NCBI RefSeq assembly: GCF_014640975.1
Contig: NZ_BMHO01000001.1
Location: forward strand, 1,684,166-1,748,165
Reading direction: 5' to 3'
DNA: 64,000 nt
Source of the DNA: Microbacterium faecale
GTDB taxonomy: Bacteria > Actinomycetota > Actinomycetes > Actinomycetales > Microbacteriaceae
A program made the translations under genes and the position numbers. The notes under the pieces are model-generated. The model was not told the origin of the DNA and made no database searches. It saw only the letters and a program-made list of their open reading frames with translations. This document shows positions 1-64,000 of this stretch, one piece after another (positions within the stretch are counted from its first letter, which is position 1; every line of letters begins with the position of its first letter).

Positions 1-1
1 C

Positions 2-646
2 GGCATCCAGGTGGCGATGAAGGATCTCGAGCTGCGCGGGGCCGGGAACCTGCTCGGCGCCGAACAGGCGGGGCACATCGAGGGCGTCGGCTTCGACCTC
101 TATCTGCGGATGATCGGCGAGGCGGTCAGCGAGTTCCGCGGCGAGGCGACGGACGGGCCGGTCGAGCTGCGGCTCGAGCTCCCGATCGAGGCGCGGATCC
201 CCGACGACTACATCGACAGCGAGCGGCTTCGGCTCGAGGCGTATCAGAAGCTCTCGGCCGCGGCCTCCTCCAGCGCCGACGATGACGCGATCGACCGTGT
301 CGTCGAGGAGCTCGCCGACCGCTACGGCGAGCCGCCCACCGACGTCGCGGGCCTCGTCGAGGTCGCTCGGCTGCGGCGCCGTGCCGCGCAGTCGAAGCTC
401 TCCGACGTCGTCGCGATGGGCAAGAACCTGCGCATCGCACCGGGAGCCCTGCCGGAATCCAAGGCGGTGCGCATGAAGCGGCTCTATCCGGGCGCGAAGA
501 TCGTCGCCGGGGGCGACGCGCTGATCGTCCCGCTGCCGATGAGCGGCGGCGAGCCGCTCGCCGACGCAGACCTCGTGACGTGGGTGCGCCAACTGCTCGA
601 CGCGCTGTTCCCGCTGTCGACTGCGCCGGATCCGCGTCCCGAGTAA
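2..646 (+). CDS. mfd: Transcription-repair coupling factor Mfd, C-terminal part
   Basis: This is the 3' end of mfd; the reading frame is open to the left edge, so the start lies outside the window. Mfd is an ATP-driven dsDNA translocase that pushes stalled RNA polymerase off lesions and recruits UvrA. The first residues seen contain DLELRGAGNLLG, the RecG/Mfd TRG-type translocation motif, followed by the C-terminal TRCF domain that masks the UvrA-binding surface. About 214 residues are visible of a protein that is usually near 1,150-1,200. The fragment ends in TAA and nhaA follows after about 80 nt. Confidence 0.95.
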   Translation, partial: GIQVAMKDLELRGAGNLLGAEQAGHIEGVGFDLYLRMIGEAVSEFRGEATDGPVELRLELPIEARIPDDYIDSERLRLEAYQKLSAAASSSADDDAIDRVVEELADRYGEPPTDVAGLVEVARLRRRAAQSKLSDVVAMGKNLRIAPGALPESKAVRMKRLYPGAKIVAGGDALIVPLPMSGGEPLADADLVTWVRQLLDALFPLSTAPDPRPE

Positions 647-727
647 GCTTGCCCGAGGTGTGCCGGGAAGTCTGGTCGGCTGAGCGAGCTGCGCTGCTCG
701 CGAATCACCCGCGATCCGAAGGATTCT

Positions 728-1879
728 ATGTCGCTGCTTCGCTCTGAGCGCTTCCCCGCGTTCCTCCTACTGGGCGCCGCCGCCCTCGGCCTCATCGTCG
801 CGAATCTGCCGTTCGGCGATCGGGTCATCGAGTGGAGCCATCTCGAGATCGGTCCGGCCTCGCTGGGTCTGAACCTCTCGCTATCGCACTGGGTGGCGGA
901 TCTGCTGCTCGCGATCTTCTTCTTCGGCGTCGCCGTCGAACTGCAGTACGAGATGACGCGCGGCCAGCTGAACAGCCTTTCGAAGGCGATCAAGCCCGCC
1001 ATCGCCGCGGCGGGAGGCGTGATCGTGCCGATCGCCGTCTACCTCGCCATCGCCGGTGGGCCCGAGACGAACAGCGGCTGGCCGATCCCCACCGCGACGG
1101 ATATCGCGTTCGCGCTCGGTGTGCTGGCCATGTTCGGCAAGGGACTGCCGACGAAGGTGCGCATCTTCCTCCTCGCCCTCGCAATCATCGACGATATCGT
1201 CGGCATCGTGTTCATCGCGGTGCTGTTCGCGACGGACCTCGATTTCGGGATGATGCTGGCGGGCCTCGCCTGCATCCTCGTCTTCGCGATCCTGAGCCGT
1301 CTGCGCCGCAGCCTGAATACCCCGACGATCGTGATCGCGATGGTGATCGTGGCGCTGGCGGCCTGGGCGTTCACCTACCTGTCGGGTATTCACGCGACCA
1401 TCGCCGGCGTTCTCCTTGGCCTGCTGAGCCGGCAGCACGAGGGCATGCAGGCGCGGCACGTGCTCGAGCCGTGGATCAACGCGCTGATCCTGCCGATCTT
1501 CGCATTCTTCTCGGCGCTCGTCGTGATTCCGCAGGTGGCGCTCGACGAGCTCTCTCCTGCACTCTGGGGGATCCTCGTCGCGCTGCCCGTCGGCAAGCTG
1601 ATCGGCATCACGCTGTTCGGCTGGCTGGCGATGTTCGTGGGGCGCAAGAAGGGTGAGAAGCCTGAGTTGCCTGTCGCCGACATCCTGCCCGCGGCTGCCC
1701 TCGGCGGGATCGGCTTCACGGTGTCGCTTCTGCTGTCACGACTTGCATTCACCGACAACGTCGTCGCCGACGAAGCGGTGCTGGGTGTGCTGCTCGGATC
1801 CCTCATCTCTCTGATCCTGGCGGCATTCCTCGTCAGCGCTCGCGCACGGCATTACCGCCGCCTCGCCGAGCGCACCTGA
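728..1879 (+). CDS. nhaA: Na+/H+ antiporter NhaA
   Basis: This is an inner-membrane sodium/proton antiporter of the NhaA family; its 383 residues are close to the 388 of E. coli NhaA. The protein is almost entirely hydrophobic helices. Two family signatures are visible: PTATDIAFALG with the conserved Asp near residue 125, and IIDDIVGIVF carrying the Asp pair 155/156 that corresponds to the ion-binding D163/D164 of E. coli. The ATG follows an AAGGA run very closely, so the ribosome-site spacing is short. It lies between mfd and mazG on the same strand; its physiological role here (pH or salt homeostasis) is inferred from the family. Confidence 0.95.
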   Translation: MSLLRSERFPAFLLLGAAALGLIVANLPFGDRVIEWSHLEIGPASLGLNLSLSHWVADLLLAIFFFGVAVELQYEMTRGQLNSLSKAIKPAIAAAGGVIVPIAVYLAIAGGPETNSGWPIPTATDIAFALGVLAMFGKGLPTKVRIFLLALAIIDDIVGIVFIAVLFATDLDFGMMLAGLACILVFAILSRLRRSLNTPTIVIAMVIVALAAWAFTYLSGIHATIAGVLLGLLSRQHEGMQARHVLEPWINALILPIFAFFSALVVIPQVALDELSPALWGILVALPVGKLIGITLFGWLAMFVGRKKGEKPELPVADILPAAALGGIGFTVSLLLSRLAFTDNVVADEAVLGVLLGSLISLILAAFLVSARARHYRRLAERT

Positions 1880-1884
1880 CGTGG

Positions 1885-1890
1885 CAGAGT
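1885..1890 (+). promoter_or_regulatory. -10-like box CAGAGT for mazG (leaderless type)
   Basis: CAGAGT ends 6 nt before the GTG of mazG, the same spacing seen at many starts in this window. No Shine-Dalgarno is visible. It overlaps the region just after the nhaA stop. Confidence 0.4.
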
Positions 1891-1896
1891 GGGGCC

Positions 1897-2559
1897 GTGA
1901 GCGAAATCGGTGAGGGGCTGCGCCGCGCGGCCGAGGTGATGGATCGCGTCCGCGCCGACTGCGTCTGGTCGCAGCAGATGACCCACGAGAAGCTCGTGCC
2001 GTATCTCACGGAGGAAGCGGCCGAGGTGATCGAAGCCGTTGAGAGCGGGTCCGCCGCGGAACTGCGCGAGGAGCTCGGCGACCTGCTGTGGCAGGTGCTG
2101 TTCCATTCCGCCGTGTCGGACGAGTTCACGATCGACGATGTGGCGGGCGACCTGGCGGACAAGATGACGCGCCGCCACCCGCACGTGTTCGCGGGAGAGA
2201 CCGCGGAGACGTCTGACCGCGTGCTCGAACTGTGGAACGCCGCGAAGGCCGACGAGAAGCGCGAACGCACTTCGGTGCTCGACGGGATCCCCGCGGGCAT
2301 GCCCGCGCTGGCACGGGCTCAGAAGGTGCTCGGCAAGGGGGAGAAGGTCGGAGCCGGGCTCGAATTCGCCGAGGAGATTCTCGCGGCGGAGGCGCTCGAG
2401 GCCGCCGGCGAGGAAGAACTGCTGCCAGCCAGCGAGGAGGAGCTGGGTGAGGCGCTTCTCGCGCTCGTCGCACTCGCACGGGTGCGCGGCTGGGACGCCG
2501 AGCGCGCCCTCCGCGGCCGGACGCGGGACGTCGCCGAGGAGATCCGCGCCGCCGAGTAG
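1897..2559 (+). CDS. mazG: MazG-family nucleoside triphosphate pyrophosphohydrolase
   Basis: MazG hydrolyses (d)NTPs to NMP and PPi and is thought to clean the nucleotide pool or adjust ppGpp-related metabolism. The 220-residue protein has one all-alpha MazG domain in its N-terminal half with the ExxE...ExxD metal-binding pattern visible in EEAAEVIEAV and REELGDLLWQ. The C-terminal half is acidic and helical, as in actinobacterial single-domain MazG proteins (the E. coli protein has two domains). The GTG start is preceded by a -10-like box and no Shine-Dalgarno. Confidence 0.93.
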   Translation: MSEIGEGLRRAAEVMDRVRADCVWSQQMTHEKLVPYLTEEAAEVIEAVESGSAAELREELGDLLWQVLFHSAVSDEFTIDDVAGDLADKMTRRHPHVFAGETAETSDRVLELWNAAKADEKRERTSVLDGIPAGMPALARAQKVLGKGEKVGAGLEFAEEILAAEALEAAGEEELLPASEEELGEALLALVALARVRGWDAERALRGRTRDVAEEIRAAE

Positions 2560-2589
2560 CGGGCGGTGCGGTCCGCGCGCGACGCCTGG

Positions 2590-2595
2590 GATAAT
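2590..2595 (+). promoter_or_regulatory. -10 box GATAAT for hisS
   Basis: GATAAT lies 9 nt upstream of the hisS ATG, so a transcript starting about 7 nt downstream of the box would have almost no leader. No clear -35 is visible. Confidence 0.5.
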
Positions 2596-2604
2596 GGAAG
2601 GTCT

Positions 2605-3873
2605 ATGGCTACTGTGAACCCGCCGCGCGGCATGCGCGACTTCCTTCCCGCCGAGAAGCGACGCCGCGAGCAGGTGCTCGCGATGATCCGGGATCGTTAC
2701 GAAGCGCACGGCTTCGACGAGATCGAGACGCCCGTGATGGAGGACTATGCGCGTCTGCACGGCGGGCTCGGCGGCGACAACGAGAAGCTCGCGTTCACGG
2801 TGATGAAGCGCGCTCTCACGACCGAGAAGCTGCGCAGCGCGGCGGATCCCGCCGATCTCGCCGACCTCGGCCTGCGGTTCGACCTCACGGTTCCGCTCTC
2901 GCGCTTCTACGCGTCGCACCGCGGCGACCTCCCCGGCGTGTTCCGGGCGATCCAGATCGCGCCCGTGTGGCGTGCGGAGCGGCCCCAGAAGGGGCGCTAC
3001 CGCCAGTTCGTGCAGTGCGACATCGACATCATCGGCGATGCGACCCCGCGCGCGGAAGCCGAGCTGCTCGCCGCGTCGCTCGACGCATTCTCCACGCTCG
3101 GCCTCCGTGACGTCACGATCCGCATCAACGACCGACGCGCGCTCGACGCGATGCTCGACGTGTTCGGATTCCCGGTGACCGACCGTCCCGGTGCACTCAT
3201 CACGATCGACAAGCTCGACAAGATCGGCCCCTCCGGTGTCGCGGCGGAGCTGCGCGAGCGGGGATCCGCCGACGAGGCCGTCACGGCCCTGGAGGAGTTC
3301 CTCGACGGGCTCGCCGAGCCGACCGAGCCGTATGGCGCCGCGCAGATTCGCGCCCTGCTGCCCCAGGGGATCCCCGAGGACGTCGTCGACCACCTCGTCG
3401 GCATCGGAGAGGCTGTGGGCGGGCCCGCCGCCCTGCGCTTCGACCCGTTCCTCGTGCGCGGCATGGGGTATTACACGGGCACGATCTTCGAGGTCGAGCA
3501 CCCGGAGGTGTCGTACTCGCTCGGCGGCGGCGGCCGCTACGACGGCATGATCGGTCGCTTCCTCGGCCAGGATGTGCCGGCGGTCGGCTTCTCAATCGGG
3601 TTCGAGCGCATCCTCGACCTCGTCGAGCTCGACCCCGCCGTGGGGAGCGAGGCGGTCGTGCTCGTGCACGATAAGGACGTGCCGGTCGCCGAGCTCCTCG
3701 CGCACAAGGAGGCGCTCGTCGCCAGCGGAGCACGAGTGCGCCTCGAACAGCGCCCGCGCAATCTCAAGGGCGCGCTCGAGCGCGCCGCGGCCGACGGGTA
3801 CACCGTGTTCGCGACGGTCGCGCGCGGCCAGGACGAGCTCGAGCTGAAGCCGCTCGCGGAGCCGAGCGAATGA
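2605..3873 (+). CDS. hisS: Histidyl-tRNA synthetase
   Basis: HisRS is a class II aminoacyl-tRNA synthetase that charges tRNA-His. The 422-residue protein begins MATVNPPRGMRDFLP, the usual N-terminus with the PxGxxD/RDFLP element. Class II motif 2 is visible as the region ending PVWRAERPQKGRYRQF, and the His-binding motif appears as VRGMGYYTGTIFEV and YSLGGGGRYDGM; the C-terminal anticodon-binding domain follows. The frame is open further upstream, but the ATG at 2605 gives the canonical start directly behind a GATAAT box. It is 45 nt downstream of mazG. Confidence 0.96.
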   Translation: MATVNPPRGMRDFLPAEKRRREQVLAMIRDRYEAHGFDEIETPVMEDYARLHGGLGGDNEKLAFTVMKRALTTEKLRSAADPADLADLGLRFDLTVPLSRFYASHRGDLPGVFRAIQIAPVWRAERPQKGRYRQFVQCDIDIIGDATPRAEAELLAASLDAFSTLGLRDVTIRINDRRALDAMLDVFGFPVTDRPGALITIDKLDKIGPSGVAAELRERGSADEAVTALEEFLDGLAEPTEPYGAAQIRALLPQGIPEDVVDHLVGIGEAVGGPAALRFDPFLVRGMGYYTGTIFEVEHPEVSYSLGGGGRYDGMIGRFLGQDVPAVGFSIGFERILDLVELDPAVGSEAVVLVHDKDVPVAELLAHKEALVASGARVRLEQRPRNLKGALERAAADGYTVFATVARGQDELELKPLAEPSE

Positions 3874-3971
3874 CGATGCGTCCAGCGGAGGTGTTCTTCG
3901 CCGGGATCGTCATGCCGTCGGGACGAAGCCATCGGCTCGGCGGAGGCGGCCGACGCGTGAACGACCGGTGA
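3870..3971 (+). CDS. Possible 33-residue small ORF overlapping the end of hisS
   Basis: The ATG overlaps the hisS stop (ATGA), so it could be translationally coupled, and the frame runs 33 codons to a TGA. The peptide is basic and glycine-rich toward its end and resembles nothing I recognise. It may be a remnant or chance. The remainder of the gap to the permease holds no gene. Confidence 0.2.
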   Translation: MTMRPAEVFFAGIVMPSGRSHRLGGGGRRVNDR

Positions 3972-4021
3972 ACTCCCCGCGTTCGCGAGCGGCGGCGGGC
4001 GTGAGGTGGCCTCCGCCGCGC

Positions 4022-4027
4022 TAGCCT
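4022..4027 (+). promoter_or_regulatory. -10 box TAGCCT for the APC permease
   Basis: TAGCCT ends exactly 6 nt before the ATG at 4034. No ribosome-binding site is present, which fits leaderless initiation. Confidence 0.55.
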
Positions 4028-4033
4028 CGCGGC

Positions 4034-5284
4034 ATGACCTCTTCCGGTTTCGTCCGGCGGCTCGGCCTCATCGACGCCGTCGCCATCGGACTCGGATCCA
4101 TGATCGGCGCGGGCGTGTTCGCGGTGTTCGCTCCCGCCGTCGCGGTCGCCGGCAGCGGAATCCTCGTCGGGCTCGTCCTCGCCGCCGTCGTCGCGTTCTG
4201 CAACGCGACCTCGTCCGCTCAGCTCGCCGCCGTCCATCCTGTCGCCGGCGGAACGTACGCCTACGGCAACGCCGAACTCGGCGCCTGGTGGGGATACCTC
4301 GCGGGCTGGTGCTTCGTGGTCGGGAAGATCGCGAGCTGCGCCGCGATGGCACTCACCTTCGCGGCGTACGCGGCTCCCGGCTTCGAACGGCCCGTCGCGA
4401 TCGCCGCGGTCGTGGCGCTGACGACCGTGAACCTATTCGGCGTCACGCGCACGGCGCTCGCGACCAAGATCATCGTGACCGTCGTGCTCGCCGTGCTGGC
4501 GTTCGTCGGGGCCGCCGCGATCGCCCAGCCGGCGGCTCCCGGCGGCCTCCTCGGCGACGGGATCCTCGTCGGCGGCTGGTACGGCATCCTCCAGTCCGCA
4601 GGGCTGCTGTTCTTCGCCTTCGCCGGGTACGCGCGCATCGCGACGATGGGCGAGGAGGTGACGCGTCCGTCCGTCACCATCCCTCGGGCCATCGTGATCG
4701 CGCTCGCGGGCGCCGTCGGCATCTACATCCTCCTCGCGCTGGCGGTGCTCACGACGCTCGGCACCGGCGCGGCCGGATCCGCCGCCCCGCTCGCCGACGT
4801 CGTCGCGACCGCGGGCTGGGACTGGGGCGAACCGATCGTACGTGTCGGGGCCGCGTGCGCCTCCCTCGGGGCGCTCCTCGCACTCGTCGCCGGCATCGGG
4901 CGTACCAGCCTCGCCATGGCACGCGGGGGCGACCTGCCGCGGTTCTTCGCACGGATCCACCCGCGCTCGCACGTGCCGCACCGCGCCGAGATCGCGGTCG
5001 CCGTAGTGGTCATCGCGATCGTGCTCGTCGCGGACCTGCGCGACGCGATCGGCTTCAGCTCCTTCGGCGTGCTGCTGTACTACTTCGTCGCGAACGTCGC
5101 CGCGCACCGCCAGGGAGCCGCCGCGCGGCGGTATCCGCGGGCGATGCAGGTCGTCGGCGCTCTCGGATGCGTCATCCTGGCCGCGACGCTGCCCTGGCCA
5201 TCGGTGATCGGCGGTGTCGTTGTTGTCACGGCGGGGATCGCGGTGCGCGGGATCCGCCTCGTCATCGAACGCCGATCCGTGTGA
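4034..5284 (+). CDS. APC-superfamily amino-acid permease
   Basis: This is an integral membrane transporter of the amino acid-polyamine-organocation superfamily, 416 residues with about 12 predicted membrane helices. The TM1 signature GLGSMIGAGVF (residues about 16-26) is the helix-breaking substrate-binding motif of the family, and the loop after TM8 has the expected RTSLAMARGGDLPRFF. Substrate cannot be told from sequence; cationic or small neutral amino acids are typical. It is a single gene behind its own -10 box, with no partner nearby. Confidence 0.85.
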   Translation: MTSSGFVRRLGLIDAVAIGLGSMIGAGVFAVFAPAVAVAGSGILVGLVLAAVVAFCNATSSAQLAAVHPVAGGTYAYGNAELGAWWGYLAGWCFVVGKIASCAAMALTFAAYAAPGFERPVAIAAVVALTTVNLFGVTRTALATKIIVTVVLAVLAFVGAAAIAQPAAPGGLLGDGILVGGWYGILQSAGLLFFAFAGYARIATMGEEVTRPSVTIPRAIVIALAGAVGIYILLALAVLTTLGTGAAGSAAPLADVVATAGWDWGEPIVRVGAACASLGALLALVAGIGRTSLAMARGGDLPRFFARIHPRSHVPHRAEIAVAVVVIAIVLVADLRDAIGFSSFGVLLYYFVANVAAHRQGAAARRYPRAMQVVGALGCVILAATLPWPSVIGGVVVVTAGIAVRGIRLVIERRSV

Positions 5285-5317
5285 GGCTCGAGTCTCGGAC
5301 AGCGCGCGGCGCCCTGA

Positions 5318-5323
5318 TAGCCT
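5318..5323 (+). promoter_or_regulatory. -10 box TAGCCT upstream of the 5374 gene
   Basis: TAGCCT sits about 50 nt before the gene at 5374. It would give a leader of about 45 nt that includes the purine-rich GATGAGGTGAGG ribosome site. Confidence 0.4.
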
Positions 5324-5373
5324 CGCCCACGGGCCGCGAAGACGCTGGCGGGGCCCTTTCGATGAGGTGAGGT

Positions 5374-6006
5374 GTGATGCTGGGACGCGCGATCGATCGG
5401 CGACACGGCGGCCGTGCCATCTTCTTCGCGAGTGAGGATCCGACCGGTTCCGCAGGCTCGTCGGACGAAGGCGTGACCGGGTCTGCGGACACGGTGCCGA
5501 CGACCTGGCGGCGGTCCGTCTCGATCTCCCGCGGCGGCGCGATCACGCTGGGTGTGCTCTTCGGCGCGACGAACCTTGCGCTCGTCGCGGCGTGCGTCGT
5601 GGGGTTGCGCACGGACGGAAGCGTCCCTGTTCCCCTGTGGATCGCGCTGGCGATCATGCTGCCGGTGACGCTCGTCGCACTCGCCGCGCTGCGCTTCGAC
5701 GTCCGCATCGACGAGCGCGGGGTCACGGCACGCGCAGCACTCGGCTGGCCCCGGGTCCGGGTCCCGCTCGAGAAGATCACCTCCGCCGACGTAATCGCGG
5801 AGGTAAGTCCGCTCGCCGACTTCGGCGGGTGGGGGTGGCGCACCGTCGGCGCGGGCGACGGTGTCGTGCTGCGCACCGGCGAGGCGATCCGCATCGGTCG
5901 CGACCGGCGCAGCGATCTCACGATCACGGTCGATGACGCGGCGGGCGCCGTCGCCGTCCTGAACGCCCTTCGACGTGAGGCCGGGCACGCGGTCGATCGC
6001 CCCTGA
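5374..6006 (+). CDS. Small membrane protein with C-terminal PH-like region
   Basis: This 210-residue hypothetical protein has a polar, low-complexity N-terminus (about 55 residues), two predicted membrane helices (about 55-105) and a C-terminal region like the DUF1648/bacterial PH-like domains of actinobacterial membrane proteins: FDVRIDERGVTARAALGW, then VPLEKITSADV and GGWGWRTVGAGDGVVLRTG. The start (GTG 5374 or ATG 5377) is uncertain because the first 50 residues look unconserved. Function is unknown. It stands between the permease and the carbohydrate locus and does not obviously belong to either. Confidence 0.65.
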   Translation: MMLGRAIDRRHGGRAIFFASEDPTGSAGSSDEGVTGSADTVPTTWRRSVSISRGGAITLGVLFGATNLALVAACVVGLRTDGSVPVPLWIALAIMLPVTLVALAALRFDVRIDERGVTARAALGWPRVRVPLEKITSADVIAEVSPLADFGGWGWRTVGAGDGVVLRTGEAIRIGRDRRSDLTITVDDAAGAVAVLNALRREAGHAVDRP

Positions 6007-6087
6007 GACACGCGGGCGAACCTGTTCGCCGCGCCGCCGCGGTGCGAGATACTCGACGAAGCGATTGACCGCGCCGGAGGAGCCACC

Positions 6088-7914
6088 GTGACGTTGCACC
6101 ACATTCCGCTGACAGCCGCACGACTCGAGCGGGGGCTGTTCGACTCCCGTCGCCGCCTGAATCGCGAGTACCTCGCTGCCCTGCAGCCCGATGCACTGCT
6201 GCAGAACCACTACATCGAGGCCGGTGTGGGATCACAGCTCTGGCACCTGCACCCCTCACGGGATTCGTCGCGCGACCGCGGCCTCGATCGCCACTGGGGC
6301 TGGGAGACGCCGGGCGCGCTCCTGCGGGGGCACTTCGTCGGGCACTGGATGTCGGCGGTCGCGCGCGAGGTCGCAGTGACCGGTGACGGCGTGCTGCGCG
6401 CGCAGCTCGACGCGGTGCTCGACGGCCTCGAGCGCTGTCAGCGCGAGAGCGACGGGGAGTGGCTGTGGGCGATCCCGCCGAGCGTCCTGCGTCGCCTCGA
6501 CGAGGGACGCTCCGTATGGGCGCCGCAGTACAACATGCACAAGACCCTCATGGGCCTCGTCGACGTGCACCGTGACCTGGCCGACGAGCGTGCGCTCGCG
6601 CTCGCCCGGCGCGCGACTCAGCCACTGCTACGGTGGGTGCGCGGTCACGATGACGCCAGCTTCCAACGGATCCTCGAAGTGGAGACCGGCGGGATGCTGG
6701 AGGTCTGGGCGGATCTGTTGGAGGCGACCGGCGATCCGATCTATCGCGAGCTGCTCGACCGTTACTATCGCCGCTCGCTGTTCGACGGCCTCCTCGCGGG
6801 GCACGACGTGCTCACGAACATGCACGCCAACACCACCATCCCGGAGGTGCTCGGCGCGGCGCGCGCCTACGAGGTGACCGGGGACGACATCTGGCGGCGG
6901 ATCGTCGAAGCGTATTGGGACTGGGCGGTGGTGCGCCGCGGCACGTTCTGCACGGGCGGGCAGACGTCCGGGGAGATCTGGACGCCACCGTTCGCCTTCG
7001 CGGCGCGACGCGGCGAGAAGACGCAGGAGCACTGCGCCGTGTACAACATGATCCGACTCGCCGACGTCCTGCTCCGCTGGACCGGAGACCTGTCGTACGC
7101 CGACTACATCGAACGAAACCTCTACAACGGTGTCCTCGCTCAGCAGCATCCGCAGACGGGGATGGTGGCGTACTTTCTGCCGCTCGTCGGCGGTGCCCGA
7201 AAGGACTGGGGGAGCCCGACCGAGGACTTCTGGTGCTGCCACGGATCGCTGGTGCAGGCGCACACACGCCACGCGCAGCTGGTCTTTTACGCCGACGGCG
7301 ACAACGAGACCGTCACGATCGCGCAGTTCATCGCGGCACGGGCGAGCGTGCCCGTCGGCACCGCGACCGCCGATCTGCGCCTGGAGCTCCTCGACGAGGC
7401 CGATGACGTCGGTCCGGACGCGAATGCGGGGGCCGCCGGGGACCGGCATCGCCCGATGCGCACGCGGATGCGCGTGACCGTCGATGCTCCGGCGTCGATG
7501 CGGGTGCGGATCCGCATTCCGGAGTGGGCGGAGGGCGCCCCGGAAACGTCGGCGGACGACCTGGTGACGCGCGAGGGCGACGCGCTCTTTCTGGCGCACC
7601 CCGGCGGCAGGCTCAGCGTGGACGTCTCCTTCCGGTATGCGCTCCGCGCGGTGCCGATTCCGGACGAGCCGACCACGGTCGCATTCGCCGAGGGGCCGGT
7701 CGTGCTGGGCGGTCTCGTCGACCGTGAGGTCGCCCTGACCGGAGACGCGAGTCGCGCGCCCGAACTGCTCGCGCGCGACGACGAACGGCACTGGACGCGG
7801 TGGCTCCCGCGCTACCGCACGGTCGGGCAACCGGTCGCGATCCGCTTTCGACCGCTGCACGAGATCGCCGACGAGCCGTTCGCTGTGTACTTCCCCGTCG
7901 TCGGCGGATCCTGA
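6088..7914 (+). CDS. GH127 beta-L-arabinofuranosidase (DUF1680)
   Basis: This is a glycoside hydrolase of family GH127, which releases beta-L-arabinofuranose. The 608-residue protein has the (alpha/alpha)6 barrel followed by beta-sandwich domains. The zinc/nucleophile signature is complete: TQEHCAVYNM gives E314 and C316, and FWCCHGS gives C383-C384, matching the Glu-x-Cys and Cys-Cys pattern of HypBA1, where the first Cys of the pair is the nucleophile. SGEIW places a candidate acid/base at E296. There is no signal peptide, so it should act in the cytoplasm on imported oligosaccharides. A GGAGGA ribosome site precedes the GTG. It opens the carbohydrate locus and converges with the GH51 gene. 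Confidence 0.9.
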   Translation: MTLHHIPLTAARLERGLFDSRRRLNREYLAALQPDALLQNHYIEAGVGSQLWHLHPSRDSSRDRGLDRHWGWETPGALLRGHFVGHWMSAVAREVAVTGDGVLRAQLDAVLDGLERCQRESDGEWLWAIPPSVLRRLDEGRSVWAPQYNMHKTLMGLVDVHRDLADERALALARRATQPLLRWVRGHDDASFQRILEVETGGMLEVWADLLEATGDPIYRELLDRYYRRSLFDGLLAGHDVLTNMHANTTIPEVLGAARAYEVTGDDIWRRIVEAYWDWAVVRRGTFCTGGQTSGEIWTPPFAFAARRGEKTQEHCAVYNMIRLADVLLRWTGDLSYADYIERNLYNGVLAQQHPQTGMVAYFLPLVGGARKDWGSPTEDFWCCHGSLVQAHTRHAQLVFYADGDNETVTIAQFIAARASVPVGTATADLRLELLDEADDVGPDANAGAAGDRHRPMRTRMRVTVDAPASMRVRIRIPEWAEGAPETSADDLVTREGDALFLAHPGGRLSVDVSFRYALRAVPIPDEPTTVAFAEGPVVLGGLVDREVALTGDASRAPELLARDDERHWTRWLPRYRTVGQPVAIRFRPLHEIADEPFAVYFPVVGGS

Positions 7915-7923
7915 CGCGCGGTG

Positions 7924-9441
7924 TCAGCCGAGGTGCAGTTCGAACGTCGCGAAGGAATGCGGCGGCAGCTGAGCCGTGAGCACCCCATCCTCGATCTGTG
8001 CCTCGAGCGGCGCGGGCGCGACGCGATCGGGGGCATCGGGGTCGTTGAACGTTGTCGCGCTCTCGCCGGTCAGCACCCGTGCGCGGGTGAGCTTCGCGGC
8101 ACGGCCACGCAGGTCGACACGGACGCGGCAGTCGGCGTCGACCGACATGTGCGTCAGCGAGATCAGCGCCGCATCCTCCGACGTCGAGGCGGACAGTGAC
8201 ACGAGGGTGAGCTCGTCGTCGCCGACCATGGTGGTGGGCGCCTCGAGCAGATGCGCCGATAACTGCCGCGCGTCGTGATGCCCGGAGTTCATTTCGAACA
8301 CGTGGTACGTCGGCGTCAGGACCATGCGATCGCCGTCGGTGAGCACCATCGCCTGCAGTACGTTGATCGTCTGGGCGATGTTGGCCATCGCGAGCCGCGA
8401 AGCGTGTCGATGGAACACGTCGAAGTGGATCCCCGCGACGAGCGCGTCGCGCACGGTGTTCTGCTGGAACAGGAAACCGGGGTTGGTGCCCTCCGCGGCG
8501 TTCCACCAGGTGCCCCACTCGTCGCATACGAGATCGATGCGCCGGTCGGGGTCATACGAGTCCATGACGGCGATGTGTCCGCGGATCACGCGATCGATGT
8601 CCGTCGCGTACGCCATCGTGTCGTAGAACTGCGCGTCGGTGAACGCAGTCGCGTCCTCCGTGTTGATGCCGGATCCGGAGTGCGTGTAGTAGTGGAACGA
8701 GATCGCCTCGTACGGCAGGCTGTTGTACAGAACGTTGGTGTGGCTCTCCACGGCGCCCTTCATGAGGGCGCGCGTCCAGTCCAGGTCGTCTTCGTTGGCG
8801 CCCGCGGCGATGCGCACGAGTCGGTTGTCACCGTGGTTGCGGCTGTACATCGCGTAGCGGCGGGCCTGTTCCGCGTAAGCCTCGGCCGACATATTGCCGC
8901 CGCAGCCCCACGGCTCGTTTCCGAGCCCCCAGAACGGCACGCGCCACGGCTCGTCGCGGCCGTTCTCGCGACGAAGGCGCGCCATGGGGCTGTCGTCGCC
9001 CCGGGTGAGGTACTCCGCCCATTCCGACATCTCCTGGACGGTGCCGCTGCCGACGTTGCCGTTGACGTAGGCGTCGGCGCCGAGGAGGTCGCACAGGTCC
9101 ATGAACTCGTGGGTGCCGAAGTGGTTGTTTTCCACGACGTCGCCCCAGTTCGTGTTCGCGATGCGGGGGCGTTCGTCGCGCGGACCGATGCCGTCGCGCC
9201 AGTGATATGCGTCGGCGAAGCAACCGCCCGGCCACCGCAGGTTCGGGATCCGGAGCGCGCGCAGGGCGTCGACGACGTCGCGGCGGATGCCGCGCACGTT
9301 CGGGATCTCGGAGCCCTCGCCGACCCAGAAGCCGTTGTAGATGCAGCGCCCGAGGTGTTCAGCGAAGTGGCCGTAGAGGTGGCGGCTGATCCGAGCGCCG
9401 ACCACGTCGAGGTCGACGACGGCGCGGGCGACGGCGCTCAA
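7924..9441 (-). CDS. GH51 alpha-L-arabinofuranosidase
   Basis: This retaining arabinofuranosidase releases alpha-L-arabinose from arabinan, arabinoxylan or arabinogalactan oligosaccharides. The 505-residue protein has the TIM barrel with the GH51 acid/base in WGLGNEPWGCGG (E176) and the nucleophile in LVCDEWGTWW (E308), followed by a beta-sandwich C-terminus. It has no signal peptide, so a cytoplasmic site is expected. The start is a rare TTG overlapping the stop of the preceding oxidoreductase gene (TTGA), with a G-rich stretch about 8 nt upstream; no ATG or GTG fits better. It is the last gene of the leftward thuA-like / oxidoreductase / GH51 operon. Confidence 0.93.
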   Translation of the reverse strand: MSAVARAVVDLDVVGARISRHLYGHFAEHLGRCIYNGFWVGEGSEIPNVRGIRRDVVDALRALRIPNLRWPGGCFADAYHWRDGIGPRDERPRIANTNWGDVVENNHFGTHEFMDLCDLLGADAYVNGNVGSGTVQEMSEWAEYLTRGDDSPMARLRRENGRDEPWRVPFWGLGNEPWGCGGNMSAEAYAEQARRYAMYSRNHGDNRLVRIAAGANEDDLDWTRALMKGAVESHTNVLYNSLPYEAISFHYYTHSGSGINTEDATAFTDAQFYDTMAYATDIDRVIRGHIAVMDSYDPDRRIDLVCDEWGTWWNAAEGTNPGFLFQQNTVRDALVAGIHFDVFHRHASRLAMANIAQTINVLQAMVLTDGDRMVLTPTYHVFEMNSGHHDARQLSAHLLEAPTTMVGDDELTLVSLSASTSEDAALISLTHMSVDADCRVRVDLRGRAAKLTRARVLTGESATTFNDPDAPDRVAPAPLEAQIEDGVLTAQLPPHSFATFELHLG

Positions 9442-10529
9442 TGTGCCGCCCCCCAGTCGGCGCGCGAGGTCCGTGGCACGATGGGCGGCCGGGTGGCCGT
9501 CGTCATGAGATCGATGCGACGCCCCTCACGCGCGGAGTCCGTGAGCGCCGTCATGATCTCGAGCACGTGCAGGGCGATGTCGCCGTGCGCGCGGGCGCCG
9601 CCGTCCCGCACGAAGTCGATCAGTCCGATGCCGCGCCCGGCGTTCTCGTAACCCGCGCGCACGGGCAGCGAATCCCAGTTGTCGGCGCCCGGACGCCTCA
9701 GACGCACCTCGCCGTCGAAGAAGTTCGGATCAGGCAGCGCGAGGGTCGCCTCCTCGCCGTGCATCTCAATCGGCGCGGCCTGGGTGGCGACGCCGTCGAA
9801 GCTGAACGTCACGGTCGAGACCGCGCCGCTGACGTGCTCGAGGATGCCGGTGACGTGCGTGTCGACCTCGACCGGGATCTCCTCGCCCGCGCGCGGCCCC
9901 GTGGCGATCTGCCGCACGTCGCGCGATCGCGACGATGCGCCCGAGACGCGTGCGACAGGGCCCAGCAGGTGGAAGAGCGCGGTGAGGTAGTACGGTCCCA
10001 TATCGAACAGCGGGCCGCCTCCCTCGCGGTAGTAGAAGTCGGGGTGCGGGTGCCATGCCTCGTGGCCGGGAGCCGTCCAGGAGGCGACGGCGGCGACCGG
10101 GCGGCCGATCTCGCCGGCGTCGACGGCGGCCCGGGCGGTCTGTACGCCGGCACCGAGAGCGGTGTCCGGAGCACAGCCGACCCACGCGGATCCGGCCGCG
10201 TCGAGGATCTGGCGCGCCGGCGCGACCGTCGGGGCGAGGGGCTTCTCGCCGTAGACGTTCTTGCCGTGGCGGAGAGCCGCCAACGCGACGGGAGCGTGTG
10301 CGGCGGGCACGGTGAGGTTCAACACGGTGTCGACGGCCGGATCCGCGAGGAGTTCCTCGACCGTGAGCGAGCGACAGCCGGGGATCCGCTGTGCACCCGC
10401 GGCCGCGCGCGCCGGGTCCAGATCCGCCGTGGCGACGATGCGCACGTCAGGATGCGCGGCGAGCGTGTCGAAGTACTGTCCTGAGATGACGCCGATTCCG
10501 ACTATTCCGATACCGTGCGGCTCGCCCAC
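9438..10529 (-). CDS. Gfo/Idh/MocA-family oxidoreductase
   Basis: This is an NAD(P)-dependent sugar or inositol dehydrogenase-like enzyme of 363 residues. The Rossmann nucleotide motif GIVGIGVISGQYF is at the N-terminus, and the family EKP motif is seen in GKNVYGEKPLAPT, where the Lys is the usual catalytic residue. The GTG at 10529 is chosen because it starts directly before the Rossmann strand; the longer open frame runs into the upstream gene. It overlaps the 3' end of the ThuA-like gene by 28 nt, indicating coupling. Pairing with ThuA-like proteins is common in sugar operons; the substrate is not predictable. Confidence 0.88.
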   Translation of the reverse strand: MGEPHGIGIVGIGVISGQYFDTLAAHPDVRIVATADLDPARAAAGAQRIPGCRSLTVEELLADPAVDTVLNLTVPAAHAPVALAALRHGKNVYGEKPLAPTVAPARQILDAAGSAWVGCAPDTALGAGVQTARAAVDAGEIGRPVAAVASWTAPGHEAWHPHPDFYYREGGGPLFDMGPYYLTALFHLLGPVARVSGASSRSRDVRQIATGPRAGEEIPVEVDTHVTGILEHVSGAVSTVTFSFDGVATQAAPIEMHGEEATLALPDPNFFDGEVRLRRPGADNWDSLPVRAGYENAGRGIGLIDFVRDGGARAHGDIALHVLEIMTALTDSAREGRRIDLMTTATRPPIVPRTSRADWGAAH

Positions 10530-11209
10530 AGCATTCCCCTTTCGATGATGGTGCGCACATTCACGTCCCGGAGGACGACCGGACCGTGTCCGGGGGTCGC
10601 GACGAAGACACGTCCTCGGCCCCAGCGCCGCGTCCACACGGCGGGAGTGACCACCGGGCGATGCCATGGGTGGTGCGCCTGGACGGGATGGGTGGTGGTC
10701 GCGAGGACGTCGTTGAGATCGTCGGTCAGCACCCAGTACTGCTCTGTCTTCAGGGTGAAGTCCTCGAGACCCGCCATGATCTCGTGTTCGCGACCGAGTT
10801 CCGTCAGATCCACTGTGTAACAGAGGTAATTGTCCGACTCGTCGCCGGCGCGGTCGTTGGGGTGCTTCGCCGGGTGCGTCGCGAACTGCCCGCCGATCAG
10901 GTGCAGATAGTCGGAGTTGCTGCGGTACGAGTCGGCGATTCCGCCGTGCCAGCCGGCCAGACCGGTGCCGCGCTCGACCGCGCGGCGGAGACCGGTGAAC
11001 GCCTCCGTGGAGATCTCCGACATCGTCACCGACTGCACGATCAGATCGGTCTTGGCCATCGTGGTCTCATCGGCATAGACGTCGTTTGACTCCGCGACGC
11101 TCACCTCGAAGCCGCTGCGTTCGAGGAATGGCAGGAACATGTCGGTGGCCTCGACGGGGCGATGGCCCTCCCACCCCCCGCGAACGACCAGCGCTCTCCG
11201 AGTGGTCAT
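10502..11209 (-). CDS. ThuA-like (trehalose-utilization type) protein
   Basis: This is a 235-residue ThuA-domain protein with a class I glutamine amidotransferase-like fold. It begins MTTRRALVVRGGWEGHRP, with the family's GxxxHxP element, and contains GLAGWHGGIADS and GGQFATHP as in other ThuA-like proteins. Members are found with Gfo/Idh/MocA dehydrogenases and are linked to keto-sugar metabolism in rhizobia; the precise reaction is not settled. The ATG at 11209 has AGGAG upstream, which decides the start over longer frames. It is the first gene of the leftward operon and diverges from a LacI regulator. Confidence 0.85.
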   Translation of the reverse strand: MTTRRALVVRGGWEGHRPVEATDMFLPFLERSGFEVSVAESNDVYADETTMAKTDLIVQSVTMSEISTEAFTGLRRAVERGTGLAGWHGGIADSYRSNSDYLHLIGGQFATHPAKHPNDRAGDESDNYLCYTVDLTELGREHEIMAGLEDFTLKTEQYWVLTDDLNDVLATTTHPVQAHHPWHRPVVTPAVWTRRWGRGRVFVATPGHGPVVLRDVNVRTIIERGMLWASRTVSE

Positions 11210-11321
11210 GTGCGCTCCTTCCGCTGTGATGCATCGCGAGCGAGGTACGCGTCGACGTCGGCGTCGACGTCTGCGCGTCCTCGAGAACCCGTGCGGATCG
11301 CGAGAAACACTGCCAGGTGCG

Positions 11322-11351
11322 TTGACGAATGTCTCGTAAATTGCGCAAAAT
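11322..11351 (+). promoter_or_regulatory. lacI-type regulator promoter with TTGCGCAA operator-like dyad
   Basis: TTGACG (11322-11327), an 18-bp spacer and CAAAAT (11346-11351) are followed after 6 nt by the regulator ATG. The perfect dyad TTGCGCAA (11341-11348), with the central CG typical of LacI-family operators, overlaps the -10, consistent with autorepression and control of the divergent thuA-like operon. Confidence 0.55.
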
Positions 11352-11357
11352 AGACGG

Positions 11358-12383
11358 ATGCGCGCTCCCTCCCGGGTCACCCTCGCCCGTGTCGCGAGCG
11401 AATCGGGCGTCAGCGTCTCGACGGCATCGCGAGCGGTCCGCGGGCGCGGAGATATGTCGGCGGCCACGCGCGCCCGTGTGCTGCGGGTCGCCGATGCACT
11501 GGGCTATTCGCCGACGGGGGAGAGGCGCGGGCGGCCGCGGGGTGGCACCTCGCTCATGTTCGACCTCGTGCTCGGACACTTTCACGACCCGTACACCGAC
11601 GAGGTCACGGCGGGAGCGCGAACGGCTGCCGCCACGCTGCGGTACGACCTCGTCCTGACGACGGCGCACGGGAACCCGGACGACGACTGGCCGGACCGCA
11701 TCCGCTCGCGCGGCACGGCGGGTGTCATCCTCGGCCTGCTCGTCCCGACCGCGGCCCAACTGGGCCGAATGCGCGAGGCCGGGATCCCGGTCGTGCTGCT
11801 CGAGCCGCCCGAGGAAGCACCCGAGCGTCTGCCGAGCGTGCGCACGACCGACCACGCGGGCGGCGCCGCGGCCGCGCAGCACCTCCTCGAACGCGGCGTG
11901 CGCCGCTTCATCGTCATCGGCGGGGCGCCCTCCTACCGGTACGGTCGCGCCCGGGTTGAGGGCTTCCTCTCGACCATCGAGCGTGCAACGCCCGGCGCGC
12001 CCTGTGTGCGGGCCGAGGCCGACTGGGGCGCGATGGGCGCGTGGCGTGCGTGCGCGCAGTCCCTCGCGCAGATCGGGGGACAGGGGCCCATCGGGGTGTT
12101 CGCCTGCTCGGACGAGATGGCGGCGGGCGCCTACCGCGCGATCGGCGAAGCGGGCCTGGTGATCCCGCGGGACGTGATGGTCGTCGGGTTCGACGACGTG
12201 CGCGGCGCCCGGTGGCTGCACCCCTCGCTGACGACGATCCGTCAGCCGATCCGCGAGATGGCGGCGGCCGCGGTGCAGATGCTCGCGCGCCAGGTCGCAG
12301 GTCGCGACCGCGTCGACGACGTCGTGCACCTCCCGACCGAGCTCGTGACGCGCGGGTCGACGCGGGCGCGCTTCCCCGTCTGA
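11358..12383 (+). CDS. LacI-family transcriptional regulator
   Basis: This is a DNA-binding repressor of 341 residues. The N-terminal HTH is clear (VTLARVASESGVSVSTASRAV), followed by a hinge helix rich in Arg/Gly and a periplasmic-binding-protein-like effector domain. That domain keeps VVGFDDVRGARWLHPSLTTI and the QP-x-R-x-M ending typical of the family. It diverges from the thuA-like/oxidoreductase/GH51 operon and is followed after 71 nt by the GH36 gene, so it probably senses an arabinose- or galactose-containing sugar and controls both sides. The promoter contains a dyad over the -10. Confidence 0.93.
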   Translation: MRAPSRVTLARVASESGVSVSTASRAVRGRGDMSAATRARVLRVADALGYSPTGERRGRPRGGTSLMFDLVLGHFHDPYTDEVTAGARTAAATLRYDLVLTTAHGNPDDDWPDRIRSRGTAGVILGLLVPTAAQLGRMREAGIPVVLLEPPEEAPERLPSVRTTDHAGGAAAAQHLLERGVRRFIVIGGAPSYRYGRARVEGFLSTIERATPGAPCVRAEADWGAMGAWRACAQSLAQIGGQGPIGVFACSDEMAAGAYRAIGEAGLVIPRDVMVVGFDDVRGARWLHPSLTTIRQPIREMAAAAVQMLARQVAGRDRVDDVVHLPTELVTRGSTRARFPV

Positions 12384-12442
12384 CCTCCCGACCGTCGGAG
12401 ATCGATCTCACAGGGTCTTGTGCCGGAGCCTCGACCTGTGCG

Positions 12443-12448
12443 AACAAT
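12443..12448 (+). promoter_or_regulatory. -10-like box AACAAT for the GH36 gene
   Basis: AACAAT ends 6 nt before the ATG at 12455. The match is moderate and no ribosome site is visible, so leaderless initiation is plausible but unproven. Confidence 0.35.
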
Positions 12449-12454
12449 GGTCGG

Positions 12455-14641
12455 ATGAACGCTCAGCGCCTCATCCACCTCACCGCCGGCGACGTCTCCG
12501 TCGTCCTCGTCTCGTCCGATCACGCGCTGCCGGTCATCGCACACTGGGGTCCACGGATCCGCGCCACCGACGACGACCTCGTCGCGTTCTGGGACGCGGA
12601 GCACCGCCCGGGGCTCGAGGGCGTCTCCGACGTGCCGTATCGGCCCTCGCTGCTCCCCGAGCATGGGGCCGCGTGGTTCGGCCACCCGGGGTTCGAAGCG
12701 CATCGCGCGGGCGCCGCCTGGGCGCCCCGGTTCGTCGTGCGGTCCGTCGAGATCGACGGCGGCGAGATGACGCGCGCCGTCGTCCAGACCGGACCGGCGC
12801 GTGTGGCGTTCACAGCGCACGACGAGTGGGCGGCGGTCGAGCTCGAGATCGACCTCGAACTCTCGCCGGAGGGACTCCTGCGGGTGCGCAGCAGCGTGCG
12901 AAATGGCGCCGCCTCCGGCGAACCGCTCGAGATCCAGGGGATGACGCTTGCGCTGTCGATCCCGACGCGGGCGAGCGAGCTGCTCGACTTCGCAGGGAGA
13001 TGGGGACATGAGCGACTCCCGCAGCGGCACCCGGTCGTGCGCGGTGCGCACGTGCGTGACTCGCGGCGCGGACGGACGGGCCTCGACGCGACGACCATCC
13101 TGGCGGCGGGCGTTCCGGGGTTCTCTTCGGACGCGGGCGAGGTCTGGCTCGGTCACGTCGGATTCAGCGGCAACCATCATCACGCGCTCGAGCGCGGCGA
13201 CGCGACGCTCGCGTTCCGCGGCGGGGAGCTACTGCTCCCCGGAGAGGTCCGCCTCGCGCCGGGAGAGGCCTACGAGACGCCGTGGGTCTACGGCAGCTAC
13301 GGCGACGGGCTGGACACGGCGTCGGCGCGCTTCCACGCGCACCTGCGGCGTCGCTCCCGCTCGAGGTTGCGGCCGCGTCCCATCACGCTGAACGTGTGGG
13401 AGGCCGTGTATTTCGACCAGGATCCCGAGACGATTTTTGAGCTCGCGCAGGAAGCGGCGGCGCTCGGGGTCGAGCGGTTCGTCCTCGACGACGGGTGGTT
13501 CCGGAACCGTCGGGACGATCGTGCGGGTCTCGGCGACTGGACCCCCGACCTCGAGGTGTGGCCGGAGGGCCTCGCTCCGCTCGCTGACGCCGTGCGCGAA
13601 CTCGGCATGGAGTTCGGCGTCTGGGTCGAGCCGGAGATGGTCAATGAGGACTCGGACCTCGCCCGCGCACATCCGGACTGGATTCTGCGCGCGCGACCGG
13701 AGCTGCCCGCGCTCTTCCGTTTTCAGCAGGTGCTGGACCTGACCAATCCCGAGGCATACGCGCACATCCTCGACGCGCTCGACCAGCTCGTGCGCGACAC
13801 CGGCGCCGCGTACGTCAAGTGGGATCACAATCGCGACCTGATCGCCGCCGGTCATCCGGCGAGCGGAGGTGCCGCGGTGCACGAGCAGACGCTCGCGGTC
13901 TATCGCCTGTTCGACGAGCTGCGCGAGCGGCACCCGGCCCTCGAGATCGAGAGCTGTGCGTCCGGCGGCGGACGCATCGACCTCGGGATCCTCGAACGCG
14001 CCGACCGCGTCCACCCCTCGGACAACCACGATCCGTTCGACCGCTTCCAGCTGCTGCGCTGGACGGGGCTGCTGGTGCCTCCGGAGATGCTCGGATCGCA
14101 CGTCGCGTCGCCGACCTCGAGCGTCACGGGGCGCACGCACGACCTGCACTTCCGCTGCGCCATCGCCTTCCTCGGCCATTTCGGAATCGAATGGGACATC
14201 CGCGGCCTGCCCGACGACGAGCGCGCGACGCTCAGGCACTGGATCGCGCTCTTCCGTCGTTTCCGCGGCACGATCGCAACGGGGCGCCACGTCGGCGGCG
14301 GAGAGACGGATCCGATGGCCCCCTCACTGCGCGGAGTCGTCGCTGCGGATCACTCGGAGGCGCTCTACACGATCGTTGCGCCGCCGACGGCAGCCGACAC
14401 CCTCACGCGGGTGCGACTCGTCGGCCTGCACGACGAGCGTCGATACCGGATCTCGGCCGACCTCCCGGCCTCGCTCGGGCCGCCATGGCAGGTGCCGGAC
14501 TGGTTGCGTGAGGCGGCGGCACTCGGCGACGAGACCGGCGCGCGCGTGATGTCGGGCGCGATGCTGCGCGATGTCGGCTTGGAGTTTCCGACGTTCCACC
14601 CTGATCGTGCGGTCGTCGTCCACGCGAGCGCGGTGAGCTGA
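12455..14641 (+). CDS. GH36 alpha-galactosidase
   Basis: This retaining alpha-galactosidase, 728 residues, has the size and order of bacterial GH36 clan-D enzymes: an N-terminal beta-supersandwich, a TIM barrel and a C-terminal sandwich. The nucleophile lies in AAYVKWDHNRD (D457) and the acid/base in HPSDNHDP (D523); ESCASGGGRID and FGVWVEPEMVN are further family blocks. No signal peptide is present, so it should cleave raffinose- or galactoside-type oligosaccharides in the cytoplasm. The frame is open far upstream into the regulator gene, but the N-terminus at 12455 fits the family. It converges with the ABC permease gene. Confidence 0.93.
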   Translation: MNAQRLIHLTAGDVSVVLVSSDHALPVIAHWGPRIRATDDDLVAFWDAEHRPGLEGVSDVPYRPSLLPEHGAAWFGHPGFEAHRAGAAWAPRFVVRSVEIDGGEMTRAVVQTGPARVAFTAHDEWAAVELEIDLELSPEGLLRVRSSVRNGAASGEPLEIQGMTLALSIPTRASELLDFAGRWGHERLPQRHPVVRGAHVRDSRRGRTGLDATTILAAGVPGFSSDAGEVWLGHVGFSGNHHHALERGDATLAFRGGELLLPGEVRLAPGEAYETPWVYGSYGDGLDTASARFHAHLRRRSRSRLRPRPITLNVWEAVYFDQDPETIFELAQEAAALGVERFVLDDGWFRNRRDDRAGLGDWTPDLEVWPEGLAPLADAVRELGMEFGVWVEPEMVNEDSDLARAHPDWILRARPELPALFRFQQVLDLTNPEAYAHILDALDQLVRDTGAAYVKWDHNRDLIAAGHPASGGAAVHEQTLAVYRLFDELRERHPALEIESCASGGGRIDLGILERADRVHPSDNHDPFDRFQLLRWTGLLVPPEMLGSHVASPTSSVTGRTHDLHFRCAIAFLGHFGIEWDIRGLPDDERATLRHWIALFRRFRGTIATGRHVGGGETDPMAPSLRGVVAADHSEALYTIVAPPTAADTLTRVRLVGLHDERRYRISADLPASLGPPWQVPDWLREAAALGDETGARVMSGAMLRDVGLEFPTFHPDRAVVVHASAVS

Positions 14642-14662
14642 CGCGGAAGACGCCCGCACGAC

Positions 14663-15568
14663 TCACCCCTTGAAGGCGCCGTCCATGATGCCGGCGACCA
14701 TACGTCTGCCGACGAAGAAGAACACGAGCAGGAGCGGCAGGGTCGCGAGGAACGACCCGCCCATGGTGAGGGCAAGGTCGATCGTGCGGTTCGCCTGAAG
14801 CTGTTTCAGCGCGATCTGGACGGTGAACAGTTCTGGCGACTTGAGCACGATGAACGGCCACATGAAGTCATTCCACACCGCCGTGAAGGTGATGAGCCCG
14901 AGCACGAACGCCGCAGGACGCACAACGGGGAATCCGATCCGCCAGAACACCTGCCAGCTGTTGCAGCCGTCGATGCGTGCGGCCTGCATCAGCTCGTCGC
15001 TGAGGGTCGTTGCCATGTGCTGCCGCATCCAGAAGATGCCGAACGCGCTGGCGAGCCCCGGAACGATGATCGCCTGGAGCGTGTCGACCCAGTCGAGCCA
15101 CGAGATGATCAGGTACTGGGGGATCACGCTGAGCTGAGCGGGCACCGTCATCGTCAGCAGCACGATCAGGAACAGCGCGTTGCGACCAGGAAAGCGCAGC
15201 TTCGCGAAAGCGAAGCCGGCCAAGGCGCACAGGATCGCGGCGAGGACCGCGACCGTCAGCGACACGATCACGCTGTTGATCAGCGACTGGATGAACGGCA
15301 CGGTCTCGAAGACCTTGCTCGCGACCTCGACGAAGTTGAACCCCGGGTACAGCCGCGGCGGAATCGAGGTCACGGCGGATGCGCCCACGGACGCGATGAC
15401 GAACATGTAATACAGCGGGAAGACGCTGATGATGACCGCGACGATCAGCATCGCGTACACGGGCCACGGCACCTTGCCGACGCGGTGGCCGCGCTTGGAG
15501 CGGTTCGACCGCATCGGCAGGGGAGCGGCCCCGGCGGCCTTCGGGAGCGACTGGTCGACGGCGGACAT
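14663..15568 (-). CDS. Carbohydrate ABC transporter permease (MalG type)
   Basis: This is the second inner-membrane subunit of a CUT1 sugar importer: 301 residues, six membrane helices and the cytoplasmic EAA loop (AARIDGCNSWQVFWRIGFP) that docks the ATPase. Its ATG overlaps the stop of the first permease (TGATG), so the two are translationally coupled. No ATPase gene follows; the complex presumably uses a shared MsiK-type ATPase encoded elsewhere, as is common in actinobacteria. Confidence 0.93.
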   Translation of the reverse strand: MSAVDQSLPKAAGAAPLPMRSNRSKRGHRVGKVPWPVYAMLIVAVIISVFPLYYMFVIASVGASAVTSIPPRLYPGFNFVEVASKVFETVPFIQSLINSVIVSLTVAVLAAILCALAGFAFAKLRFPGRNALFLIVLLTMTVPAQLSVIPQYLIISWLDWVDTLQAIIVPGLASAFGIFWMRQHMATTLSDELMQAARIDGCNSWQVFWRIGFPVVRPAAFVLGLITFTAVWNDFMWPFIVLKSPELFTVQIALKQLQANRTIDLALTMGGSFLATLPLLLVFFFVGRRMVAGIMDGAFKG

Positions 15569-16533
15569 CAGCGAGCCTTCCGTGTGCGGGTGGTGAGGAA
15601 GAAGTTGATGAGCGAGACGACGACGACGATCACGAACAGCGCGACGCCGATCGCGGATCCGTAGCCGAACTCGAACTGACCGAAGCCCTGCTCATAGAGG
15701 AAGAGCGCGAGCGTCTGGCACTGACGTCCGCCGCCACACGTGAGACCGGACTCTGGGGCGACGAGGAGAGGCTCGGTGAAGATCTGCAGCCCGCCGATCG
15801 TCGACATGATGACGGTGAAGATGATGATCGGGCGCAGCGATGGAATCGTCAGGTGAATGAACTGCTGCCAGCTGGATGCACCGTCGACGGACGCCGCCTC
15901 GTACATCTCACGCGGCATCGCCTGGAGCCCCGCGAGATAGAGCAGCGTGTTGTATCCGAACCATCGCCACATCACCATCGACGAGATGACGACCCACGAG
16001 CCGACCTGCGACGACAGGAAATCGACGCCGGGCTGGCCGAAGAGGCCGAACACCCAGGTGATGAGGCCGAAGTTCTTGTCGAAGATCTGGGCGAATACCA
16101 GGGCGGTTGCAGCGACCGACGTGATGTACGGCACGAGCAGCGCCATCCGGAAGAAGTTCGCCGCCTTGAGTGCCGCGTGATTCAGCAGGTGCGCGAGGAG
16201 CAGCGCGAGGAGGAGCTGCGGGATCGTCGAGATGAGGAAGATTCCGAAGGTGTTCACGAACGCGTTCCAGAATCGCGGATCCTGAAAGAGCCGTTCGAAG
16301 TTCGCCAGGCCGACGAACGTCTGCTCGCCGACGGGGTTCCAATCGAACAGGGCGACGTAGAACGTGAACAGCAGTGGGAAGAGGCCGAAGACCGCGAAGA
16401 TCACGAAGAACGGGGCGACGTACGCGTACGGAGCGATGCGTTCGGCGAACGTCTGGCGGATCTGGATGGTCGGCGGCCGGTCGCGGCGGCGCACCTTTTG
16501 GACAGGGATGGCGGATGCAGTCGCGGTCATCAT
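15568..16533 (-). CDS. Carbohydrate ABC transporter permease (MalF/UgpA type)
   Basis: This is the first permease of the CUT1 importer: 321 residues with a short cytoplasmic N-terminus, about six helices and the EAA motif EAASVDGASSWQQFIHLTIP. Two adjacent ATG codons (16533 and 16530) follow GAGGTAG; either could start the protein. A periplasmic-side loop contains two Cys (LTCGGGRQCQ), which is unusual and could form a disulfide. It lies downstream of the binding-protein gene behind a strong intercistronic hairpin. Confidence 0.93.
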   Translation of the reverse strand: MMTATASAIPVQKVRRRDRPPTIQIRQTFAERIAPYAYVAPFFVIFAVFGLFPLLFTFYVALFDWNPVGEQTFVGLANFERLFQDPRFWNAFVNTFGIFLISTIPQLLLALLLAHLLNHAALKAANFFRMALLVPYITSVAATALVFAQIFDKNFGLITWVFGLFGQPGVDFLSSQVGSWVVISSMVMWRWFGYNTLLYLAGLQAMPREMYEAASVDGASSWQQFIHLTIPSLRPIIIFTVIMSTIGGLQIFTEPLLVAPESGLTCGGGRQCQTLALFLYEQGFGQFEFGYGSAIGVALFVIVVVVSLINFFLTTRTRKAR

Positions 16534-16546
16534 CTACCTCGGTCGG

Positions 16547-16576
16547 GGCGGTGGCGCCGCGCGTGGCGCCACCGCC
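16547..16576 (-). terminator. Intercistronic hairpin between binding protein and permease genes
   Basis: GGCGGTGGCGCC (16547-16558) pairs perfectly with GGCGCCACCGCC (16565-16576) over 12 bp with a 6-nt loop. There is no U-tract. Placement after the binding-protein gene suggests 3' mRNA protection or partial termination, giving more binding protein than permease. Confidence 0.7.
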
Positions 16577-16593
16577 GGTGTCAGATGGGTGTG

Positions 16594-17871
16594 TCAGCCG
16601 CCGATCGCGGCGTTTGCGCTGGCGACGGCGTCGCCCCAGGCATCGGCCGGATCGACGTTGCCGGCCTCCATATCGACGAGCACGTTCAGCAGTGCCGCGC
16701 CGATGGCGCTGGTGTCGGGTCCGTTGTAGAACGAGTTGAACTCGAGCACCGAATCGCTGATGATCTCGCCGATCGCGGAATCGCCGAAGAACTCGTTCTG
16801 GTATTCGCGGATCTCGTCGCTCTCGAGAGCAGCCCGGGCCGCGGGGAACGTGCCCGTTTCGGCGAAGTGCTCCTCCTGGCCCTCGGGCGACAGCATCGTC
16901 TCGACGTACTGCCACGCGGCCTGCGGGTTGTCCGCCCGGGCGGGGATGGCGATCACGCTGCCGCCCCAGTTTCCGCCGACGCCGGGAATCGAGGCGACGC
17001 GCCACAGTCCTTCGGTGTCGGGCGCGTCGGTCTCGAAGCTCGAGAGCATCCACGACGGCGCCGTCGTCACGGCGAACTTGCCGTTCGCCTTGCCCGGCGC
17101 CCATCCGGACGACCAGGCGGCGATGCCGGCGCTGATGTCGGAGTCGTACGCGCGCACCGCGACGTCAAAGGCCTCTTCGACCTCGGGGTTCGTGTCGAAG
17201 ACGAGCTCGCCATCAGGGGAGTAGTACTTCTCGTCGACCTGGTTGACCGTCGAGAAGAAGACGGTCGTCTCGACGTTGTCGACGAACGGCTCGCCGGTCG
17301 CCTCAACGTACTGCTCACCCATTGCGATGAAGGCGTCCCAGCTCGACCACATTTCGGCGACCTCATCCGGATCCGTCGGCAGACCCGCCTCCTCGAACAG
17401 GTCGGCGCGATACGCGAAGGCGAGTCCGCCGACATCGGTGGGGATGCCGATGATCGACCCGTCCTCACCCGTCGCGGCATTGATGGCCCAGTCGAGGTAT
17501 TCCTCGCCGACGTCGTCACCGCCGAGCGTGCGCAGATCGGTGAAGTTGCCGGGATTCTCGACGAACTTCGGCAGGTCGTCGTTCTGGATCATGACCAGGT
17601 CCGGCACGCGTCCTCCGGCGAGGGCTGCCGTCAGAGCGGTGGCTGTCTCGGTCGTGCTCCCCACCTCGGAGAGCTTGACGTTGGCATCGGGGTTCTCGTC
17701 CAGGTAGCGCTCGACAGAGTCCTTCTGGCCGATGCCGGTGAAGGACCAGAATTCGAACTCGGCGTTCGGGGCATCGGACGCGCCGCCCGAGCCGCCGCCT
17801 GAGCAGCCGGTCAGGACGAGTGCGAGCGCTCCGGCCAAGGTCACGCGCAGGGCGATCTTGCGACGGTTCAC
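16594..17871 (-). CDS. Sugar ABC transporter substrate-binding lipoprotein
   Basis: This is the extracellular receptor of the CUT1 importer, 425 residues. The N-terminus MNRRKIALRVTLAGALALVL ends in the lipobox LTGC followed by a Gly/Ser-rich linker, so it is a membrane-anchored lipoprotein. The rest is a family 1 solute-binding fold. The GTG at 17871 has GGAG upstream and yields a proper signal peptide; the longer open frame does not. It is the first gene of the leftward importer operon and diverges from a LacI regulator, with several palindromes in between. Confidence 0.93.
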   Translation of the reverse strand: MNRRKIALRVTLAGALALVLTGCSGGGSGGASDAPNAEFEFWSFTGIGQKDSVERYLDENPDANVKLSEVGSTTETATALTAALAGGRVPDLVMIQNDDLPKFVENPGNFTDLRTLGGDDVGEEYLDWAINAATGEDGSIIGIPTDVGGLAFAYRADLFEEAGLPTDPDEVAEMWSSWDAFIAMGEQYVEATGEPFVDNVETTVFFSTVNQVDEKYYSPDGELVFDTNPEVEEAFDVAVRAYDSDISAGIAAWSSGWAPGKANGKFAVTTAPSWMLSSFETDAPDTEGLWRVASIPGVGGNWGGSVIAIPARADNPQAAWQYVETMLSPEGQEEHFAETGTFPAARAALESDEIREYQNEFFGDSAIGEIISDSVLEFNSFYNGPDTSAIGAALLNVLVDMEAGNVDPADAWGDAVASANAAIGG

Positions 17872-17907
17872 AACGGCTCCTCTTCGTTGGGGACATGCGA
17901 TTGCGAT

Positions 17908-17926
17908 CGAGAGCACCATGCTCTCG
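17908..17926. promoter_or_regulatory. Inverted repeat CGAGAGCA-cca-TGCTCTCG in the importer leader
   Basis: Perfect 8-bp arms with a 3-nt spacer lie between the binding-protein promoter and its start codon. It could be a repressor site or an mRNA hairpin in the leader. Confidence 0.5.
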
Positions 17927-17930
17927 GCGA

Positions 17931-17942
17931 GAGAACGATCTC
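17931..17942. promoter_or_regulatory. Operator-like dyad GAGAACGATCTC
   Basis: A 12-bp imperfect dyad with a central CG lies just downstream of the expected transcription start of the binding-protein operon, where a LacI-family repressor would block transcription. Confidence 0.4.
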
Positions 17943-17953
17943 GCAGGATCCAC

Positions 17954-17982
17954 ACGATAGCCGTCACACCGTGGCCCGGCAA
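17954..17982 (-). promoter_or_regulatory. Promoter of the sugar importer operon
   Basis: On the minus strand TTGCCG (17982-17977), a 17-bp spacer and TATCGT (17959-17954) form a good promoter. It predicts a leader of about 75 nt that carries the two dyads and the GGAG ribosome site. Confidence 0.55.
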
Positions 17983-18048
17983 CCCCTCGCTTCGCTCCAG
18001 CTTCGCGTGGGAAGTGTGCAATGATCGTGACGCGAGAGATCGATCCAC

Positions 18049-18064
18049 TACGCTTTCGCGAAAG
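18049..18064 (+). promoter_or_regulatory. lacI promoter -10 with perfect operator CTTTCGCGAAAG
   Basis: TACGCT (18049-18054) is the candidate -10 of the regulator at 18083. The perfect 12-bp dyad CTTTCGCGAAAG (18053-18064), with a central CG, overlaps it and the transcription start: the expected arrangement for LacI-family autorepression. Confidence 0.65.
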
Positions 18065-18082
18065 ACCTCAGGAGAGGGAGCA

Positions 18083-19084
18083 ATGGCCCGACCCACGATC
18101 ATCGACGTCGCCAGAGCAGCCGGCGTCTCGCGCGCAACGGCGGCTCGCGTGCTCGCGGGTGCCACGAACGTCGACCCCGCGATGACGTCCGCCGTGGAGC
18201 GCGAAGCGCGCAATCTCGGATACGAGACGAACGCCGCCGCGCGCGTGTTGCGCGGCGGCCGCGCTGGAGCCATCGGGCTCGTGATCGCGTTCAACGAGAT
18301 CGGCAGCATCAACGGCACGTTCTTCGCCACGGCGCTCAAGGGAGCGGCGAAGGGCCTGTCTGCGGGCGACGTCCAGCCTGTGCTGCTGCCCGCCGACGAC
18401 GAGGACCGGACGAAGATCCCGAAGTTCCTGCGGTCCGGCGCCGTCGACGGTGTCGTCGTGATCCTGCAACACGAGATCACGCACCTCGTCGAGGTGCTTG
18501 CTGACGCGCCCGTGCCGATCGCCTGGGTGGGACGCCCGCACGGCGACATCGGGCCGGATCCCATCATCGTCGACGTCGACAATCATGGCGGCGGCGTCCT
18601 GGCGGCGCGCGCGCTGGTCGAGGCCGGCCGTCGCCGGATCGGGATCATCACCGGGCCGCCCGACATGGAGCAAGCCAACGACAGGGCGCGAGGCTGGACC
18701 GAGGAGCTCACACGGTCCGGGATCGCTCCCGGACCGATCGTCCACGGCGATTTCACCGTCGACAGCGGGATGGCGGCGATGACGCGGCTGCTGCAGCGCG
18801 ATCCGGAGCTCGACGGCGTGTTCGCGTCGTCCGACCTGATGGCCGCGGGCGCGATGCGCGTGCTGCAGGCGGCCGGGCGCCGAGTGCCCGTCGACGTCTC
18901 GCTCGTGGGCTTCGACGACGTGCTCATCGCGACGACGTCCGAACCGCCCCTGACGACGGTTCGGCAGCCGCTCGAGGAGATGGGACGCGCCGCCGCAGAG
19001 GCGCTGATCGCCGTGATCCAGGGCGATCCGGTGGATCGGGTGCGGGAGTTCCCGACCGCGCTCGTGCGGCGAGAGTCGCTGTGA
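18083..19084 (+). CDS. LacI-family transcriptional regulator
   Basis: This 333-residue repressor has the HTH in IIDVARAAGVSRATAARVL, then a hinge and an effector-binding domain ending in VSLVGFDDVLIATTSEPPLT and a QPLEEMGRAA block. The ATG at 18083 follows GGAGAGGGAG and is preceded by a perfect dyad; upstream in-frame codons are not part of the protein. It diverges from the ABC importer operon and lies 28 nt ahead of the GH95 gene, so it likely links uptake with GH95 and nagA. The effector is unknown. Confidence 0.93.
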   Translation: MARPTIIDVARAAGVSRATAARVLAGATNVDPAMTSAVEREARNLGYETNAAARVLRGGRAGAIGLVIAFNEIGSINGTFFATALKGAAKGLSAGDVQPVLLPADDEDRTKIPKFLRSGAVDGVVVILQHEITHLVEVLADAPVPIAWVGRPHGDIGPDPIIVDVDNHGGGVLAARALVEAGRRRIGIITGPPDMEQANDRARGWTEELTRSGIAPGPIVHGDFTVDSGMAAMTRLLQRDPELDGVFASSDLMAAGAMRVLQAAGRRVPVDVSLVGFDDVLIATTSEPPLTTVRQPLEEMGRAAAEALIAVIQGDPVDRVREFPTALVRRESL

Positions 19085-19112
19085 GAACCGGCGACGCGGT
19101 CCGGGAGTGCGG

Positions 19113-21443
19113 GTGACGCGCTGGCGCTTCACGACGCGGACGGCGGCGCCGACCTGGGAGGACGGGCTCGTCGTCGGTAGTGGACGCATTGGCGCGATCG
19201 CATACGGACCGGCCGACGCGCTCACGATCGCGCTCGCTCACGAGCGCTTCCTCCTTCCGGTCAACCCCCGGCCCGATGCGCCCGACCTCACCGGCGTTCT
19301 CCCCGAGATGCGCGCCCGGATCCTCGCCGGTGACGGCTCCGCGGCCGCCAACCTGCTCGAGTCAGCCGCGAACGAGGCCGGATACGACGGCCTCGTCTGG
19401 ACCGACCCGCTCGCCGTGTGCGCGACGCTCGCGGTGGCGTCGCCCGGAGGCGTCACGGATGCGGTGCGCAGCATCGATCTGCGCCGGGGCACGGCGACGA
19501 TCGCGTGGGCGGACGACCGTGGCGGCGAGCGCCGCGTGACGCTGGTGGCCCCGCGCGGCACGGACTCTGTGTGGATCGCGCTGGAATCCGACCTCGCCGC
19601 CGAGGTGACGTTGCGACTCGGGCTGGATCCGCGCGACGACGGCCCCGCCGCGTCCTTCGCACCCGACTACTCCGGGCGGGTCACCTCGGCCGTGGCGGGT
19701 GGGCGAATCGGTCGGCTCGAGCTGCGCGATGCGCACGGCGAGCGCCTCGCCCGCGTGCGGGCCACCGGGGCGAGGTCGTGGGACGCGGGTGATCCGCAGG
19801 CACTCGTCGCGCGCGTGATCGTGCCCGCCGGCGGCCGCACGCTGCTGCGCCTGGACGTCGAGGTCGCCGGCAGTCCGGTCCGGCCGGCCGACGACGCGGA
19901 CTGGGACGCGATCCTGCGCGACCAGACCCGGCCGCATCGTGAGCTGGTCGAGGCCTCGACGCTGCAGCTGGAGGGACGCGAGGGTCGGGTCGTTGAGGAG
20001 ATCTGGGATCGCGCGGCCGCAGGTGATCCGGCGGCTCGGCGGCGGGCGATCGAGATCGCCTACGCCGCTGGTCGATCGCACATCATCGCGGCCACCGGCG
20101 AGCTGCCTCCCACGCTGCAGGGAGTCTGGCAGGGCACATTCACGCCGGCCTGGTCGGCCGATTACACCCTCAACGGAAACGTGCAGAACGGCGGCATCGC
20201 GGGGCTCATCCCGACGGGAACCCCCGAGTTGGCTGCCTCGCTTCTCGAGCTCATCCTGCCGTTCGCCGACCACTACCGCGCGAATGCGCGCCGCGTCTTT
20301 GGAGCCGACGGCATGCTGCTGCCGTCGCGCATGTCGACGCACGGTAAGGCCGATCACTTCAACGCCCGGTTCCCGCACCTGTTCTGGACGGGATGCGGCG
20401 GCTGGGTGTTGCGGGTCATCGCCGATCTGGTCGCGGTGACGGGCGACCGTTCGCTCGTCGACGACCGCGTGTGGGAGCTCGTCGACGGCGTCCTCCGATT
20501 CGCCGAGACGGCGACGGTGTCGCGCGATGGCCTCCGGCACTTCGTGCCGAGCTACTCGCCGGAGAACACTCCGTCAGACGCCGAATCCTCGCTCGCCTCG
20601 GACAGCACGGCCGACGTCGCGATCCATCGTGACGCCGCCCGCGCCGCGGCCGTGCTCGCGCGCGCTCGCGGCGATGAAGCGCTCGAGGAGCGCTGGACCG
20701 CGCTCGTCGACGCGCTCCCGGACTATCGGATAGCCGACGACGGCACGCTCGCCGAGTGGATCGGCCAGCCGTGGCGCGAGAATCACGCCCATCGACACGC
20801 GACGCAGCTCTACCCGCTCTGGTACGAGGTCGACCCTGCCTTCACGGGGCCGGGGGAGCGAGCCGCGCGCCTCCGCGAGGCCGCCCGGGCCACGATCCGG
20901 GCCAAGATCGCGTGGCGGGCGGCCGACCCGACGCCGCCGCCCGGGCGCATGGAGATGTCGTTCGGCCTGGTGCAGCTCGGGCTCGCATCGGCGGCGTTGG
21001 GTGACGCCGACGACGCGCTTCGGTGCGTGGAATGGCTCGCCGTCGATCACGTCGCGCCTGCGCTGACGACCCGTCACGATGCCGGGCGCATCTTCAATCT
21101 CGACGCGAGCGGCGGACTGCCTGCGCTCGTGGCCGCCATGCTCCTGGGATCGACCGCCGACACCCTCACGGTCCTTCCCGCCCTTCCCGAAAGCTGGCCG
21201 ACCGGGCGCGTGACGGGGCTGCGCGGACGGGGCGGCGTCGTCGTCGACGTTCTCGAATGGGACGGTTCCTCGTGCGCGCTCGAGCTGCGTCGGCTCGACG
21301 CGGCCGAATGGCTCTGTCCGGATGGCCGTGTGCGCCTGCTCCCCGGGTCAGGTTTCCGGTGCGAGGACCCGCGGGACGAGGAACTCACGCTGCGGGCCGG
21401 CGAATCCGCGACCGTACGGCTCGTGCGCGCCCGAGCCCGGTGA
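19113..21443 (+). CDS. GH95-family glycosidase (alpha-L-fucosidase or alpha-L-galactosidase)
   Basis: This 776-residue protein has GH95 architecture: an N-terminal beta domain starting WEDGLVVGSGRIGAIAYG, a linker, an (alpha/alpha)6 barrel and a C-terminal domain. Residues matching the catalytic set of bifidobacterial AfcA are present: TLNGNVQ (N354 and N356), SYSPENTP (E484) and FNLDASGG (D664). GH95 enzymes act on Fuc-alpha-1,2-Gal or alpha-L-galactosides such as those of plant xyloglucan; which one applies here is not decidable. There is no signal peptide. GTG 19113 is preferred over GTG 19107 because GGGAG then has normal spacing. It is probably co-transcribed with lacI. Confidence 0.88.
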   Translation: MTRWRFTTRTAAPTWEDGLVVGSGRIGAIAYGPADALTIALAHERFLLPVNPRPDAPDLTGVLPEMRARILAGDGSAAANLLESAANEAGYDGLVWTDPLAVCATLAVASPGGVTDAVRSIDLRRGTATIAWADDRGGERRVTLVAPRGTDSVWIALESDLAAEVTLRLGLDPRDDGPAASFAPDYSGRVTSAVAGGRIGRLELRDAHGERLARVRATGARSWDAGDPQALVARVIVPAGGRTLLRLDVEVAGSPVRPADDADWDAILRDQTRPHRELVEASTLQLEGREGRVVEEIWDRAAAGDPAARRRAIEIAYAAGRSHIIAATGELPPTLQGVWQGTFTPAWSADYTLNGNVQNGGIAGLIPTGTPELAASLLELILPFADHYRANARRVFGADGMLLPSRMSTHGKADHFNARFPHLFWTGCGGWVLRVIADLVAVTGDRSLVDDRVWELVDGVLRFAETATVSRDGLRHFVPSYSPENTPSDAESSLASDSTADVAIHRDAARAAAVLARARGDEALEERWTALVDALPDYRIADDGTLAEWIGQPWRENHAHRHATQLYPLWYEVDPAFTGPGERAARLREAARATIRAKIAWRAADPTPPPGRMEMSFGLVQLGLASAALGDADDALRCVEWLAVDHVAPALTTRHDAGRIFNLDASGGLPALVAAMLLGSTADTLTVLPALPESWPTGRVTGLRGRGGVVVDVLEWDGSSCALELRRLDAAEWLCPDGRVRLLPGSGFRCEDPRDEELTLRAGESATVRLVRARAR

Positions 21444-21461
21444 CCCTCGCACGAGACCTGG

Positions 21462-21467
21462 CAGGAT
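21462..21467 (+). promoter_or_regulatory. -10 box CAGGAT for nagA (leaderless type)
   Basis: CAGGAT ends 6 nt before the nagA ATG, within the 30-nt gap after the GH95 gene. It may let nagA be transcribed separately. Confidence 0.4.
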
Positions 21468-21473
21468 CGGAGC

Positions 21474-22610
21474 ATGACCCTCATCCACTCTGCGCAGCTT
21501 GTCGCCGACGGCTCGACCGAGACCGACGCGTGGGTGCGGTTCGCGGGCGACCGCATCGCTGCCCGCGGCATGGGATCCTCGTGGCGCGCCGAACAGGATG
21601 AGGACGTCGTCGACGCCGACGGGGGCATCCTCGTTCCCGGCTTCGTCGACCTGCACTGCCACGGTGGGGGAGGCGGCGCGTTCGACGGTGACCCTGCGGC
21701 GATCCGCGACGCACTCGCGACCCACCGCGCGCACGGCACGACGCGCAGCGTGCTGTCGCTCGTGACGGCCCGGATCCCGGACCTCGCCCGGCAGGTCGGC
21801 GCGATCGCTGACGTCGTCGACAGCGATCCGCTCGTGCTCGGCTCGCACCTCGAAGGCCCGTTCCTCGATCACGCCCACCGCGGCGCCCACGATCCGACGC
21901 TGCTGACCGATCCGCAACCGCGCGACGTCGACGCGCTCGTCGAAGCGGGGCGCGGATCCGTCGTGCAGGTCACGATCGCCCCGGAGCGGCCCGGGGGCCT
22001 CGACGCGGTCGACCGCTTCGTCGCCGCGGGCGTGCGTGTTGCGGTCGGACACACCGCGGCGAGCTACGACGAGGCTCTCGCGGCCTTCGACCGCGGCGCG
22101 TCGCTGGTCACCCACGCGTTCAACGCCGTCGACGGCATCCATCACCGCGCGCCGGGGCCGGTCGGCGCCGCGCTGCGACGCCCGCACGTCACGATCGAGG
22201 TCATCAACGACGGCGTGCACGTGCATCCTGCCGTCGTGAAGATGCTGTTCGACGCGGCTCCCGGCCGCGTCGCGCTCATCACCGATGCCATGTCCGCCGC
22301 CGGAAAGGCCGACGGCCGCTACGACCTCGGAGGCCTCGCCGTCACCGTCACGGAGGGCGTCGCCCGGCTCCTCGACGGGGGAGCGATCGCGGGGTCGACG
22401 CTGCTCCTCGACGAAGCCCTCCGCCAGGCGGTCGACGCGTGTGGTCTCCCGCTCGTCGACGCGGTCGACGCCCTCACGCGGATCCCGGCGCGTGCCATCG
22501 GGCGCGATGACCTCGGCTCGCTCTCGGTCGGCAGCGCGGCCGACGCCGTGCTGATGTCCTCCGCGTTGCGCGTGCGCCGCGTCTGGGGCGCGGGTCGCGA
22601 AATCGGCTGA
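21474..22610 (+). CDS. nagA: N-acetylglucosamine-6-phosphate deacetylase
   Basis: NagA removes acetate from GlcNAc-6-P in amino-sugar catabolism and wall recycling. The 378-residue amidohydrolase shows the metal and catalytic motifs in order: GFVDLHCHGGGG, GSHLEGPFLD, VGHTAASYDE, THAFNAVDG and ALITDAMSAAGKADGRY, which carries the catalytic Asp. No nagB lies nearby, so deamination must be encoded elsewhere. It converges with the SDR gene, leaving only 4 nt between stops. Its place at the end of the carbohydrate locus suggests amino sugars are part of the diet, but it may simply be a neighbour. Confidence 0.93.
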   Translation: MTLIHSAQLVADGSTETDAWVRFAGDRIAARGMGSSWRAEQDEDVVDADGGILVPGFVDLHCHGGGGGAFDGDPAAIRDALATHRAHGTTRSVLSLVTARIPDLARQVGAIADVVDSDPLVLGSHLEGPFLDHAHRGAHDPTLLTDPQPRDVDALVEAGRGSVVQVTIAPERPGGLDAVDRFVAAGVRVAVGHTAASYDEALAAFDRGASLVTHAFNAVDGIHHRAPGPVGAALRRPHVTIEVINDGVHVHPAVVKMLFDAAPGRVALITDAMSAAGKADGRYDLGGLAVTVTEGVARLLDGGAIAGSTLLLDEALRQAVDACGLPLVDAVDALTRIPARAIGRDDLGSLSVGSAADAVLMSSALRVRRVWGAGREIG

Positions 22611-22614
22611 CGGG

Positions 22615-23274
22615 CTACGCGAGAGTCTCGATGCGTGCGGATGCGTCGGCAGCCGGGGTGTCCCAGAGTGCCGCGACGGCGTCCGCGAGCGCCTGTTCCC
22701 GTCCGGCGAGCTGATCGACGCGGAAGATCGTGCAGGATCCGGTCTGCGCGCGCTGATGTGCCCGCGCCGCGGAAGAGAAGCCGTGCGCGACCGCGTGGAT
22801 CCAGGCCTCGGTAGCGGCCTTCATGGCGACGTAGTTCGCGCCACCGGCTCGCGGTCTGGTGACCTGCACGGATGAGACCACCGCGACGCGCGCGGCTGGC
22901 GACGCGTCGAGCAGAGGCCAGGCGGCCCGGCACGTGTGGCGCACGGTCGAGAGTGCTGTCGACAGGAACGCCCAGTCCTCGTCGGACTGACCGGAGATGC
23001 CCCCGCCGCCGCGCCACCCGCCCACGAGCGGGATGAGACCGTCGAGCGAGGACAGCGCGCCGATCTGTTCGTCGACCGCGGCCGCATCGGCGAGGTCCAG
23101 CTCCATCGTCAGGAACCCGCTGTCGGCGAACCGGGCGAGCTTCTCCGGCGAGCGGCCCGCGACGATGACGCGCGCGCCGCGGCTGCGCAGCGCGTGAGCG
23201 CACGCCCAACCGGCCTCGGACGTCCCGCCCGCGAGCAGAACCTGTCGTTCCTCGAGAGTTCCCCGAATCGTCAT
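22615..23274 (-). CDS. Short-chain dehydrogenase/reductase-like protein
   Basis: This is a 219-residue SDR-fold protein. The cofactor loop appears as VLLAGGTSEAGWACAHAL and the catalytic Ser and Tyr-x-x-x-Lys as VVSSVQ and YVAMKAA, so it may be active. It lacks the long C-terminal substrate loop of classical SDRs. ATG 23274 puts the first strand where SDRs normally have it; GTG 23310 would add 12 residues. It diverges from eno, but a functional link is not evident. Confidence 0.8.
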   Translation of the reverse strand: MTIRGTLEERQVLLAGGTSEAGWACAHALRSRGARVIVAGRSPEKLARFADSGFLTMELDLADAAAVDEQIGALSSLDGLIPLVGGWRGGGGISGQSDEDWAFLSTALSTVRHTCRAAWPLLDASPAARVAVVSSVQVTRPRAGGANYVAMKAATEAWIHAVAHGFSSAARAHQRAQTGSCTIFRVDQLAGREQALADAVAALWDTPAADASARIETLA

Positions 23275-23364
23275 TTTGCCATCCTCGCGCGTGATCGCGG
23301 CCTGCGCCACCGCCCGCAGCGCGGGGGCGACGCTCGCCGGATATCGGCCGCCGCGGCGACGCCA

Positions 23365-24702
<1,338 letters not shown>

Positions 24703-24722
24703 CGAACGACACGCACCACGAG

Positions 24723-24758
24723 AGAGGGGGCCGCATGCGACGACACGCGGCCCCCTCT
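24723..24758 (+). terminator. Perfect 12-bp hairpin enclosing the ftsB-like start codon
   Basis: AGAGGGGGCCGC (24723-24734) pairs perfectly with GCGGCCCCCTCT (24747-24758). The 12-nt loop begins with the ATG of the downstream gene and the G-rich ribosome site is in the stem. It looks like the eno terminator, but no U-tract follows. Confidence 0.75.
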
Positions 24759-25235
24759 TCGCGTTCCCGGGCGGGGTCCGGGCGCCCGCGACCCTCCGCC
24801 CGCGACTGGCTGAGCGGGATCCGGCTGTCCGGGTTCACCGTCATCATGCTCGGCCTCGTCGTCCTGGGCGCGTTCGTGCTCGTCCCGTCCGTGAGCGGCT
24901 ACGTCGACATGCGTCAGCAGATCACACGTGCCGAGGCGAGTGTCGCCCTCGCGGAAGAGCAGATCGCCGAGCTCGAGGTCGAGCGCGACCGCTGGCGCGA
25001 CCCGGCGTTCATCATGAGCGAGGCGCGTGAGCGGCTGTACTACGTCGAGCCGGGCGAGATCGTGTACCTCATCGAGGACGATCTCCCCGCCGACGAGAAC
25101 GAGGATCCGGAGCCCGTCGACGATGAGGTCGCCAAGGATGAGCATGACTGGATGACGGTCACGCTGCGATCGATCGTGCAGGCCGGCCTCGCCGAGCAGG
25201 GCGTCGCGTCCGACGACGAGGTCTTCGCTCCCTGA
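24735..25235 (+). CDS. Septum formation initiator family protein (FtsB/DivIC-like)
   Basis: This 166-residue single-pass membrane protein of the divisome has a basic Ser/Arg-rich cytoplasmic N-terminus of about 32 residues, one membrane helix (GFTVIMLGLVVLGAFVLVP) and an extracytoplasmic coiled coil (ITRAEASVALAEEQIAELE). The DivIC/FtsB-type block DPAFIMSEARERLYYVEPGE follows, then an acidic tail. FtsB/DivIC joins FtsL and DivIB/FtsQ to activate septal wall synthesis. It follows eno by 32 nt, and its ATG sits in the loop of a strong hairpin, so translation may be restrained. Confidence 0.88.
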   Translation: MRRHAAPSSRSRAGSGRPRPSARDWLSGIRLSGFTVIMLGLVVLGAFVLVPSVSGYVDMRQQITRAEASVALAEEQIAELEVERDRWRDPAFIMSEARERLYYVEPGEIVYLIEDDLPADENEDPEPVDDEVAKDEHDWMTVTLRSIVQAGLAEQGVASDDEVFAP

Positions 25236-25299
25236 CTTTGTCGTCACGGCACTTTGTGCCGCGCCGAGTCTCCGGCGGCGGGGCCCCAGACAACGCGGG

Positions 25300-25305
25300 T
25301 AACCT
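25300..25305 (+). promoter_or_regulatory. -10 box TAACCT for the DUF501 gene
   Basis: TAACCT ends exactly 6 nt before the GTG at 25312, with no ribosome site. This is one of the cleaner leaderless arrangements in the window. Confidence 0.55.
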
Positions 25306-25311
25306 CGCGGT

Positions 25312-25854
25312 GTGACGATTCCCCCCTTCGATCCCGTCAGCGAGCAGGAGATCCGCGTGGTCAGCGCGCAGCTCGGCCGACCCGCCCGCGGCGTCGTCGG
25401 CATCGCGGCGCGTTGCGCCTGCGGTAACCCGACCGTCGTCGCGACGGCGCCGCGCTTGCCGCAGGGGACACCGTTCCCCACGTTCTACTACCTGACCCAC
25501 CCGTCCGCGACCGCCGAGATGTCGCGTCTGGAGGCCGGTCAGGTCATGGTCGAGTTCACGCACCTGCTCGCCGAGGATCCGGCCGTCCGCGACCAGTACG
25601 CGCGCGCCCACGCGGCGTTCCTCGCGGACCGCGCGCCCTACGGCGATGTGCCCGAGATCGCCGACGTCTCCGCGGGAGGAATGCCGACCCGCGTCAAGTG
25701 TCTCCACGCTCTCGCTGGCCACGCGCTTGCCGCGGGGCCCGGCGTCAATCCGATCGGCGACCTCGCGCTCGAGCGCTCGGCGTGGTCGCCCGAGCGGTGC
25801 GAGTGCACCGACCCCGGCGCGGCTCTCGCCGACGACGGAGCTCCGGCGGCATGA
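25312..25854 (+). CDS. DUF501 domain-containing protein
   Basis: This 180-residue cytoplasmic protein of unknown function belongs to DUF501, a family found beside eno and ftsB/divIC in actinobacteria. Conserved-looking features include QLGRPARGVVGIAARC, TFYYLTHP and GMPTRVKCLHAL. Its Cys residues (CACG, CLHAL, CEC) and His could bind a metal, but this is inference. The stop overlaps the ATG of the S8 protease gene (ATGA), so the two are coupled. Confidence 0.88.
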   Translation: MTIPPFDPVSEQEIRVVSAQLGRPARGVVGIAARCACGNPTVVATAPRLPQGTPFPTFYYLTHPSATAEMSRLEAGQVMVEFTHLLAEDPAVRDQYARAHAAFLADRAPYGDVPEIADVSAGGMPTRVKCLHALAGHALAAGPGVNPIGDLALERSAWSPERCECTDPGAALADDGAPAA

Positions 25855-27209
25855 CCACCCGCGCGCATCGCCGGATCCGCGCGGCCCTCGCCGTGCTGGT
25901 GACGGCGGGTGCGCTCGTGACCGCGCCCGTGGCCGCCGTGGCGGCCGCGGACCCGGACGCGCCCGCGGGAAGCGAGTCGCCGACGCCGTCGCCGACGCCC
26001 ACGCCCGACCCGATCCGGGCCTCGGAGTACTGGCTCGAGGACTACGGCATCGAGGACGCCTGGGAATCCACACGTGGCGACGGCGTGACGATCGCGGTGA
26101 TCGACAGCGGCATCGCCGACGAGATCGACGAACTTGACGATGCGGTCGCGGGCGGGACCGACGTCTCGGGCGTCGGCACGCCGGACGGTCGCACACCCAT
26201 CGGCACCAACGCCCACACCCGCAGTCACGGTACGTGGGTCGCCTCGCTCGCCGCGGCGCGCGGCACGGGGGAGGACGAAGGCATGATCGGCGTCGCTCCC
26301 GAGGCCAACCTGCTGGCGATCTCGATCGGCTTCGGATCCGTGAGTGACGTCTCCTTTGCCGACCAGGTGGCGAACGCGATCGTCTGGGCGGTCGACAACG
26401 GCGCCGACATCATCAATCTCTCCGTCACGACGAACCAGACCGCGTGGGGGGAGACGTGGGACAAGGCGTTCATGTACGCCTTCGAACGCGACGTGCTCGT
26501 GGTCGCCGCGGCCGGCAACCGCGCGAGCGGCACGATGATGGTCGGCGCTCCGGCGACGATTCCCGGGGTGCTCGTCGTGGGCGGCGTGGATCCGTCTGGC
26601 CGGGCGAGCCACGACGCGTCGACGCGCGGCGTGACGATCGGGGTCTCGGCGCCGAGCGAGAAGCTCATCGGAATCGGGCCGACCGGAGGCATCGACCGGT
26701 GGCGCGGCACGAGCGGCGCGGCGCCGATCGTCGCGGGCGTCGCGGCGCTCGTCAAGGCGGCCCATCCGAACCTCGACGCCGGCAACCTCATTCATCGGAT
26801 CGAGGAGACGGCTGTCCCTGCGGCGGGACAGAACGGCGTTCACGATCCGAACTACGGACACGGCATCATCGACGCCGAGGCGGCCGTGTCGGCGAACGTC
26901 GCGACCGTTGAGCGCGACCCGGCCGCGGAGCTCGCAGAGTGGATCCGGATCAACCGCGGTGCCTCGTCCTCCGGCGAGGTCGAAGAGGGCACGTCGCCGA
27001 CGCCCGCACCGATCGAACTGCCCGCGCTTCCGCCGCCGGATCCGCCCGCGGAAGCCGCGAATCCGTTCCTGCCGTCGCCCGAGAGCCTGCGGGAGGTGAC
27101 GCTGCCGCTCGTGGCGATCACGGCCGCTGGTATTCTTGTGCTGATCGGCGTCATCGTCGTGTCACGGCGCGTTCGATCGCTTCGTGCGGAGCGCGAATCG
27201 AACACCTGA
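25851..27209 (+). CDS. S8 subtilisin-like serine protease, mycosin-like topology
   Basis: This exported serine protease, 452 residues, has a signal peptide (about 1-35, ending AAVAAADP), a Pro/Thr/Ser-rich linker and a subtilisin domain with Asp85 (IAVIDSGI), His126 (RSHGTWVAS) and Ser288 (GTSGAAPIVAG). A Pro-rich stretch and one C-terminal membrane helix (VAITAAGILVLIGVIVV) follow before a basic tail. This layout is that of mycosins (MycP), which support type VII secretion, yet no ESX gene is nearby. The start overlaps the DUF501 stop. Substrate unknown. Confidence 0.88.
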   Translation: MTTRAHRRIRAALAVLVTAGALVTAPVAAVAAADPDAPAGSESPTPSPTPTPDPIRASEYWLEDYGIEDAWESTRGDGVTIAVIDSGIADEIDELDDAVAGGTDVSGVGTPDGRTPIGTNAHTRSHGTWVASLAAARGTGEDEGMIGVAPEANLLAISIGFGSVSDVSFADQVANAIVWAVDNGADIINLSVTTNQTAWGETWDKAFMYAFERDVLVVAAAGNRASGTMMVGAPATIPGVLVVGGVDPSGRASHDASTRGVTIGVSAPSEKLIGIGPTGGIDRWRGTSGAAPIVAGVAALVKAAHPNLDAGNLIHRIEETAVPAAGQNGVHDPNYGHGIIDAEAAVSANVATVERDPAAELAEWIRINRGASSSGEVEEGTSPTPAPIELPALPPPDPPAEAANPFLPSPESLREVTLPLVAITAAGILVLIGVIVVSRRVRSLRAERESNT

Positions 27210-27232
27210 CTATTTCAAGGAGATTTTCTTCC

Positions 27233-28621
27233 GTGCCCAAGATTCTCATCGTCGGCGGCGGCTACGCGGGCTTTTACACCGCTTGGAAGCTCGAGAAGCA
27301 CCTTCGGTCGAATGAAGCCGAAGTCGTGCTGGTCGACCCGCTTCCCTACATGACCTACCTTCCGTTCCTTCCGGAGGTGGCCGCCGGTAGCATCGAGCCG
27401 CGTCACGCGGTCGTCTCGCACCGCCGACACCTCAAGAAGACGAAGATCGTCAACGCGAAGGTCACGAACATCGACCACGCGAACAAGACGGCGACGATCA
27501 GCGCCCCCGGGGGTGAGGACTGGGAGTACGAGTACGACCAGATCGTCGTCACGGCCGGATCGATCTCTCGCACCTTCCCGATCCCCGGCATCGCCGACCA
27601 CGCGATCGGCATGAAGTCGATCGAGGAGGCCGTCGCGGCGCGCGACACGCTGATCCGCAACTTCGAGCTGGCCGCGAGCCTTCCGAAGGACAGCGAGCTG
27701 CGTCGCCGGCTTCTTACGGTGATTGTCGTCGGCGGCGGCTTCGCCGGTATCGAGGCGTTCGCCGAGCTCCGCTCCGCTGCGAACGCGCTGCTCGGACGCT
27801 TCCCGGAGATCACGTTCGACGAGACGCAGTTCCACCTCATCGAGGCAATGGGCCGCATCATGCCCGAGGTGTCGCTCGCGACGAGCGAGAAGGTGCTGAA
27901 GGATCTTGCCTCGCGCGGGGCCAACGTGCACCTCGACACGCAGGTCGCCGACGCGACCGACGGCGTCGTCACCACGAACACGGGCGAGGAGTACCCCTCC
28001 GACCTCATCGTGTGGACCGCGGGCGTCATGGCCAACCCGAAGGTCGTCGGCGGCAGCGATCTGCCGCGTGAGCCGCGCGGGCGCATCACGACCCAGGCCG
28101 ACCTGCGGGTCGTCACGGAAGAGGGCGACGTCGTCGCGGGGGCCTGGGCGGCCGGCGACATCGCCGCGGTTCCGGACAAGACCGGCGGTTTGCCCGACGG
28201 CACGTGCGTTCCGAATGCGCAGCACGCGGTGCGTCAGGCGAAGCTGCTCGCGAAGAACCTCGTCGCGGTCATCCGCGGCGAGGAGCCGGTCGATTACTTC
28301 CACAAGAACCTCGGCGCCGTCGCGGGTCTGGGCCTGTACCAGGGTGCGTTCCAGTCCGGGAAATTCGGAATGACGGGCTTCTTCGCGTGGCTCGCGCACC
28401 GTGGCTACCACGGCCTCGCGATGCCGACGTGGGAGCGCAAGTGGCGCGTGCTGTGGGGATGGGTGCACAACTTCTTCCTCGGCCGCGATCTCGTGCAGAT
28501 CGAGAAGGTTCAGGACCCGCGCGCGTTCTTCGAGGAGTACGCCTCGCGCCCCAAGCCGAAGCCGGATGAGGTCGCGCCCGAGGCGGTCAAGGCCGCTTCC
28601 CCGGAGAAGCAGGACGCCTGA
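27233..28621 (+). CDS. ndh: Type II NADH dehydrogenase (NDH-2)
   Basis: This is a membrane-associated FAD enzyme that passes electrons from NADH to quinone without pumping protons. The 462-residue protein has the FAD-binding motif ILIVGGGYAGFYTAW and the NADH-binding motif VIVVGGGFAGIEAF; the second FAD contact is in WAAGDIAAVPD. The C-terminal amphipathic region (WERKWRVLWGWVHNFFLGRD) fits membrane attachment, and the extreme tail is polar. GTG 27233 is chosen because AAGGAG lies 10 nt upstream; the longer frame runs into the protease gene. A hairpin terminator follows. Confidence 0.93.
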   Translation: MPKILIVGGGYAGFYTAWKLEKHLRSNEAEVVLVDPLPYMTYLPFLPEVAAGSIEPRHAVVSHRRHLKKTKIVNAKVTNIDHANKTATISAPGGEDWEYEYDQIVVTAGSISRTFPIPGIADHAIGMKSIEEAVAARDTLIRNFELAASLPKDSELRRRLLTVIVVGGGFAGIEAFAELRSAANALLGRFPEITFDETQFHLIEAMGRIMPEVSLATSEKVLKDLASRGANVHLDTQVADATDGVVTTNTGEEYPSDLIVWTAGVMANPKVVGGSDLPREPRGRITTQADLRVVTEEGDVVAGAWAAGDIAAVPDKTGGLPDGTCVPNAQHAVRQAKLLAKNLVAVIRGEEPVDYFHKNLGAVAGLGLYQGAFQSGKFGMTGFFAWLAHRGYHGLAMPTWERKWRVLWGWVHNFFLGRDLVQIEKVQDPRAFFEEYASRPKPKPDEVAPEAVKAASPEKQDA

Positions 28622-28631
28622 TCCCGTTCGT

Positions 28632-28670
28632 GAAGGGCGCTCCTCCCACTACGGTGGAGGGGCGCCCTTC
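28632..28670 (+). terminator. Hairpin terminator after ndh
   Basis: GAAGGGCGC (28632-28640) pairs with GCGCCCTTC (28662-28670), and the inner CCTCC/GGAGG extends the stem with one mismatch. It separates ndh from the tRNA. No U-tract is present. Confidence 0.75.
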
Positions 28671-28676
28671 GCGCAT

Positions 28677-28750
28677 CCCCTCGTAGCCCAACCGGTAGAG
28701 GCGGCGAACTTAAAATTCGCACAGTGCGGGTTCGAATCCCGCCGGGGGGA
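28677..28750 (+). tRNA. tRNA with anticodon UAA (Leu codon UUA), short variable loop
   Basis: A complete cloverleaf can be drawn. The acceptor CCCCTCG/CGGGGGG has C1-G72 and one T-G pair. The D-arm GCC...GGC has the Leu-style AACCGGTAGA loop. The anticodon stem GCGAA/TTCGC encloses CTTAAAA, with TAA at 28711-28713. The variable region is only ACAGT, then the T-arm GCGGG-TTCGAAT-CCCGC and A73. CCA is not encoded. Length is 74 nt. The anticodon, D-loop and A73 point to leucine, but bacterial tRNA-Leu normally has a long variable arm, so identity should be confirmed. Confidence 0.85.
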
Positions 28751-28795
28751 CAGCGAGTCTCGCGGGCGTGCGCCGCGTCGCCGACCTGTCGTGGC

Positions 28796-28801
28796 TAAGG
28801 T
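28796..28801 (+). promoter_or_regulatory. -10 box TAAGGT for the pseudouridine synthase gene
   Basis: TAAGGT ends 6 nt before the GTG at 28808, with no ribosome site, fitting leaderless initiation just after the tRNA. Confidence 0.55.
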
Positions 28802-28807
28802 TGCTGC

Positions 28808-29827
28808 GTGGCACGATTCGGCAGGCGCATTCTCGCGCCCCGCGAGGGCATCTCCGCCGCCCGTCTGCGGGCGCCGGGTGGGACGCAGACGCACGCCGAG
28901 CGTGACCTGCCGGTGCCGGCGACCGTGCGGGAATGGCTCGCAGAGACCGTCATCCCCACGCGGCTCGGTCGCGAGGAGGCGTTCCGGGATCGGCCGCTGA
29001 CGCCGGAGCTGTTCGTCGATCCCGGAGAGCTGACCGATCAACGGGGAGCCCGTGTTGGCCTGGACGACGCCGTCGTCCCCGGCGGGTTCTACTTCTTCCA
29101 CAAGCCGGTCCCGCCGGAGAAGCCCGTCCCGTTCGACATCGAGGTCGTTCACGAGGATGAGGACCTGCTCGTCGTCGATAAGCCGCACTTCCTGGCGTCG
29201 ACCCCGAACGGCGCCTTCCAACGCGAATGCGTTGTCACCCGCATGCGCATCGCGCGCGGCGAGGATGACATCGTCGCGATCCACCGTCTCGACCGCGTGA
29301 CGGCCGGTCTTCTCGTCCTCTCCCGTCGCGCCCACACGCGGGGTGCCTATCAGGTGCTGTTTCAACAGCGGCGCATTCGCAAGGCGTACCGCGCGCTCGC
29401 CTGGCTGCCGGTCGGGTGGGAGCCGGGCGCTGACCTGCCGCTCGACCTCGAGGCCGGTGCGGCACGCGAGCGGATCAGCCGTCTACGCAAGATCGACGGC
29501 GAGCGCGCCGTGCGTGAGATCGCGGGCGAGCCGAACGCCCGCACCTCGATCCGGCTCGTGCGCACGTTCCGTCACGCCGAGCGGTGGGTGGGGGAGTTCG
29601 CCCTGGAGCCGCACACGGGCAAGACCCATCAACTGCGCGTGCACATGAACGCGCTCGGGATGCCGCTCGTCGGCGACCCCGTTTATCCGCGGGACGTGAA
29701 TCCCGATCCGTACGACTTCTCGGATCCGCTGCAGCTCGTCGCCGTCGAGCTCGAGTTCGCGGATCCGTTCACGGGCGAGCCGCGCGCGTTTCATTCGCGA
29801 CGGAAGCTGGATCCGTCGCGCGGATGA
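28808..29827 (+). CDS. RluA-family RNA pseudouridine synthase
   Basis: This enzyme isomerises uridine to pseudouridine in rRNA or tRNA. The 339-residue protein has the RluA catalytic signature AIHRLDRVTAGLLVL with the catalytic Asp at about residue 162. The further family blocks EDEDLLVVDKPHFL and LEPHTGKTHQLRVHMNALG are also present. The N-terminal 100 residues are an extension common to actinobacterial members. The target uridine cannot be inferred. It converges with the MFS exporter gene. Confidence 0.93.
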   Translation: MARFGRRILAPREGISAARLRAPGGTQTHAERDLPVPATVREWLAETVIPTRLGREEAFRDRPLTPELFVDPGELTDQRGARVGLDDAVVPGGFYFFHKPVPPEKPVPFDIEVVHEDEDLLVVDKPHFLASTPNGAFQRECVVTRMRIARGEDDIVAIHRLDRVTAGLLVLSRRAHTRGAYQVLFQQRRIRKAYRALAWLPVGWEPGADLPLDLEAGAARERISRLRKIDGERAVREIAGEPNARTSIRLVRTFRHAERWVGEFALEPHTGKTHQLRVHMNALGMPLVGDPVYPRDVNPDPYDFSDPLQLVAVELEFADPFTGEPRAFHSRRKLDPSRG

Positions 29828-29828
29828 C

Positions 29829-29849
29829 GCGCGGCCGGACGGTCCGCGC
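29829..29849. terminator. Short hairpin between convergent genes
   Basis: GCGCGG (29829-29834) pairs with CCGCGC (29844-29849) in the 34-nt gap between the pseudouridine synthase and the MFS gene. It could terminate in both directions; the stem is short. Confidence 0.4.
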
Positions 29850-29861
29850 CACACGAGCGCG

Positions 29862-31334
29862 TCAGGCCTCGATCGGGGCCTGCTCCTCCTGATCGTCGGC
29901 GGGCTTCGTGATGAAGAACGCCAAGATCACCGGGATCACGGCGATGCACGCGCCGAGGAGGAACGCCGTGTGGGCACCGGTCGTGCCAGCGGTCTGAGCC
30001 GTCTGGCCTTCGTCAACGCCCGTGTGCAGAAGCGCCGAGTAGATCCCGATGAGCAGAGCGGTACCGGCGGCACCCGCGACCTGCTGCATCGTGTTGAGCG
30101 CCGCGGAACCGTGCGAATACAGGTGGCGGCGGAGCGAGCCGAGCGAGGCGGAGAACAGTGGCGTGAACGACCCGGCGAGCCCGAGCGACAGCGCGATCTG
30201 CACGATGATGATGAACCACATCGGCGTCTCGGGCCCGATCGTCGAGTACGTGAACATCGCCAGCGCGATGAGGATCGTGGCCGGGATCAGCAGCGTCTTC
30301 GGGCCGCGCGCGTCGTAGATTCGCCCCATCACCGGGCCGAGCAGACCCATCAGGATGGAGCCCGGCAGCAGCACGAGGCCCGACTGGGTCGCGTCGAGCT
30401 GTGAGACGGTCTGGAGCACGAGCGGCAGCATCGACAGGGTGCCGAACATTGCAAACGAGACCACCGTCATGATGAGCACCGCGATGACGAAGTTCTTCGA
30501 GCGGAACACGCGCATGTCGAGCAGCGCACGGTCGGTGCGCTGCAACCGCACCTGGCGCCAGACGAACACCGCGAGCACGATGACGCCGATCACGAGGAGC
30601 GCGATCGGCAGGACGCCGACCTCGGCCTCGGCGCTGCCGAGCTGACTCAGGCCGAACACGATGCCACCGAACGCGAGAGCCGACATCACGACCGATATCA
30701 CGTCGATCGGAGCGGTCGTCGTCTCGCCGAGGTTGGTCATCCACTTGGCGCCGAGCGCCATCGCGATGAGCGCGATCGGCAGGATGATCGCGAAGATGTA
30801 GCGCCAGCCGAGCGTGTCGAGGATGACGCCGGACAAGGTCGGGCCCAGTGCGGGCGCCAGCGAGATCACGAGGCCGACGCGGCCCATCATGCGCCCGCGG
30901 GAGTGGGGCGGCACGACGTTCATCATCGTCGTCATGAGCAGCGGCATCATGATGCCCGTTCCGCCGGCCTGGATGATGCGGCCGAGGAGCAGCACGAAGA
31001 AGCCGGGCGCGACGAGGCACACGGCGGTGCCGACGGAGAAGAGCGTGATCGCCGACAGGAACACCTGCCGTGTCGTGAAGCGCTGCAGCAGGAAGCCGGT
31101 CGTCGGGATGACGACGGCCATCGTGAGCATGAAGGCGCTCGTGAACCACTGGCCCTGCTCCTCGGGGATCCCGAGCGTGATGTTGAGCTGCGGGATGGCG
31201 ATCGCCATCGTCGTCTCGTTGAGGATCGCGACGAACGCCGCGACGAGGAGCAGCCAGATCACCCGCATACCCGCGGGGTCGATCGCATCGCGCGGGGCAG
31301 GCTGGGCGCGCATGGGTCCGGTATCGGTCGTCAC
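29862..31334 (-). CDS. MFS drug:H+ antiporter, DHA2 (14-TM) family
   Basis: This is an inner-membrane proton-driven exporter of about 490 residues and roughly 14 helices. N-terminal features typical of DHA2 are visible: LNETTMAIAIPQL, EEQGQWFTSAFMLTMAVVIP with LLQRFTTRQVF (motif A region), and motif C-like GLVISLAPALGPTLSGVI. Members export dyes, lipophilic drugs or metabolites, and no substrate can be assigned. GTG 31334 is preferred over GTG 31343 because GGAG then lies 8 nt upstream. It diverges from an ABC exporter gene across about 180 nt. Confidence 0.9.
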   Translation of the reverse strand: MTTDTGPMRAQPAPRDAIDPAGMRVIWLLLVAAFVAILNETTMAIAIPQLNITLGIPEEQGQWFTSAFMLTMAVVIPTTGFLLQRFTTRQVFLSAITLFSVGTAVCLVAPGFFVLLLGRIIQAGGTGIMMPLLMTTMMNVVPPHSRGRMMGRVGLVISLAPALGPTLSGVILDTLGWRYIFAIILPIALIAMALGAKWMTNLGETTTAPIDVISVVMSALAFGGIVFGLSQLGSAEAEVGVLPIALLVIGVIVLAVFVWRQVRLQRTDRALLDMRVFRSKNFVIAVLIMTVVSFAMFGTLSMLPLVLQTVSQLDATQSGLVLLPGSILMGLLGPVMGRIYDARGPKTLLIPATILIALAMFTYSTIGPETPMWFIIIVQIALSLGLAGSFTPLFSASLGSLRRHLYSHGSAALNTMQQVAGAAGTALLIGIYSALLHTGVDEGQTAQTAGTTGAHTAFLLGACIAVIPVILAFFITKPADDQEEQAPIEA

Positions 31335-31413
31335 GAGAAGCACTCCGTGCAGAGTAGAAGGCGATCTGCCTCGGGCCAGGGCGTCTCAGAGGTCCCTCGC
31401 AGGCAGCCGGGTA

Positions 31414-31419
31414 AGTCTA
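31414..31419 (-). promoter_or_regulatory. -10-like box TAGACT for the MFS gene
   Basis: On the minus strand TAGACT lies about 80 nt before the MFS start, giving a leader that contains GGAG. No convincing -35 was found. Confidence 0.3.
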
Positions 31420-31499
31420 CTCGGCAACGGACGAGGTGGGCGCTGCTCACGGCAAATACTCATCGTGCACCGGTCGGGTCGCCCTACCGAGCCCCGCGA

Positions 31500-31505
31500 T
31501 ACGCT
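31500..31505 (+). promoter_or_regulatory. -10 box TACGCT for the ABC exporter
   Basis: TACGCT ends 7 nt before the GTG at 31513, with no ribosome site, consistent with leaderless initiation. Confidence 0.5.
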
Positions 31506-31512
31506 CGGTCGT

Positions 31513-33366
31513 GTGAGCATGGGCAGACCGATGGGCGTGGGCTTGCGGGGCCCCGTCGACGTGGCGGCGCAGCGGCGTCGAAACGCCGAGGCGCCGCGCA
31601 TCCCGCACCTGGGGCGACGCGTCCTCGCGCTGTTCCGTCCGTATCGTCGACGCGTGTTCGCGACGATCCTGCTCGTGATACTCGGTGCGGTACTCGGCGT
31701 CGTGCCGCCGCTCGTCATCCAGCGCGTGTTCGATGAGGCGCTGTTTCCCGACTCCGGCCCCGTGCAGCTCGGTCTGCTCGGGGCGCTCATCGGGTTCATG
31801 ATCGGCCTGTACGTGGCCGCGGCCGTGACGCAGGTCGCGCAGACCTGGCTGACCTCGAGCGTCGGCAATCGCGTCGCGGGTGACCTGCGCACACGCATGT
31901 TCGATCATCTGCAGCGGATGGAGCTCGCCTTCTTCACGCGCACCCGGACGGGGGTGATCCAGTCGCGGCTGCAGAACGACATCGGCGGGGTGTCGAGTGT
32001 GCTGACGAGCACCGTGACGAGCATCGTCGGCAACGCCGTGACCGTGATCGCCTCGCTCGTGGCGATGATCCTCATCGACTGGCGACTCACGATCATCGCC
32101 GTGATCCTGCTGCCGCTGCTCGTGTTCGTGCAGCGCCGCGTGGGGCAAGCCAGGGCGCGCATCGCGGCCGAGACGCAGCAGTCGCTGTCGGATATGACCG
32201 CCATCACGCAGGAGACGCTGAGCGTGTCGGGGATCCTCCTGTCGAAGTCCTTCAATCGGCAGGGCGCCGAGTCCGAGCGCTTCGCGCGGGAGAACCGCAA
32301 CCAGATCCGCCTGCAGGTGCGGCAGACGATGAGCGGTCAGGGCTTCTTCGCGCTCGTGAGCGCGCTGATGTCGTCGGTCCCCGCGCTCATCTACCTCGCC
32401 GCGGGATTCCTGCTCGCGGGTGACGTCGGATCCCTCACCGCGGGCACGGTCGTCGCGTTCACGACCGTGCAGGCGCGGCTCGCGATGCCGCTCGTCAGCC
32501 TGATGCGGGTCGCGCTGGACGTGCAGACGTCCACCGCGCTCTTCGCACGCATCTTCGAATACCTCGACCTGACGCCCGCGATCGCGGACCGCGACGACGC
32601 TCTTGACGTCGCCGACGTGCCGGGCCCCGTCGGCCGCATCGAGTTTCGCGGCGTCACGTTCCGTTATCCGGATGCGGCGGCGGAGACGACCGCGACGCTC
32701 GACGACGTCTCCTTCGTCGTCGAGCCGGGGCAGGACGTGGCCTTCGTCGGACCGAGCGGTGCGGGCAAGACGACGATCGCCTACCTCGTGCCGCGGATGT
32801 ACGAGGCCTCAAGCGGGAGCGTGCTGTTCGCGGGCGCCGATGTGCGCGATCTGTCGGCGACGTCGATCATCGACCACGTCGGCATCGTCAGTCAGGAGAC
32901 CTACCTGTTCCATGCGACGATCGAGGAGAACCTGCGCTACGCGAAGCCGGATGCAAGCGCCGACGAGATCGTCGCGGCCTGTCGCCAGGCGAACATCCAC
33001 GACCGCATCGAGAGCTTCGAGCACGGCTACGAGACGGTCGTCGGCGAGCGCGGCTACCGCCTGTCCGGCGGCGAGAAGCAGCGGATCGCGATCGCGCGCG
33101 TGCTGCTGAAGGATCCGCCCGTGCTGCTGCTGGACGAGGCGACGAGCGCCCTCGACGCCGTCGGCGAGCGGATTGTGCAGGACGCACTCGATCTCGCGGC
33201 GCGCGGGCGCACCACGATCACCATCGCCCACCGGCTCTCGACCGTCGTCTCCTCGGACGTGATCCACGTGCTCGAGCGCGGTCGGATCGTCGAGAGCGGC
33301 ACGCACGCCGAACTGCTCGCCCGGGGCGGGTCCTACGCGACGCTCGTCGCGGAGCAGGTCACCTAG
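31513..33366 (+). CDS. ABC exporter, fused permease-ATPase (MsbA/MdlB type)
   Basis: This half-transporter of 617 residues should work as a homodimer exporting lipids, drugs or peptides. The N-terminal half has six membrane helices, beginning FATILLVILGAVLGVVPPLV. The C-terminal ATPase shows Walker A GPSGAGKTT, the Q-loop IVSQETYLF, the signature LSGGEKQR, Walker B VLLLDEATSALD and the H-loop TIAHRLS, so it looks fully active. The GTG at 31513 follows its -10 box; the frame is open upstream into the antisense of the MFS gene, which is a shadow. A dyad terminator follows the stop. Confidence 0.93.
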   Translation: MSMGRPMGVGLRGPVDVAAQRRRNAEAPRIPHLGRRVLALFRPYRRRVFATILLVILGAVLGVVPPLVIQRVFDEALFPDSGPVQLGLLGALIGFMIGLYVAAAVTQVAQTWLTSSVGNRVAGDLRTRMFDHLQRMELAFFTRTRTGVIQSRLQNDIGGVSSVLTSTVTSIVGNAVTVIASLVAMILIDWRLTIIAVILLPLLVFVQRRVGQARARIAAETQQSLSDMTAITQETLSVSGILLSKSFNRQGAESERFARENRNQIRLQVRQTMSGQGFFALVSALMSSVPALIYLAAGFLLAGDVGSLTAGTVVAFTTVQARLAMPLVSLMRVALDVQTSTALFARIFEYLDLTPAIADRDDALDVADVPGPVGRIEFRGVTFRYPDAAAETTATLDDVSFVVEPGQDVAFVGPSGAGKTTIAYLVPRMYEASSGSVLFAGADVRDLSATSIIDHVGIVSQETYLFHATIEENLRYAKPDASADEIVAACRQANIHDRIESFEHGYETVVGERGYRLSGGEKQRIAIARVLLKDPPVLLLDEATSALDAVGERIVQDALDLAARGRTTITIAHRLSTVVSSDVIHVLERGRIVESGTHAELLARGGSYATLVAEQVT

Positions 33367-33385
33367 CCGACGTCGCGCCGTCGGC
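33366..33385. terminator. Bidirectional hairpin between ABC exporter and nrtR
   Basis: GCCGACG (33366-33372) pairs with CGTCGGC (33379-33385) between the two convergent stops; the first base is the last base of the exporter stop codon. Confidence 0.55.
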
Positions 33386-33386
33386 C

Positions 33387-34079
33387 TCAGGACGAGCCGA
33401 GTGGGCCGAGGTCGGCGAGCTCCACCTCACTGTTGTAGCGGAAGATGCGCGCGGGGCGGTGTGATCCTGTGCGGAATCGCTCGGTCGGCACAAGCGCCTC
33501 GCTGCCCTCGAGCAGTCGCCGGAAGTTCGACGGATCGAGGCGGCGGCCGAGAACGGTCTCGTAGACGGCGCGCAGTTCGGCGAGCGTGAACTCGTCGGGC
33601 AGCAGGCCCGCGGCGATGCGGCTGTACCCGGCCTTGTTGCGCAGGCGCCACACGGCGTAGTCGATGATGTGCCGGTGGTCGAAGGCCAGCTGCGGCAGGT
33701 CGTCGACGTCGAACCACGCGACGTTCTCGGGAGCGTCGACGGCCTCTCGCTGCGCTTCCACGAGGTCGCTGCGCAGCAGCGCCCAGTAGACGATCGACAC
33801 GACCCGCGAGGGCGACCGGTCGAGGTCGCCGAAGGTGTACAGCTGCTCGAGCCAGCTCGGTGCGAGCCCGGTCGTCTCAGCGAGCGTCCGTCCCGCGGCG
33901 AGGCCGAGGCCCTCGTCAGACGCGAGCCATCCGCCCGGCAGCGCCCAAGATCCGACGAACGGATCGCGCGTGCGTCTCACGAGGGGGATCATCAGCACGT
34001 CGCGGTCCTCGCGCGTGCGCACCGAGAAGATCACGGTCGAGACGGCGACGCGGATCGGATCGTCTGCGGCAGGTGTCAC
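33387..34079 (-). CDS. nrtR: NrtR-type NUDIX-fold transcriptional regulator of NAD synthesis
   Basis: This 230-residue protein has an N-terminal NUDIX domain (about 10-150) and a C-terminal winged helix (about 155-230, AGLLPDEFTLAELRAVYETV, then NFRRLLEG). The NUDIX box is degenerate: the expected REUXEEXGU reads RTLAETTGL, so two metal-binding Glu are missing, as in NrtR regulators that bind ADP-ribose instead of hydrolysing it. It lies at the end of nadA-nadC-cysteine desulfurase, the operon it would repress. A TAGGCT box 6 nt before its GTG suggests its own leaderless promoter. The regulatory role is inferred from family and context. Confidence 0.85.
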   Translation of the reverse strand: MTPAADDPIRVAVSTVIFSVRTREDRDVLMIPLVRRTRDPFVGSWALPGGWLASDEGLGLAAGRTLAETTGLAPSWLEQLYTFGDLDRSPSRVVSIVYWALLRSDLVEAQREAVDAPENVAWFDVDDLPQLAFDHRHIIDYAVWRLRNKAGYSRIAAGLLPDEFTLAELRAVYETVLGRRLDPSNFRRLLEGSEALVPTERFRTGSHRPARIFRYNSEVELADLGPLGSS

Positions 34080-34085
34080 ACCGTG

Positions 34086-34091
34086 AGCCTA
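34086..34091 (-). promoter_or_regulatory. -10 box TAGGCT for nrtR
   Basis: On the minus strand TAGGCT ends 6 nt before the nrtR GTG and overlaps the stop of the desulfurase gene, allowing transcription separate from the nad operon. Confidence 0.5.
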
Positions 34092-35255
34092 CCGACCCGC
34101 CCCCACGTGCGCCGAGACGGCCTCGGCGAGTGCGGCGACGACGGGCGTCAGATCGGGGGTCGATGCCGCGAGTGAGAACCGGATCGCGGTGCGTGCCAGG
34201 TCGTCGCCGATGCCGAGCGCGACGAGCACGTGCGAGGGGTCGACGCTTGCTGCGGAGCACGCGGATCCGCTCGAGGCGATCACGCCGCGCCGTTCCAGGT
34301 CGAGCAGCACGCTCTCGCCGCCCGCTCCGGCGACCGTGAAGCTCGCGATGTGCGGCAGGCGCTCCGTCGGGTGGCCCGTGAGGTCCGCACCGTCGACGCG
34401 CGCGAGCACGTCGCGGACGAACGCGTCGCGCACGTCGGAGACGCGCTGCGCGGCGCTCTCACGCTCCGCCTCAGCGACGTCGAGCGCGGTGCGCAGCGCG
34501 ACGGCCCCGGCGACCGACTCGGTGCCGGAGCGCCGGCCGCGCTCCTGGCCGCCGCCGTGCAGCAGCGGCTCGAGCGGGATCCGCTGACGCACCGCGAGCA
34601 CGCCACTGCCCGCGGGCGCGCCGATCTTGTGGCCGGAGAGCGCGACCGCGTCACCCAGGGGCGAGCGGCGCCCCTCCGCCGCCACGCCGGAGAGCGGAAG
34701 CCACCCGGCGGCCTGCACCGCATCGACGTGCAGCGGAACGCTCGCCGCCCGGCAGACGTCGCGGATCTGCGTGACCGGCTGTACCGTGCCCACCTCGTTG
34801 TTCGCGGCGCCGAGCGCCATGAGTGCCGTGTCCGCGCGGAGGGCGCGGCCGACCGCAGCCGGGTCCACGACGCCGTGCCGGTCGACCGGCAGCACCGTCA
34901 CTTCGAAGCCGTGCACGCGCCGCAGCTGGCGCATCGACTCGAGGATCGAGGAATGCTCGATCGCCGTGGTCACGACGTGGCGCGCGCCGCGGTCGAGTGC
35001 GGCGGCCACCGCGATTCCCTTGATCGCGAGGTTGTTCGATTCGGTGCCGCCGGAGGTGAAGATCACGTCGTTGGGTCGCATGCCCAGGTGTCGAGCGACA
35101 CCGCGTCGCGCCTCCTCGAGGGCGCGCGCAGCGGCGTCGCCCACCGCGTGCGTGCTCGACGGGTTGCCGAACCGCGTGGTGAGGAATGGCGCCATGGCGT
35201 CGAGGACGCCGCGACGCACCGGGGAGGTCGCGGCGTGATCGAGGTACAGGGTCAC
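34089..35255 (-). CDS. Cysteine desulfurase (NifS/IscS-like)
   Basis: This PLP enzyme takes sulfur from cysteine to build Fe-S clusters. The 388-residue protein starts LYLDHAATSPVRRGVL, has FTSGGTESNNLAIKG, the PLP lysine in ALSGHKIGAPAGSG, and the persulfide Cys in SSGSACSAASVDPSH. It is the third gene of the nad operon, its GTG overlapping the nadC stop (GTGA). Context implies a dedicated role in maturing the NadA [4Fe-4S] cluster, as proposed for such desulfurases beside nad genes elsewhere. Confidence 0.92.
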   Translation of the reverse strand: MTLYLDHAATSPVRRGVLDAMAPFLTTRFGNPSSTHAVGDAAARALEEARRGVARHLGMRPNDVIFTSGGTESNNLAIKGIAVAAALDRGARHVVTTAIEHSSILESMRQLRRVHGFEVTVLPVDRHGVVDPAAVGRALRADTALMALGAANNEVGTVQPVTQIRDVCRAASVPLHVDAVQAAGWLPLSGVAAEGRRSPLGDAVALSGHKIGAPAGSGVLAVRQRIPLEPLLHGGGQERGRRSGTESVAGAVALRTALDVAEAERESAAQRVSDVRDAFVRDVLARVDGADLTGHPTERLPHIASFTVAGAGGESVLLDLERRGVIASSGSACSAASVDPSHVLVALGIGDDLARTAIRFSLAASTPDLTPVVAALAEAVSAHVGAGR

Positions 35256-36124
35256 GGCGCGCCAGGGGTGACAGCGCCCTCCGTCAGGGCGATGTCGAGG
35301 CCGAGATCGATCGCGACGGCCGAGTGTGTGAGCGCGCCCACCGAGATGACGTCGACGCCGGTGCGCGCGATCTCCGCGACGGAGTCGAGCGTCACGCCGC
35401 CCGACGCCTCGACGACCACGCGGCCGGCGACGAGCTCCACGCCACGTCGCAGGTCGTCGATCGAGAAGTTGTCGAACATGATCGTGTCGACGCCCGCGGC
35501 GATCACGGGGTCGATCTGGTCGACGTGATCGACCTCCACCTCGAAGTGCGTCGTGTGGGGCAGACGCTCTCGAGCGTCGCGCAGCACGTCGGCGAGCGGC
35601 CGCCCCGCCAGCACCGCGAGGTGGTTGTCTTTGGCCAGTACCGCGTCGGACAGCGAATACCGGTGGTTGCGTCCGCCGCCCGCGATGACAGCGTGACGTT
35701 CGAGCGCGCGCAGTCCGGGCGTGGTCTTGCGCGTGTCGACGATGCGCGCCGGAGTGTCACGGACGGCGTCGACGAACCGAGCCGTCAACGTCGAGACGCC
35801 GCACATGCGCTGGACGAGATTGAGGGCGACGCGTTCGGCCGTCAGGACGGATCGGGCTGGCCCGTCGATCCGCGCGAGGCGGACGCCGGCGTCGAAGCGC
35901 CCTCCCTCCTCGGCGAGGATCTCCACCTGGATCCGTGAGTCGGCGGTGGTGAAGGCCGCACGGAACACGTCGCCGCCGCTGAACACGCCGGCCTCGCGGG
36001 CGACGAGCTCGGCGCGCGCGACCGCGCCGGCGGGGATCAGCGCCTCGCTCGTGAGGTCGCCCCACGGGGCGTCCTCGTCGAGGGCGAGTCGAACAACGCG
36101 ATCGATGGCAGCGGTGGTCAGCAT
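35252..36124 (-). CDS. nadC: Nicotinate-nucleotide pyrophosphorylase (quinolinate phosphoribosyltransferase)
   Basis: NadC converts quinolinate and PRPP to nicotinate mononucleotide. The 290-residue protein has the usual two-domain fold: an N-terminal domain with LDEDAPWGDLTSEAL and a barrel with the active-site blocks RIVDTRKTTPGLRALE and AGGGRNHRYSLSDAVLAKDNH, then EVEVDHVDQ, IMFDNFS and VEASGGV. The ATG at 36124 gives the canonical start; the frame is open upstream. It sits 28 nt after nadA and overlaps the desulfurase gene. Confidence 0.95.
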   Translation of the reverse strand: MLTTAAIDRVVRLALDEDAPWGDLTSEALIPAGAVARAELVAREAGVFSGGDVFRAAFTTADSRIQVEILAEEGGRFDAGVRLARIDGPARSVLTAERVALNLVQRMCGVSTLTARFVDAVRDTPARIVDTRKTTPGLRALERHAVIAGGGRNHRYSLSDAVLAKDNHLAVLAGRPLADVLRDARERLPHTTHFEVEVDHVDQIDPVIAAGVDTIMFDNFSIDDLRRGVELVAGRVVVEASGGVTLDSVAEIARTGVDVISVGALTHSAVAIDLGLDIALTEGAVTPGAP

Positions 36125-36152
36125 GTGCGCTCCGGGGTCGAGGGGGAGGACG

Positions 36153-37436
36153 TCACGGGGTGGCCGCCAGCATGCGGTCGAGCGCGAGACGGGCGGGGGC
36201 GGCCACGTCATCGGAGACGGTGATCTGGTTGACCGTCTCGCCGGCGACGAGGCGCTCCAGCACCCACGCGAGGTAGGCCGGGTGGATCCGGTACATCGTC
36301 GAGCAGGGGCAGACGACAGGATCGAGGCAGAAAATCGTGTGCTGGGGGTGCTGTGCGGCGAGCCGCTGGACGAGGTTGATCTCGGTGCCGATTGCGAAGG
36401 TCTGCGGCTCTGTCGCGCCCTCGATCGCGCGGCGGATCACATCGGTCGACCCCCACTCGTCCGCGGCATCGACGACGGGCATGGGGCACTCGGGGTGCAC
36501 GATCACGCGCACCCCAGGATGCTCGGCGCGCGCCTTGTCGATCTGCGCGGTCGTGAAGCGGCGGTGCACCGAGCAGAACCCGTGCCACAGGATGACGCGA
36601 GAGCCCACGAGTTCGGACGCGGAGGATCCGCCGAGGGGCTGGCGAGGGTTCCACATCGGCATGCTCGTCAGCGGCACTCCCATGGCCTTGGCGGTGTTGC
36701 GGCCGAGGTGCTGGTCCGGGAAGAACAGCACGCGCCGGCCGCGCGCGAACGCCCATTCGAGCACCGTGCGCGCATTCGACGAGGTGCACACGATGCCGCC
36801 GTTGCGGCCGACGAAGCCCTTGATCGCGGCCGAGGAGTTCATGTACGTCACCGGAATCACCGGCGCGAGGCCATCGGCGTCCGGCTCGTCGAGCGGCCCG
36901 AGGATGTCCTCGAGCTGCTCCCAGCAGTCTTCGACCTCGTCGATCGATGCCATGTCGGCCATGGAGCACCCGGCGCCGAGGTGGGGGAGGACGACCTCCT
37001 GGTCGGGCCCCGACAGCAGATCGGCCGTCTCGGCCATGAAGTGCACGCCGCAGAACACGATCGCCTCGGCGTTCGGGTGCTCGGTCGCGGCACGCGCGAG
37101 TTGGAAGGAGTCACCCACGTAGTCGGCGTGCTGCACGACCTCGTCGCGCTGGTAGAAGTGGCCGAGAATCACGACGCGCTCGCCGAGTTCCTCCCGGGCG
37201 ACACGGATCCGCGCGTGCAGCTCGTCGTCCGAGGCGTCGCGGTAGGTGGGCGGCAGGTCCCTCTGGACGGGAGCGTGCTGCGGGAACGGATCCGCCATCG
37301 ACGACCCGGGACCGTAGCCGGGCACGTCGTCGAAAGACCAGGGCGACTCGGCGAGATCGGTCGTGCAGGAGTCGTCCGGGGAAGCGGAGATCGCATCGGC
37401 CACGGAGGGGCCGAGCGTGACGCGGGTGGCGGGCAT
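36153..37436 (-). CDS. nadA: Quinolinate synthase NadA
   Basis: NadA condenses iminoaspartate with dihydroxyacetone phosphate to quinolinate using a [4Fe-4S] cluster. The 427-residue protein has an N-terminal extension of about 60 residues, then GHFYQRDEVVQHADYVGDS and cluster-ligand candidates C157 (GAGCSMADMA), C317 (VHPECPMPV) and C376/C378 (DPVVCPCSTMY). It starts the nadA-nadC-desulfurase operon. The usual nadB (L-aspartate oxidase) is absent from the operon. The region upstream holds a -10 box overlapped by an inverted repeat, a likely NrtR site. Confidence 0.95.
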   Translation of the reverse strand: MPATRVTLGPSVADAISASPDDSCTTDLAESPWSFDDVPGYGPGSSMADPFPQHAPVQRDLPPTYRDASDDELHARIRVAREELGERVVILGHFYQRDEVVQHADYVGDSFQLARAATEHPNAEAIVFCGVHFMAETADLLSGPDQEVVLPHLGAGCSMADMASIDEVEDCWEQLEDILGPLDEPDADGLAPVIPVTYMNSSAAIKGFVGRNGGIVCTSSNARTVLEWAFARGRRVLFFPDQHLGRNTAKAMGVPLTSMPMWNPRQPLGGSSASELVGSRVILWHGFCSVHRRFTTAQIDKARAEHPGVRVIVHPECPMPVVDAADEWGSTDVIRRAIEGATEPQTFAIGTEINLVQRLAAQHPQHTIFCLDPVVCPCSTMYRIHPAYLAWVLERLVAGETVNQITVSDDVAAPARLALDRMLAATP

Positions 37437-37469
37437 GCGTGGTCCTCACTGTGGTTCAGGTAGCTGTGA

Positions 37470-37493
37470 CCTGAAGTATACGCGGACTTCGGG
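37470..37493. promoter_or_regulatory. nadA promoter with candidate NrtR operator
   Basis: CCTGAAGT (37470-37477) and ACTTCGGG (37486-37493) form an inverted repeat (7 of 8 matches) around an 8-bp spacer. The minus-strand -10 TATACT (37480-37475) of nadA lies within it, so binding would block transcription. Assignment to NrtR is inferred from the gene at the operon's end. Confidence 0.5.
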
Positions 37494-37518
37494 TACGCAT
37501 GACCGTAAGGGTGTCCGC

Positions 37519-37524
37519 TACGGT
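37519..37524 (+). promoter_or_regulatory. -10-like box TACGGT for the thi operon
   Basis: TACGGT lies just ahead of the riboswitch and would place the transcript start around 37531, a few nt before the aptamer. Confidence 0.45.
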
Positions 37525-37535
37525 GGTCGGCAGAA

Positions 37536-37611
37536 GACACGGGGTGTCCCCGCCGGGGACTGAGACCACACCCGAAGAACCTGATCTCGTTCACACGAGC
37601 GGAGGGATGTC
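37536..37611 (+). promoter_or_regulatory. TPP riboswitch (THI element)
   Basis: The core matches the thiamin pyrophosphate aptamer: P1 GACA/TGTC at the ends, P2 GGGTG/CACCC, a minimal P3 TCCCC-gcc-GGGGA, then CTGAGA, GAACCTGATC, the P5 hairpin CTCGT/ACGAG, and the closing GCGGAGGGA. The GGAGGG at 37601-37606 is both aptamer sequence and the Shine-Dalgarno of thiM, whose ATG lies 4 nt after P1. Ligand binding should therefore hide the ribosome site. No terminator hairpin is seen, so control is probably translational. Confidence 0.93.
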
Positions 37612-37615
37612 GATC

Positions 37616-38389
37616 ATGACGGACGCCAGTGCCCGTATTCTCCAGTCGCTTCGCGAGGGCGTGCCCCTCGTGCAGTGCATCATTAACGCGGTCGTGATCA
37701 ACTACACGGCCAACGCCCTGCTTGCGGCGGGCGCCGCGCCGGTCATGGCGGACGTGCCGGGCGAGGCGGCCGAGCTCGCGCCGAACGCGTCGGCGCTGCT
37801 GATCAACCTCGGCACGCCAGATGACGAGCAGCGGCGGGCGATGCGCGAAGCCGCATCGGCGGCGCACGACGCGCAGACCCCGTGGGTGCTCGACCCGGTC
37901 GGCGTCGGCGCGCTGACGCTGCGCACCGACTTCGCGCGTGAGCTGCTGCGCCTGCGGCCCGACGTGATCCGCGGCAACGCGTCCGAGATCCGCGCGCTGG
38001 CGGGCGAGGGATCCGGTGGTCGCGGTGTCGACGCGACCGATGGCGTCGAGGCGGCACGGAGCGCCGTCGAGCGGCTCGTCGCGGAGACGGGGGCGGTGGT
38101 CGCCGTCTCGGGGCCCGTCGACCTCATCGTCGGGCCGACCGGCGAGGCGCGCGTGACGGGTGGTGACGCGCTCCTGACGCGCGTCACGGGCGGCGGCTGC
38201 TCGCTCGGCGCGATCGTGGCCGCAGCGGTTGCGGTGTCGGATCCGTTCGCGGGCGCCGTCGCGGCCCACGAGCTGTATGCGGCCGCGTCCGAGCGCGCAG
38301 CGCAGGGCGACGTCGGCCCGGGGACGTTCGCCGTGCGCTTCCTCGACGCGCTCGATGCGGTGACGACCGCCGAGCTGGCATCACGATGA
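37616..38389 (+). CDS. thiM: Hydroxyethylthiazole kinase
   Basis: ThiM phosphorylates 4-methyl-5-(2-hydroxyethyl)thiazole for thiamin salvage. The 257-residue ribokinase-fold protein has [21 protein letters not shown], with the family's N-x-V substrate region, [20 protein letters not shown] and the catalytic [10 protein letters not shown] (usually TGTGC). ATG 37616 is chosen because GGAGGG then has normal spacing; ATG 37607 directly abuts it. The stop overlaps the next start (ATGA). A TPP riboswitch controls the operon. Confidence 0.93.
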
Positions 38390-40503
38390 TCGACGTGAGC
38401 ACGTACCTCGTCGCCGACCTCGCGACGATCGACGACGGCGACCCCGCCGCGATCGTCGCGGCGGCGGTCGAGGGCGGGGTGACCGCGATACAGATCCGCG
38501 GCAAGCACCTCGCCGATGGCGACCTCCTCCGCGTCGTTGACGCCTGCGCTGAGGCGATCGCCGGCCGAGCGGTGCTTCTCATCAACGACCGCGTCGACGT
38601 CTTCCTCGCCGCGCGTGCGGCGGGGATGCACGTCGATGGCGTGCACGTCGGGCAGGGCGACGAACCCGTCGAAGACGTGCGCGAACGCGTGGGGCCGCGG
38701 GCGATCGTGGGCCTCAGCGCGTCGACCGGCGACGAGATCACACGTGCCCGCACGCTCTCTCCGGGAACCGTCGACTATCTCGGTGTCGGCGCCGTGCGCG
38801 CGACGCCGACGAAACCCGACGCACCCGAGCCGCTCGGATGGGATGGCTTCGCTCGCGCGACGCAGACCGCCGGAGCTCTGCCGTGCGTCGCAATCGGCGG
38901 CGTCGGCGTGGGCGACGCGGCGGACGCGATCGCGGCCGGTGCGGCGGGGATCGCCGTCGTGCGCGCGATCTGCCGCGCGGCGGATCCTGAGCATGCCGCT
39001 CGGGAGCTGCACCACGAGTGGCAACGCGCCGCGCACCCCGTGCCCAACGTGCTCACGATCGCGGGATCCGACCCGTCGGGAGGGGCGGGGATCCAAGCGG
39101 ACCTCAAGACGATCCAGGCGACCGGCGGCTACGGCATGGCCGCGATCGCGGCCCTCACGATCCAGAACACCCAGGGCGTGGCCGGTGTCCACGTTCCGCC
39201 CGCCGCGTTCCTCGGTGAGCAGCTGGCGGCGCTCGACGCCGACGTCCGTATCGATGCGGTGAAGATCGGAATGCTCGCCGACGCGACCGTGATCGACGTC
39301 GTCGCCGACTGGCTCGCGGCGCGCCGCGAATCCACGCCCGTCGTGCTCGACCCGGTGATGATCGCCACGAGCGGTCACCGTCTGCTCGACGCTGCCGCGG
39401 AGGCGGCCCTGACGAGGCTGGTCGGTCTTGCCGATGTGATCACGCCGAACCTGCCGGAGCTGGCGGTGCTCGTCGGCGAACCCGAGGCGCGCGAGTGGCC
39501 GGAGGCACTCGCGCAGGCGCAGCGGCTCGCCGCGCGCCACGAGGTGCTCGTCTACGCCAAGGGAGGCCACCTTCCCGGCGATCGCAGCCCGGACGCGCTC
39601 GTCGGATCCGCGGGTGTGCTCGCCGCGTTCGACGGGACGCGGATCGACACGGCCAGCACCCACGGCACGGGATGCTCGCTGTCATCGGCGATCGCCTCCA
39701 TTCGAGCCGGCGACCGGACGGCGCTCGCGGACGACGTGCGCTGGGCATGGTCCGCGCGGCTCGCGAGAGAGTGGCTGCGCGGTGCAATCGCGGCCGCCGA
39801 CGGGCTCGAGGTGGGCTCGGACGGCGGGCACGGTCCGGTCGACCATGCATACGCGCTGCGTGCCGGCATCGCGCCGCCGCGTCGTGACGCCGAGCTCGAC
39901 GCGTGGTGGGAGGACATCTCAGAGCTCCGCGCCGCGATCGTCTCCGACTCGTTCGTGACGCAGCTCGCGGACGGATCCCTCGACGCCGCGCGGTTCGCGG
40001 AATACCTACGACAAGACGCGATCTACCTCGAGGCGTATGCTCACCTGCTTGCGCGCGCCGCGGTCGTGGCACCCACGCGCGCGGAACGTCGCTTCTGGGA
40101 GGCGTCGGCGGCCTCGTGTCGCGAGACTGAGATGGAGCTGCACCGCGCGCACGGCGCGACCGAGGCGCGCACGCCGTCCCGGGAGGCCGCCGCCTACCTC
40201 GCGCACCTCGAGCGGGCGGCCGCGACCGGCGACCACGGCGTGCTCGTCGCGGCCCTGCTGCCGTGTTTCGGGTTGTACGACGACATCGGCCGCGACCTCG
40301 CCGCCGCGAACCGCGCGGACCACCCGTATCGAGACTGGCTCGACACCTACGGATCCGACGAGTTCGCGCGTGACACACGGGCCGCGATCGCATGGGTGCA
40401 GCAGGCCGCACGACGCGCACCTGGCGCACGACTGCGGCTCATGCGCCGCGCGTTCGTTCAGTCGGCGGAACACGAGCGCGCCTTCTTCGCGCAGGGGGAG
40501 TGA
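38386..40503 (+). CDS. ThiE-ThiD-TenA trifunctional thiamin enzyme
   Basis: This 705-residue fusion joins three enzymes of thiamin synthesis and salvage. Residues about 1-205 are ThiE (thiamin phosphate synthase: [30 protein letters not shown]). Residues about 218-480 are ThiD (HMP/HMP-P kinase: [44 protein letters not shown]). Residues about 505-705 are TenA (aminopyrimidine aminohydrolase), with the catalytic Cys in [11 protein letters not shown] (C627) and the partner Glu in SAEHERAFF (E697). All three look intact. It overlaps thiM by ATGA and shares its riboswitch. ThiD-TenA and ThiE-ThiD fusions are known; the triple form makes one chain for pyrimidine salvage and coupling. Confidence 0.94.
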
Positions 40504-40567
40504 GGGGCCGTGCGCCGTCGCCGGTCGCGGCGCGCGAGCCGCCCGGCGCGACGCCCCCACAAGTCCA

Positions 40568-40656
40568 CAAGTCTCCATCGAGTCCGCAAGTCTCCGACAG
40601 GTCCGCAGCTGTTTGCACCGGACTCGTCGGAGACTTGCGGACCTGTCGGAGACTTG
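40568..40656. repeat. Inverted array of 19-bp units, copy A
   Basis: Two head-to-tail units, CAAGTCTCCATCGAGTCCG (40568-40586) and CAAGTCTCCGACAGGTCCG (40587-40605), face two reverse-complement units, CGGACTCGTCGGAGACTTG (40619-40637) and CGGACCTGTCGGAGACTTG (40638-40656). They can form a long hairpin with a 13-nt loop. Related copies lie at 41711 and 42722. The element follows the thi operon and may also act as its terminator. Confidence 0.85.
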
Positions 40657-40674
40657 CGGAAATGCGTCCGACGA

Positions 40675-40680
40675 TAGGGT
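40675..40680 (+). promoter_or_regulatory. -10 box TAGGGT before the GNAT remnant and GNAT gene
   Basis: TAGGGT ends 6 nt before the ATG at 40687 and lies just after repeat copy A. It probably now drives the YpeA-like GNAT gene through the remnant reading frame. Confidence 0.45.
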
Positions 40681-40686
40681 CGCCGA

Positions 40687-40824
40687 ATGAGCTTCTCGTC
40701 TACTCCGATGTTGCGTAGTCATCGGATCCTCCGCGACGGCCACGTCCGAGACACGGCCGTGTACTCCATCCTCGACACGGAGTGGCCGGGCGTGCGCAAC
40801 GGTCTCGCGCAGCGGCTGCCGTGA
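40687..40824 (+). pseudogene. C-terminal remnant of a RimJ/RimL-type GNAT acetyltransferase
   Basis: This 45-codon frame encodes a peptide whose last 38 residues (LRSHRILRDGHVRDTAVYSI, then a stretch with EWPGVRNGLAQRL) look like the C-terminus of a ribosomal-protein-type N-acetyltransferase. The acetyl-CoA-binding core is gone and the first residues MSFSSTPM are unrelated. It keeps a -10 box 6 nt upstream and ends in a GTGA overlap with the next GNAT gene, so it could serve as a translated leader. The break lies 30 nt after repeat copy A. Confidence 0.6.
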
Positions 40825-41246
40825 CCGACGTGCGAATCCGTCCGATCACGGATGCCGACATCGAGCCGGTCATCGCCCTCTGGCACAGCACGGGTCTTGT
40901 TCGACCGTGGAACGACCCGCGTGCTGACATCGCCCGCGCTCGCGCCGTCTGGCCGGATCTGCTGCTCGTCGCGGACGACGAGGGCGTCGTCGGATCCGTG
41001 ATGGCCGGCTATGACGGTCATCGCGGCTGGCTCTACTATCTCGCAACCGACCCATCGAGGACGGGCGAGGGGATCGGATCCGCGCTGGTTCGCGAGGCGG
41101 AGCAGCGTCTCGAAGCACTCGGATGTCCGAAGGTGCAGCTCATGGTGCGCTCCGATAACGCACCGGTGCTCGCGTTCTACGACGGACGCGGCTATGAGCG
41201 GTCGGACGTTCTGGTGGCTGGCCGGCGTCTGCTCGCCGACAGCTGA
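40821..41246 (+). CDS. GNAT-family N-acetyltransferase (YpeA-like)
   Basis: This 141-residue acetyltransferase resembles E. coli YpeA throughout: RIRPITDADIEPVIALWH, GLVRPWNDPRADI, VVGSVMAGYDGHRGWLYYL, the acetyl-CoA loop PSRTGEGIGSALV (RTGEGIG standing for RxGxGxG/A) and FYDGRGYERSDVLVAGRRL. The acceptor is unknown. Its GTG overlaps the stop of the upstream remnant (GTGA) and no ribosome site is visible, so translation may depend on coupling. Confidence 0.9.
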   Translation: MTDVRIRPITDADIEPVIALWHSTGLVRPWNDPRADIARARAVWPDLLLVADDEGVVGSVMAGYDGHRGWLYYLATDPSRTGEGIGSALVREAEQRLEALGCPKVQLMVRSDNAPVLAFYDGRGYERSDVLVAGRRLLADS

Positions 41247-41248
41247 CA

Positions 41249-41527
41249 TCAGCGCGTCAGCAGCGCATCCTCGCGCTTCTTCTCCACAAGGATCGCGGTG
41301 TGCGACCCGCGGGGATCATCGCGATACTTCATGTCTCCGTCCGCCTCTCCGACGACATCGGAGTCACGCCAGTAGGTGTCGACGCGCGCTTCGCCGTACC
41401 CCTTGAGGTCGAACACCACCTGCAGCTCAGGTATCGGATGCCCGAGCCACTCGATCACCGCGAGAGTGGCCGTGGACCTGCCCGGTGATCCGTGCGGCGC
41501 CCTTCGTGTCGGCGAGAATATGGACAT
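41249..41527 (-). pseudogene. Fragment of an AbiEi-antitoxin/DUF559-type protein
   Basis: The frame encodes 92 residues. The stretch ELQVVFDLKGYGEARVDTYW, then DSDVVGEADGDMKYRD and VEKKREDALL, resembles the nuclease-like region of actinobacterial AbiEi/DUF559-related proteins (consensus FDLPG...VDFxWP...GEFDGxxKY...EKxREDxLR). The N-terminal HTH and C-terminal strand are missing and the frame stops soon after the EK-REDAL element. It is probably a decayed internal fragment. It converges with the GNAT gene with 2 nt between stops. Confidence 0.5.
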
Positions 41528-41710
41528 GCGCCGAGCGTCGCATATCCGTGTGAGTCACATGGCTGCGAACCCCGCCATCGGGAACAGAAAGGGCGTATCG
41601 TTCGCCTGTGGACGAGGTATGCCCCGCGCACCCGACTCCGCACTGGTGCGACCCACCCAAGCTCGCCCGCGCTATCCCGCGGGGCGGGCCCGGCGTCCGA
41701 CCGATATCCG
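41528..41710. other. Intergenic stretch without recognisable gene
   Basis: The stretch lies between the AbiEi-like fragment and repeat copy B. It has somewhat lower G+C than its neighbours and no supported reading frame; it is probably decayed coding sequence. Confidence 0.5.
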
Positions 41711-41773
41711 CAAGTCTCCGACGAGTCCGTCGCCATTCGTTGCGGACTCGTCGGAGACTTGCGGACTCGTCGG
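41711..41773. repeat. Inverted 19-bp-unit repeat, copy B
   Basis: CAAGTCTCCGACGAGTCCG (41711-41729) and its exact reverse complement (41743-41761) flank a 13-nt loop; a partial further unit CGGACTCGTCGG (41762-41773) follows. It lies upstream of the NUDIX pair. Confidence 0.85.
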
Positions 41774-41804
41774 TGTCGTGAGGAGCCGTGGAGCGGGGCA
41801 CGCA

Positions 41805-41810
41805 TAGGGT
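41805..41810 (+). promoter_or_regulatory. -10 box TAGGGT for the NUDIX pair
   Basis: TAGGGT ends 6 nt before the ATG at 41817; no ribosome site is present. The same hexamer and spacing occur at 40675 and 52724. Confidence 0.55.
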
Positions 41811-41816
41811 CGGGGG

Positions 41817-42290
41817 ATGGCGACACCTGATTTCATCCTGCGGCTGCGCGAGAAGATCGGGCACGACCCGCTGTGGCTCATCGGTGTGACGGCCGTCGTC
41901 GTGAAGGACGACAGCGTGCTGCTCGTCGAGCGGGCGGACAACGGGCGGATCACTCCGGTGACCGGAATCGTGGATCCGGGCGAGGAGCCCGCGACCGCCG
42001 CCGTGCGCGAGGTTGAGGAAGAGGCCGGGATCACCTCGGAGGCCGAGGCGCTCATGTGGGTGCACGCGATGCCGCCGATGACGTTCTCGAACGGGGATCA
42101 GGCGCAGTTCCTCGACCACGTCGTGCGCTGTCGCTGGACGGGCGGCGATCCGCACCCAGCCGACGGCGAGAATACGCGCGCCTGGTGGTGCCCGATCTCC
42201 GAGCTCGAGAATGCGGGTCTCGGCGACGACATGCGCGAGCGGATCCACGTGGCGCTCACGCGCGAGGGCTCGGCCCGGTTCGAGACATGA
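41817..42290 (+). CDS. NUDIX hydrolase
   Basis: This 157-residue NUDIX enzyme has an intact box, G-IVDPG-E then EPATAAV and REVEEEAGI, with all catalytic Glu. NUDIX proteins hydrolyse nucleoside diphosphates linked to other moieties; the substrate here is unknown. Tryptophans around ENTRAWWCPISEL are typical of actinobacterial house-cleaning members. Its stop overlaps the start of a second NUDIX gene (ATGA). Confidence 0.9.
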   Translation: MATPDFILRLREKIGHDPLWLIGVTAVVVKDDSVLLVERADNGRITPVTGIVDPGEEPATAAVREVEEEAGITSEAEALMWVHAMPPMTFSNGDQAQFLDHVVRCRWTGGDPHPADGENTRAWWCPISELENAGLGDDMRERIHVALTREGSARFET

Positions 42291-42706
42291 TCGATCACGA
42301 TCGCCGGCGGATCCACGTGAGCGCCGTCGTGCTACGTCACCCCGAGACGGGGCACGTGCTTGCGGTCCGCAAGCGTGGCACGACGCGGTTCATGCAGCCG
42401 GGCGGCAAGCCGGATCCGGGGGAGAGCGCCGTCGACACCGCGATCCGCGAGGTTCGCGAGGAGCTCGGCGTCGACCTCGAACCGACGCTGATGAGGTTGC
42501 TCGGCGTCTTCGAGGCACCCGCCGCGAATGAAGGCGGCTACGTCGTCCGGGGAACGGTGTTCACGCATCCGCCCGTCGAGGTGACGGCGCCGGAGGCCGA
42601 GATCGAGGAGATCCGGTGGGTCGTCCCGACCGTCTCGGCGTCGCCCGACCTCGCGCCGCTCATGACGGAACGGATCCTTCCGGCCCTGCGTGCCGCTGCG
42701 GTGTGA
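42287..42706 (+). CDS. NUDIX hydrolase (MutT-like)
   Basis: This 139-residue protein is a compact NUDIX domain with the box GKPDPGE, SAVDTAI, REVREELGV complete, preceded by RGTTRFMQPGG. Small MutT-like proteins of this size often clean oxidised nucleotides, but the substrate is not predictable. It is translationally coupled to the preceding NUDIX gene by ATGA. The frame is open upstream, yet the ATG at 42287 gives a standard NUDIX N-terminus. Confidence 0.9.
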   Translation: MIDHDRRRIHVSAVVLRHPETGHVLAVRKRGTTRFMQPGGKPDPGESAVDTAIREVREELGVDLEPTLMRLLGVFEAPAANEGGYVVRGTVFTHPPVEVTAPEAEIEEIRWVVPTVSASPDLAPLMTERILPALRAAAV

Positions 42707-42721
42707 CGCTCCACAAGTCCA

Positions 42722-42772
42722 CAAGTCTCCGACGAGTCCGCAGCGAATCGCGCCGTACTCGTCGGAGACTTG
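42722..42772. repeat. Inverted 19-bp-unit repeat, copy C
   Basis: CAAGTCTCCGACGAGTCCG (42722-42740) faces CGTACTCGTCGGAGACTTG (42754-42772, one mismatch) across 13 nt. It shares with copy A the outer flanks CCACAAGTCCA on the left and GGAAATG on the right. It lies between convergent genes and could act as a bidirectional terminator. Confidence 0.85.
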
Positions 42773-42787
42773 TGGAAATGAGGGGGA

Positions 42788-43537
42788 CTACGGGAGGAAG
42801 GGCGCCGCGAGCGGATAGCCGACGAAGGCGATGATGTCGATCAGGGCGTGAGCGAGCACGAGCGGCATCACTCGGCGCCACTTCAGGTACACCCACCCGA
42901 ATACGAGCCCCATGACGACGTTGCCCAGCGCCATCGCGGGCCCCTGATAGAGGTGGTAGAGCCCGCGCAGCACGGCAATGAACACCAGCGCCTGCCATGC
43001 GGACCACCGCAGTTGCGAGAAGCGCTCGGCGAGGTAGCCGTTGAGGATGATCTCTTCCAGCAGCCCTGCACGCACAGCCGAGAGCACGAGCAGCGGGATC
43101 GTCCACCACGCCGCGTCCAGCTCCGCAGCCTGTACCTGGAGCGTAAGCCCCATCAACCGGCTCACGCCGTAGAGCGCGAGCCCGGGGATCCCGATCGCCG
43201 CCACGAGCAGGACCGCGACGCCGCAGTCGCGTCCGAACCGCGAGAAGGTCAGCCCGATGCGGTCGAACGCGCGCCGCCCCGGTTCCCACAGCAGGTACAG
43301 CACGAGAGCGACCATCGCCAGGTCGAAGAAGACGTCGAAGACGCGGTAGATCGCGTCCCAGACCGCCTCGTCTGCCCGCGATGGATTGAGCGCCGTCGCC
43401 TGATCGCGCAGCGCGGCTTCGCGCAACAGGGATCGGGTGAACGACAGGACCGAATAGATCGCCGACTGTCCGATGGACAGGGCGAGCACGATCGCGATCT
43501 CCCAGCCGAGGCGCGTGCGAGAGGGGGAGGACATCAC
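42788..43537 (-). CDS. CPBP-family (Abi/CAAX-protease-like) membrane protein
   Basis: This 249-residue protein with about seven or eight helices belongs to the CPBP intramembrane protease family. Motif 1 reads GLLEEIILNGYL, so the Glu pair is kept but the Arg of EExxxR is replaced by Asn; LRGLYHLYQGP supplies the second motif's His, and LAHALIDII the third. Members include bacteriocin-immunity and prenyl-protease-like proteins. Start is GTG 43537 or ATG 43534, behind a TATGAT box that overlaps the divergent gene's -10. Confidence 0.85.
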   Translation of the reverse strand: MMSSPSRTRLGWEIAIVLALSIGQSAIYSVLSFTRSLLREAALRDQATALNPSRADEAVWDAIYRVFDVFFDLAMVALVLYLLWEPGRRAFDRIGLTFSRFGRDCGVAVLLVAAIGIPGLALYGVSRLMGLTLQVQAAELDAAWWTIPLLVLSAVRAGLLEEIILNGYLAERFSQLRWSAWQALVFIAVLRGLYHLYQGPAMALGNVVMGLVFGWVYLKWRRVMPLVLAHALIDIIAFVGYPLAAPFLP

Positions 43538-43542
43538 CCGTC

Positions 43543-43552
43543 ATCATAGAGT
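43543..43552. promoter_or_regulatory. Overlapping divergent -10 boxes
   Basis: Minus-strand TATGAT (43548-43543) serves the CPBP gene and plus-strand TAGAGT (43547-43552) serves the PH-like gene; they share 2 bp. Only 22 bp separate the start codons, so both transcripts would be leaderless or nearly so. Confidence 0.55.
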
Positions 43553-43559
43553 TGACCTC

Positions 43560-44114
43560 ATGCCCCCCGCCGAGAACAAGCTCGTCTTCCGCTCCGTCAT
43601 GGGCTGGGTGTGGTTCGGTCTGGCCACGGCGATCGCCGCGTTCCTCCTGATCGACATGGCGATCCGCGGGAGCGTTTGGGATGCCTTCCTCGTCGCGCCG
43701 TGGCTCGCCGCGATCTGTTGGGTCGTGTGGGTGTTCCAGGTCGTGCCGCGTATCGAGGCCGACGACTCCGCGGCGCGCCTGTTCAACCTGCTGCGCGTGA
43801 TCGACGTGCCGTGGGGCACGGTCGCCGAGGTGCGCCTGCGGTACAACGTCGAGTTCACCCTGCGTCAGGGCGGAAAGATCACCGCATGGGGCGGATCCTC
43901 GCGCCGTCTGCACCGGTCGATCGGCCGCCGCTCGGCCGAGGATCCCGCCGACAGTGAGGCCGAGGCACTGCAGCGACTGCACTCCCACGCCGACGGTTCG
44001 CCTGGTGCGGTCACCAAGACCTGGGACTGGCCGAGCATCGCGGCCGCGATCGTCATCGCCGCCTGGCTCGTCTTCTCGCTCACTCAGACGAACGGCATCG
44101 TTCTGCCCGGCTGA
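43560..44114 (+). CDS. PH domain-like membrane protein
   Basis: This 184-residue protein has two N-terminal membrane helices (GWVWFGLATAIAAFLLIDMA and APWLAAICWVVWVFQVV), a PH-like domain (NLLRVIDVPWGTVAEVRLRY, then FTLRQGGKITAWGG) and a C-terminal helix (SIAAAIVIAAWLVFSL). Similar small proteins are common in actinobacteria and of unknown function. The start 7 nt behind TAGAGT and the absence of a ribosome site fit leaderless translation. It diverges from the CPBP gene; the ECF locus follows. Confidence 0.75.
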   Translation: MPPAENKLVFRSVMGWVWFGLATAIAAFLLIDMAIRGSVWDAFLVAPWLAAICWVVWVFQVVPRIEADDSAARLFNLLRVIDVPWGTVAEVRLRYNVEFTLRQGGKITAWGGSSRRLHRSIGRRSAEDPADSEAEALQRLHSHADGSPGAVTKTWDWPSIAAAIVIAAWLVFSLTQTNGIVLPG

Positions 44115-44142
44115 TGTAACAGGCGAAGGGTCTGCGGCAACA
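44115..44142 (+). promoter_or_regulatory. Candidate ECF-type promoter of the sigma gene
   Basis: TGTAAC (44115-44120), 12 nt, then TGCGGCAACA (44133-44142). The same pair with an 11-nt gap occurs ahead of the lipoprotein gene at 45460, suggesting both belong to the sigma factor's own regulon. TGTAAC overlaps the stop of the PH-like gene. Confidence 0.5.
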
Positions 44143-44178
44143 TGAGGCTCAGAGGGATCCATCGACGAAAGTTGCGGC

Positions 44179-44691
44179 GTGGGGCACGGGCCTGAACATG
44201 CGGACGCGTTCCGCGCGTTCTACCGCGCCTACTACGGGCTGCTCCTGACGGTCGCCGAACAGCGCCTCGACAGCCATCAGGAAGCCGAGGACGCGACCGC
44301 CGACGCGTTTCAGGTGGCGTGGCGGCGGTACACCGACGACGGCGCGGCACTCACACTTCCGTGGCTGTACCAGATCCTCCGAAACGTGATCGGCACGGAA
44401 TACCGGCGGCGCGCGCGGTCGCGGCGCGCGGATGAACGGATCCGTGAGGACGTGGCGCCCGAAACGCCGGACGACATGAAGATCGAGACGCGAATCGCCC
44501 TTCGTGGACTTTCGGAGAACGACAGGGAGGTGCTCTACATGGCCTATTGGGAAGACCTGACCAGCGACGAAATGGCGGGCATCCTCGGCACGACGCCCGG
44601 CGCCATCCGTGTGCGCCTCACGAGAGCACGAGATCGGCTGCGTCGGCGCCTCGCACCACCCACTGCGCGCGAAGGAGAAGGGGATGGATGA
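44179..44691 (+). CDS. ECF-type RNA polymerase sigma factor
   Basis: This 170-residue group IV sigma factor has region 2 in AFRAFYRAYYGLLLTVAEQR and SHQEAEDATADAFQVAW, and region 4 with the HTH DLTSDEMAGILGTTPGAIRV followed by RLTRARDRLRRRL. It should direct transcription of a small regulon in response to an envelope signal. The GTG start is weakly supported, as no good ribosome site precedes it. Its last 8 nt overlap the membrane anti-sigma gene. A promoter-like motif upstream is repeated at the third gene. Confidence 0.92.
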   Translation: MGHGPEHADAFRAFYRAYYGLLLTVAEQRLDSHQEAEDATADAFQVAWRRYTDDGAALTLPWLYQILRNVIGTEYRRRARSRRADERIREDVAPETPDDMKIETRIALRGLSENDREVLYMAYWEDLTSDEMAGILGTTPGAIRVRLTRARDRLRRRLAPPTAREGEGDG

Positions 44692-45361
44692 CATCGAACT
44701 GCTCGTGCGCGATGCGCGCCCGGACTCTGGACACCGTGACCGTCCGCTGAGCGACCGTGCGGAGCGGGAGCTCGAGGCGCTCATCGCGCCGCGGCCACGG
44801 CCCCCGCGCGCCGCACACGTTGCGCCGCGTCGGCGCCGGTGGCGAGGTGCCATCGTGGTGTCGCTGGCAGTCGGTGCCGTGGTCGCGATCGCCGCGATCG
44901 GCATCGGCAGTGCGCTCGTGAGCGCACCGGGTGCACCGCGTGCCGTCGCGACCCCTGCGGAGCCCGATCCATCGACCGTGCTGTCCGGCGCCGCCGATCG
45001 GCTCGCGGCGAGCGACGCTTCGTCCGAGGACGCGCAGGAAGACCGTAACGGTCAAGAGAGCCGCGATGAGGCGGATCGCGGCACCGCGCTGCAGGTGCCT
45101 CAGGCTACGCCGGACGGCGCTTCGCTCGTGGCGTGGCTGACGTCGTCAGCGGCGACTCCCACCGCACAAGCGGAACTGCTCGAGTCTCTCGCGGTAGGGG
45201 GGCGTGCGTCGAGCGCGACGCGCAGCACGGATCCCGTCGGCAACGCGCTCTGGCGCGTCTCCGTTGACGAAATCACCCTTGTGATCCGCGCGGACACCGG
45301 CGCGATCGTCGCGGTGATGGACATGAACGGCGTCGAGCGGGAGGTTCCGCCGATCAGCTGA
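44684..45361 (+). CDS. Putative membrane anti-sigma factor
   Basis: This 225-residue protein has a cytoplasmic N-terminus of about 55 residues, one membrane helix (AIVVSLAVGAVVAIAAIGIG) and a 150-residue external domain rich in Ala/Ser/Thr. Its position, overlapping the sigma gene by 8 nt behind AAGGAG, and its topology fit a regulator of the ECF factor. A classical zinc anti-sigma HxxxCxxC motif is not seen, so it would be of another type. The external C-terminal part is probably the sensor. The stop lies inside a 31-bp tandem duplication. Confidence 0.75.
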   Translation: MDDIELLVRDARPDSGHRDRPLSDRAERELEALIAPRPRPPRAAHVAPRRRRWRGAIVVSLAVGAVVAIAAIGIGSALVSAPGAPRAVATPAEPDPSTVLSGAADRLAASDASSEDAQEDRNGQESRDEADRGTALQVPQATPDGASLVAWLTSSAATPTAQAELLESLAVGGRASSATRSTDPVGNALWRVSVDEITLVIRADTGAIVAVMDMNGVEREVPPIS

Positions 45362-45416
45362 CGTGCGCTGTAACGATCCGCCGATCAGCTGACGTGCGCT
45401 GTAACGATCCGCCGAT
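45347..45416 (+). repeat. 31-bp tandem duplication at the end of the anti-sigma gene
   Basis: The 31-bp unit 45347-45377 is repeated exactly at 45378-45408, followed by 8 bp of a third copy. Each unit carries CAGCTGACGTGCGCTGTAAC. The first contains the anti-sigma stop codon; the second supplies the TGTAAC box of the downstream promoter. Confidence 0.92.
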
Positions 45417-45426
45417 TGCGGCAACA
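45400..45426 (+). promoter_or_regulatory. Candidate ECF-dependent promoter of the lipoprotein gene
   Basis: TGTAAC (45400-45405), 11 nt, TGCGGCAACA (45417-45426): the same two boxes as ahead of the sigma gene. The duplication places an extra TGTAAC 31 bp upstream. Confidence 0.5.
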
Positions 45427-45459
45427 GTCCAGACAGGACTGATGGACAGGAGACACGCT

Positions 45460-46161
45460 ATGACGACGACACGACGCGCCAGTCTCGGGCTCGTCGCCTG
45501 CCTGGTCCTGGCAACGGGCCTTGTCTCGTGTGCGAGCCAGCCATCCGGCGCCGACGCGGCACAGAGCGCGTCCCCAGCCCGCACGGACCCGCCCGCGACA
45601 ACGAATCCTGACGGCACGGTGACGGTGACGACCCGCCACCGCACGATGGTGATCGAAGACGGGGACCGGCCACCACAGCTCTGTGTCGAGGGCGTCCAGG
45701 AATCACTACCGCCCAATTGTTCTGGCGTGGAGCTCATCGGGTGGGACTGGGGTGCGGTGGACGGCGACGACGAGCAGCGCGGACGAATGGACTGGGGTGA
45801 AGTCGAGCGCGGACCCGTCCGTTGGGGCGAGTTCACTGTGACAGGTGACTATTCGCGCGCGGACAACAGCCTGAAAGTGACGTCCATCGAACCGGGCGGC
45901 TCGGAGCCCGCGCCCCTTGAGGTGTGCCCGGACGGGTCCCCGACACTGGCGCCGCACGAGCGCCCGCTCTTCGACGAGACGGCATCCCAGTTCGTCGCCG
46001 AGCGGTTCGGTATCGCTGTGCCGCCCGGCTACAGCGACGAGTGCGGACGTCTGACGATCAGTGTCGTCTTCGATGACGGATCCATCCGAGCGGCCCTCGA
46101 TGAAACGAGCGGGGATGGGCCCGCGGTGCGTGTCGAATCGGCGCTGGTCCCCACCGCCTGA
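45460..46161 (+). CDS. Putative secreted lipoprotein in the ECF locus
   Basis: This 233-residue protein has a lipoprotein signal peptide: basic MTTTRRASLG, a hydrophobic core and lipobox LVSC at Cys24, then a Ser/Pro/Ala-rich linker. The mature part contains four Cys (LCVEGVQ, PPNCSGVEL, EVCPDG, DECGRL) that could form two disulfides, and a Trp-rich GWDWGAVDGDD region. No family is recognised. AGGAG 7 nt before the ATG decides the start. The shared promoter motif suggests it is a target of the ECF factor. Confidence 0.8.
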   Translation: MTTTRRASLGLVACLVLATGLVSCASQPSGADAAQSASPARTDPPATTNPDGTVTVTTRHRTMVIEDGDRPPQLCVEGVQESLPPNCSGVELIGWDWGAVDGDDEQRGRMDWGEVERGPVRWGEFTVTGDYSRADNSLKVTSIEPGGSEPAPLEVCPDGSPTLAPHERPLFDETASQFVAERFGIAVPPGYSDECGRLTISVVFDDGSIRAALDETSGDGPAVRVESALVPTA

Positions 46162-46192
46162 CCCCGCACAGCGCGCGGTCAAGCGCGGACGA

Positions 46193-46198
46193 TAGGAT
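46193..46198 (+). promoter_or_regulatory. -10 box TAGGAT for typA
   Basis: TAGGAT lies about 50 nt before the typA start and predicts a leader of about 45 nt with an AGAAGGA ribosome site. Confidence 0.5.
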
Positions 46199-46248
46199 GG
46201 ACTGCCCTGGTTTCGGGGCATCTCCCAACGACCCAGAAGGATCCCTTC

Positions 46249-48153
46249 ATGGCGCTTGCCCACCGCTCCGATCTCCGTAACGTCGCCATCGTCGCGCACG
46301 TGGACCACGGCAAGACGACGCTTGTCGACGCGATGCTGCGCCAGACCGGTTCCTTCGGCGACCACGAGCACGTCGATGAACGTGCCATGGACTCGGGTGA
46401 CCTCGAGCGTGAGAAGGGCATCACGATCCTCGCCAAGAACACGGCGGTCACCTACAACGGCGAGCACACCGACTCGCCCATCACGATCAATGTGGTCGAC
46501 ACCCCGGGCCACGCCGACTTCGGTGGTGAGGTCGAACGTGGTCTGTCGATGGTCCACGGCGTCGTGCTCCTCGTCGACTCCTCCGAGGGCCCGCTGCCGC
46601 AGACGCGCTTCGTGCTGCGCAAGGCGCTCGAGGCGAAGCTCCCCGTCATCCTCGTCATCAACAAGACCGACCGCCCCGACGCGCGCATCGCCGCGGTCGA
46701 GTCCGAAGCGCAGGACCTTCTTCTCGGACTCGCGGGCGATCTCGCCGATGACGTGCCCGACCTCGACGTCGACGCGCTGCTCGACGTGCCCGTCGTCTAC
46801 GCGTCAGGTCGCTCCGGCCTCGCGAGCGCGACCCAGCCCGCTGACGGATCCCTGCCCGACAGCGAGAACCTCGAGCCGCTGTTCGAGGCGATCCTGAAGC
46901 ACGTTCCCGCTCCCACCTATGACGATGAGGCGCCGCTGCAGGCATGGGTGACGAACCTCGACTCGTCGGCGTTCCTCGGTCGCCTCGCGCTGCTGCGCGT
47001 GTTCAACGGCACGCTCAAGAAGGGCCAGACGGTCGCGTGGGTGCGCAGCGACGGATCCACGCAGAACGCCCGCATCACCGAGCTGATGATGACCAAGGCG
47101 CTCGAGCGCTACCCGGCCGAGGAGGCCGGCCCGGGCGACATCGCCGTGATCGCCGGCTTCGACGACATCTCGATCGGGGAGACGATCGCCGACCCGCACG
47201 ACGTTCGGCCGCTGCCGCAGATCTCGATCGACGAGCCGAGCATCTCGATGACGATCGGGACGAACACCTCGCCGCTCGTCGGCAAGGTGAAGGGCCACAA
47301 GCTGACCGCGCGCATGGTGAAGGACCGTCTCGACCGCGAGCTCATCGGCAACATGTCGATTCGCGTCGTCGACATCGGACAGCCCGACGCGTGGGAGGTG
47401 CAGGGTCGAGGCGAGCTGCAGCTCGCGATCCTCGTCGAGAACATGCGCCGGGAGGGCTTCGAACTCACGGTCGGAAAGCCGCAGGTCGTCACGCGTAAGG
47501 GCGACGACGGCGCGGTCATCGAGCCGTACGAGAGCCTGACGATCGACGCGCCGGAGGAGTACCTCGGCGCAATCACGCAGCTGCTCGCCGGACGCAAGGG
47601 CCGTATGGAGACGATGGTCAACCACGGCACCGGGTGGATCCGCATGGAGTTCATCATCCCGAGCCGCGGGCTCATCGGCTTCCGCACGAACTTCCTCACG
47701 ATCACGCGCGGCACCGGCATCGCGAACGCGATCTCGCACGGCTACGGCCCGTGGGCGGGCGGGATCTCTCCGCGCGCACAGGGATCCATCGTGGCCGACC
47801 GCGCCGGCGTCGTCACGCCGTTCGCGATGATCGCTCTCCAGGAGCGGATGACGTTCTTCGTCGGCCCGACCGAAGAGGTCTACGAGGGCATGGTGCTTGG
47901 CGAGAACTCGCGCGCCGACGACATGGACGTGAACATCACCAAAGAGAAGAAGCTCACCAACATGCGCTCCGCGAACGCCGACTCGTTCGAGTCGATGACG
48001 CCGCCGCGCCGGTTGTCGCTCGAGGAATCTCTCGAGTTCGCGGCCGACGACGAGTGCGTCGAGGTGACCCCCGAGACCGTGCGGATCCGCAAGGTCATCC
48101 TCGACCAGGTGCAGCGGGGCCGGGAGACCGCCCGCCGGAAGCGCCAGGACTGA
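46249..48153 (+). CDS. typA: Ribosome-associated GTPase TypA/BipA
   Basis: TypA/BipA is a translational GTPase of the EF-G class that assists 50S assembly and stress or cold adaptation. The 634-residue protein has G1 [13 protein letters not shown]2 in EREKGITI, G3 [15 protein letters not shown] and G4 NKTDRPD, followed by domains II and III, a domain V-like region with [13 protein letters not shown], and the BipA-specific C-terminal domain. The ATG follows AGAAGGA. A 127-residue membrane protein gene follows after 4 nt. Confidence 0.97.
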
Positions 48154-48157
48154 CGTC

Positions 48158-48541
48158 ATGGCCTGGCCGACGCGGATCATCTCGTGGCTCTTCGCCGCGC
48201 TCGCGGGAGCCGTCTTCGGCGTCGCCGGGACGATCTCGCACCCGATCGCGATCGGGTGGTTTCCGGTCGGTTTGGTGGTCGCGTCGGTCGGCTGTCTCGC
48301 GCTGATGATCGCCGTCCGCCTGCTGATCGAGGACCGCGCGAGCGTTCTCGCCTGCGGCGCCGGCATGATCGGCGCACTCATCGTGTTCTCCGGTCGCGGT
48401 CCGGGCGGATCCGTCGTCGTGGCCCAGGCCGCCCCCGGCGAGTTCCCGTATGGCGTCACCTGGATGATCGTGCTGACGGGCATTGTGCTCATCGTCGCAG
48501 CGTGGCCCCGGCTGCGCAGCGGTAATGCGCCGACACAGTAG
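48158..48541 (+). CDS. Four-helix small membrane protein
   Basis: This 127-residue protein is almost wholly four membrane helices (IISWLFAALAGAVFGVAGTI; WFPVGLVVASVGCLALMIAV; VLACGAGMIGALIVF; WMIVLTGIVLIVAAW) with a Gly-rich loop RGPGGSVVVAQAA between helices 3 and 4. It resembles the DUF6113-type proteins found near typA in actinobacteria; function unknown. Starting 4 nt after typA, it is surely in the same operon. Confidence 0.75.
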   Translation: MAWPTRIISWLFAALAGAVFGVAGTISHPIAIGWFPVGLVVASVGCLALMIAVRLLIEDRASVLACGAGMIGALIVFSGRGPGGSVVVAQAAPGEFPYGVTWMIVLTGIVLIVAAWPRLRSGNAPTQ

Positions 48542-48576
48542 GCCCCTCTGTCGAGGCCGCGTCCAGTAGTCACGGC

Positions 48577-48582
48577 TAGGAT
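48577..48582 (+). promoter_or_regulatory. -10 box TAGGAT for fdxA
   Basis: TAGGAT ends 7 nt before the GTG of fdxA; no ribosome site is present, so the transcript is probably leaderless. Confidence 0.55.
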
Positions 48583-48589
48583 TGAGGGC

Positions 48590-48916
48590 GTGACTTACGT
48601 AATCGCCTTGCCTTGTGTGGACCTGAAAGACCGCGCATGCATCGACGAATGTCCCGTCGACTGCATCTACGAGGGCGAGCGCATGCTCTACATTCACCCG
48701 GATGAATGCGTGGACTGCGGCGCGTGCGAGCCCGTGTGCCCCGTCGAGGCGATCTATTACGAGGACGACGTCCCCGAGGAGTGGGAAGACTACTACCGGG
48801 TCAACGTCGATTTCTTCGACGATGTGGGGTCGCCGGGAGGTGCCGCGAAGGTCGGCGTCATCCCGAAGGATCACCCGCTCGTCGCCGCGCTGCCGCCACA
48901 GCCGCAAGGGGACTGA
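48590..48916 (+). CDS. fdxA: Seven-iron ferredoxin FdxA
   Basis: This soluble electron carrier, 108 residues, has one [3Fe-4S] and one [4Fe-4S] cluster. The N-terminal motif with CIDECPVDCIYEG and the second CVDCGACEPVCPVEAIY supply the ligands; the Asp-rich stretch DECVDCG and the C-terminal extension VGVIPKDHPLVAALPPQ are typical of actinobacterial FdxA. It supports cytochrome P450s or other redox enzymes. It lies 27 nt ahead of dapC, a conserved pairing in actinobacteria. Confidence 0.96.
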   Translation: MTYVIALPCVDLKDRACIDECPVDCIYEGERMLYIHPDECVDCGACEPVCPVEAIYYEDDVPEEWEDYYRVNVDFFDDVGSPGGAAKVGVIPKDHPLVAALPPQPQGD

Positions 48917-48930
48917 CCGACTCGCGCCGA

Positions 48931-48936
48931 TAGACT
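48931..48936 (+). promoter_or_regulatory. -10 box TAGACT for dapC
   Basis: TAGACT ends 7 nt before the dapC ATG and lies in the 27-nt gap after fdxA; no ribosome site is visible. Confidence 0.5.
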
Positions 48937-48943
48937 CGCGCAT

Positions 48944-50056
48944 ATGTCGATCAACGATCTCGATGACTATCCGTGGGACAAGGTCGTGCCGTTCCGCGAA
49001 CGCGCGTCGCAGCACCCGGATGGCATCTGTGACCTCTCCATCGGGTCACCGATCGACCCGACCCCGCAGATCGTGCGAGACGCGCTCGTGGCGGCGACCG
49101 ACGCGCACGGCTATCCGACGGCGGCCGGTACCCCCGAGGTGCGTGCCGCGATCGGCGCCTGGTATGCGCGGCGCCGCGGCGTCGACGGACTGACCGACCG
49201 CAACATCCTGCCGACGATCGGCTCCAAGGAGCTGGTCGCGCTGTTGCCAACCCTCCTCGGCCTCGGGGCGGGTGATGTCGTCGTGCACCCGCGCGCCGCA
49301 TATCCGACGTACGAGGTCGGCGCGCGCGTCGCGGGAGCGACGCCCGTAGCAGTCGACGATCCCGCCGACTGGCCCGCCGATACGAAGCTCGTGTGGATCA
49401 ACTCGCCCGGCAACCCCGACGGCCGCGTCTGGAACGTCGGGCAGATGCGCGAAGCGGTCGTTCGGGCACGCGAGATGGGCGCGATCGTCGCGAGCGACGA
49501 GTGCTATGCGGAACTCGGCTGGGACGAGCCGTGGCGCAGCGAGCGGATCCCGAGCGTGCTGGATCCGCGGGTCGCGGGCGACTCGCGCGCGAACCTGCTC
49601 AGCGTCTACTCGCTAAGCAAGCAGTCGAACCTCGCCGGCTACCGCGCTGCATTCATCGCCGGCTGCGGAAAGATCATCGCCCGGCTGCTGACGAACCGGA
49701 AGCACCTCGGACTCATGCCGCCCGCGCCCGTGCAGCACGCCATGGCGGTCGCGCTCGGCGACGACGCGCACGTCGAGCAGCAGCGCGAGACCTATCGCGC
49801 GCGCCGCGACGTGCTTCGCCCGGCACTCGAGCGGGCCGGCTTCCGGATTGACGGCAGCGAGGCGGGCCTCTACCTGTGGGCGAGCGAGGACCGTGACGCC
49901 TGGGAGTCGATGTCGCGTCTCGCCGACCTCGGAATCCTGGCCGGGCCGGGGCTCTTCTACGGCGACGCGTCGTCGCACCACGTGCGATTGTCGCTCACCG
50001 CCACCGACGAGCGCGTGCGCGCGGCCGCCGGGCGTCTCGAGGCATTCGCTTCGTAG
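48944..50056 (+). CDS. dapC: Succinyldiaminopimelate transaminase
   Basis: This PLP aminotransferase of fold type I, 370 residues, makes N-succinyl-diaminopimelate in lysine and peptidoglycan synthesis. Visible blocks are LSIGSPIDPTPQ, YPTAAGTPEVRAAI, NSPGNPDGRVW, ASDECYAELGW and the PLP lysine in YSLSKQSNLAGYRAAF; the phosphate-binding Arg follows. The DapC call rests on the fdxA neighbour and on dapD and dapE close by; sequence alone would say only aminotransferase. Confidence 0.9.
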   Translation: MSINDLDDYPWDKVVPFRERASQHPDGICDLSIGSPIDPTPQIVRDALVAATDAHGYPTAAGTPEVRAAIGAWYARRRGVDGLTDRNILPTIGSKELVALLPTLLGLGAGDVVVHPRAAYPTYEVGARVAGATPVAVDDPADWPADTKLVWINSPGNPDGRVWNVGQMREAVVRAREMGAIVASDECYAELGWDEPWRSERIPSVLDPRVAGDSRANLLSVYSLSKQSNLAGYRAAFIAGCGKIIARLLTNRKHLGLMPPAPVQHAMAVALGDDAHVEQQRETYRARRDVLRPALERAGFRIDGSEAGLYLWASEDRDAWESMSRLADLGILAGPGLFYGDASSHHVRLSLTATDERVRAAAGRLEAFAS

Positions 50057-50062
50057 GGATCG

Positions 50063-50079
50063 TCAACGGGAACCGTTGA
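50063..50079. terminator. Small inverted repeat after dapC
   Basis: TCAACGG-GAA-CCGTTGA has perfect 7-bp arms just after the dapC stop, and a T-run (GTTTTTC) follows about 8 nt later. It may terminate dapC or act as an operator for gltA. Confidence 0.45.
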
Positions 50080-50115
50080 ACCCTGCCGTTTTTCACAGTT
50101 GCCCTCGGAGGCCGG

Positions 50116-50121
50116 TAGGCT
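50116..50121 (+). promoter_or_regulatory. -10 box TAGGCT for gltA
   Basis: TAGGCT predicts a leader of about 65 nt that ends with the GAGGAGG ribosome site of gltA. No good -35 was seen. Confidence 0.45.
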
Positions 50122-50193
50122 ATGGCGGGATGTCCCGCAGAACCCGCGGGCGTATCCACCGCTAAAGGCACAACACAATTGCGAGGAGGCGCC

Positions 50194-51486
50194 GTGAGCG
50201 ATGCGGGACAGCTGCCTGAGAAGGCCACTCTCACCGTCGGGGACAAGATCGCCGAGTTCCCGGTTCTGCCGGCCACCGACGGCAAGCCCGCGATCGACGT
50301 CTCGACGTTGTCGAAGCAGACCGGCTACACCGCCCTCGACTACGGCTTCGTCAACACCGCCGCCACGCGCTCGGACATCACCTACATCGATGGTGAATCG
50401 GGGATCCTGCGCTACCGCGGTTACCCGATCGACCAGCTCGCCGAGAACGCGAGTTTCCTCGAAGTCGCCTGGCTGCTGATCTACGGCGACCTGCCGACGG
50501 AGGACGAGCTCGCAGACTTCGACGAGCGGATCCGTCGTCACACCCTGCTGCACGAGGACCTCAAGCGGTTCTTCTCCGCGCTGCCCTCCGGCGCGCACCC
50601 GATGGCAGTTCTGTCGTCGGCGACGTCGGCGTTGTCGACGTTCTATGAGGGCAAGACCGACCCCGACAACCCCGAGCACGTCGAGACGAACATCATCCGT
50701 CTGCTGGCGAAGCTCCCGGTGATCGCCGCATACGCGCACAAGACGTCGATCGGCCAGGCATTCCTGTATCCCGACAACTCGCTCGGGTACGTCGAAAACT
50801 TCCTGCGCCTCAACTTCGGCGTGATGAGCGAGCCCTACGAGATCGACCCCGTCATGGCACGCGCGCTCGAGCGACTGCTGATCCTGCACGAGGACCACGA
50901 GCAGAACGCGTCGACCTCGACCGTGCGGCTCGTCGGATCCACCGGCGCCGACCAGTTCGCATCCGTGTCGGCTGGCATCCACGCGCTCTCCGGCCCGCTC
51001 CACGGCGGGGCGAACGAGGCCGTGCTGCAGATGCTCGGCCAGATCCGCGAATCGGGCGAGAGCGTGCAGCGCTTCGTCGAACGCGTGAAGAACAAGGAAG
51101 ACGGCGTGAAGCTCATGGGCTTCGGACACCGCGTCTACAAGAACTACGACCCGCGCGCGAAGATCGTCAAGCAGTCGGCCGACGAGGTGCTCGACCAGCT
51201 CGGCGTGAACGACCCGCTACTGGATCTCGCAAAGGAGCTCGAGGAGATCGCGCTCAACGACGAGTACTTCCAGTCGCGCAACCTGTACCCGAACGTCGAC
51301 TTCTATACGGGCGTGATCTACAAGGCGATGGGCTTCCCGACGCGCGTGTTCACCGTGCTGTTCGCCATCGGCCGCCTGCCGGGATGGCTCGCACAGTGGC
51401 GCGAGCAGAACCTCGACAACAAGAGCAAGATCGGTCGCCCGCAGCAGCTGTACACCGGCGAACCCGAGCGTCGCTACCCCGCCTGA
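50194..51486 (+). CDS. gltA: Citrate synthase
   Basis: Citrate synthase joins oxaloacetate and acetyl-CoA to open the TCA cycle. The 430-residue protein is of the large hexameric (type II) class. Catalytic blocks are GPLHGGANEAVLQML (His), FGHRVYKNYDPRA (His and Arg) and NVDFYTGVIYKAMG (catalytic Asp); FLYPDNSLGYVENFLRLNFG precedes them. The GTG at 50194 follows GAGGAGG at normal spacing; an open frame upstream is not conserved. It converges with dapD across a duplicated repeat. Confidence 0.97.
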   Translation: MSDAGQLPEKATLTVGDKIAEFPVLPATDGKPAIDVSTLSKQTGYTALDYGFVNTAATRSDITYIDGESGILRYRGYPIDQLAENASFLEVAWLLIYGDLPTEDELADFDERIRRHTLLHEDLKRFFSALPSGAHPMAVLSSATSALSTFYEGKTDPDNPEHVETNIIRLLAKLPVIAAYAHKTSIGQAFLYPDNSLGYVENFLRLNFGVMSEPYEIDPVMARALERLLILHEDHEQNASTSTVRLVGSTGADQFASVSAGIHALSGPLHGGANEAVLQMLGQIRESGESVQRFVERVKNKEDGVKLMGFGHRVYKNYDPRAKIVKQSADEVLDQLGVNDPLLDLAKELEEIALNDEYFQSRNLYPNVDFYTGVIYKAMGFPTRVFTVLFAIGRLPGWLAQWREQNLDNKSKIGRPQQLYTGEPERRYPA

Positions 51487-51683
51487 GGCCCGCGGGCACG
51501 CCACTGGCGGCGTTGTCGGCGGTCGACGCACCTCGGTGCGCCTTCCCTTCTCCGCCTTGCCACTGACGCGCCCGCGGACCTCAGGGTCACTGGCACGCCA
51601 CTGGCGGCGTTGTCGGCGGTCGACGCACCTCGGTGCGCCTTCCCTTCTCCGCCTTGCCATTAACGCACCCGCGGGCCTCAGGG
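51482..51683. repeat. 97-bp tandem repeat with inverted ends between gltA and dapD
   Basis: A 92-bp stretch starting GGCACGCCACTGG at 51495 recurs at 51592 (period 97 bp) with four mismatches. CCTGAGGCCCGCGGG (51482-51496) is the exact reverse complement of 51668-51682 and nearly that of 51571-51585, so either copy can close a long stem. GCAC-ctcg-GTGC hairpins lie inside each copy. It fills the gap between convergent genes and could terminate both. Confidence 0.85.
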
Positions 51684-51738
51684 GCGTGGTCGGACGTGGC
51701 GGCCGCGAGTGCCGCCACGTCCGCACGTTCCTGCGCGG

Positions 51739-52692
51739 CTACGCGTGGAGCGCCTCGTTGAGAGTGACGCCGACGCCCGTGCGCTTGCGTGCCTCGATGG
51801 CGCCCGACACCGAGTTGCGGATGAACAGCACGCCGTTGACGCCGGATAGCTGCGATGCCTTGACGACCTGGGGCGCGCCCTCCGCCGTGCGGGGCTCGTC
51901 GGCGAGCACGATCTTGGTGCCGGCGGTGACGTAGAGGCCGGCCTCGACGACGCAGTCGTCCCCGAGCGAGATCCCGACGCCCGCGTTCGCGCCGAGCAAC
52001 GTGCGCTCGCCGATCGAGATCCGGTGGGTGCCGCCGCCGGACAGCGTTCCCATGATCGACGCTCCGCCGCCGACATCGGATCCGTCGCCGACGACCACGC
52101 CCTGCGAGATGCGGCCCTCGACCATCGAGGATCCGAGCGTGCCGGCGTTGAAGTTCACGAAGCCTTCGTGCATGACGACCGTGCCGGGCGACAGGTGCGC
52201 GCCGAGGCGGATCCGCGAGGCGTCGCCGATGCGCACGCCCTCGGGCAGGACGTAGTCGGTCAGCCGCGGGAATTTGTCCTGCGCGTAGACCTGGATGCCG
52301 GCCCGCTTCAGCGCCGGCAGATTCTGCGACGCGAACTCCGGCGCGACCGGCCCGGCCGACGTCCAGGCGTTGTTCGGCAGGTGAGCGAACACGTTCTCGA
52401 GACTGACCGAGTTGGGCGTCACGAGCAGGTGCGACAGCAGGTGGAGCCGCAGGTACGCGTCGGGCGTGGACGCGACGGCGGCGGCGATCTCGATCTCGAT
52501 CTCGACGACCTCGAGCTGAACACCGCGTCGCTCGTCCGCGCCGGTCTGGCTGTCGAGTGACGCACGGGTCGACGCCGCGTCGCCGTCCGCGAGACGGCCC
52601 AGGGCGGGGGAGGGGAACCAGGTGTCGAGAATGGTGCCATCGGCGGCGCGCGTGGCGAGGCCGACGCCGGAGGCCCAGAGCGTGTCAGTCAT
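51739..52692 (-). CDS. dapD: Tetrahydrodipicolinate N-succinyltransferase
   Basis: DapD succinylates tetrahydrodipicolinate in the succinylase branch of diaminopimelate synthesis. The 317-residue protein is of the long actinobacterial type. It has an N-terminal alpha/beta region and a left-handed beta-helix of hexapeptides, seen in IRLGAHLSPGTVVMHEGFVN, GTLGSSMVEGRISQG and IGERTLLGANAGVGISLGDD. The ATG follows TAACCT by 6 nt. It diverges from dapE across 43 bp, placing both on face-off leaderless promoters. Confidence 0.94.
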   Translation of the reverse strand: MTDTLWASGVGLATRAADGTILDTWFPSPALGRLADGDAASTRASLDSQTGADERRGVQLEVVEIEIEIAAAVASTPDAYLRLHLLSHLLVTPNSVSLENVFAHLPNNAWTSAGPVAPEFASQNLPALKRAGIQVYAQDKFPRLTDYVLPEGVRIGDASRIRLGAHLSPGTVVMHEGFVNFNAGTLGSSMVEGRISQGVVVGDGSDVGGGASIMGTLSGGGTHRISIGERTLLGANAGVGISLGDDCVVEAGLYVTAGTKIVLADEPRTAEGAPQVVKASQLSGVNGVLFIRNSVSGAIEARKRTGVGVTLNEALHA

Positions 52693-52698
52693 CTCTCC

Positions 52699-52704
52699 AG
52701 GTTA
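52699..52704 (-). promoter_or_regulatory. -10 box TAACCT for dapD
   Basis: On the minus strand TAACCT ends 6 nt before the dapD ATG, with only GGAGAG between. Confidence 0.5.
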
Positions 52705-52723
52705 GCCGCACTCGACGACCCAA

Positions 52724-52729
52724 TAGGGT
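52724..52729 (+). promoter_or_regulatory. -10 box TAGGGT for dapE
   Basis: TAGGGT ends 6 nt before the dapE ATG. The intervening GGGGGA abuts the start too closely to serve as a ribosome site. Confidence 0.5.
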
Positions 52730-52735
52730 GGGGGA

Positions 52736-53806
52736 ATGCTCGATCTCACGGCCTCCTCCGTCGACTTGACGCGCGCACTCTGCGACATCCCCAGCGAGTC
52801 CGGAGACGAGGCGCGCCTGGCCGATGCGGTCGCCGCCGCGCTCGAGCCCTACGGCCATCTGGAGGTCATCCGCGACGGTGACGCGGTCGTCGCGCGCACG
52901 TCGCGTGGACGTGCACGCCGGGTCATCATCGCCGGGCATCTCGACACCGTTCCGATCGCCGACAACCTGCCGACGCGCGACGTCACGATCGAGGGCGAGA
53001 ACTACCTCTGGGGCCGCGGCACGGTCGACATGAAGGCCGGCGTCGCGATCCAGCTGAAGCTCGCGGTCGAGCTGACGGATCCGGTGCACGACGTTACCTG
53101 GGTCTGGTACGACAACGAGGAAGTCGAGGCGTCCAAGAACGGTCTCGGTCGTCTCGCCAGGAACCGACCCGACCTGCTCGAGGGCGACTTCGCGATCCTC
53201 GGCGAGCCCTCGAACGGCGGCATCGAGGGCGGCTGCAACGGCACGCTCCGGGCCGCGGTGCGCACGCGAGGGATCCGCTCTCACAGCGCACGCGCGTGGA
53301 TGGGCGAGAACGCCATCCACTTCGCAGCCCCCATCCTGCAGAAGCTCGCCGCCTACACCGCGAAGACGATCGACGTAGACGGCCTCGACTTCCGCGAGGG
53401 GCTCAACGCCGTGCGGATCTCGGGCGGCGTCGCCGGCAACGTCATTCCCGACGCGTGCGAGGTCGAGGTCAACTACCGATTCGCGCCGGACAAGACCGCG
53501 GATGAGGCCGTCGCCTACATCCGCCGCCTCTTCGACGAGTACGAGGTCGACATCACCGACCTTGCGGGCGGCGCACGCCCGGGCCTCGACGCGCCGCTCG
53601 CGCAGTCCCTCGTCGCGGCGACCAGCGTCGCTCCGAAGCCGAAGTACGGCTGGACGGACGTCGCCCGGTTCAGCGAGCTGGGGATCCCCGCCGTCAACTA
53701 CGGCCCCGGCGACGGTCAGCTCGCCCACCACGACGAGGAGCGCGTGCGTATCAGCGAGATCGAGGACGTCGAGCAGGGACTGAGGGGATGGCTGACGAGC
53801 AGCTGA
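52736..53806 (+). CDS. dapE: Succinyl-diaminopimelate desuccinylase
   Basis: DapE, an M20-family dizinc amidase, releases succinate to give LL-diaminopimelate. The 356-residue protein shows metal and catalytic blocks in order: IIAGHLDTVPIADN, GRGTVDMKAGVAIQL, WYDNEEVEASKNG (catalytic Glu pair), LGEPSNGGIEGGC and the C-terminal NYGPGDGQLAHHDEE. With dapC and dapD it covers the succinylase branch. Its 3' end overlaps the next gene by 19 nt. Confidence 0.95.
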   Translation: MLDLTASSVDLTRALCDIPSESGDEARLADAVAAALEPYGHLEVIRDGDAVVARTSRGRARRVIIAGHLDTVPIADNLPTRDVTIEGENYLWGRGTVDMKAGVAIQLKLAVELTDPVHDVTWVWYDNEEVEASKNGLGRLARNRPDLLEGDFAILGEPSNGGIEGGCNGTLRAAVRTRGIRSHSARAWMGENAIHFAAPILQKLAAYTAKTIDVDGLDFREGLNAVRISGGVAGNVIPDACEVEVNYRFAPDKTADEAVAYIRRLFDEYEVDITDLAGGARPGLDAPLAQSLVAATSVAPKPKYGWTDVARFSELGIPAVNYGPGDGQLAHHDEERVRISEIEDVEQGLRGWLTSS

Positions 53807-55050
53807 CCCGCCGCGTGCGTCGCCTTCGCACGGATCCGCCCGCCTGGGCGCGGGTGCTCGGGATCTACCTCGCCGCGCGCGTCGTCACGAGTCTCTTCAT
53901 CGTCGTCAGCACGGCTCTCGCACCGCCGGACGGCCGCCACGGCGCGGATCCGTCTCTGCTCGACTACATCGTCGGCTGGGACGGCGCGTGGTACCGCGAG
54001 ATCGCGCTCAACGGGTATCCGACCGAGCTGCCGATCGATGACACCGGCAACGTGGGACAGAACGCCTGGGCGTTCATGCCGGTCTACCCGATGTTGGCGC
54101 GTGCCCTCTCGCTGCTCGTGCCGGGCGCCGGGGTCGGCGCCGACGACGTGTGGGCGGTCGCCACCGCGTGGGCTGTGTGCGCGGCGCTCGTGTCGTTCGT
54201 GGCGGGGTTCTTCGCCTGCTGGGGGCTCTACGCGCTCCTCGTCTCACGGATCGGCCACGGCAGCGCCCTGTGGGGCGTGACGTTCGTCGCCGCCGGGCCC
54301 CTCGCCCTGATGTTCCACGTCGCGTACGCCGAAGCGCTCTTCCTTGCGGTGATCGTGGCTGCGCTCGTCTGTCTCGATCGCGAGAGGTGGGGGTGGATCT
54401 ATCCGCTGATGATCCTCGCGGCGTTCACGCGCCCCGGTGAGCTCGCACTGCCGCTCACCGTCGCGCTCTACGGGCTCTGGCGGATCCGTGGACGGCGCGA
54501 TCACCCGATTGCTCGTCGCGAGGTGGTGCACATCCTGGGCACCGGCGCGGTCGGCACGCTGGCGGGGTTCTGCTGGCCGATCGTGGCGAACACCGTCACG
54601 GGCGACGCGAATGCGTACTTCGCCACGGAGCTCGCGTGGCGCCGCGGTTGGGTGCCCGACGCCCACGGCTTCGTGCCGGGGGAGGGCTGGATCCAGGCTG
54701 CCGAGGTCTGGACGCGGCTGTGGGGCATTCCCGCCTGGGCCGGGTACGTGCTCCTCGCCGTCCTCGCCGCCGGCGCGATCGCGATGTTCTTCACCCCCGG
54801 GGTGCGAGCGATCGGCATCGTGCCGCGCCTCTGGGCCGCGAGCTACCTGGTGTACGTCGTACTCGTCGTCTTCCCGCAGTCGAGCGTGATCCGGCTGTTG
54901 CTTCCTCTCGCGCCGCTGTGGGGCGCGGTCGCCGCGGTCGGCATGCTCCGCTCGACGCGCACCCTCGTGCTCGTGGGCTGCGTCGCCGGCCAATTCTGGT
55001 GGATGCACGTGATGTACGGCATCGGAAACACGTACTACCTCGTGCCGTGA
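53788..55050 (+). CDS. PIG-V-like multi-pass membrane mannosyltransferase
   Basis: This 420-residue protein with about ten helices resembles the actinobacterial PIG-V/DUF2029-type glycosyltransferases. The first external loop carries YIVGWDGAWYREIALNGYP, the WDxxWY catalytic-loop signature of GT-C enzymes using polyprenyl-phosphate sugars, followed by FMPVYPMLAR. It may mannosylate lipids or proteins; the acceptor is unknown. Its ATG lies within the end of dapE (19-nt overlap), so it is co-expressed with dapE, though no link in pathway is apparent. Confidence 0.8.
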   Translation: MADEQLTRRVRRLRTDPPAWARVLGIYLAARVVTSLFIVVSTALAPPDGRHGADPSLLDYIVGWDGAWYREIALNGYPTELPIDDTGNVGQNAWAFMPVYPMLARALSLLVPGAGVGADDVWAVATAWAVCAALVSFVAGFFACWGLYALLVSRIGHGSALWGVTFVAAGPLALMFHVAYAEALFLAVIVAALVCLDRERWGWIYPLMILAAFTRPGELALPLTVALYGLWRIRGRRDHPIARREVVHILGTGAVGTLAGFCWPIVANTVTGDANAYFATELAWRRGWVPDAHGFVPGEGWIQAAEVWTRLWGIPAWAGYVLLAVLAAGAIAMFFTPGVRAIGIVPRLWAASYLVYVVLVVFPQSSVIRLLLPLAPLWGAVAAVGMLRSTRTLVLVGCVAGQFWWMHVMYGIGNTYYLVP

Positions 55051-55094
55051 CTGCGTATGACTCCCGGAACAGCGGTGACGGGCGCCGGTCACGA

Positions 55095-55100
55095 TAAGAT
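55095..55100 (+). promoter_or_regulatory. -10 box TAAGAT for the DUF3117 gene
   Basis: TAAGAT lies 31 nt before the DUF3117 ATG and gives a short leader with the strong AGGAAGGGGAG ribosome site. Confidence 0.5.
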
Positions 55101-55131
55101 GGAGGGGAACAATCAGGAAGGGGAGCCACAT

Positions 55132-55305
55132 ATGGCTGCTATGAAGCCGCGCACCGGAGACGGACCCATGGAGGCCGTCAAGGAAGGTCGCCTCATCATC
55201 GTTCGCGTTCCGCTCGAGGGCGGTGGACGCCTCGTCGTCTCCGTGAACGACGAGGAGGCGAAGGAGCTGCACGGCGTCCTCTCGGGCGTCGTGGAAGCGG
55301 CCTGA
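55132..55305 (+). CDS. DUF3117 small protein
   Basis: This 57-residue conserved actinobacterial protein of unknown function begins MAAMKPRTGDGPMEAVKEG and continues with a strand-rich region (IIVRVPLEGGGRLVVSV) and an acidic helix (DEEAKELHGVLSGV), the whole-length pattern of DUF3117. The ATG has a strong ribosome site. A perfect 16-bp terminator follows 15 nt after the stop, so it is a single-gene unit that is probably well expressed. Confidence 0.93.
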   Translation: MAAMKPRTGDGPMEAVKEGRLIIVRVPLEGGGRLVVSVNDEEAKELHGVLSGVVEAA

Positions 55306-55320
55306 GGCACCTCGCTTGCC

Positions 55321-55358
55321 GAAAGGGCCGGATCCCGCTGATGGGATCCGGCCCTTTC
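55321..55358. terminator. Perfect 16-bp bidirectional terminator
   Basis: GAAAGGGCCGGATCCC (55321-55336) pairs with GGGATCCGGCCCTTTC (55343-55358) around the 6-nt loop GCTGAT, in the gap between the convergent DUF3117 and O-methyltransferase genes. Confidence 0.92.
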
Positions 55359-55374
55359 GCTGTCCGCGGGGCCG

Positions 55375-56004
55375 TCAGGCGCGCGCGGTCGTGATCTGCA
55401 GGAGGCCCTCGTCGATCGGCAGCAGCGACGAGATGATCGTCGTGGATCCGAGCGTCTCGGACAGCAGACCGCGCAGGTCGGTCGTCAGCTGGTCGCGGGC
55501 CACCGGATCCGCCACGCGCCCCGACGCGAGCACGCGTGGCACGAGCACGGTGCCTCCCGCGCGCACGAGCCGCAGCCCGTGCTCGACATTCTCGAGAACG
55601 TCCTCCGGGTCGGCATCGACGAGCACGACGTCGTAGGACGCCTCATTCATCCGCGGCAGCACCTCGGCCGCGCGGCCGGTGATGTAGCGCGCCCGCGAGG
55701 ATCCGACCCCGGCGGCCTGGAAGGACTTGCGCGCCTCGGCGAGGTGTTCGGGCTCCTTGTCGATCGTCGTGAGCACGGCGTCAGGAGCGCCGTGCAGGAG
55801 CCACAGGCCAGAGACACCGGCCCCCGTGCCGATCTCGATCATCGACCGTGCGCCCGACGCAGCGGCGATGACCGCGCACTGCGCACCGACCGCCGCGCTG
55901 ACGGGAGCGGCGCCGAGCTCGAGCGCACTCTGGCGTGCTCGGACGATCGCTTCGGGCTCCGCGAGCGCTTCGTGGACGAACCGGACGACGGCAGAAGATG
56001 TCAT
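55375..56004 (-). CDS. O-methyltransferase family protein
   Basis: This 209-residue SAM-dependent methyltransferase resembles catechol-type (MT3) O-methyltransferases. Motif I is SMIEIGTGAGVSGLWLL, an acidic ribose-binding residue is in LTTIDKEPEHL, and the post-motif DVVLVDADPEDV carries the metal-side Asp. It lies divergently from tatB, an arrangement common in actinobacteria. Substrate unknown. A TAGTGT box ends 6 nt before the ATG. Confidence 0.9.
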   Translation of the reverse strand: MTSSAVVRFVHEALAEPEAIVRARQSALELGAAPVSAAVGAQCAVIAAASGARSMIEIGTGAGVSGLWLLHGAPDAVLTTIDKEPEHLAEARKSFQAAGVGSSRARYITGRAAEVLPRMNEASYDVVLVDADPEDVLENVEHGLRLVRAGGTVLVPRVLASGRVADPVARDQLTTDLRGLLSETLGSTTIISSLLPIDEGLLQITTARA

Positions 56005-56010
56005 GCCCTC

Positions 56011-56016
56011 ACACTA
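56011..56016 (-). promoter_or_regulatory. -10 box TAGTGT for the O-methyltransferase gene
   Basis: On the minus strand TAGTGT ends 6 nt before the ATG; no separate ribosome site is needed or seen. Confidence 0.45.
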
Positions 56017-56054
56017 ATGACTGGAAGGTGTGGGGGAACCCCAGCGTGCGACGA

Positions 56055-56060
56055 TAATCT
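56055..56060 (+). promoter_or_regulatory. -10 box TAATCT for tatB
   Basis: TAATCT ends 6 nt before the tatB ATG. A GGGGAACC lies 18-20 nt upstream and could be an ECF-type -35, but this is speculative. Confidence 0.5.
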
Positions 56061-56066
56061 GAACAG

Positions 56067-56435
56067 ATGGGCGGTTTCTCTCTCGACAAGGTCATCATGA
56101 TCGCCGTGATCGCGGCTATCCTGATCGGCCCGGAGAGGCTGCCGCAGGCCGCGGAATGGCTGGGCCGCACGACGCGCCGGGTGCGCGACTATGCGCGGGG
56201 CGCCCGAACGCGCGTCGAGGAGGAGGTCGGCGACGACTTCGGCGAGGTCGACTGGACGAAACTGGATCCGCGCCAGTACGACCCGCGGCGCATCATCCGC
56301 GAGGCGCTCCTCGAGGACGACGCGCCCGCCGCCGCGCCCGCCGCCGCGGCCGTGCGCCCGCCGCGTACGTCACCGCTGATCGCACGGACGTTCTCTGCCG
56401 AGGATCCGCCCCCCTTCGACGACGAGGCGACGTAG
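56067..56435 (+). CDS. tatB: Sec-independent protein translocase subunit TatB
   Basis: TatB forms the Tat substrate receptor with TatC. The 122-residue protein has the short N-terminal membrane helix (VIMIAVIAAILIGPERLP, with the GPERLP hinge), an amphipathic helix (AAEWLGRTTRRVRDYARG) and a long, acidic then Ala/Pro-rich tail. Being single and longer than TatA supports TatB. It usually faces mrp; here a two-gene insert separates them. Confidence 0.9.
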   Translation: MGGFSLDKVIMIAVIAAILIGPERLPQAAEWLGRTTRRVRDYARGARTRVEEEVGDDFGEVDWTKLDPRQYDPRRIIREALLEDDAPAAAPAAAAVRPPRTSPLIARTFSAEDPPPFDDEAT

Positions 56436-56673
56436 CGGGTTTCGTCGTCTTCCGACTCGTCGTCGGTTCGCTGCGCGATCGCGTACGCGCGTCCGCGATC
56501 CCGAGGACCCGCTCCGCGGCTCCTCCCGCCAGACCCGAGCCAGCGGACGTGCGCACACGATCGCTTCGCTCCGTCGCAACGCAAGCATGCCTCTTGCGTC
56601 GGTCCCTGCGTTCTGTGCGGCAGTGCGACCGGTCATTTGCGTGGGACGGATGTGGGCCGGCTCGTGCGGGACC
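56436..56673. other. Gene-free junction after tatB
   Basis: The 238-bp gap contains no supported gene. It includes GCTTCGCTCCGT (56563-56574), which recurs in direct orientation at 58965-58976 beyond the MFS/recombinase genes. It may mark the left border of an insertion. Confidence 0.45.
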
Positions 56674-57930
56674 TTAACGTGGGTTCTCGGCCGCTTTCGA
56701 TATCTGCTCTGGTGCCGCGGTGCGTACGGGGCTACAGGCGAAGAAGACTCCGAACGCGATATAGCTAATCGCGAGCACAATCATCGCGCTGCGTGTTCCC
56801 AGGAACTCGCCCATTGTGCCGCCCAAGACGGCACCGACCGGGATCGTTGCCGCGTTGAGGACCTGCGAGACCGAGCTGATTCGCCCCTGGAGGTGCGGTG
56901 GTGTGTAGTGCAAGCGGAGGGTCATGAGCGCAACACCCCCGAGCGCGATCCCGAAGCTCACCGTAAAGGCGCCGATGGTGAAGAGGGCAAGGGAAGATGC
57001 AGACTGTGTCGCAGGCAGGAGCAACGACGCGGGGGATGTGAAGAGGAAGGTGAAGGTTGCTACCTTCCCCGCCTCATAGCGCCTGATGAGCTTGCCGCTG
57101 ATGAGCGCCGCGACCAATCCGCCGACACCACTCGCGGTGAGGATGAACCCGATGACGTCCGACGGGACATCGAGGTTTCGCGCGAGGTAAAGGATGTCCA
57201 ATGCTCCGCTGGCGGAGAGGAGCAGATTCGCGGTGGCGGCTCCTGCGGTGAGCCACGCAAGAACTCGGCTTGAGCGCAGGAGGTGCAGCCCTTCGCCGAT
57301 CTCGGTGGTGAGCCGCCTTCGGAGCGGCGGAGGGGGAGGGGCAACCTGGCTGACGATCGTGAGGAGCGCGATGGCACAGATGAGAAAGCACGCGGCGGTG
57401 ACGATCAGGGTATTTGCCGCGCCGATCAGCGCGACGAGAAGCCCCCCGATCGCAGGCCCGACGACTCGCGCGGTCGATCGTCCCGCCTGCATCGATCCAT
57501 TCGCTGCGGCGTATGTCGTCGACGGAACCAATTGGCGTAGGTATGGCGTGTAGGCGGACTGGAACATGGAGGTGAATATTCCGGTCGCGAAGGCCAGCAC
57601 AAGGAGTACCGAGGACGTCAGCAACCCCAGAAGCGCCGCAAGAGGGACCGCTCCGAGACTCGCCATGCGGCCGAAGTTCGCCGTAACGAGTATCGCGCGG
57701 CAGCGTCGTTGGCTTCGATCGACCAGAGCCCCCAGCAGGAGACCGAGGAAGGCGGCAGGCAACCACTGAAGTGCTTCCAGCAGTGCCACGGTGAATGTCG
57801 AGGCTTGCAGCTGCTCGATTGCGATCAGGGGGAGAGCGACAACCGCCACCATCGTGCCCGTCGCGCTGATGGTCTCTGCGAGAAGGAACGTGATGAAGGG
57901 CTTACCCAGCGTGCGTAACCCCGAACTCAC
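56674..57930 (-). CDS. MFS efflux transporter (DHA3/MefA-EntS type)
   Basis: This 418-residue exporter with about 12 helices begins LGKPFITFLLAETISATGTM, with LLGALVDRSQRRC as motif A. The order and length match the DHA3 group that includes macrolide and siderophore exporters; specificity is unknown. GTG 57930 overlaps the stop of the recombinase-like gene (GTGA), so the pump is made only after that protein. G+C and codon use look less extreme than in neighbours (many A/T-ending codons), suggesting transfer. Confidence 0.88.
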   Translation of the reverse strand: MSSGLRTLGKPFITFLLAETISATGTMVAVVALPLIAIEQLQASTFTVALLEALQWLPAAFLGLLLGALVDRSQRRCRAILVTANFGRMASLGAVPLAALLGLLTSSVLLVLAFATGIFTSMFQSAYTPYLRQLVPSTTYAAANGSMQAGRSTARVVGPAIGGLLVALIGAANTLIVTAACFLICAIALLTIVSQVAPPPPPLRRRLTTEIGEGLHLLRSSRVLAWLTAGAATANLLLSASGALDILYLARNLDVPSDVIGFILTASGVGGLVAALISGKLIRRYEAGKVATFTFLFTSPASLLLPATQSASSLALFTIGAFTVSFGIALGGVALMTLRLHYTPPHLQGRISSVSQVLNAATIPVGAVLGGTMGEFLGTRSAMIVLAISYIAFGVFFACSPVRTAAPEQISKAAENPR

Positions 57931-58829
57931 CCGACGCGCCGTTCCGAGGCGTCGAGCGTGCCGTCGGGCGCGGTCCTCCGGGCGTCGCGGCGTTCTTGCC
58001 ACGCACGGATCTCTGCGTCACTCTCCGCGTTCGAGAAAGAGACGTGGGTCCCTTCAAGTGCGCCGGCGGCTTGCCCGATACGCTCGCGGATGATCGCTTC
58101 CGGAACTCCGCCCGACACAAGGTCTGCTACGTGCGCGCGCCGGAGATCAGAGAGCTTCACGTCGACGCCCGCCTGTGAGCAGTACTGCGCCCATCGATGC
58201 TGGACTGACTGGTACCGTAGCGGCGTTTCTCGGCCCGATGCAGTGAAGAGTGGCCCGGACGGTGACGCCGTAAGGAGCAAGTAGTTGGTCAACCGGAGGT
58301 AGATCTGCCGATCGTCGACGAGTACGCGTCTCCGCTTGCCGCCCCACCCATCCACCGAGAGGGATGCGGACGACTCTTCGAAGTCCTCGACCCGGAGAGC
58401 TAAAGCCTCGCTCGGTCTGAGCCCGAGATGCGCGAGCAATCCGAACAACAGGTGATCACGATCCTCATGGAGAGGAATCATCGAGAACACCGCATCGATC
58501 TCCGACCTGAGTACTCGATGGGGTGGGCGTTCCGCCTCGCGATCGTTCGGTGGCTCGACCTCTCCATGAGTCGGCATGAGGATCATTCGATCGCAATGGC
58601 GAAGGAGCCCTCGAAGCGATGATGACCGACGCGCCCGTGTCGCGGTGGATCGACCTTTCGGCCAGGCGAGGTAGTCGCTAACTGCTTGCTCGTTGAGTGC
58701 GCCGCCATGCTTGGCCGCACACTCGACCAGCACGCTGAGATCCGAGGCATACCCCCGCAAGGTCGTCGCCCGACGTCCTGCATCACGCAAGTCATTCAGG
58801 TAAGACCGGACCGCTTCGTGTGCCTGCAT
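57927..58829 (-). CDS. Tyrosine-recombinase-fold protein lacking the catalytic Tyr
   Basis: This 300-residue protein has an N-terminal SAM-like core-binding domain (YLNDLRDAGRRATTLRGYAS) and a C-terminal phage-integrase domain with HLGLRPSEALALR (R138, E141) and GGKRRRV (K165). The HxxR box reads SDLR (S227, R230), the later His is Gln (IGQ, about 253), and the nucleophile Tyr position falls at H262/V263. It is therefore unlikely to cut DNA and may only bind it. It precedes and overlaps the MFS gene. Its promoter is embedded in a palindrome. Confidence 0.8.
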   Translation of the reverse strand: MQAHEAVRSYLNDLRDAGRRATTLRGYASDLSVLVECAAKHGGALNEQAVSDYLAWPKGRSTATRARRSSSLRGLLRHCDRMILMPTHGEVEPPNDREAERPPHRVLRSEIDAVFSMIPLHEDRDHLLFGLLAHLGLRPSEALALRVEDFEESSASLSVDGWGGKRRRVLVDDRQIYLRLTNYLLLTASPSGPLFTASGRETPLRYQSVQHRWAQYCSQAGVDVKLSDLRRAHVADLVSGGVPEAIIRERIGQAAGALEGTHVSFSNAESDAEIRAWQERRDARRTAPDGTLDASERRVG

Positions 58830-58831
58830 TC

Positions 58832-58864
58832 TGTGACAATATCAATTGACACAGGTTGTGTGAA
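58832..58864 (-). promoter_or_regulatory. Promoter with overlapping palindromes for the recombinase-MFS operon
   Basis: On the minus strand TTCACA (58864-58859), 17 bp, TATTGT (58841-58836) and 6 nt lead to the ATG at 58829: a near-ideal leaderless promoter. The dyad TGTGACAAT-ATCA-ATTGACACA (58832-58853, 8 of 9 arm matches) covers the -10 and spacer, and ACACA-GGT-TGTGT (58849-58861) reaches the -35. This is a strong candidate operator. Confidence 0.65.
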
Positions 58865-59022
58865 GACCCGCCGCGAGTCCGGAACTGACCGAACGCGGCC
58901 ATAGGCACGCGCGCGGCCTCGGGCAAGACCTGTAGCCCGTTGTCGTCTCGTTTTCGTCGCGACGGCTTCGCTCCGTGCGGGGTGTGACGTGGGCGCCGCT
59001 GCGCTCTGTTCTCTGCAGCCGC

Positions 59023-60156
59023 TCAGCGGGTGCTGACGGGCAGTTTGCGTCCTGCGAGGGATCCGCGCCCGCTCTCGACGACGCGATCCGCGAGCTGTTC
59101 GATCGCGACGGCCGACGGATCCTCGGGGTGTGAGACGACAACCGGTGTCCCGGCGTCCCCGTCCTCGCGGAGGGCCGGGCTGAGCGGCACCGACGCGAGC
59201 ACCTCGACGTCGTCGCCGAGGGCGCGCGCCACCTCAGCGCCGCCTCCCGAGCCGAACAGCTCCATGCTCGTGCCGTCGGGCAGCGTCATCGCGGCCATGT
59301 TCTCGACGACCCCGATGACCCGTTGTCCGACCTGTCGCGCCACGAGTCCGGAGCGGATGGCGACGTCGGATGCGGCCGCCTGCGGCGTCGTCACGACGAG
59401 CACCTCGGCACCGGGCATCAGATGACCCGCCGAGATCGCGATGTCGCCCGTTCCCGGCGGCATGTCGACGAGGAGCACGTCGAGGTCGCCGAAGAAGACG
59501 TCTGTGAGGAACTGCTGCAGCGTGCGGTGAAGCATCGGGCCGCGCCACATCACCGCGCCCGGGTTCGAACCGTCAGATTGCCGCAGGAACATTCCGATCG
59601 AGATCGTCTTCACGTCGTGGGCGATCGGCGGCAGGATCATGTCGCCGACCTGCGTGGGGGAGGGCGCCTCGCCGTCCTCCATCAGCCCCACCAGCTGCGG
59701 GATCGAAAATCCGTGGACGTCGGCGTCGATCAGACCGACCTTCAGGCCGCGGCGGGCGAGAGCGACCGCAAGGTTCGCGGTCACGGTGGATTTGCCCACG
59801 CCGCCCTTGCCGCTGGTGACGGTGATCACGCGCGTGAGCGTTCCCTCGCCGAACGGATTGCGCTTCTGTGGGCCGCGCAGCTTCTCCGTGAGCGCCTGCC
59901 GCTGCGCGGGCGACATCACGCCGACGTCGATCGTCGCGTGCCCGGCGCCCACGACGCTCTCGGCTGCCTCGCGCACGTCGCGTTCGATGCGGTCAGCTGC
60001 GGGGCAGCCGGCGATCGTCAGAGAGATGGCGACGGTCACGTCCTCGCCGGACGCGCTCACGCCCCGCACCATGTCGAGCTCGGAGAGCGGACGGCGCAGT
60101 TCCGGATCCATCACGCGCCCCACGGCCTCGGTTACGCGCCGCTCACGGTCCGTCAT
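59023..60156 (-). CDS. mrp: Mrp/ApbC-family iron-sulfur carrier ATPase
   Basis: This P-loop ATPase of the Mrp/NBP35 family is thought to carry or insert Fe-S clusters. The 377-residue protein has an N-terminal MIP18/DUF59 domain (about 1-90, VTEAVGRVMDPELRRPLSEL) and a deviant Walker A, VTSGKGGVGKSTVTANLA, plus VLLVDMPPGTGDIAIS. The C-terminal CxxC found in many Mrp proteins is absent: VVENMAAMTLPDGTSMELFG carries no Cys. ATG 60156 follows the upstream stop by 1 nt, so it is translated with DUF1003. It closes a three-gene leftward operon. Confidence 0.93.
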   Translation of the reverse strand: MTDRERRVTEAVGRVMDPELRRPLSELDMVRGVSASGEDVTVAISLTIAGCPAADRIERDVREAAESVVGAGHATIDVGVMSPAQRQALTEKLRGPQKRNPFGEGTLTRVITVTSGKGGVGKSTVTANLAVALARRGLKVGLIDADVHGFSIPQLVGLMEDGEAPSPTQVGDMILPPIAHDVKTISIGMFLRQSDGSNPGAVMWRGPMLHRTLQQFLTDVFFGDLDVLLVDMPPGTGDIAISAGHLMPGAEVLVVTTPQAAASDVAIRSGLVARQVGQRVIGVVENMAAMTLPDGTSMELFGSGGGAEVARALGDDVEVLASVPLSPALREDGDAGTPVVVSHPEDPSAVAIEQLADRVVESGRGSLAGRKLPVSTR

Positions 60157-60157
60157 C

Positions 60158-60664
60158 TCAACGATCCTCCGACTTCTTCTCCTCGATATCGCGCAGCGCC
60201 GATTCCAGGGCGTCGCGCAGCGAATCACGGTCGACCGCCTTCTTCTCGAGCTCCTCGAGCATGAGGCGCACCGAGACGATCTCCCTCGCGAGGTACTCCG
60301 TGTCAGCGAGGTTGCGCTCGGCGCGCTGGCGGTCGTTCTGCAGGGCGACGCGATCGCGGTCGTCCTGACGGTTCTGCGCCAGCAGGATGAGGGGGGCGGC
60401 GTACGACGCCTGCAGCGAGAGGATCAGGGTCAGCGCGGTGAACCCGATCGCGGCGGAGTCGAAGCGCCATTCAGGAGGCGCGACGGTGTTCCACACCATC
60501 CACGCGGCGCAGAAGAGCGTGAGGATGATGAGGAACCACGGGGTTCCCATCGCGCGAGCGACCCATTCCGTCGCGCGTCCGAAGCGGTCACCGCTGCGCG
60601 GCGACGCCTCCTCGAGCAGGGGGCGGCGTCCGCGGGCGAAGCTGCGCCCTTCCGGAGAGGCCAT
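60158..60664 (-). CDS. DUF1003 membrane protein
   Basis: This 168-residue protein has two membrane helices (GTPWFLIILTLFCAAWMVWN and AAIGFTALTLILSLQASYAA) followed by APLILLAQNRQDDRDR, the DUF1003 signature, and a charged helical C-terminus likely to form a coiled coil (residues about 100-165). Function unknown. The ATG overlaps the stop of the PRC/MgtE_N gene (TGATG) and mrp follows at once; this trio is common in actinobacteria. Confidence 0.92.
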   Translation of the reverse strand: MASPEGRSFARGRRPLLEEASPRSGDRFGRATEWVARAMGTPWFLIILTLFCAAWMVWNTVAPPEWRFDSAAIGFTALTLILSLQASYAAPLILLAQNRQDDRDRVALQNDRQRAERNLADTEYLAREIVSVRLMLEELEKKAVDRDSLRDALESALRDIEEKKSEDR

Positions 60665-61947
60665 CAGGTCTCCACCGTTCGAATGGCGCCCGTCAGTGAG
60701 GGGATCGGTTCGCTCGCATCATGGGAGCGCCAGTCCTCGGGCAGCAGCGAGTCAAGGATGTCGTCGACGGTGACCGCGCCGATCAAACGGTGCGCCCTGT
60801 CGACCACGGGCATCACGACGAGGTCGTAGCTCGCGAGTCGGCGTGCGACCTCGGCCCCCGGTGACTCGCCCTCGACCGCATCGATCGAGTCGTCGATGAT
60901 CGCTCCAATGCGCTCGTGCGGCGGGTAGCGCAGCATCCGTTGGAAGTGCACCGTGCCGAGGTATCGCCCGGTCGGCGTCTCGTACGGAGGCAACGTCACG
61001 AAGACGCTCGTCGCGAGCGCGGGGTGCAGTTCGTGGCGTCGGATCAGGGCGAGGGCCTCCGCGATCGTCGCGTCGGCCGGCAGGATGATCGGGTCAGTCG
61101 TCATGAGGCCGCCGGCGGTGTCGGCACCGTACTGGAGGATGAGGCGCACGTCCTCCGCTTCCTCGGGCTCCATCATCTGCAGCAGCTGCTCGCTGCGCTG
61201 TGCGTCCAGCTCCGCGAGGACGTCCGCGGCATCGTCCGGATCCATCACATCGAGCACGTCCGCGGCGCGTTCGTCGCCGATCGCCTCGAGGATCGTGACC
61301 TGCTCGTCCTCCGGCATCTCCTCCAGCGCGTCCGCGAGGCGCTCGTCGCTCAGCTCAGCGACGACCTCGATCATCCGCTCGTGCGGCAGGTCGAGCAGCG
61401 TGTTGGCGAGATCGGCCGGCCACAGCTCGGCGTAGCTCTGCGCGAGGTGCTCGGCCGACTGCGCCTCTCCGGGCGCGTGCTGCTCGCGGACCTCGCCCCA
61501 CGTGGCGAAGGCCGTCGGTCCCTTGGCGAACGGCGAGGCGCTCGTGCGGGGTTTGCGGAGGAAGACCTGACCGATCTCCCATTCGCCGATGCGGCTGCGC
61601 TCGATCGCGACGTCCTCGATTGTGGCGTTTCCGGATCCGTCACGGAGGGCAACACGGCGGCCAATGATCTCGGCCATAATGCGACGCTCATCCGCGCGCG
61701 GCTGGAATCGGCGCACGTTGATGAGCCCCGTCGTGATGATCTGCCCCTGCGCGATCGAGGTCACTCGGCCGATCGACACGAACACCTGGCGGCGTCCGGG
61801 AATCTCGAGCACGAGGCCGATCACACGGGGCGCGCCAGAACTTCGGTACACGACGACGACATCGCGCACTTTGCCCAGCCGGTCACCCGCCGGATCGAAG
61901 ACGGGGCAGCCGGCCAACCGGCCTACGAATACCCTCTGCGTGCTCAC
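60664..61947 (-). CDS. PRC-barrel / MgtE N-terminal / CBS-domain protein
   Basis: This 427-residue soluble protein has an N-terminal PRC-barrel-like region (VFVGRLAGCPVFDPAGDRLG, then DVVVVYRSSGAPRVIGLVLE), the MgtE_N superhelix (about 165-270, NTLLDLPHERMIEVVAEL and acidic repeats such as MPEDEQVTILEAI, MDPDDAADVLAEL) and a pair of CBS domains (MTTDPIILPADATIAEAL; ASYDLVVMPVVDRAHRL). It lacks the MgtE membrane channel, so it is probably a Mg2+ or nucleotide sensor and not a transporter. The GTG is 6 nt behind TACGCT. Confidence 0.88.
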   Translation of the reverse strand: MSTQRVFVGRLAGCPVFDPAGDRLGKVRDVVVVYRSSGAPRVIGLVLEIPGRRQVFVSIGRVTSIAQGQIITTGLINVRRFQPRADERRIMAEIIGRRVALRDGSGNATIEDVAIERSRIGEWEIGQVFLRKPRTSASPFAKGPTAFATWGEVREQHAPGEAQSAEHLAQSYAELWPADLANTLLDLPHERMIEVVAELSDERLADALEEMPEDEQVTILEAIGDERAADVLDVMDPDDAADVLAELDAQRSEQLLQMMEPEEAEDVRLILQYGADTAGGLMTTDPIILPADATIAEALALIRRHELHPALATSVFVTLPPYETPTGRYLGTVHFQRMLRYPPHERIGAIIDDSIDAVEGESPGAEVARRLASYDLVVMPVVDRAHRLIGAVTVDDILDSLLPEDWRSHDASEPIPSLTGAIRTVET

Positions 61948-61953
61948 ATCTCC

Positions 61954-61959
61954 AGCGTA
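61954..61959 (-). promoter_or_regulatory. -10 box TACGCT for the PRC/MgtE_N operon
   Basis: On the minus strand TACGCT ends 6 nt before the GTG at 61947, fitting leaderless initiation of the three-gene operon ending with mrp. Confidence 0.5.
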
Positions 61960-62041
61960 GCCCTGCGCTGACGAGCTGCGGCTGACGTGCGTTCACAGGA
62001 GGCGCATAGCTGGCTCAGGGGACGACCCGGTCGCGACGTGG

Positions 62042-62047
62042 GACAAT
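62042..62047 (+). promoter_or_regulatory. -10-like box GACAAT for the GSP17M-like gene
   Basis: GACAAT ends 6 nt before the ATG at 62054; no ribosome site is visible. Confidence 0.4.
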
Positions 62048-62053
62048 CGGGGC

Positions 62054-62701
62054 ATGAGCATGTTGAACGCCGCGATGCCGACCCCCGAGGTGGGCGAGAC
62101 TGTCGCCACGTACACCAAGTATGAGGGTGCGCAGAAGGCGGTCTCGACGCTCATCGCGCAGGACGTCCCCGCCCGCGACATCGCAATCGTCGGCCAGGCG
62201 CTCCGTACCGTCGAGAAGGTCACGGGCAAGCTCGGCTGGGCCCGGGCCGCGTGGCAGGGCGCGCTCAACGGCATCATGATCGGACTGCTGTTCGCCGCGT
62301 TCGCCGTCATCTGGTCGCCCGACCTCGCGATGCCGATGATCGGCGGGATCCTGCTGATCGGTGTGGGCTTCGGGATGGCCTTCCGCCTCCTGAGCTACTC
62401 GATCGTGCGTCGTCGCCGCGACTACGCGAGCATCATGGCAGTCTCCGCTGACCGGTACGAGGTGACCGTGATGAGCGCGCACGTGGCGGAGGCGCGTCGC
62501 CTGCTCGGGACGACGCAGCCGCGCACGCAGGTGGTTCAGCCGCCGACGGACGAGCCGCCGAAGTATGGCATCCGCCTGTCGGACCAGCAGGCGGCGCGCC
62601 CCGCGGAGACGACGGAGCCGGCGGCGCCCGAGACGTCCGCCGACCGCCCCGCGGACGGCCGCGCCTCCTCCGGCGACAGCGAGGCTCAGTCGCGAGACTG
62701 A
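62054..62701 (+). CDS. General stress protein 17M-like membrane protein
   Basis: This 215-residue protein starts with a GSP17M-like ferredoxin-fold domain (ATYTKYEGAQKAVSTLIAQD, then RDIAIVGQAL), continues with two membrane helices (GIMIGLLFAAFAVIW and MIGGILLIGVGFGMAF) and ends in a Pro/Ala/Glu-rich disordered tail after about residue 155. The family is linked to general stress in Gram-positives; molecular role unknown. The last 16 nt overlap the 3' end of the convergent aminopeptidase gene. Confidence 0.82.
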   Translation: MSMLNAAMPTPEVGETVATYTKYEGAQKAVSTLIAQDVPARDIAIVGQALRTVEKVTGKLGWARAAWQGALNGIMIGLLFAAFAVIWSPDLAMPMIGGILLIGVGFGMAFRLLSYSIVRRRRDYASIMAVSADRYEVTVMSAHVAEARRLLGTTQPRTQVVQPPTDEPPKYGIRLSDQQAARPAETTEPAAPETSADRPADGRASSGDSEAQSRD

Positions 62702-64000
62702 GCGATCCACTCCTCGATCTCGTCCGCCGTCCGCGGCATGCCCGCCGACAGGTTGACCGGACCGTCCTCGGTCATCAGGATGTCGTCTTCGATACGGACG
62801 CCGATGCCGCGATATTCCTCCGGAACGGTCTCGTCATCGATCTGGAAATACAGGCCCGGCTCGATCGTGAAGATCATGCCGGGTGCGATCTCGCCGTCGT
62901 AATACATCTCGCGCCGTGCCTGGGCGCAGTCGTGCACGTCCATCCCGAGGTGATGGCTCGTTCCGTGGACCATGTACCGGCGCTGCTGGCCGCCGCGGTC
63001 GGCGTCGAGCGCCTCCTCAGCAGTGACGGGCAGGAGACCCCATTCGGCGGTGCGCGCGGCGATCACCTGCATCGCGGTGTCGTGCAGCTCGCGGAACTTC
63101 ATCCCGGGGCGCGCGGCCGCGAAAGCGGCGTCCGCGGCTTCGCGAACCGCCTCGTAGATGGTGCGCTGGATCGGGGTGAATCGCCCCGAAACGGGGATGG
63201 TCCGCGTGATGTCGGCGGTGTAGAGGCTGTCGAGCTCCACGCCCGCATCGACGAGCATGAGGTCGCCCGGCACCACCGCGCCGTCGTTGCGCGTCCAATG
63301 GAGATAGCAGGCGTGCGGGCCGGACGCGGCGATCGTGTCGTAGCCCTCCCAGTTGCCGTCGCTGCGGGCGCGGAGGTGGAAGACGCCCTCGACCACGCGC
63401 TCACCGCGCGGGTGCTCGATGATTCGGGGGAGCTCGCGGACGATGTCGTCGAACCCCTTCGCGGTGACGTCCACGGCGAGGCGCATCTGCTCGATCTCGT
63501 ACGCGTCCTTCACCAGGCGCAGTTCGCTGACGGCGCTGGTGAGACCGTCGTGATCGCCGACGACGAGGTCGTCGTCGCTCGCCGAGAAGCGCTCGATGTG
63601 GTCGGTGGCGACGCCGAGCTCGGCCGCGACCGCGGCAAGCGATGGCCTCGGGCCCACCCAGAATTCGCCGATCGACGCGTCACGGTAGAACTCCGGCGTC
63701 TCGCGCGTGGCGCGATCGCGCACGTACAGCGTGACCTCGTGCGCGTCGCCGTCGGGATCGAAGACGAGAACGGAATCCGGCACCGCGTCGGCTCCCCAGC
63801 CCGTGAGGTGGGCGAACGCCGAGTGGGCGCGGAAGGGGTAGTCGGTGTCGTTGGAACGCTGTTTGAAGGCGCCGGCCGGCACGACGAGTCGCCGGCCCGG
63901 GAAGAGCTGGCTCAGCGCCTCACGCCGGCGTGCGGCGTAGGGCGCGACGTCGCGCGGGGCGGGGATCGTGTCGGGACGCTCCGCCCAGCCGGTTCCGATC
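62686..64000 (-). CDS. pepP: Aminopeptidase P family protein (M24B), 5' end outside window
   Basis: This Xaa-Pro aminopeptidase is open to the right edge, so the start is not seen; about 437 residues are visible. It has the AMP_N domain (LFPGRRLVVPAGAFKQRSN, HLTGWGADA) and the M24 pita-bread domain with the dimetal ligands: Asp in VDAGVELDSLYTADITRTI, His in VHGTSHHLGMDVHD, Glu in FTIEPGLYF and Glu in RIEDDILMTEDGP. It removes an N-terminal residue ahead of proline. It overlaps the convergent GSP17M-like gene by 16 nt. Confidence 0.93.
   Translation of the reverse strand, partial: IGTGWAERPDTIPAPRDVAPYAARRREALSQLFPGRRLVVPAGAFKQRSNDTDYPFRAHSAFAHLTGWGADAVPDSVLVFDPDGDAHEVTLYVRDRATRETPEFYRDASIGEFWVGPRPSLAAVAAELGVATDHIERFSASDDDLVVGDHDGLTSAVSELRLVKDAYEIEQMRLAVDVTAKGFDDIVRELPRIIEHPRGERVVEGVFHLRARSDGNWEGYDTIAASGPHACYLHWTRNDGAVVPGDLMLVDAGVELDSLYTADITRTIPVSGRFTPIQRTIYEAVREAADAAFAAARPGMKFRELHDTAMQVIAARTAEWGLLPVTAEEALDADRGGQQRRYMVHGTSHHLGMDVHDCAQARREMYYDGEIAPGMIFTIEPGLYFQIDDETVPEEYRGIGVRIEDDILMTEDGPVNLSAGMPRTADEIEEWIAQSRD

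What the first reader, a model, noticed from the sequence alone, without database searches (positions are those of the whole stretch)
57927..58829. Degenerate tyrosine recombinase translationally coupled to an efflux pump
The recombinase-fold protein keeps one catalytic Arg (138), Lys (165) and the second Arg (230) but has Ser for the HxxR His, Gln for the later His, and no Tyr at the nucleophile position. Its stop overlaps the MFS start (GTGA), and its promoter is covered by a palindrome. A cleavage-dead recombinase used as a DNA-binding regulator of its partner pump would be a new kind of one-component efflux control. The regulatory role is inference; the residue losses and overlap are read from the sequence.
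Basis: partly seen in the sequence, partly recalled or inferred. Interest (0 to 1): 0.7.

Follow-up and report, generated by a model that had tools for sequence, protein, structure and literature searches.

The report
Dead DNA recombinase paired with pump
A DNA-cutting enzyme that has lost its cutting residues is kept beside a membrane pump in several related actinobacteria, and what looks like its old recombination site lies over the promoter of the pair, so it most likely works as the pump's own switch.

Summary

New here: relatives that keep Lys, late His and Tyr (plasmids of Deinococcus, Rhodococcus, Nocardia; one viral contig) carry a 12-6-12 core plus a half-site 76-78 bp on. A motif from ten half-sites of four plasmids, at that 6-bp spacing, finds the window palindrome as the best site in 64 kb, and the degenerate clade nests among these relatives. 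So the palindrome is most likely a recombination core site reduced to one dimer site, over the -10/start of a leaderless operon.

Best reading: a dedicated autorepressor of its operon. DNA binding, repression and any inducer are untested. Precedent: MrpR of prophage SPbeta. New variant of a known kind.

The parts
57927..58829 (-). 300-aa degenerate tyrosine recombinase, proposed autorepressor; first gene of the operon
56674..57930 (-). MFS transporter, 418 aa from the overlapping GTG; second gene of the operon
   Evidence: PF07690 and PF05977 above cut-off; TIGR00900 1e-53 but below its cut-off, no NCBIfam cut-off reached
57927..57930 (-). GTGA stop/start overlap (GTGA or ATGA in the four lineages)
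58828..58857 (.). core-like palindromic site in 12-6-12 register (symmetric unit 58831-58854), proposed operator
58836..58864 (-). promoter-like TTCACA-17-TATTGT; -10 ends 6 nt before ATG, suggesting a leaderless transcript
   Evidence: none of five Shine-Dalgarno-like motifs before the ATG in window and L013

Best explanation
The first gene makes a catalytically dead tyrosine recombinase descended from plasmid-borne, resolvase-like recombinases that have a two-armed core site upstream of their own gene. It kept DNA binding and lost DNA cleavage. Its core site now lies over the -10 box and start of a leaderless recombinase-pump transcript. The protein binds it as a dimer, one subunit per arm, blocks RNA polymerase, and so represses itself and the translationally coupled pump. 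It has one target per genome. Shown by sequence: fold (by prediction), residue losses, conserved pairing, overlap and palindrome, likeness of the palindrome to relatives' core sites, purifying selection. Inferred: binding, dimer geometry, repression, leaderless start, coupling. Unknown: what relieves repression (pump substrate, a partner protein, or simple negative feedback).
For: (1) K->W162, H->S/T227, H->Q253 and Tyr lost in 4 of 4 lineages; R138 and R230 kept in 4 of 4. (2) Pump adjacent with GTGA/ATGA overlap in 4 of 4. (3) Palindrome at the start codon in 4 of 4, arms conserved while flanks are not; unique in its own genome and in 4 of 4 further pair genomes apart from one 3-mismatch hit in G239. 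(4) A 12-6-12 core plus a half-site 76-78 bp on in six relatives: L006, L008, L009, L058, L060, L067. Five of the six have all six catalytic residues; L008 has Cys at the HxxR His. (5) Motif from 10 half-sites of four plasmids: window palindrome 20.1 bits, next best in 64 kb 11.7, 0 of 142,979 background positions reach it; 6-bp spacer best of 4-8 in all four lineages; column-shuffled motifs reach it in 7 of 20,000. (6) The two arms are the two best half-sites in the 450 bp round the start in three lineages and ranks 1 and 3 in L049. (7) Degenerate clade 100/100, nested among the site-bearing rows (96/94) if the root lies on the Xer-like side. (8) dN/dS 0.22-0.30. (9) Promoter-like site under the palindrome. 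(10) Precedents: MrpR; TnpI of Tn5401 modulates its genes by binding its promoter-bearing site (PMC7157771, passages).
Against: No binding, repression or transcript-start data. The recombinase is frame-broken by one base in G183 where the pump is intact: dispensable there, or a sequencing error. The motif from the Nocardia half-sites alone does not find the palindrome (rank 282). The sites of L004, L013 and L049 are matched or beaten by 2, 2 and 7 of 142,979 background positions. Identity to three Tyr-bearing relatives averages 32% and the branch to the degenerate clade is long (1.79). dS is near saturation, so dN/dS is rough. No ligand domain was seen.
Confidence: 0.72

Rival explanations
1. 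The pair is a small mobile element still moved by recombination at the palindrome, with a non-standard active site or another recombinase acting in trans.
For: The unit has different flanks in each lineage and DNA similarity to L013 and G183 starts at the palindrome. In the window its GC (63.0%) is below all 619 same-length stretches sampled. Relatives' core sites look like recombination sites.
Against: Four of six catalytic residues lost in 4 of 4 lineages. No second full site in the genome. Best half-site after the pump 5.9, within background (best per 450-bp block mean 4.6, sd 2.8). No accessory half-site above background.
Confidence: 0.08
2. The recombinase is a decaying passenger; the selected gene is the pump, and first-gene translation matters only for coupling.
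For: Frame break in G183 with an intact pump. Recombinase dN/dS is above the pump's in window-L013 (0.22 against 0.16) and in both pieces of window-G183 (0.33 and 0.19 against 0.18), though slightly below it in the two pairs with L049.
Against: dN/dS 0.22-0.30 at dS above 1, open frames in three of four lineages; many basic residues invariant in the three intact rows; palindrome conserved where flanks are not.
Confidence: 0.09
3. The palindrome is the operator of another regulator, or acts as RNA, and the dead recombinase does something else such as DNA bending.
For: The 35 nt can fold as an RNA hairpin (-10 kcal/mol, z -2.76, 4 of 200 shuffles as good).
Against: The hairpin would not be transcribed if the start is at the ATG (inference). 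Present once in its own genome, with no other target found. It matches the recombinase family's own half-sites and spacing.
Confidence: 0.1

Closest known systems
MrpR (YopR), master repressor of Bacillus prophage SPbeta (PMC10516654; passages read)
   Same: Tyrosine-recombinase fold, recombinase function lost, DNA-binding repressor.
   Different: MrpR keeps Tyr304 and Lys169, lost here, but lacks the first Arg kept here. MrpR binds repeated prophage elements; here there is one site, over a chromosomal pump operon.
SroF of phage phi3T (PDB titles of 9rd5 and 9rgl only)
TnpI and its IRS in Tn4430/Tn5401 (PMC7157771; passages read)
   Same: Site upstream of the recombinase gene with an inverted-repeat core and further half-sites; in Tn5401 the site holds promoters and TnpI binding modulates expression.
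   Different: No transposase in the unit, no accessory half-site, catalysis lost. Sequence relation to TnpI itself was not tested.
TnsF target selector of Tn6022-like Tn7 transposons (PMC10293859; passages read)
   Same: Inactivated tyrosine recombinase domain used for target DNA recognition.
   Different: TnsF selects transposition targets and has N-terminal zinc fingers.
TetR-type one-component regulators of efflux pumps (recalled)
   Same: Autoregulated operator over the promoter of a linked pump gene.
   Different: Unrelated fold; no inducer-binding domain recognised here.

Membership tests
Catalytic tyrosine recombinases | Core-binding plus catalytic domain fold | tested here: met
Catalytic tyrosine recombinases | R-K-H-R-H/W-Y active site | tested here: not met
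   Only the two Arg remain in 4 of 4 lineages (columns also)
TnpI/IRS-type resolvases | Inverted-repeat core upstream of the recombinase gene | tested here: met
   Core-like site in 4 of 4 lineages
TnpI/IRS-type resolvases | Accessory half-sites beside the core | tested here: not met
   Best other half-site in the 450 bp scores 3.5, 1.0, 6.7 and 4.3 (window, L013, L004, L049) against a background best-per-block mean of 4.6, sd 2.8; one weak 3.8 match lies 77 bp on in L004 only. Present in six relatives
TnpI/IRS-type resolvases | Linked Tn3-family transposase | tested here: not met
   The ORFs on either side are tatB-like and mrp-like by eye; no profile search was run on them
MrpR-type repressors | Recombinase fold with loss of catalytic residues | tested here: met
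MrpR-type repressors | Kinship to MrpR | tested here: inconclusive
   8A0A not among the sequence hits nor in the 50 rows shown by each PDB structure search
MrpR-type repressors | Prophage gene with many repeated binding sites | tested here: not met
   No tblastn match at 1e-5 in 50,697 phage records; one site in its own genome
MrpR-type repressors | Represses transcription by binding DNA | not testable with these tools
   Needs EMSA and reporter assays
MFS transporters | MFS profile above curated cut-off | tested here: met
   PF07690 118.4 bits against 33.4; substrate not assignable

The most novel reading that the evidence does not exclude
A plasmid resolvase lost catalysis and was domesticated, together with its own recombination core site reduced to one dimer site and placed on a promoter, as the dedicated one-component switch of an efflux pump, with derepression by pump substrates (for example DNA-binding drugs that displace it).
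Probability: 0.35. Interest if true: 0.78.

Novelty: new variant of a known kind. Interest (0 to 1): 0.63.

Why it matters
It gives a traceable path from a DNA-cutting enzyme to a transcriptional repressor in which enzyme and site appear to have been co-opted together: intact relatives with full sites survive, and the degenerate clade keeps the half-site geometry. It would extend recombinase-fold repressors from phages to a chromosomal transporter operon. It also warns that genes annotated 'integrase' next to transporters may be regulators.

Tried and rejected
Insertion-element reading: no second copy of the palindrome in the own genome at up to 3 mismatches; no half-site above background after the pump (460, 440, 271 and 270 bp were at hand). 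tRNA target: L013 has a tRNA-Gly after the pump, but the window's only tRNA is at 28677. Tn3 origin: two Deinococcus relatives lie near Tn3-family transposases, but L010 matches the query only from residue 31 and is probably truncated, so Tn3 membership is not claimed. The MFS gene near the recombinase of D. wulumuqiensis is not close kin of the window pump (28% over 173 aa, E 0.55). First structure job (3 sequences) was unusable (pLDDT 48.5). Viral scan with the degenerate alignment: 41 stretches matched, none a relative. Nocardia-only motif failed. Scripts failed through a naming bug. Absence of MrpR from the rows is no evidence that the folds differ. Literature: I saw titles and starts of abstracts of the papers listed (one search listed none; some lists were capped, e.g. 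15 of 18, 15 of 1,627, 10 of 56) and saw no recombinase-fold regulator of a transporter; passages of five papers were read. Most subscription journals are not held.

Full report
What is there. Window 57927-58829 (minus) encodes a 300-aa protein with the Phage_integrase and SAM-like domains, followed with a GTGA overlap by an MFS transporter at 56674-57930. A 24-bp palindrome at 58831-58854 lies between the -35 box and the ATG. The one promoter-like site found in 56400-59100 is TTCACA-17-TATTGT, whose -10 ends 6 nt before the ATG (0.4 expected in shuffles). None of five Shine-Dalgarno-like motifs precedes the ATG in the window or L013. That fits a leaderless transcript (common in actinobacteria, recalled).

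Active site. By the XerD alignment and the alignment with nearer relatives the six catalytic columns of the window protein are R138, W162, S227, R230, Q253 and H262. In the 34-row alignment columns 162, 165, 227, 253 and 262 are nearly invariant K, K, H, H, Y; that the first of the two lysines (GKGxK) is the catalytic one is recalled from XerD. The four lineages read W/W/W/W at 162, S/T/S/S at 227, Q/Q/Q/Q at 253, and H/F/P/A at the Tyr column, in the order window, L013, L049, L004, with no Tyr after R230. Of the 13 other homologues tabled (L005 duplicates L004 and was dropped), 13 have late His and Tyr, 12 have Lys (L052 has Asp), and 11 have the HxxR His (L008 Cys, L051 Tyr); 12 have the first Arg (L051 has a gap) and 13 the second. 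The matches in L051 and L052 contain an in-frame stop. L058, L060 and L067, checked apart, have all six.

Conservation of the pair. A scan of genome contigs gave two loci: L012, 98.6% identical to the window including flanks, and L013, Microbacterium maritypicum (63% protein identity). In the genus the pump occurs in 4 of 366 genomes at 1e-60: the window's own, G183, and G238/G239, which equal L013 over 4,248 bp; all four have the recombinase beside it. The recombinase occurs in 2 of 198 genus genomes at 1e-15; 3 of 398 family genomes at 1e-12, of which G600 (another genus) carries the pair and G605 is Xer-like with all six residues; 1 of 396 in the order at 1e-15; 5 of 296 in the class at 1e-15, the other four weak; 1 of 296 in the phylum at 1e-25; 1 of 5 in G600's genus. 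These samples overlap and each counts the window's own genome, excepted. So four lineages were found, all in the window's family (Microbacteriaceae, from L013's title), and 4 of 4 have pump, overlap and palindrome. G183's recombinase is frame-broken by one base.

Flanks. DNA similarity between lineages is confined to the unit: window to L013 and to G183 from the palindrome (58857) to within 50 bp of the pump's end, and G600 to the other three only inside the two genes. Of the 30 tatB-like loci, 17 relatives' loci were looked at for mrp and 13 of these: in those 13 the gap between matched parts is 8-291 bp. Of the other four, three show mrp further off and one has no mrp match. So the site is empty in those 13 relatives. 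The unit's GC is 63.0% against 69.3% for the window, lower than all 619 same-length stretches sampled, and 63.9% against 67.2% in L013, but 68.9% against 69.1% in G183 and 68.4% against 69.6% in G600. Horizontal gain is my inference for the window; GC supports it there and in L013 only.

Operator. In the four lineages 21 of the 28 columns before the start codon are invariant, against 0-2 of 28 in each of five upstream blocks and 34 of 90 in the first 90 nt of the gene. The site is unique in the own genome and, bar one 3-mismatch hit in G239, in four further pair genomes.

Origin of the operator. Upstream of the recombinase on Rhodococcus (L008), Deinococcus (L006) and Nocardia (L009, L058, L060) plasmids and on one viral contig (L067) lies a core of two 12-nt arms (10 to 12 of 12 alike) with 6 nt between, and a third half-site 76-78 bp further on towards the gene start. 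L007 has one half-site near its start and no core was recognised; none was recognised in L010 or L011. A weight matrix from 10 half-sites (L006 x3, L008 x3, L009 x3, L007 x1), scanned at the fixed 6-bp spacing, ranks the window palindrome first in 64 kb (20.1 bits, next 11.7), and 0 of 142,979 background positions reach it. In L004, L013 and L049 the site at -28/-29 is also the best in the 330 bp scanned, with 2, 2 and 7 background positions as good. Shuffled-column motifs do as well on the window site in 7 of 20,000 trials; without Nocardia in 4 of 20,000; the Nocardia motif alone fails (rank 282; 1,302 of 20,000). No third half-site and no half-site at the far end stand above background. In the tree the degenerate clade (100/100) nests among the site-bearing recombinases (96/94) on a long branch, if the root lies on the Xer-like side; two rows are partial. 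Read together (inference), the palindrome is a resolution core reduced to one dimer site that now straddles the -10 box.

Mechanism. Most likely a dedicated autorepressor. The protein binds its one site as a dimer, blocks the leaderless promoter, and thereby limits its own and the coupled pump's synthesis. The stretches most alike to three Tyr-bearing relatives include residues 194-213 with PLRYQSVQ (0.55 identity against 0.32 overall); its match to a DNA-contacting helix is recalled. What lifts repression is unknown. SroF has an antirepressor (PDB title), so a protein partner is as possible as a drug.

Known or new. MrpR is a published repressor with this fold and no recombinase activity, and its authors suggest that such recruitment is more widespread than thought (PMC10516654, passages). 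TnsF has an inactivated tyrosine recombinase domain and serves as a target selector (PMC10293859, passages). Control by a resolvase at its promoter-bearing site is known for TnpI of Tn5401 (PMC7157771, passages). Passages of a review on recruited mobile elements (PMC8987985) and of a tyrosine recombinase survey (PMC8138268) showed no such regulator. Nor did the titles and abstract starts listed; one search listed no paper. I file it as a new variant of a known kind.

Noticed in passing
L012 (DXDC01000228.1): A contig filed under a 'Candidatus Agrococcus pullicola' MAG is 98.6% identical to the window over its whole 3,771 bp, flanks included: mis-binned, or the same species as the window.
   Followed up: partly
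L006 3871-3977; L008 3833-3938; L009 3815-3922; L067 348-454: A shared resolution-site layout (12-6-12 core plus a half-site 76-78 bp on) in a family of recombinases on Deinococcus, Rhodococcus and Nocardia plasmids and a viral contig; I did not search whether this family has been described.
   Followed up: partly
L026, L033, L034: In three relatives the convergent tatB-mrp gap is larger than in the 13 measured, so this gap may be insertion-prone.
   Followed up: no
L004/L005 (genome G183): Recombinase frame broken by one base beside a run of C; real decay or sequencing error is undecided.
   Followed up: partly
L010 3674-4555: D. wulumuqiensis recombinase matches the query only from residue 31 and abuts a Tn3-family transposase: probably truncated by it.
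   Followed up: no
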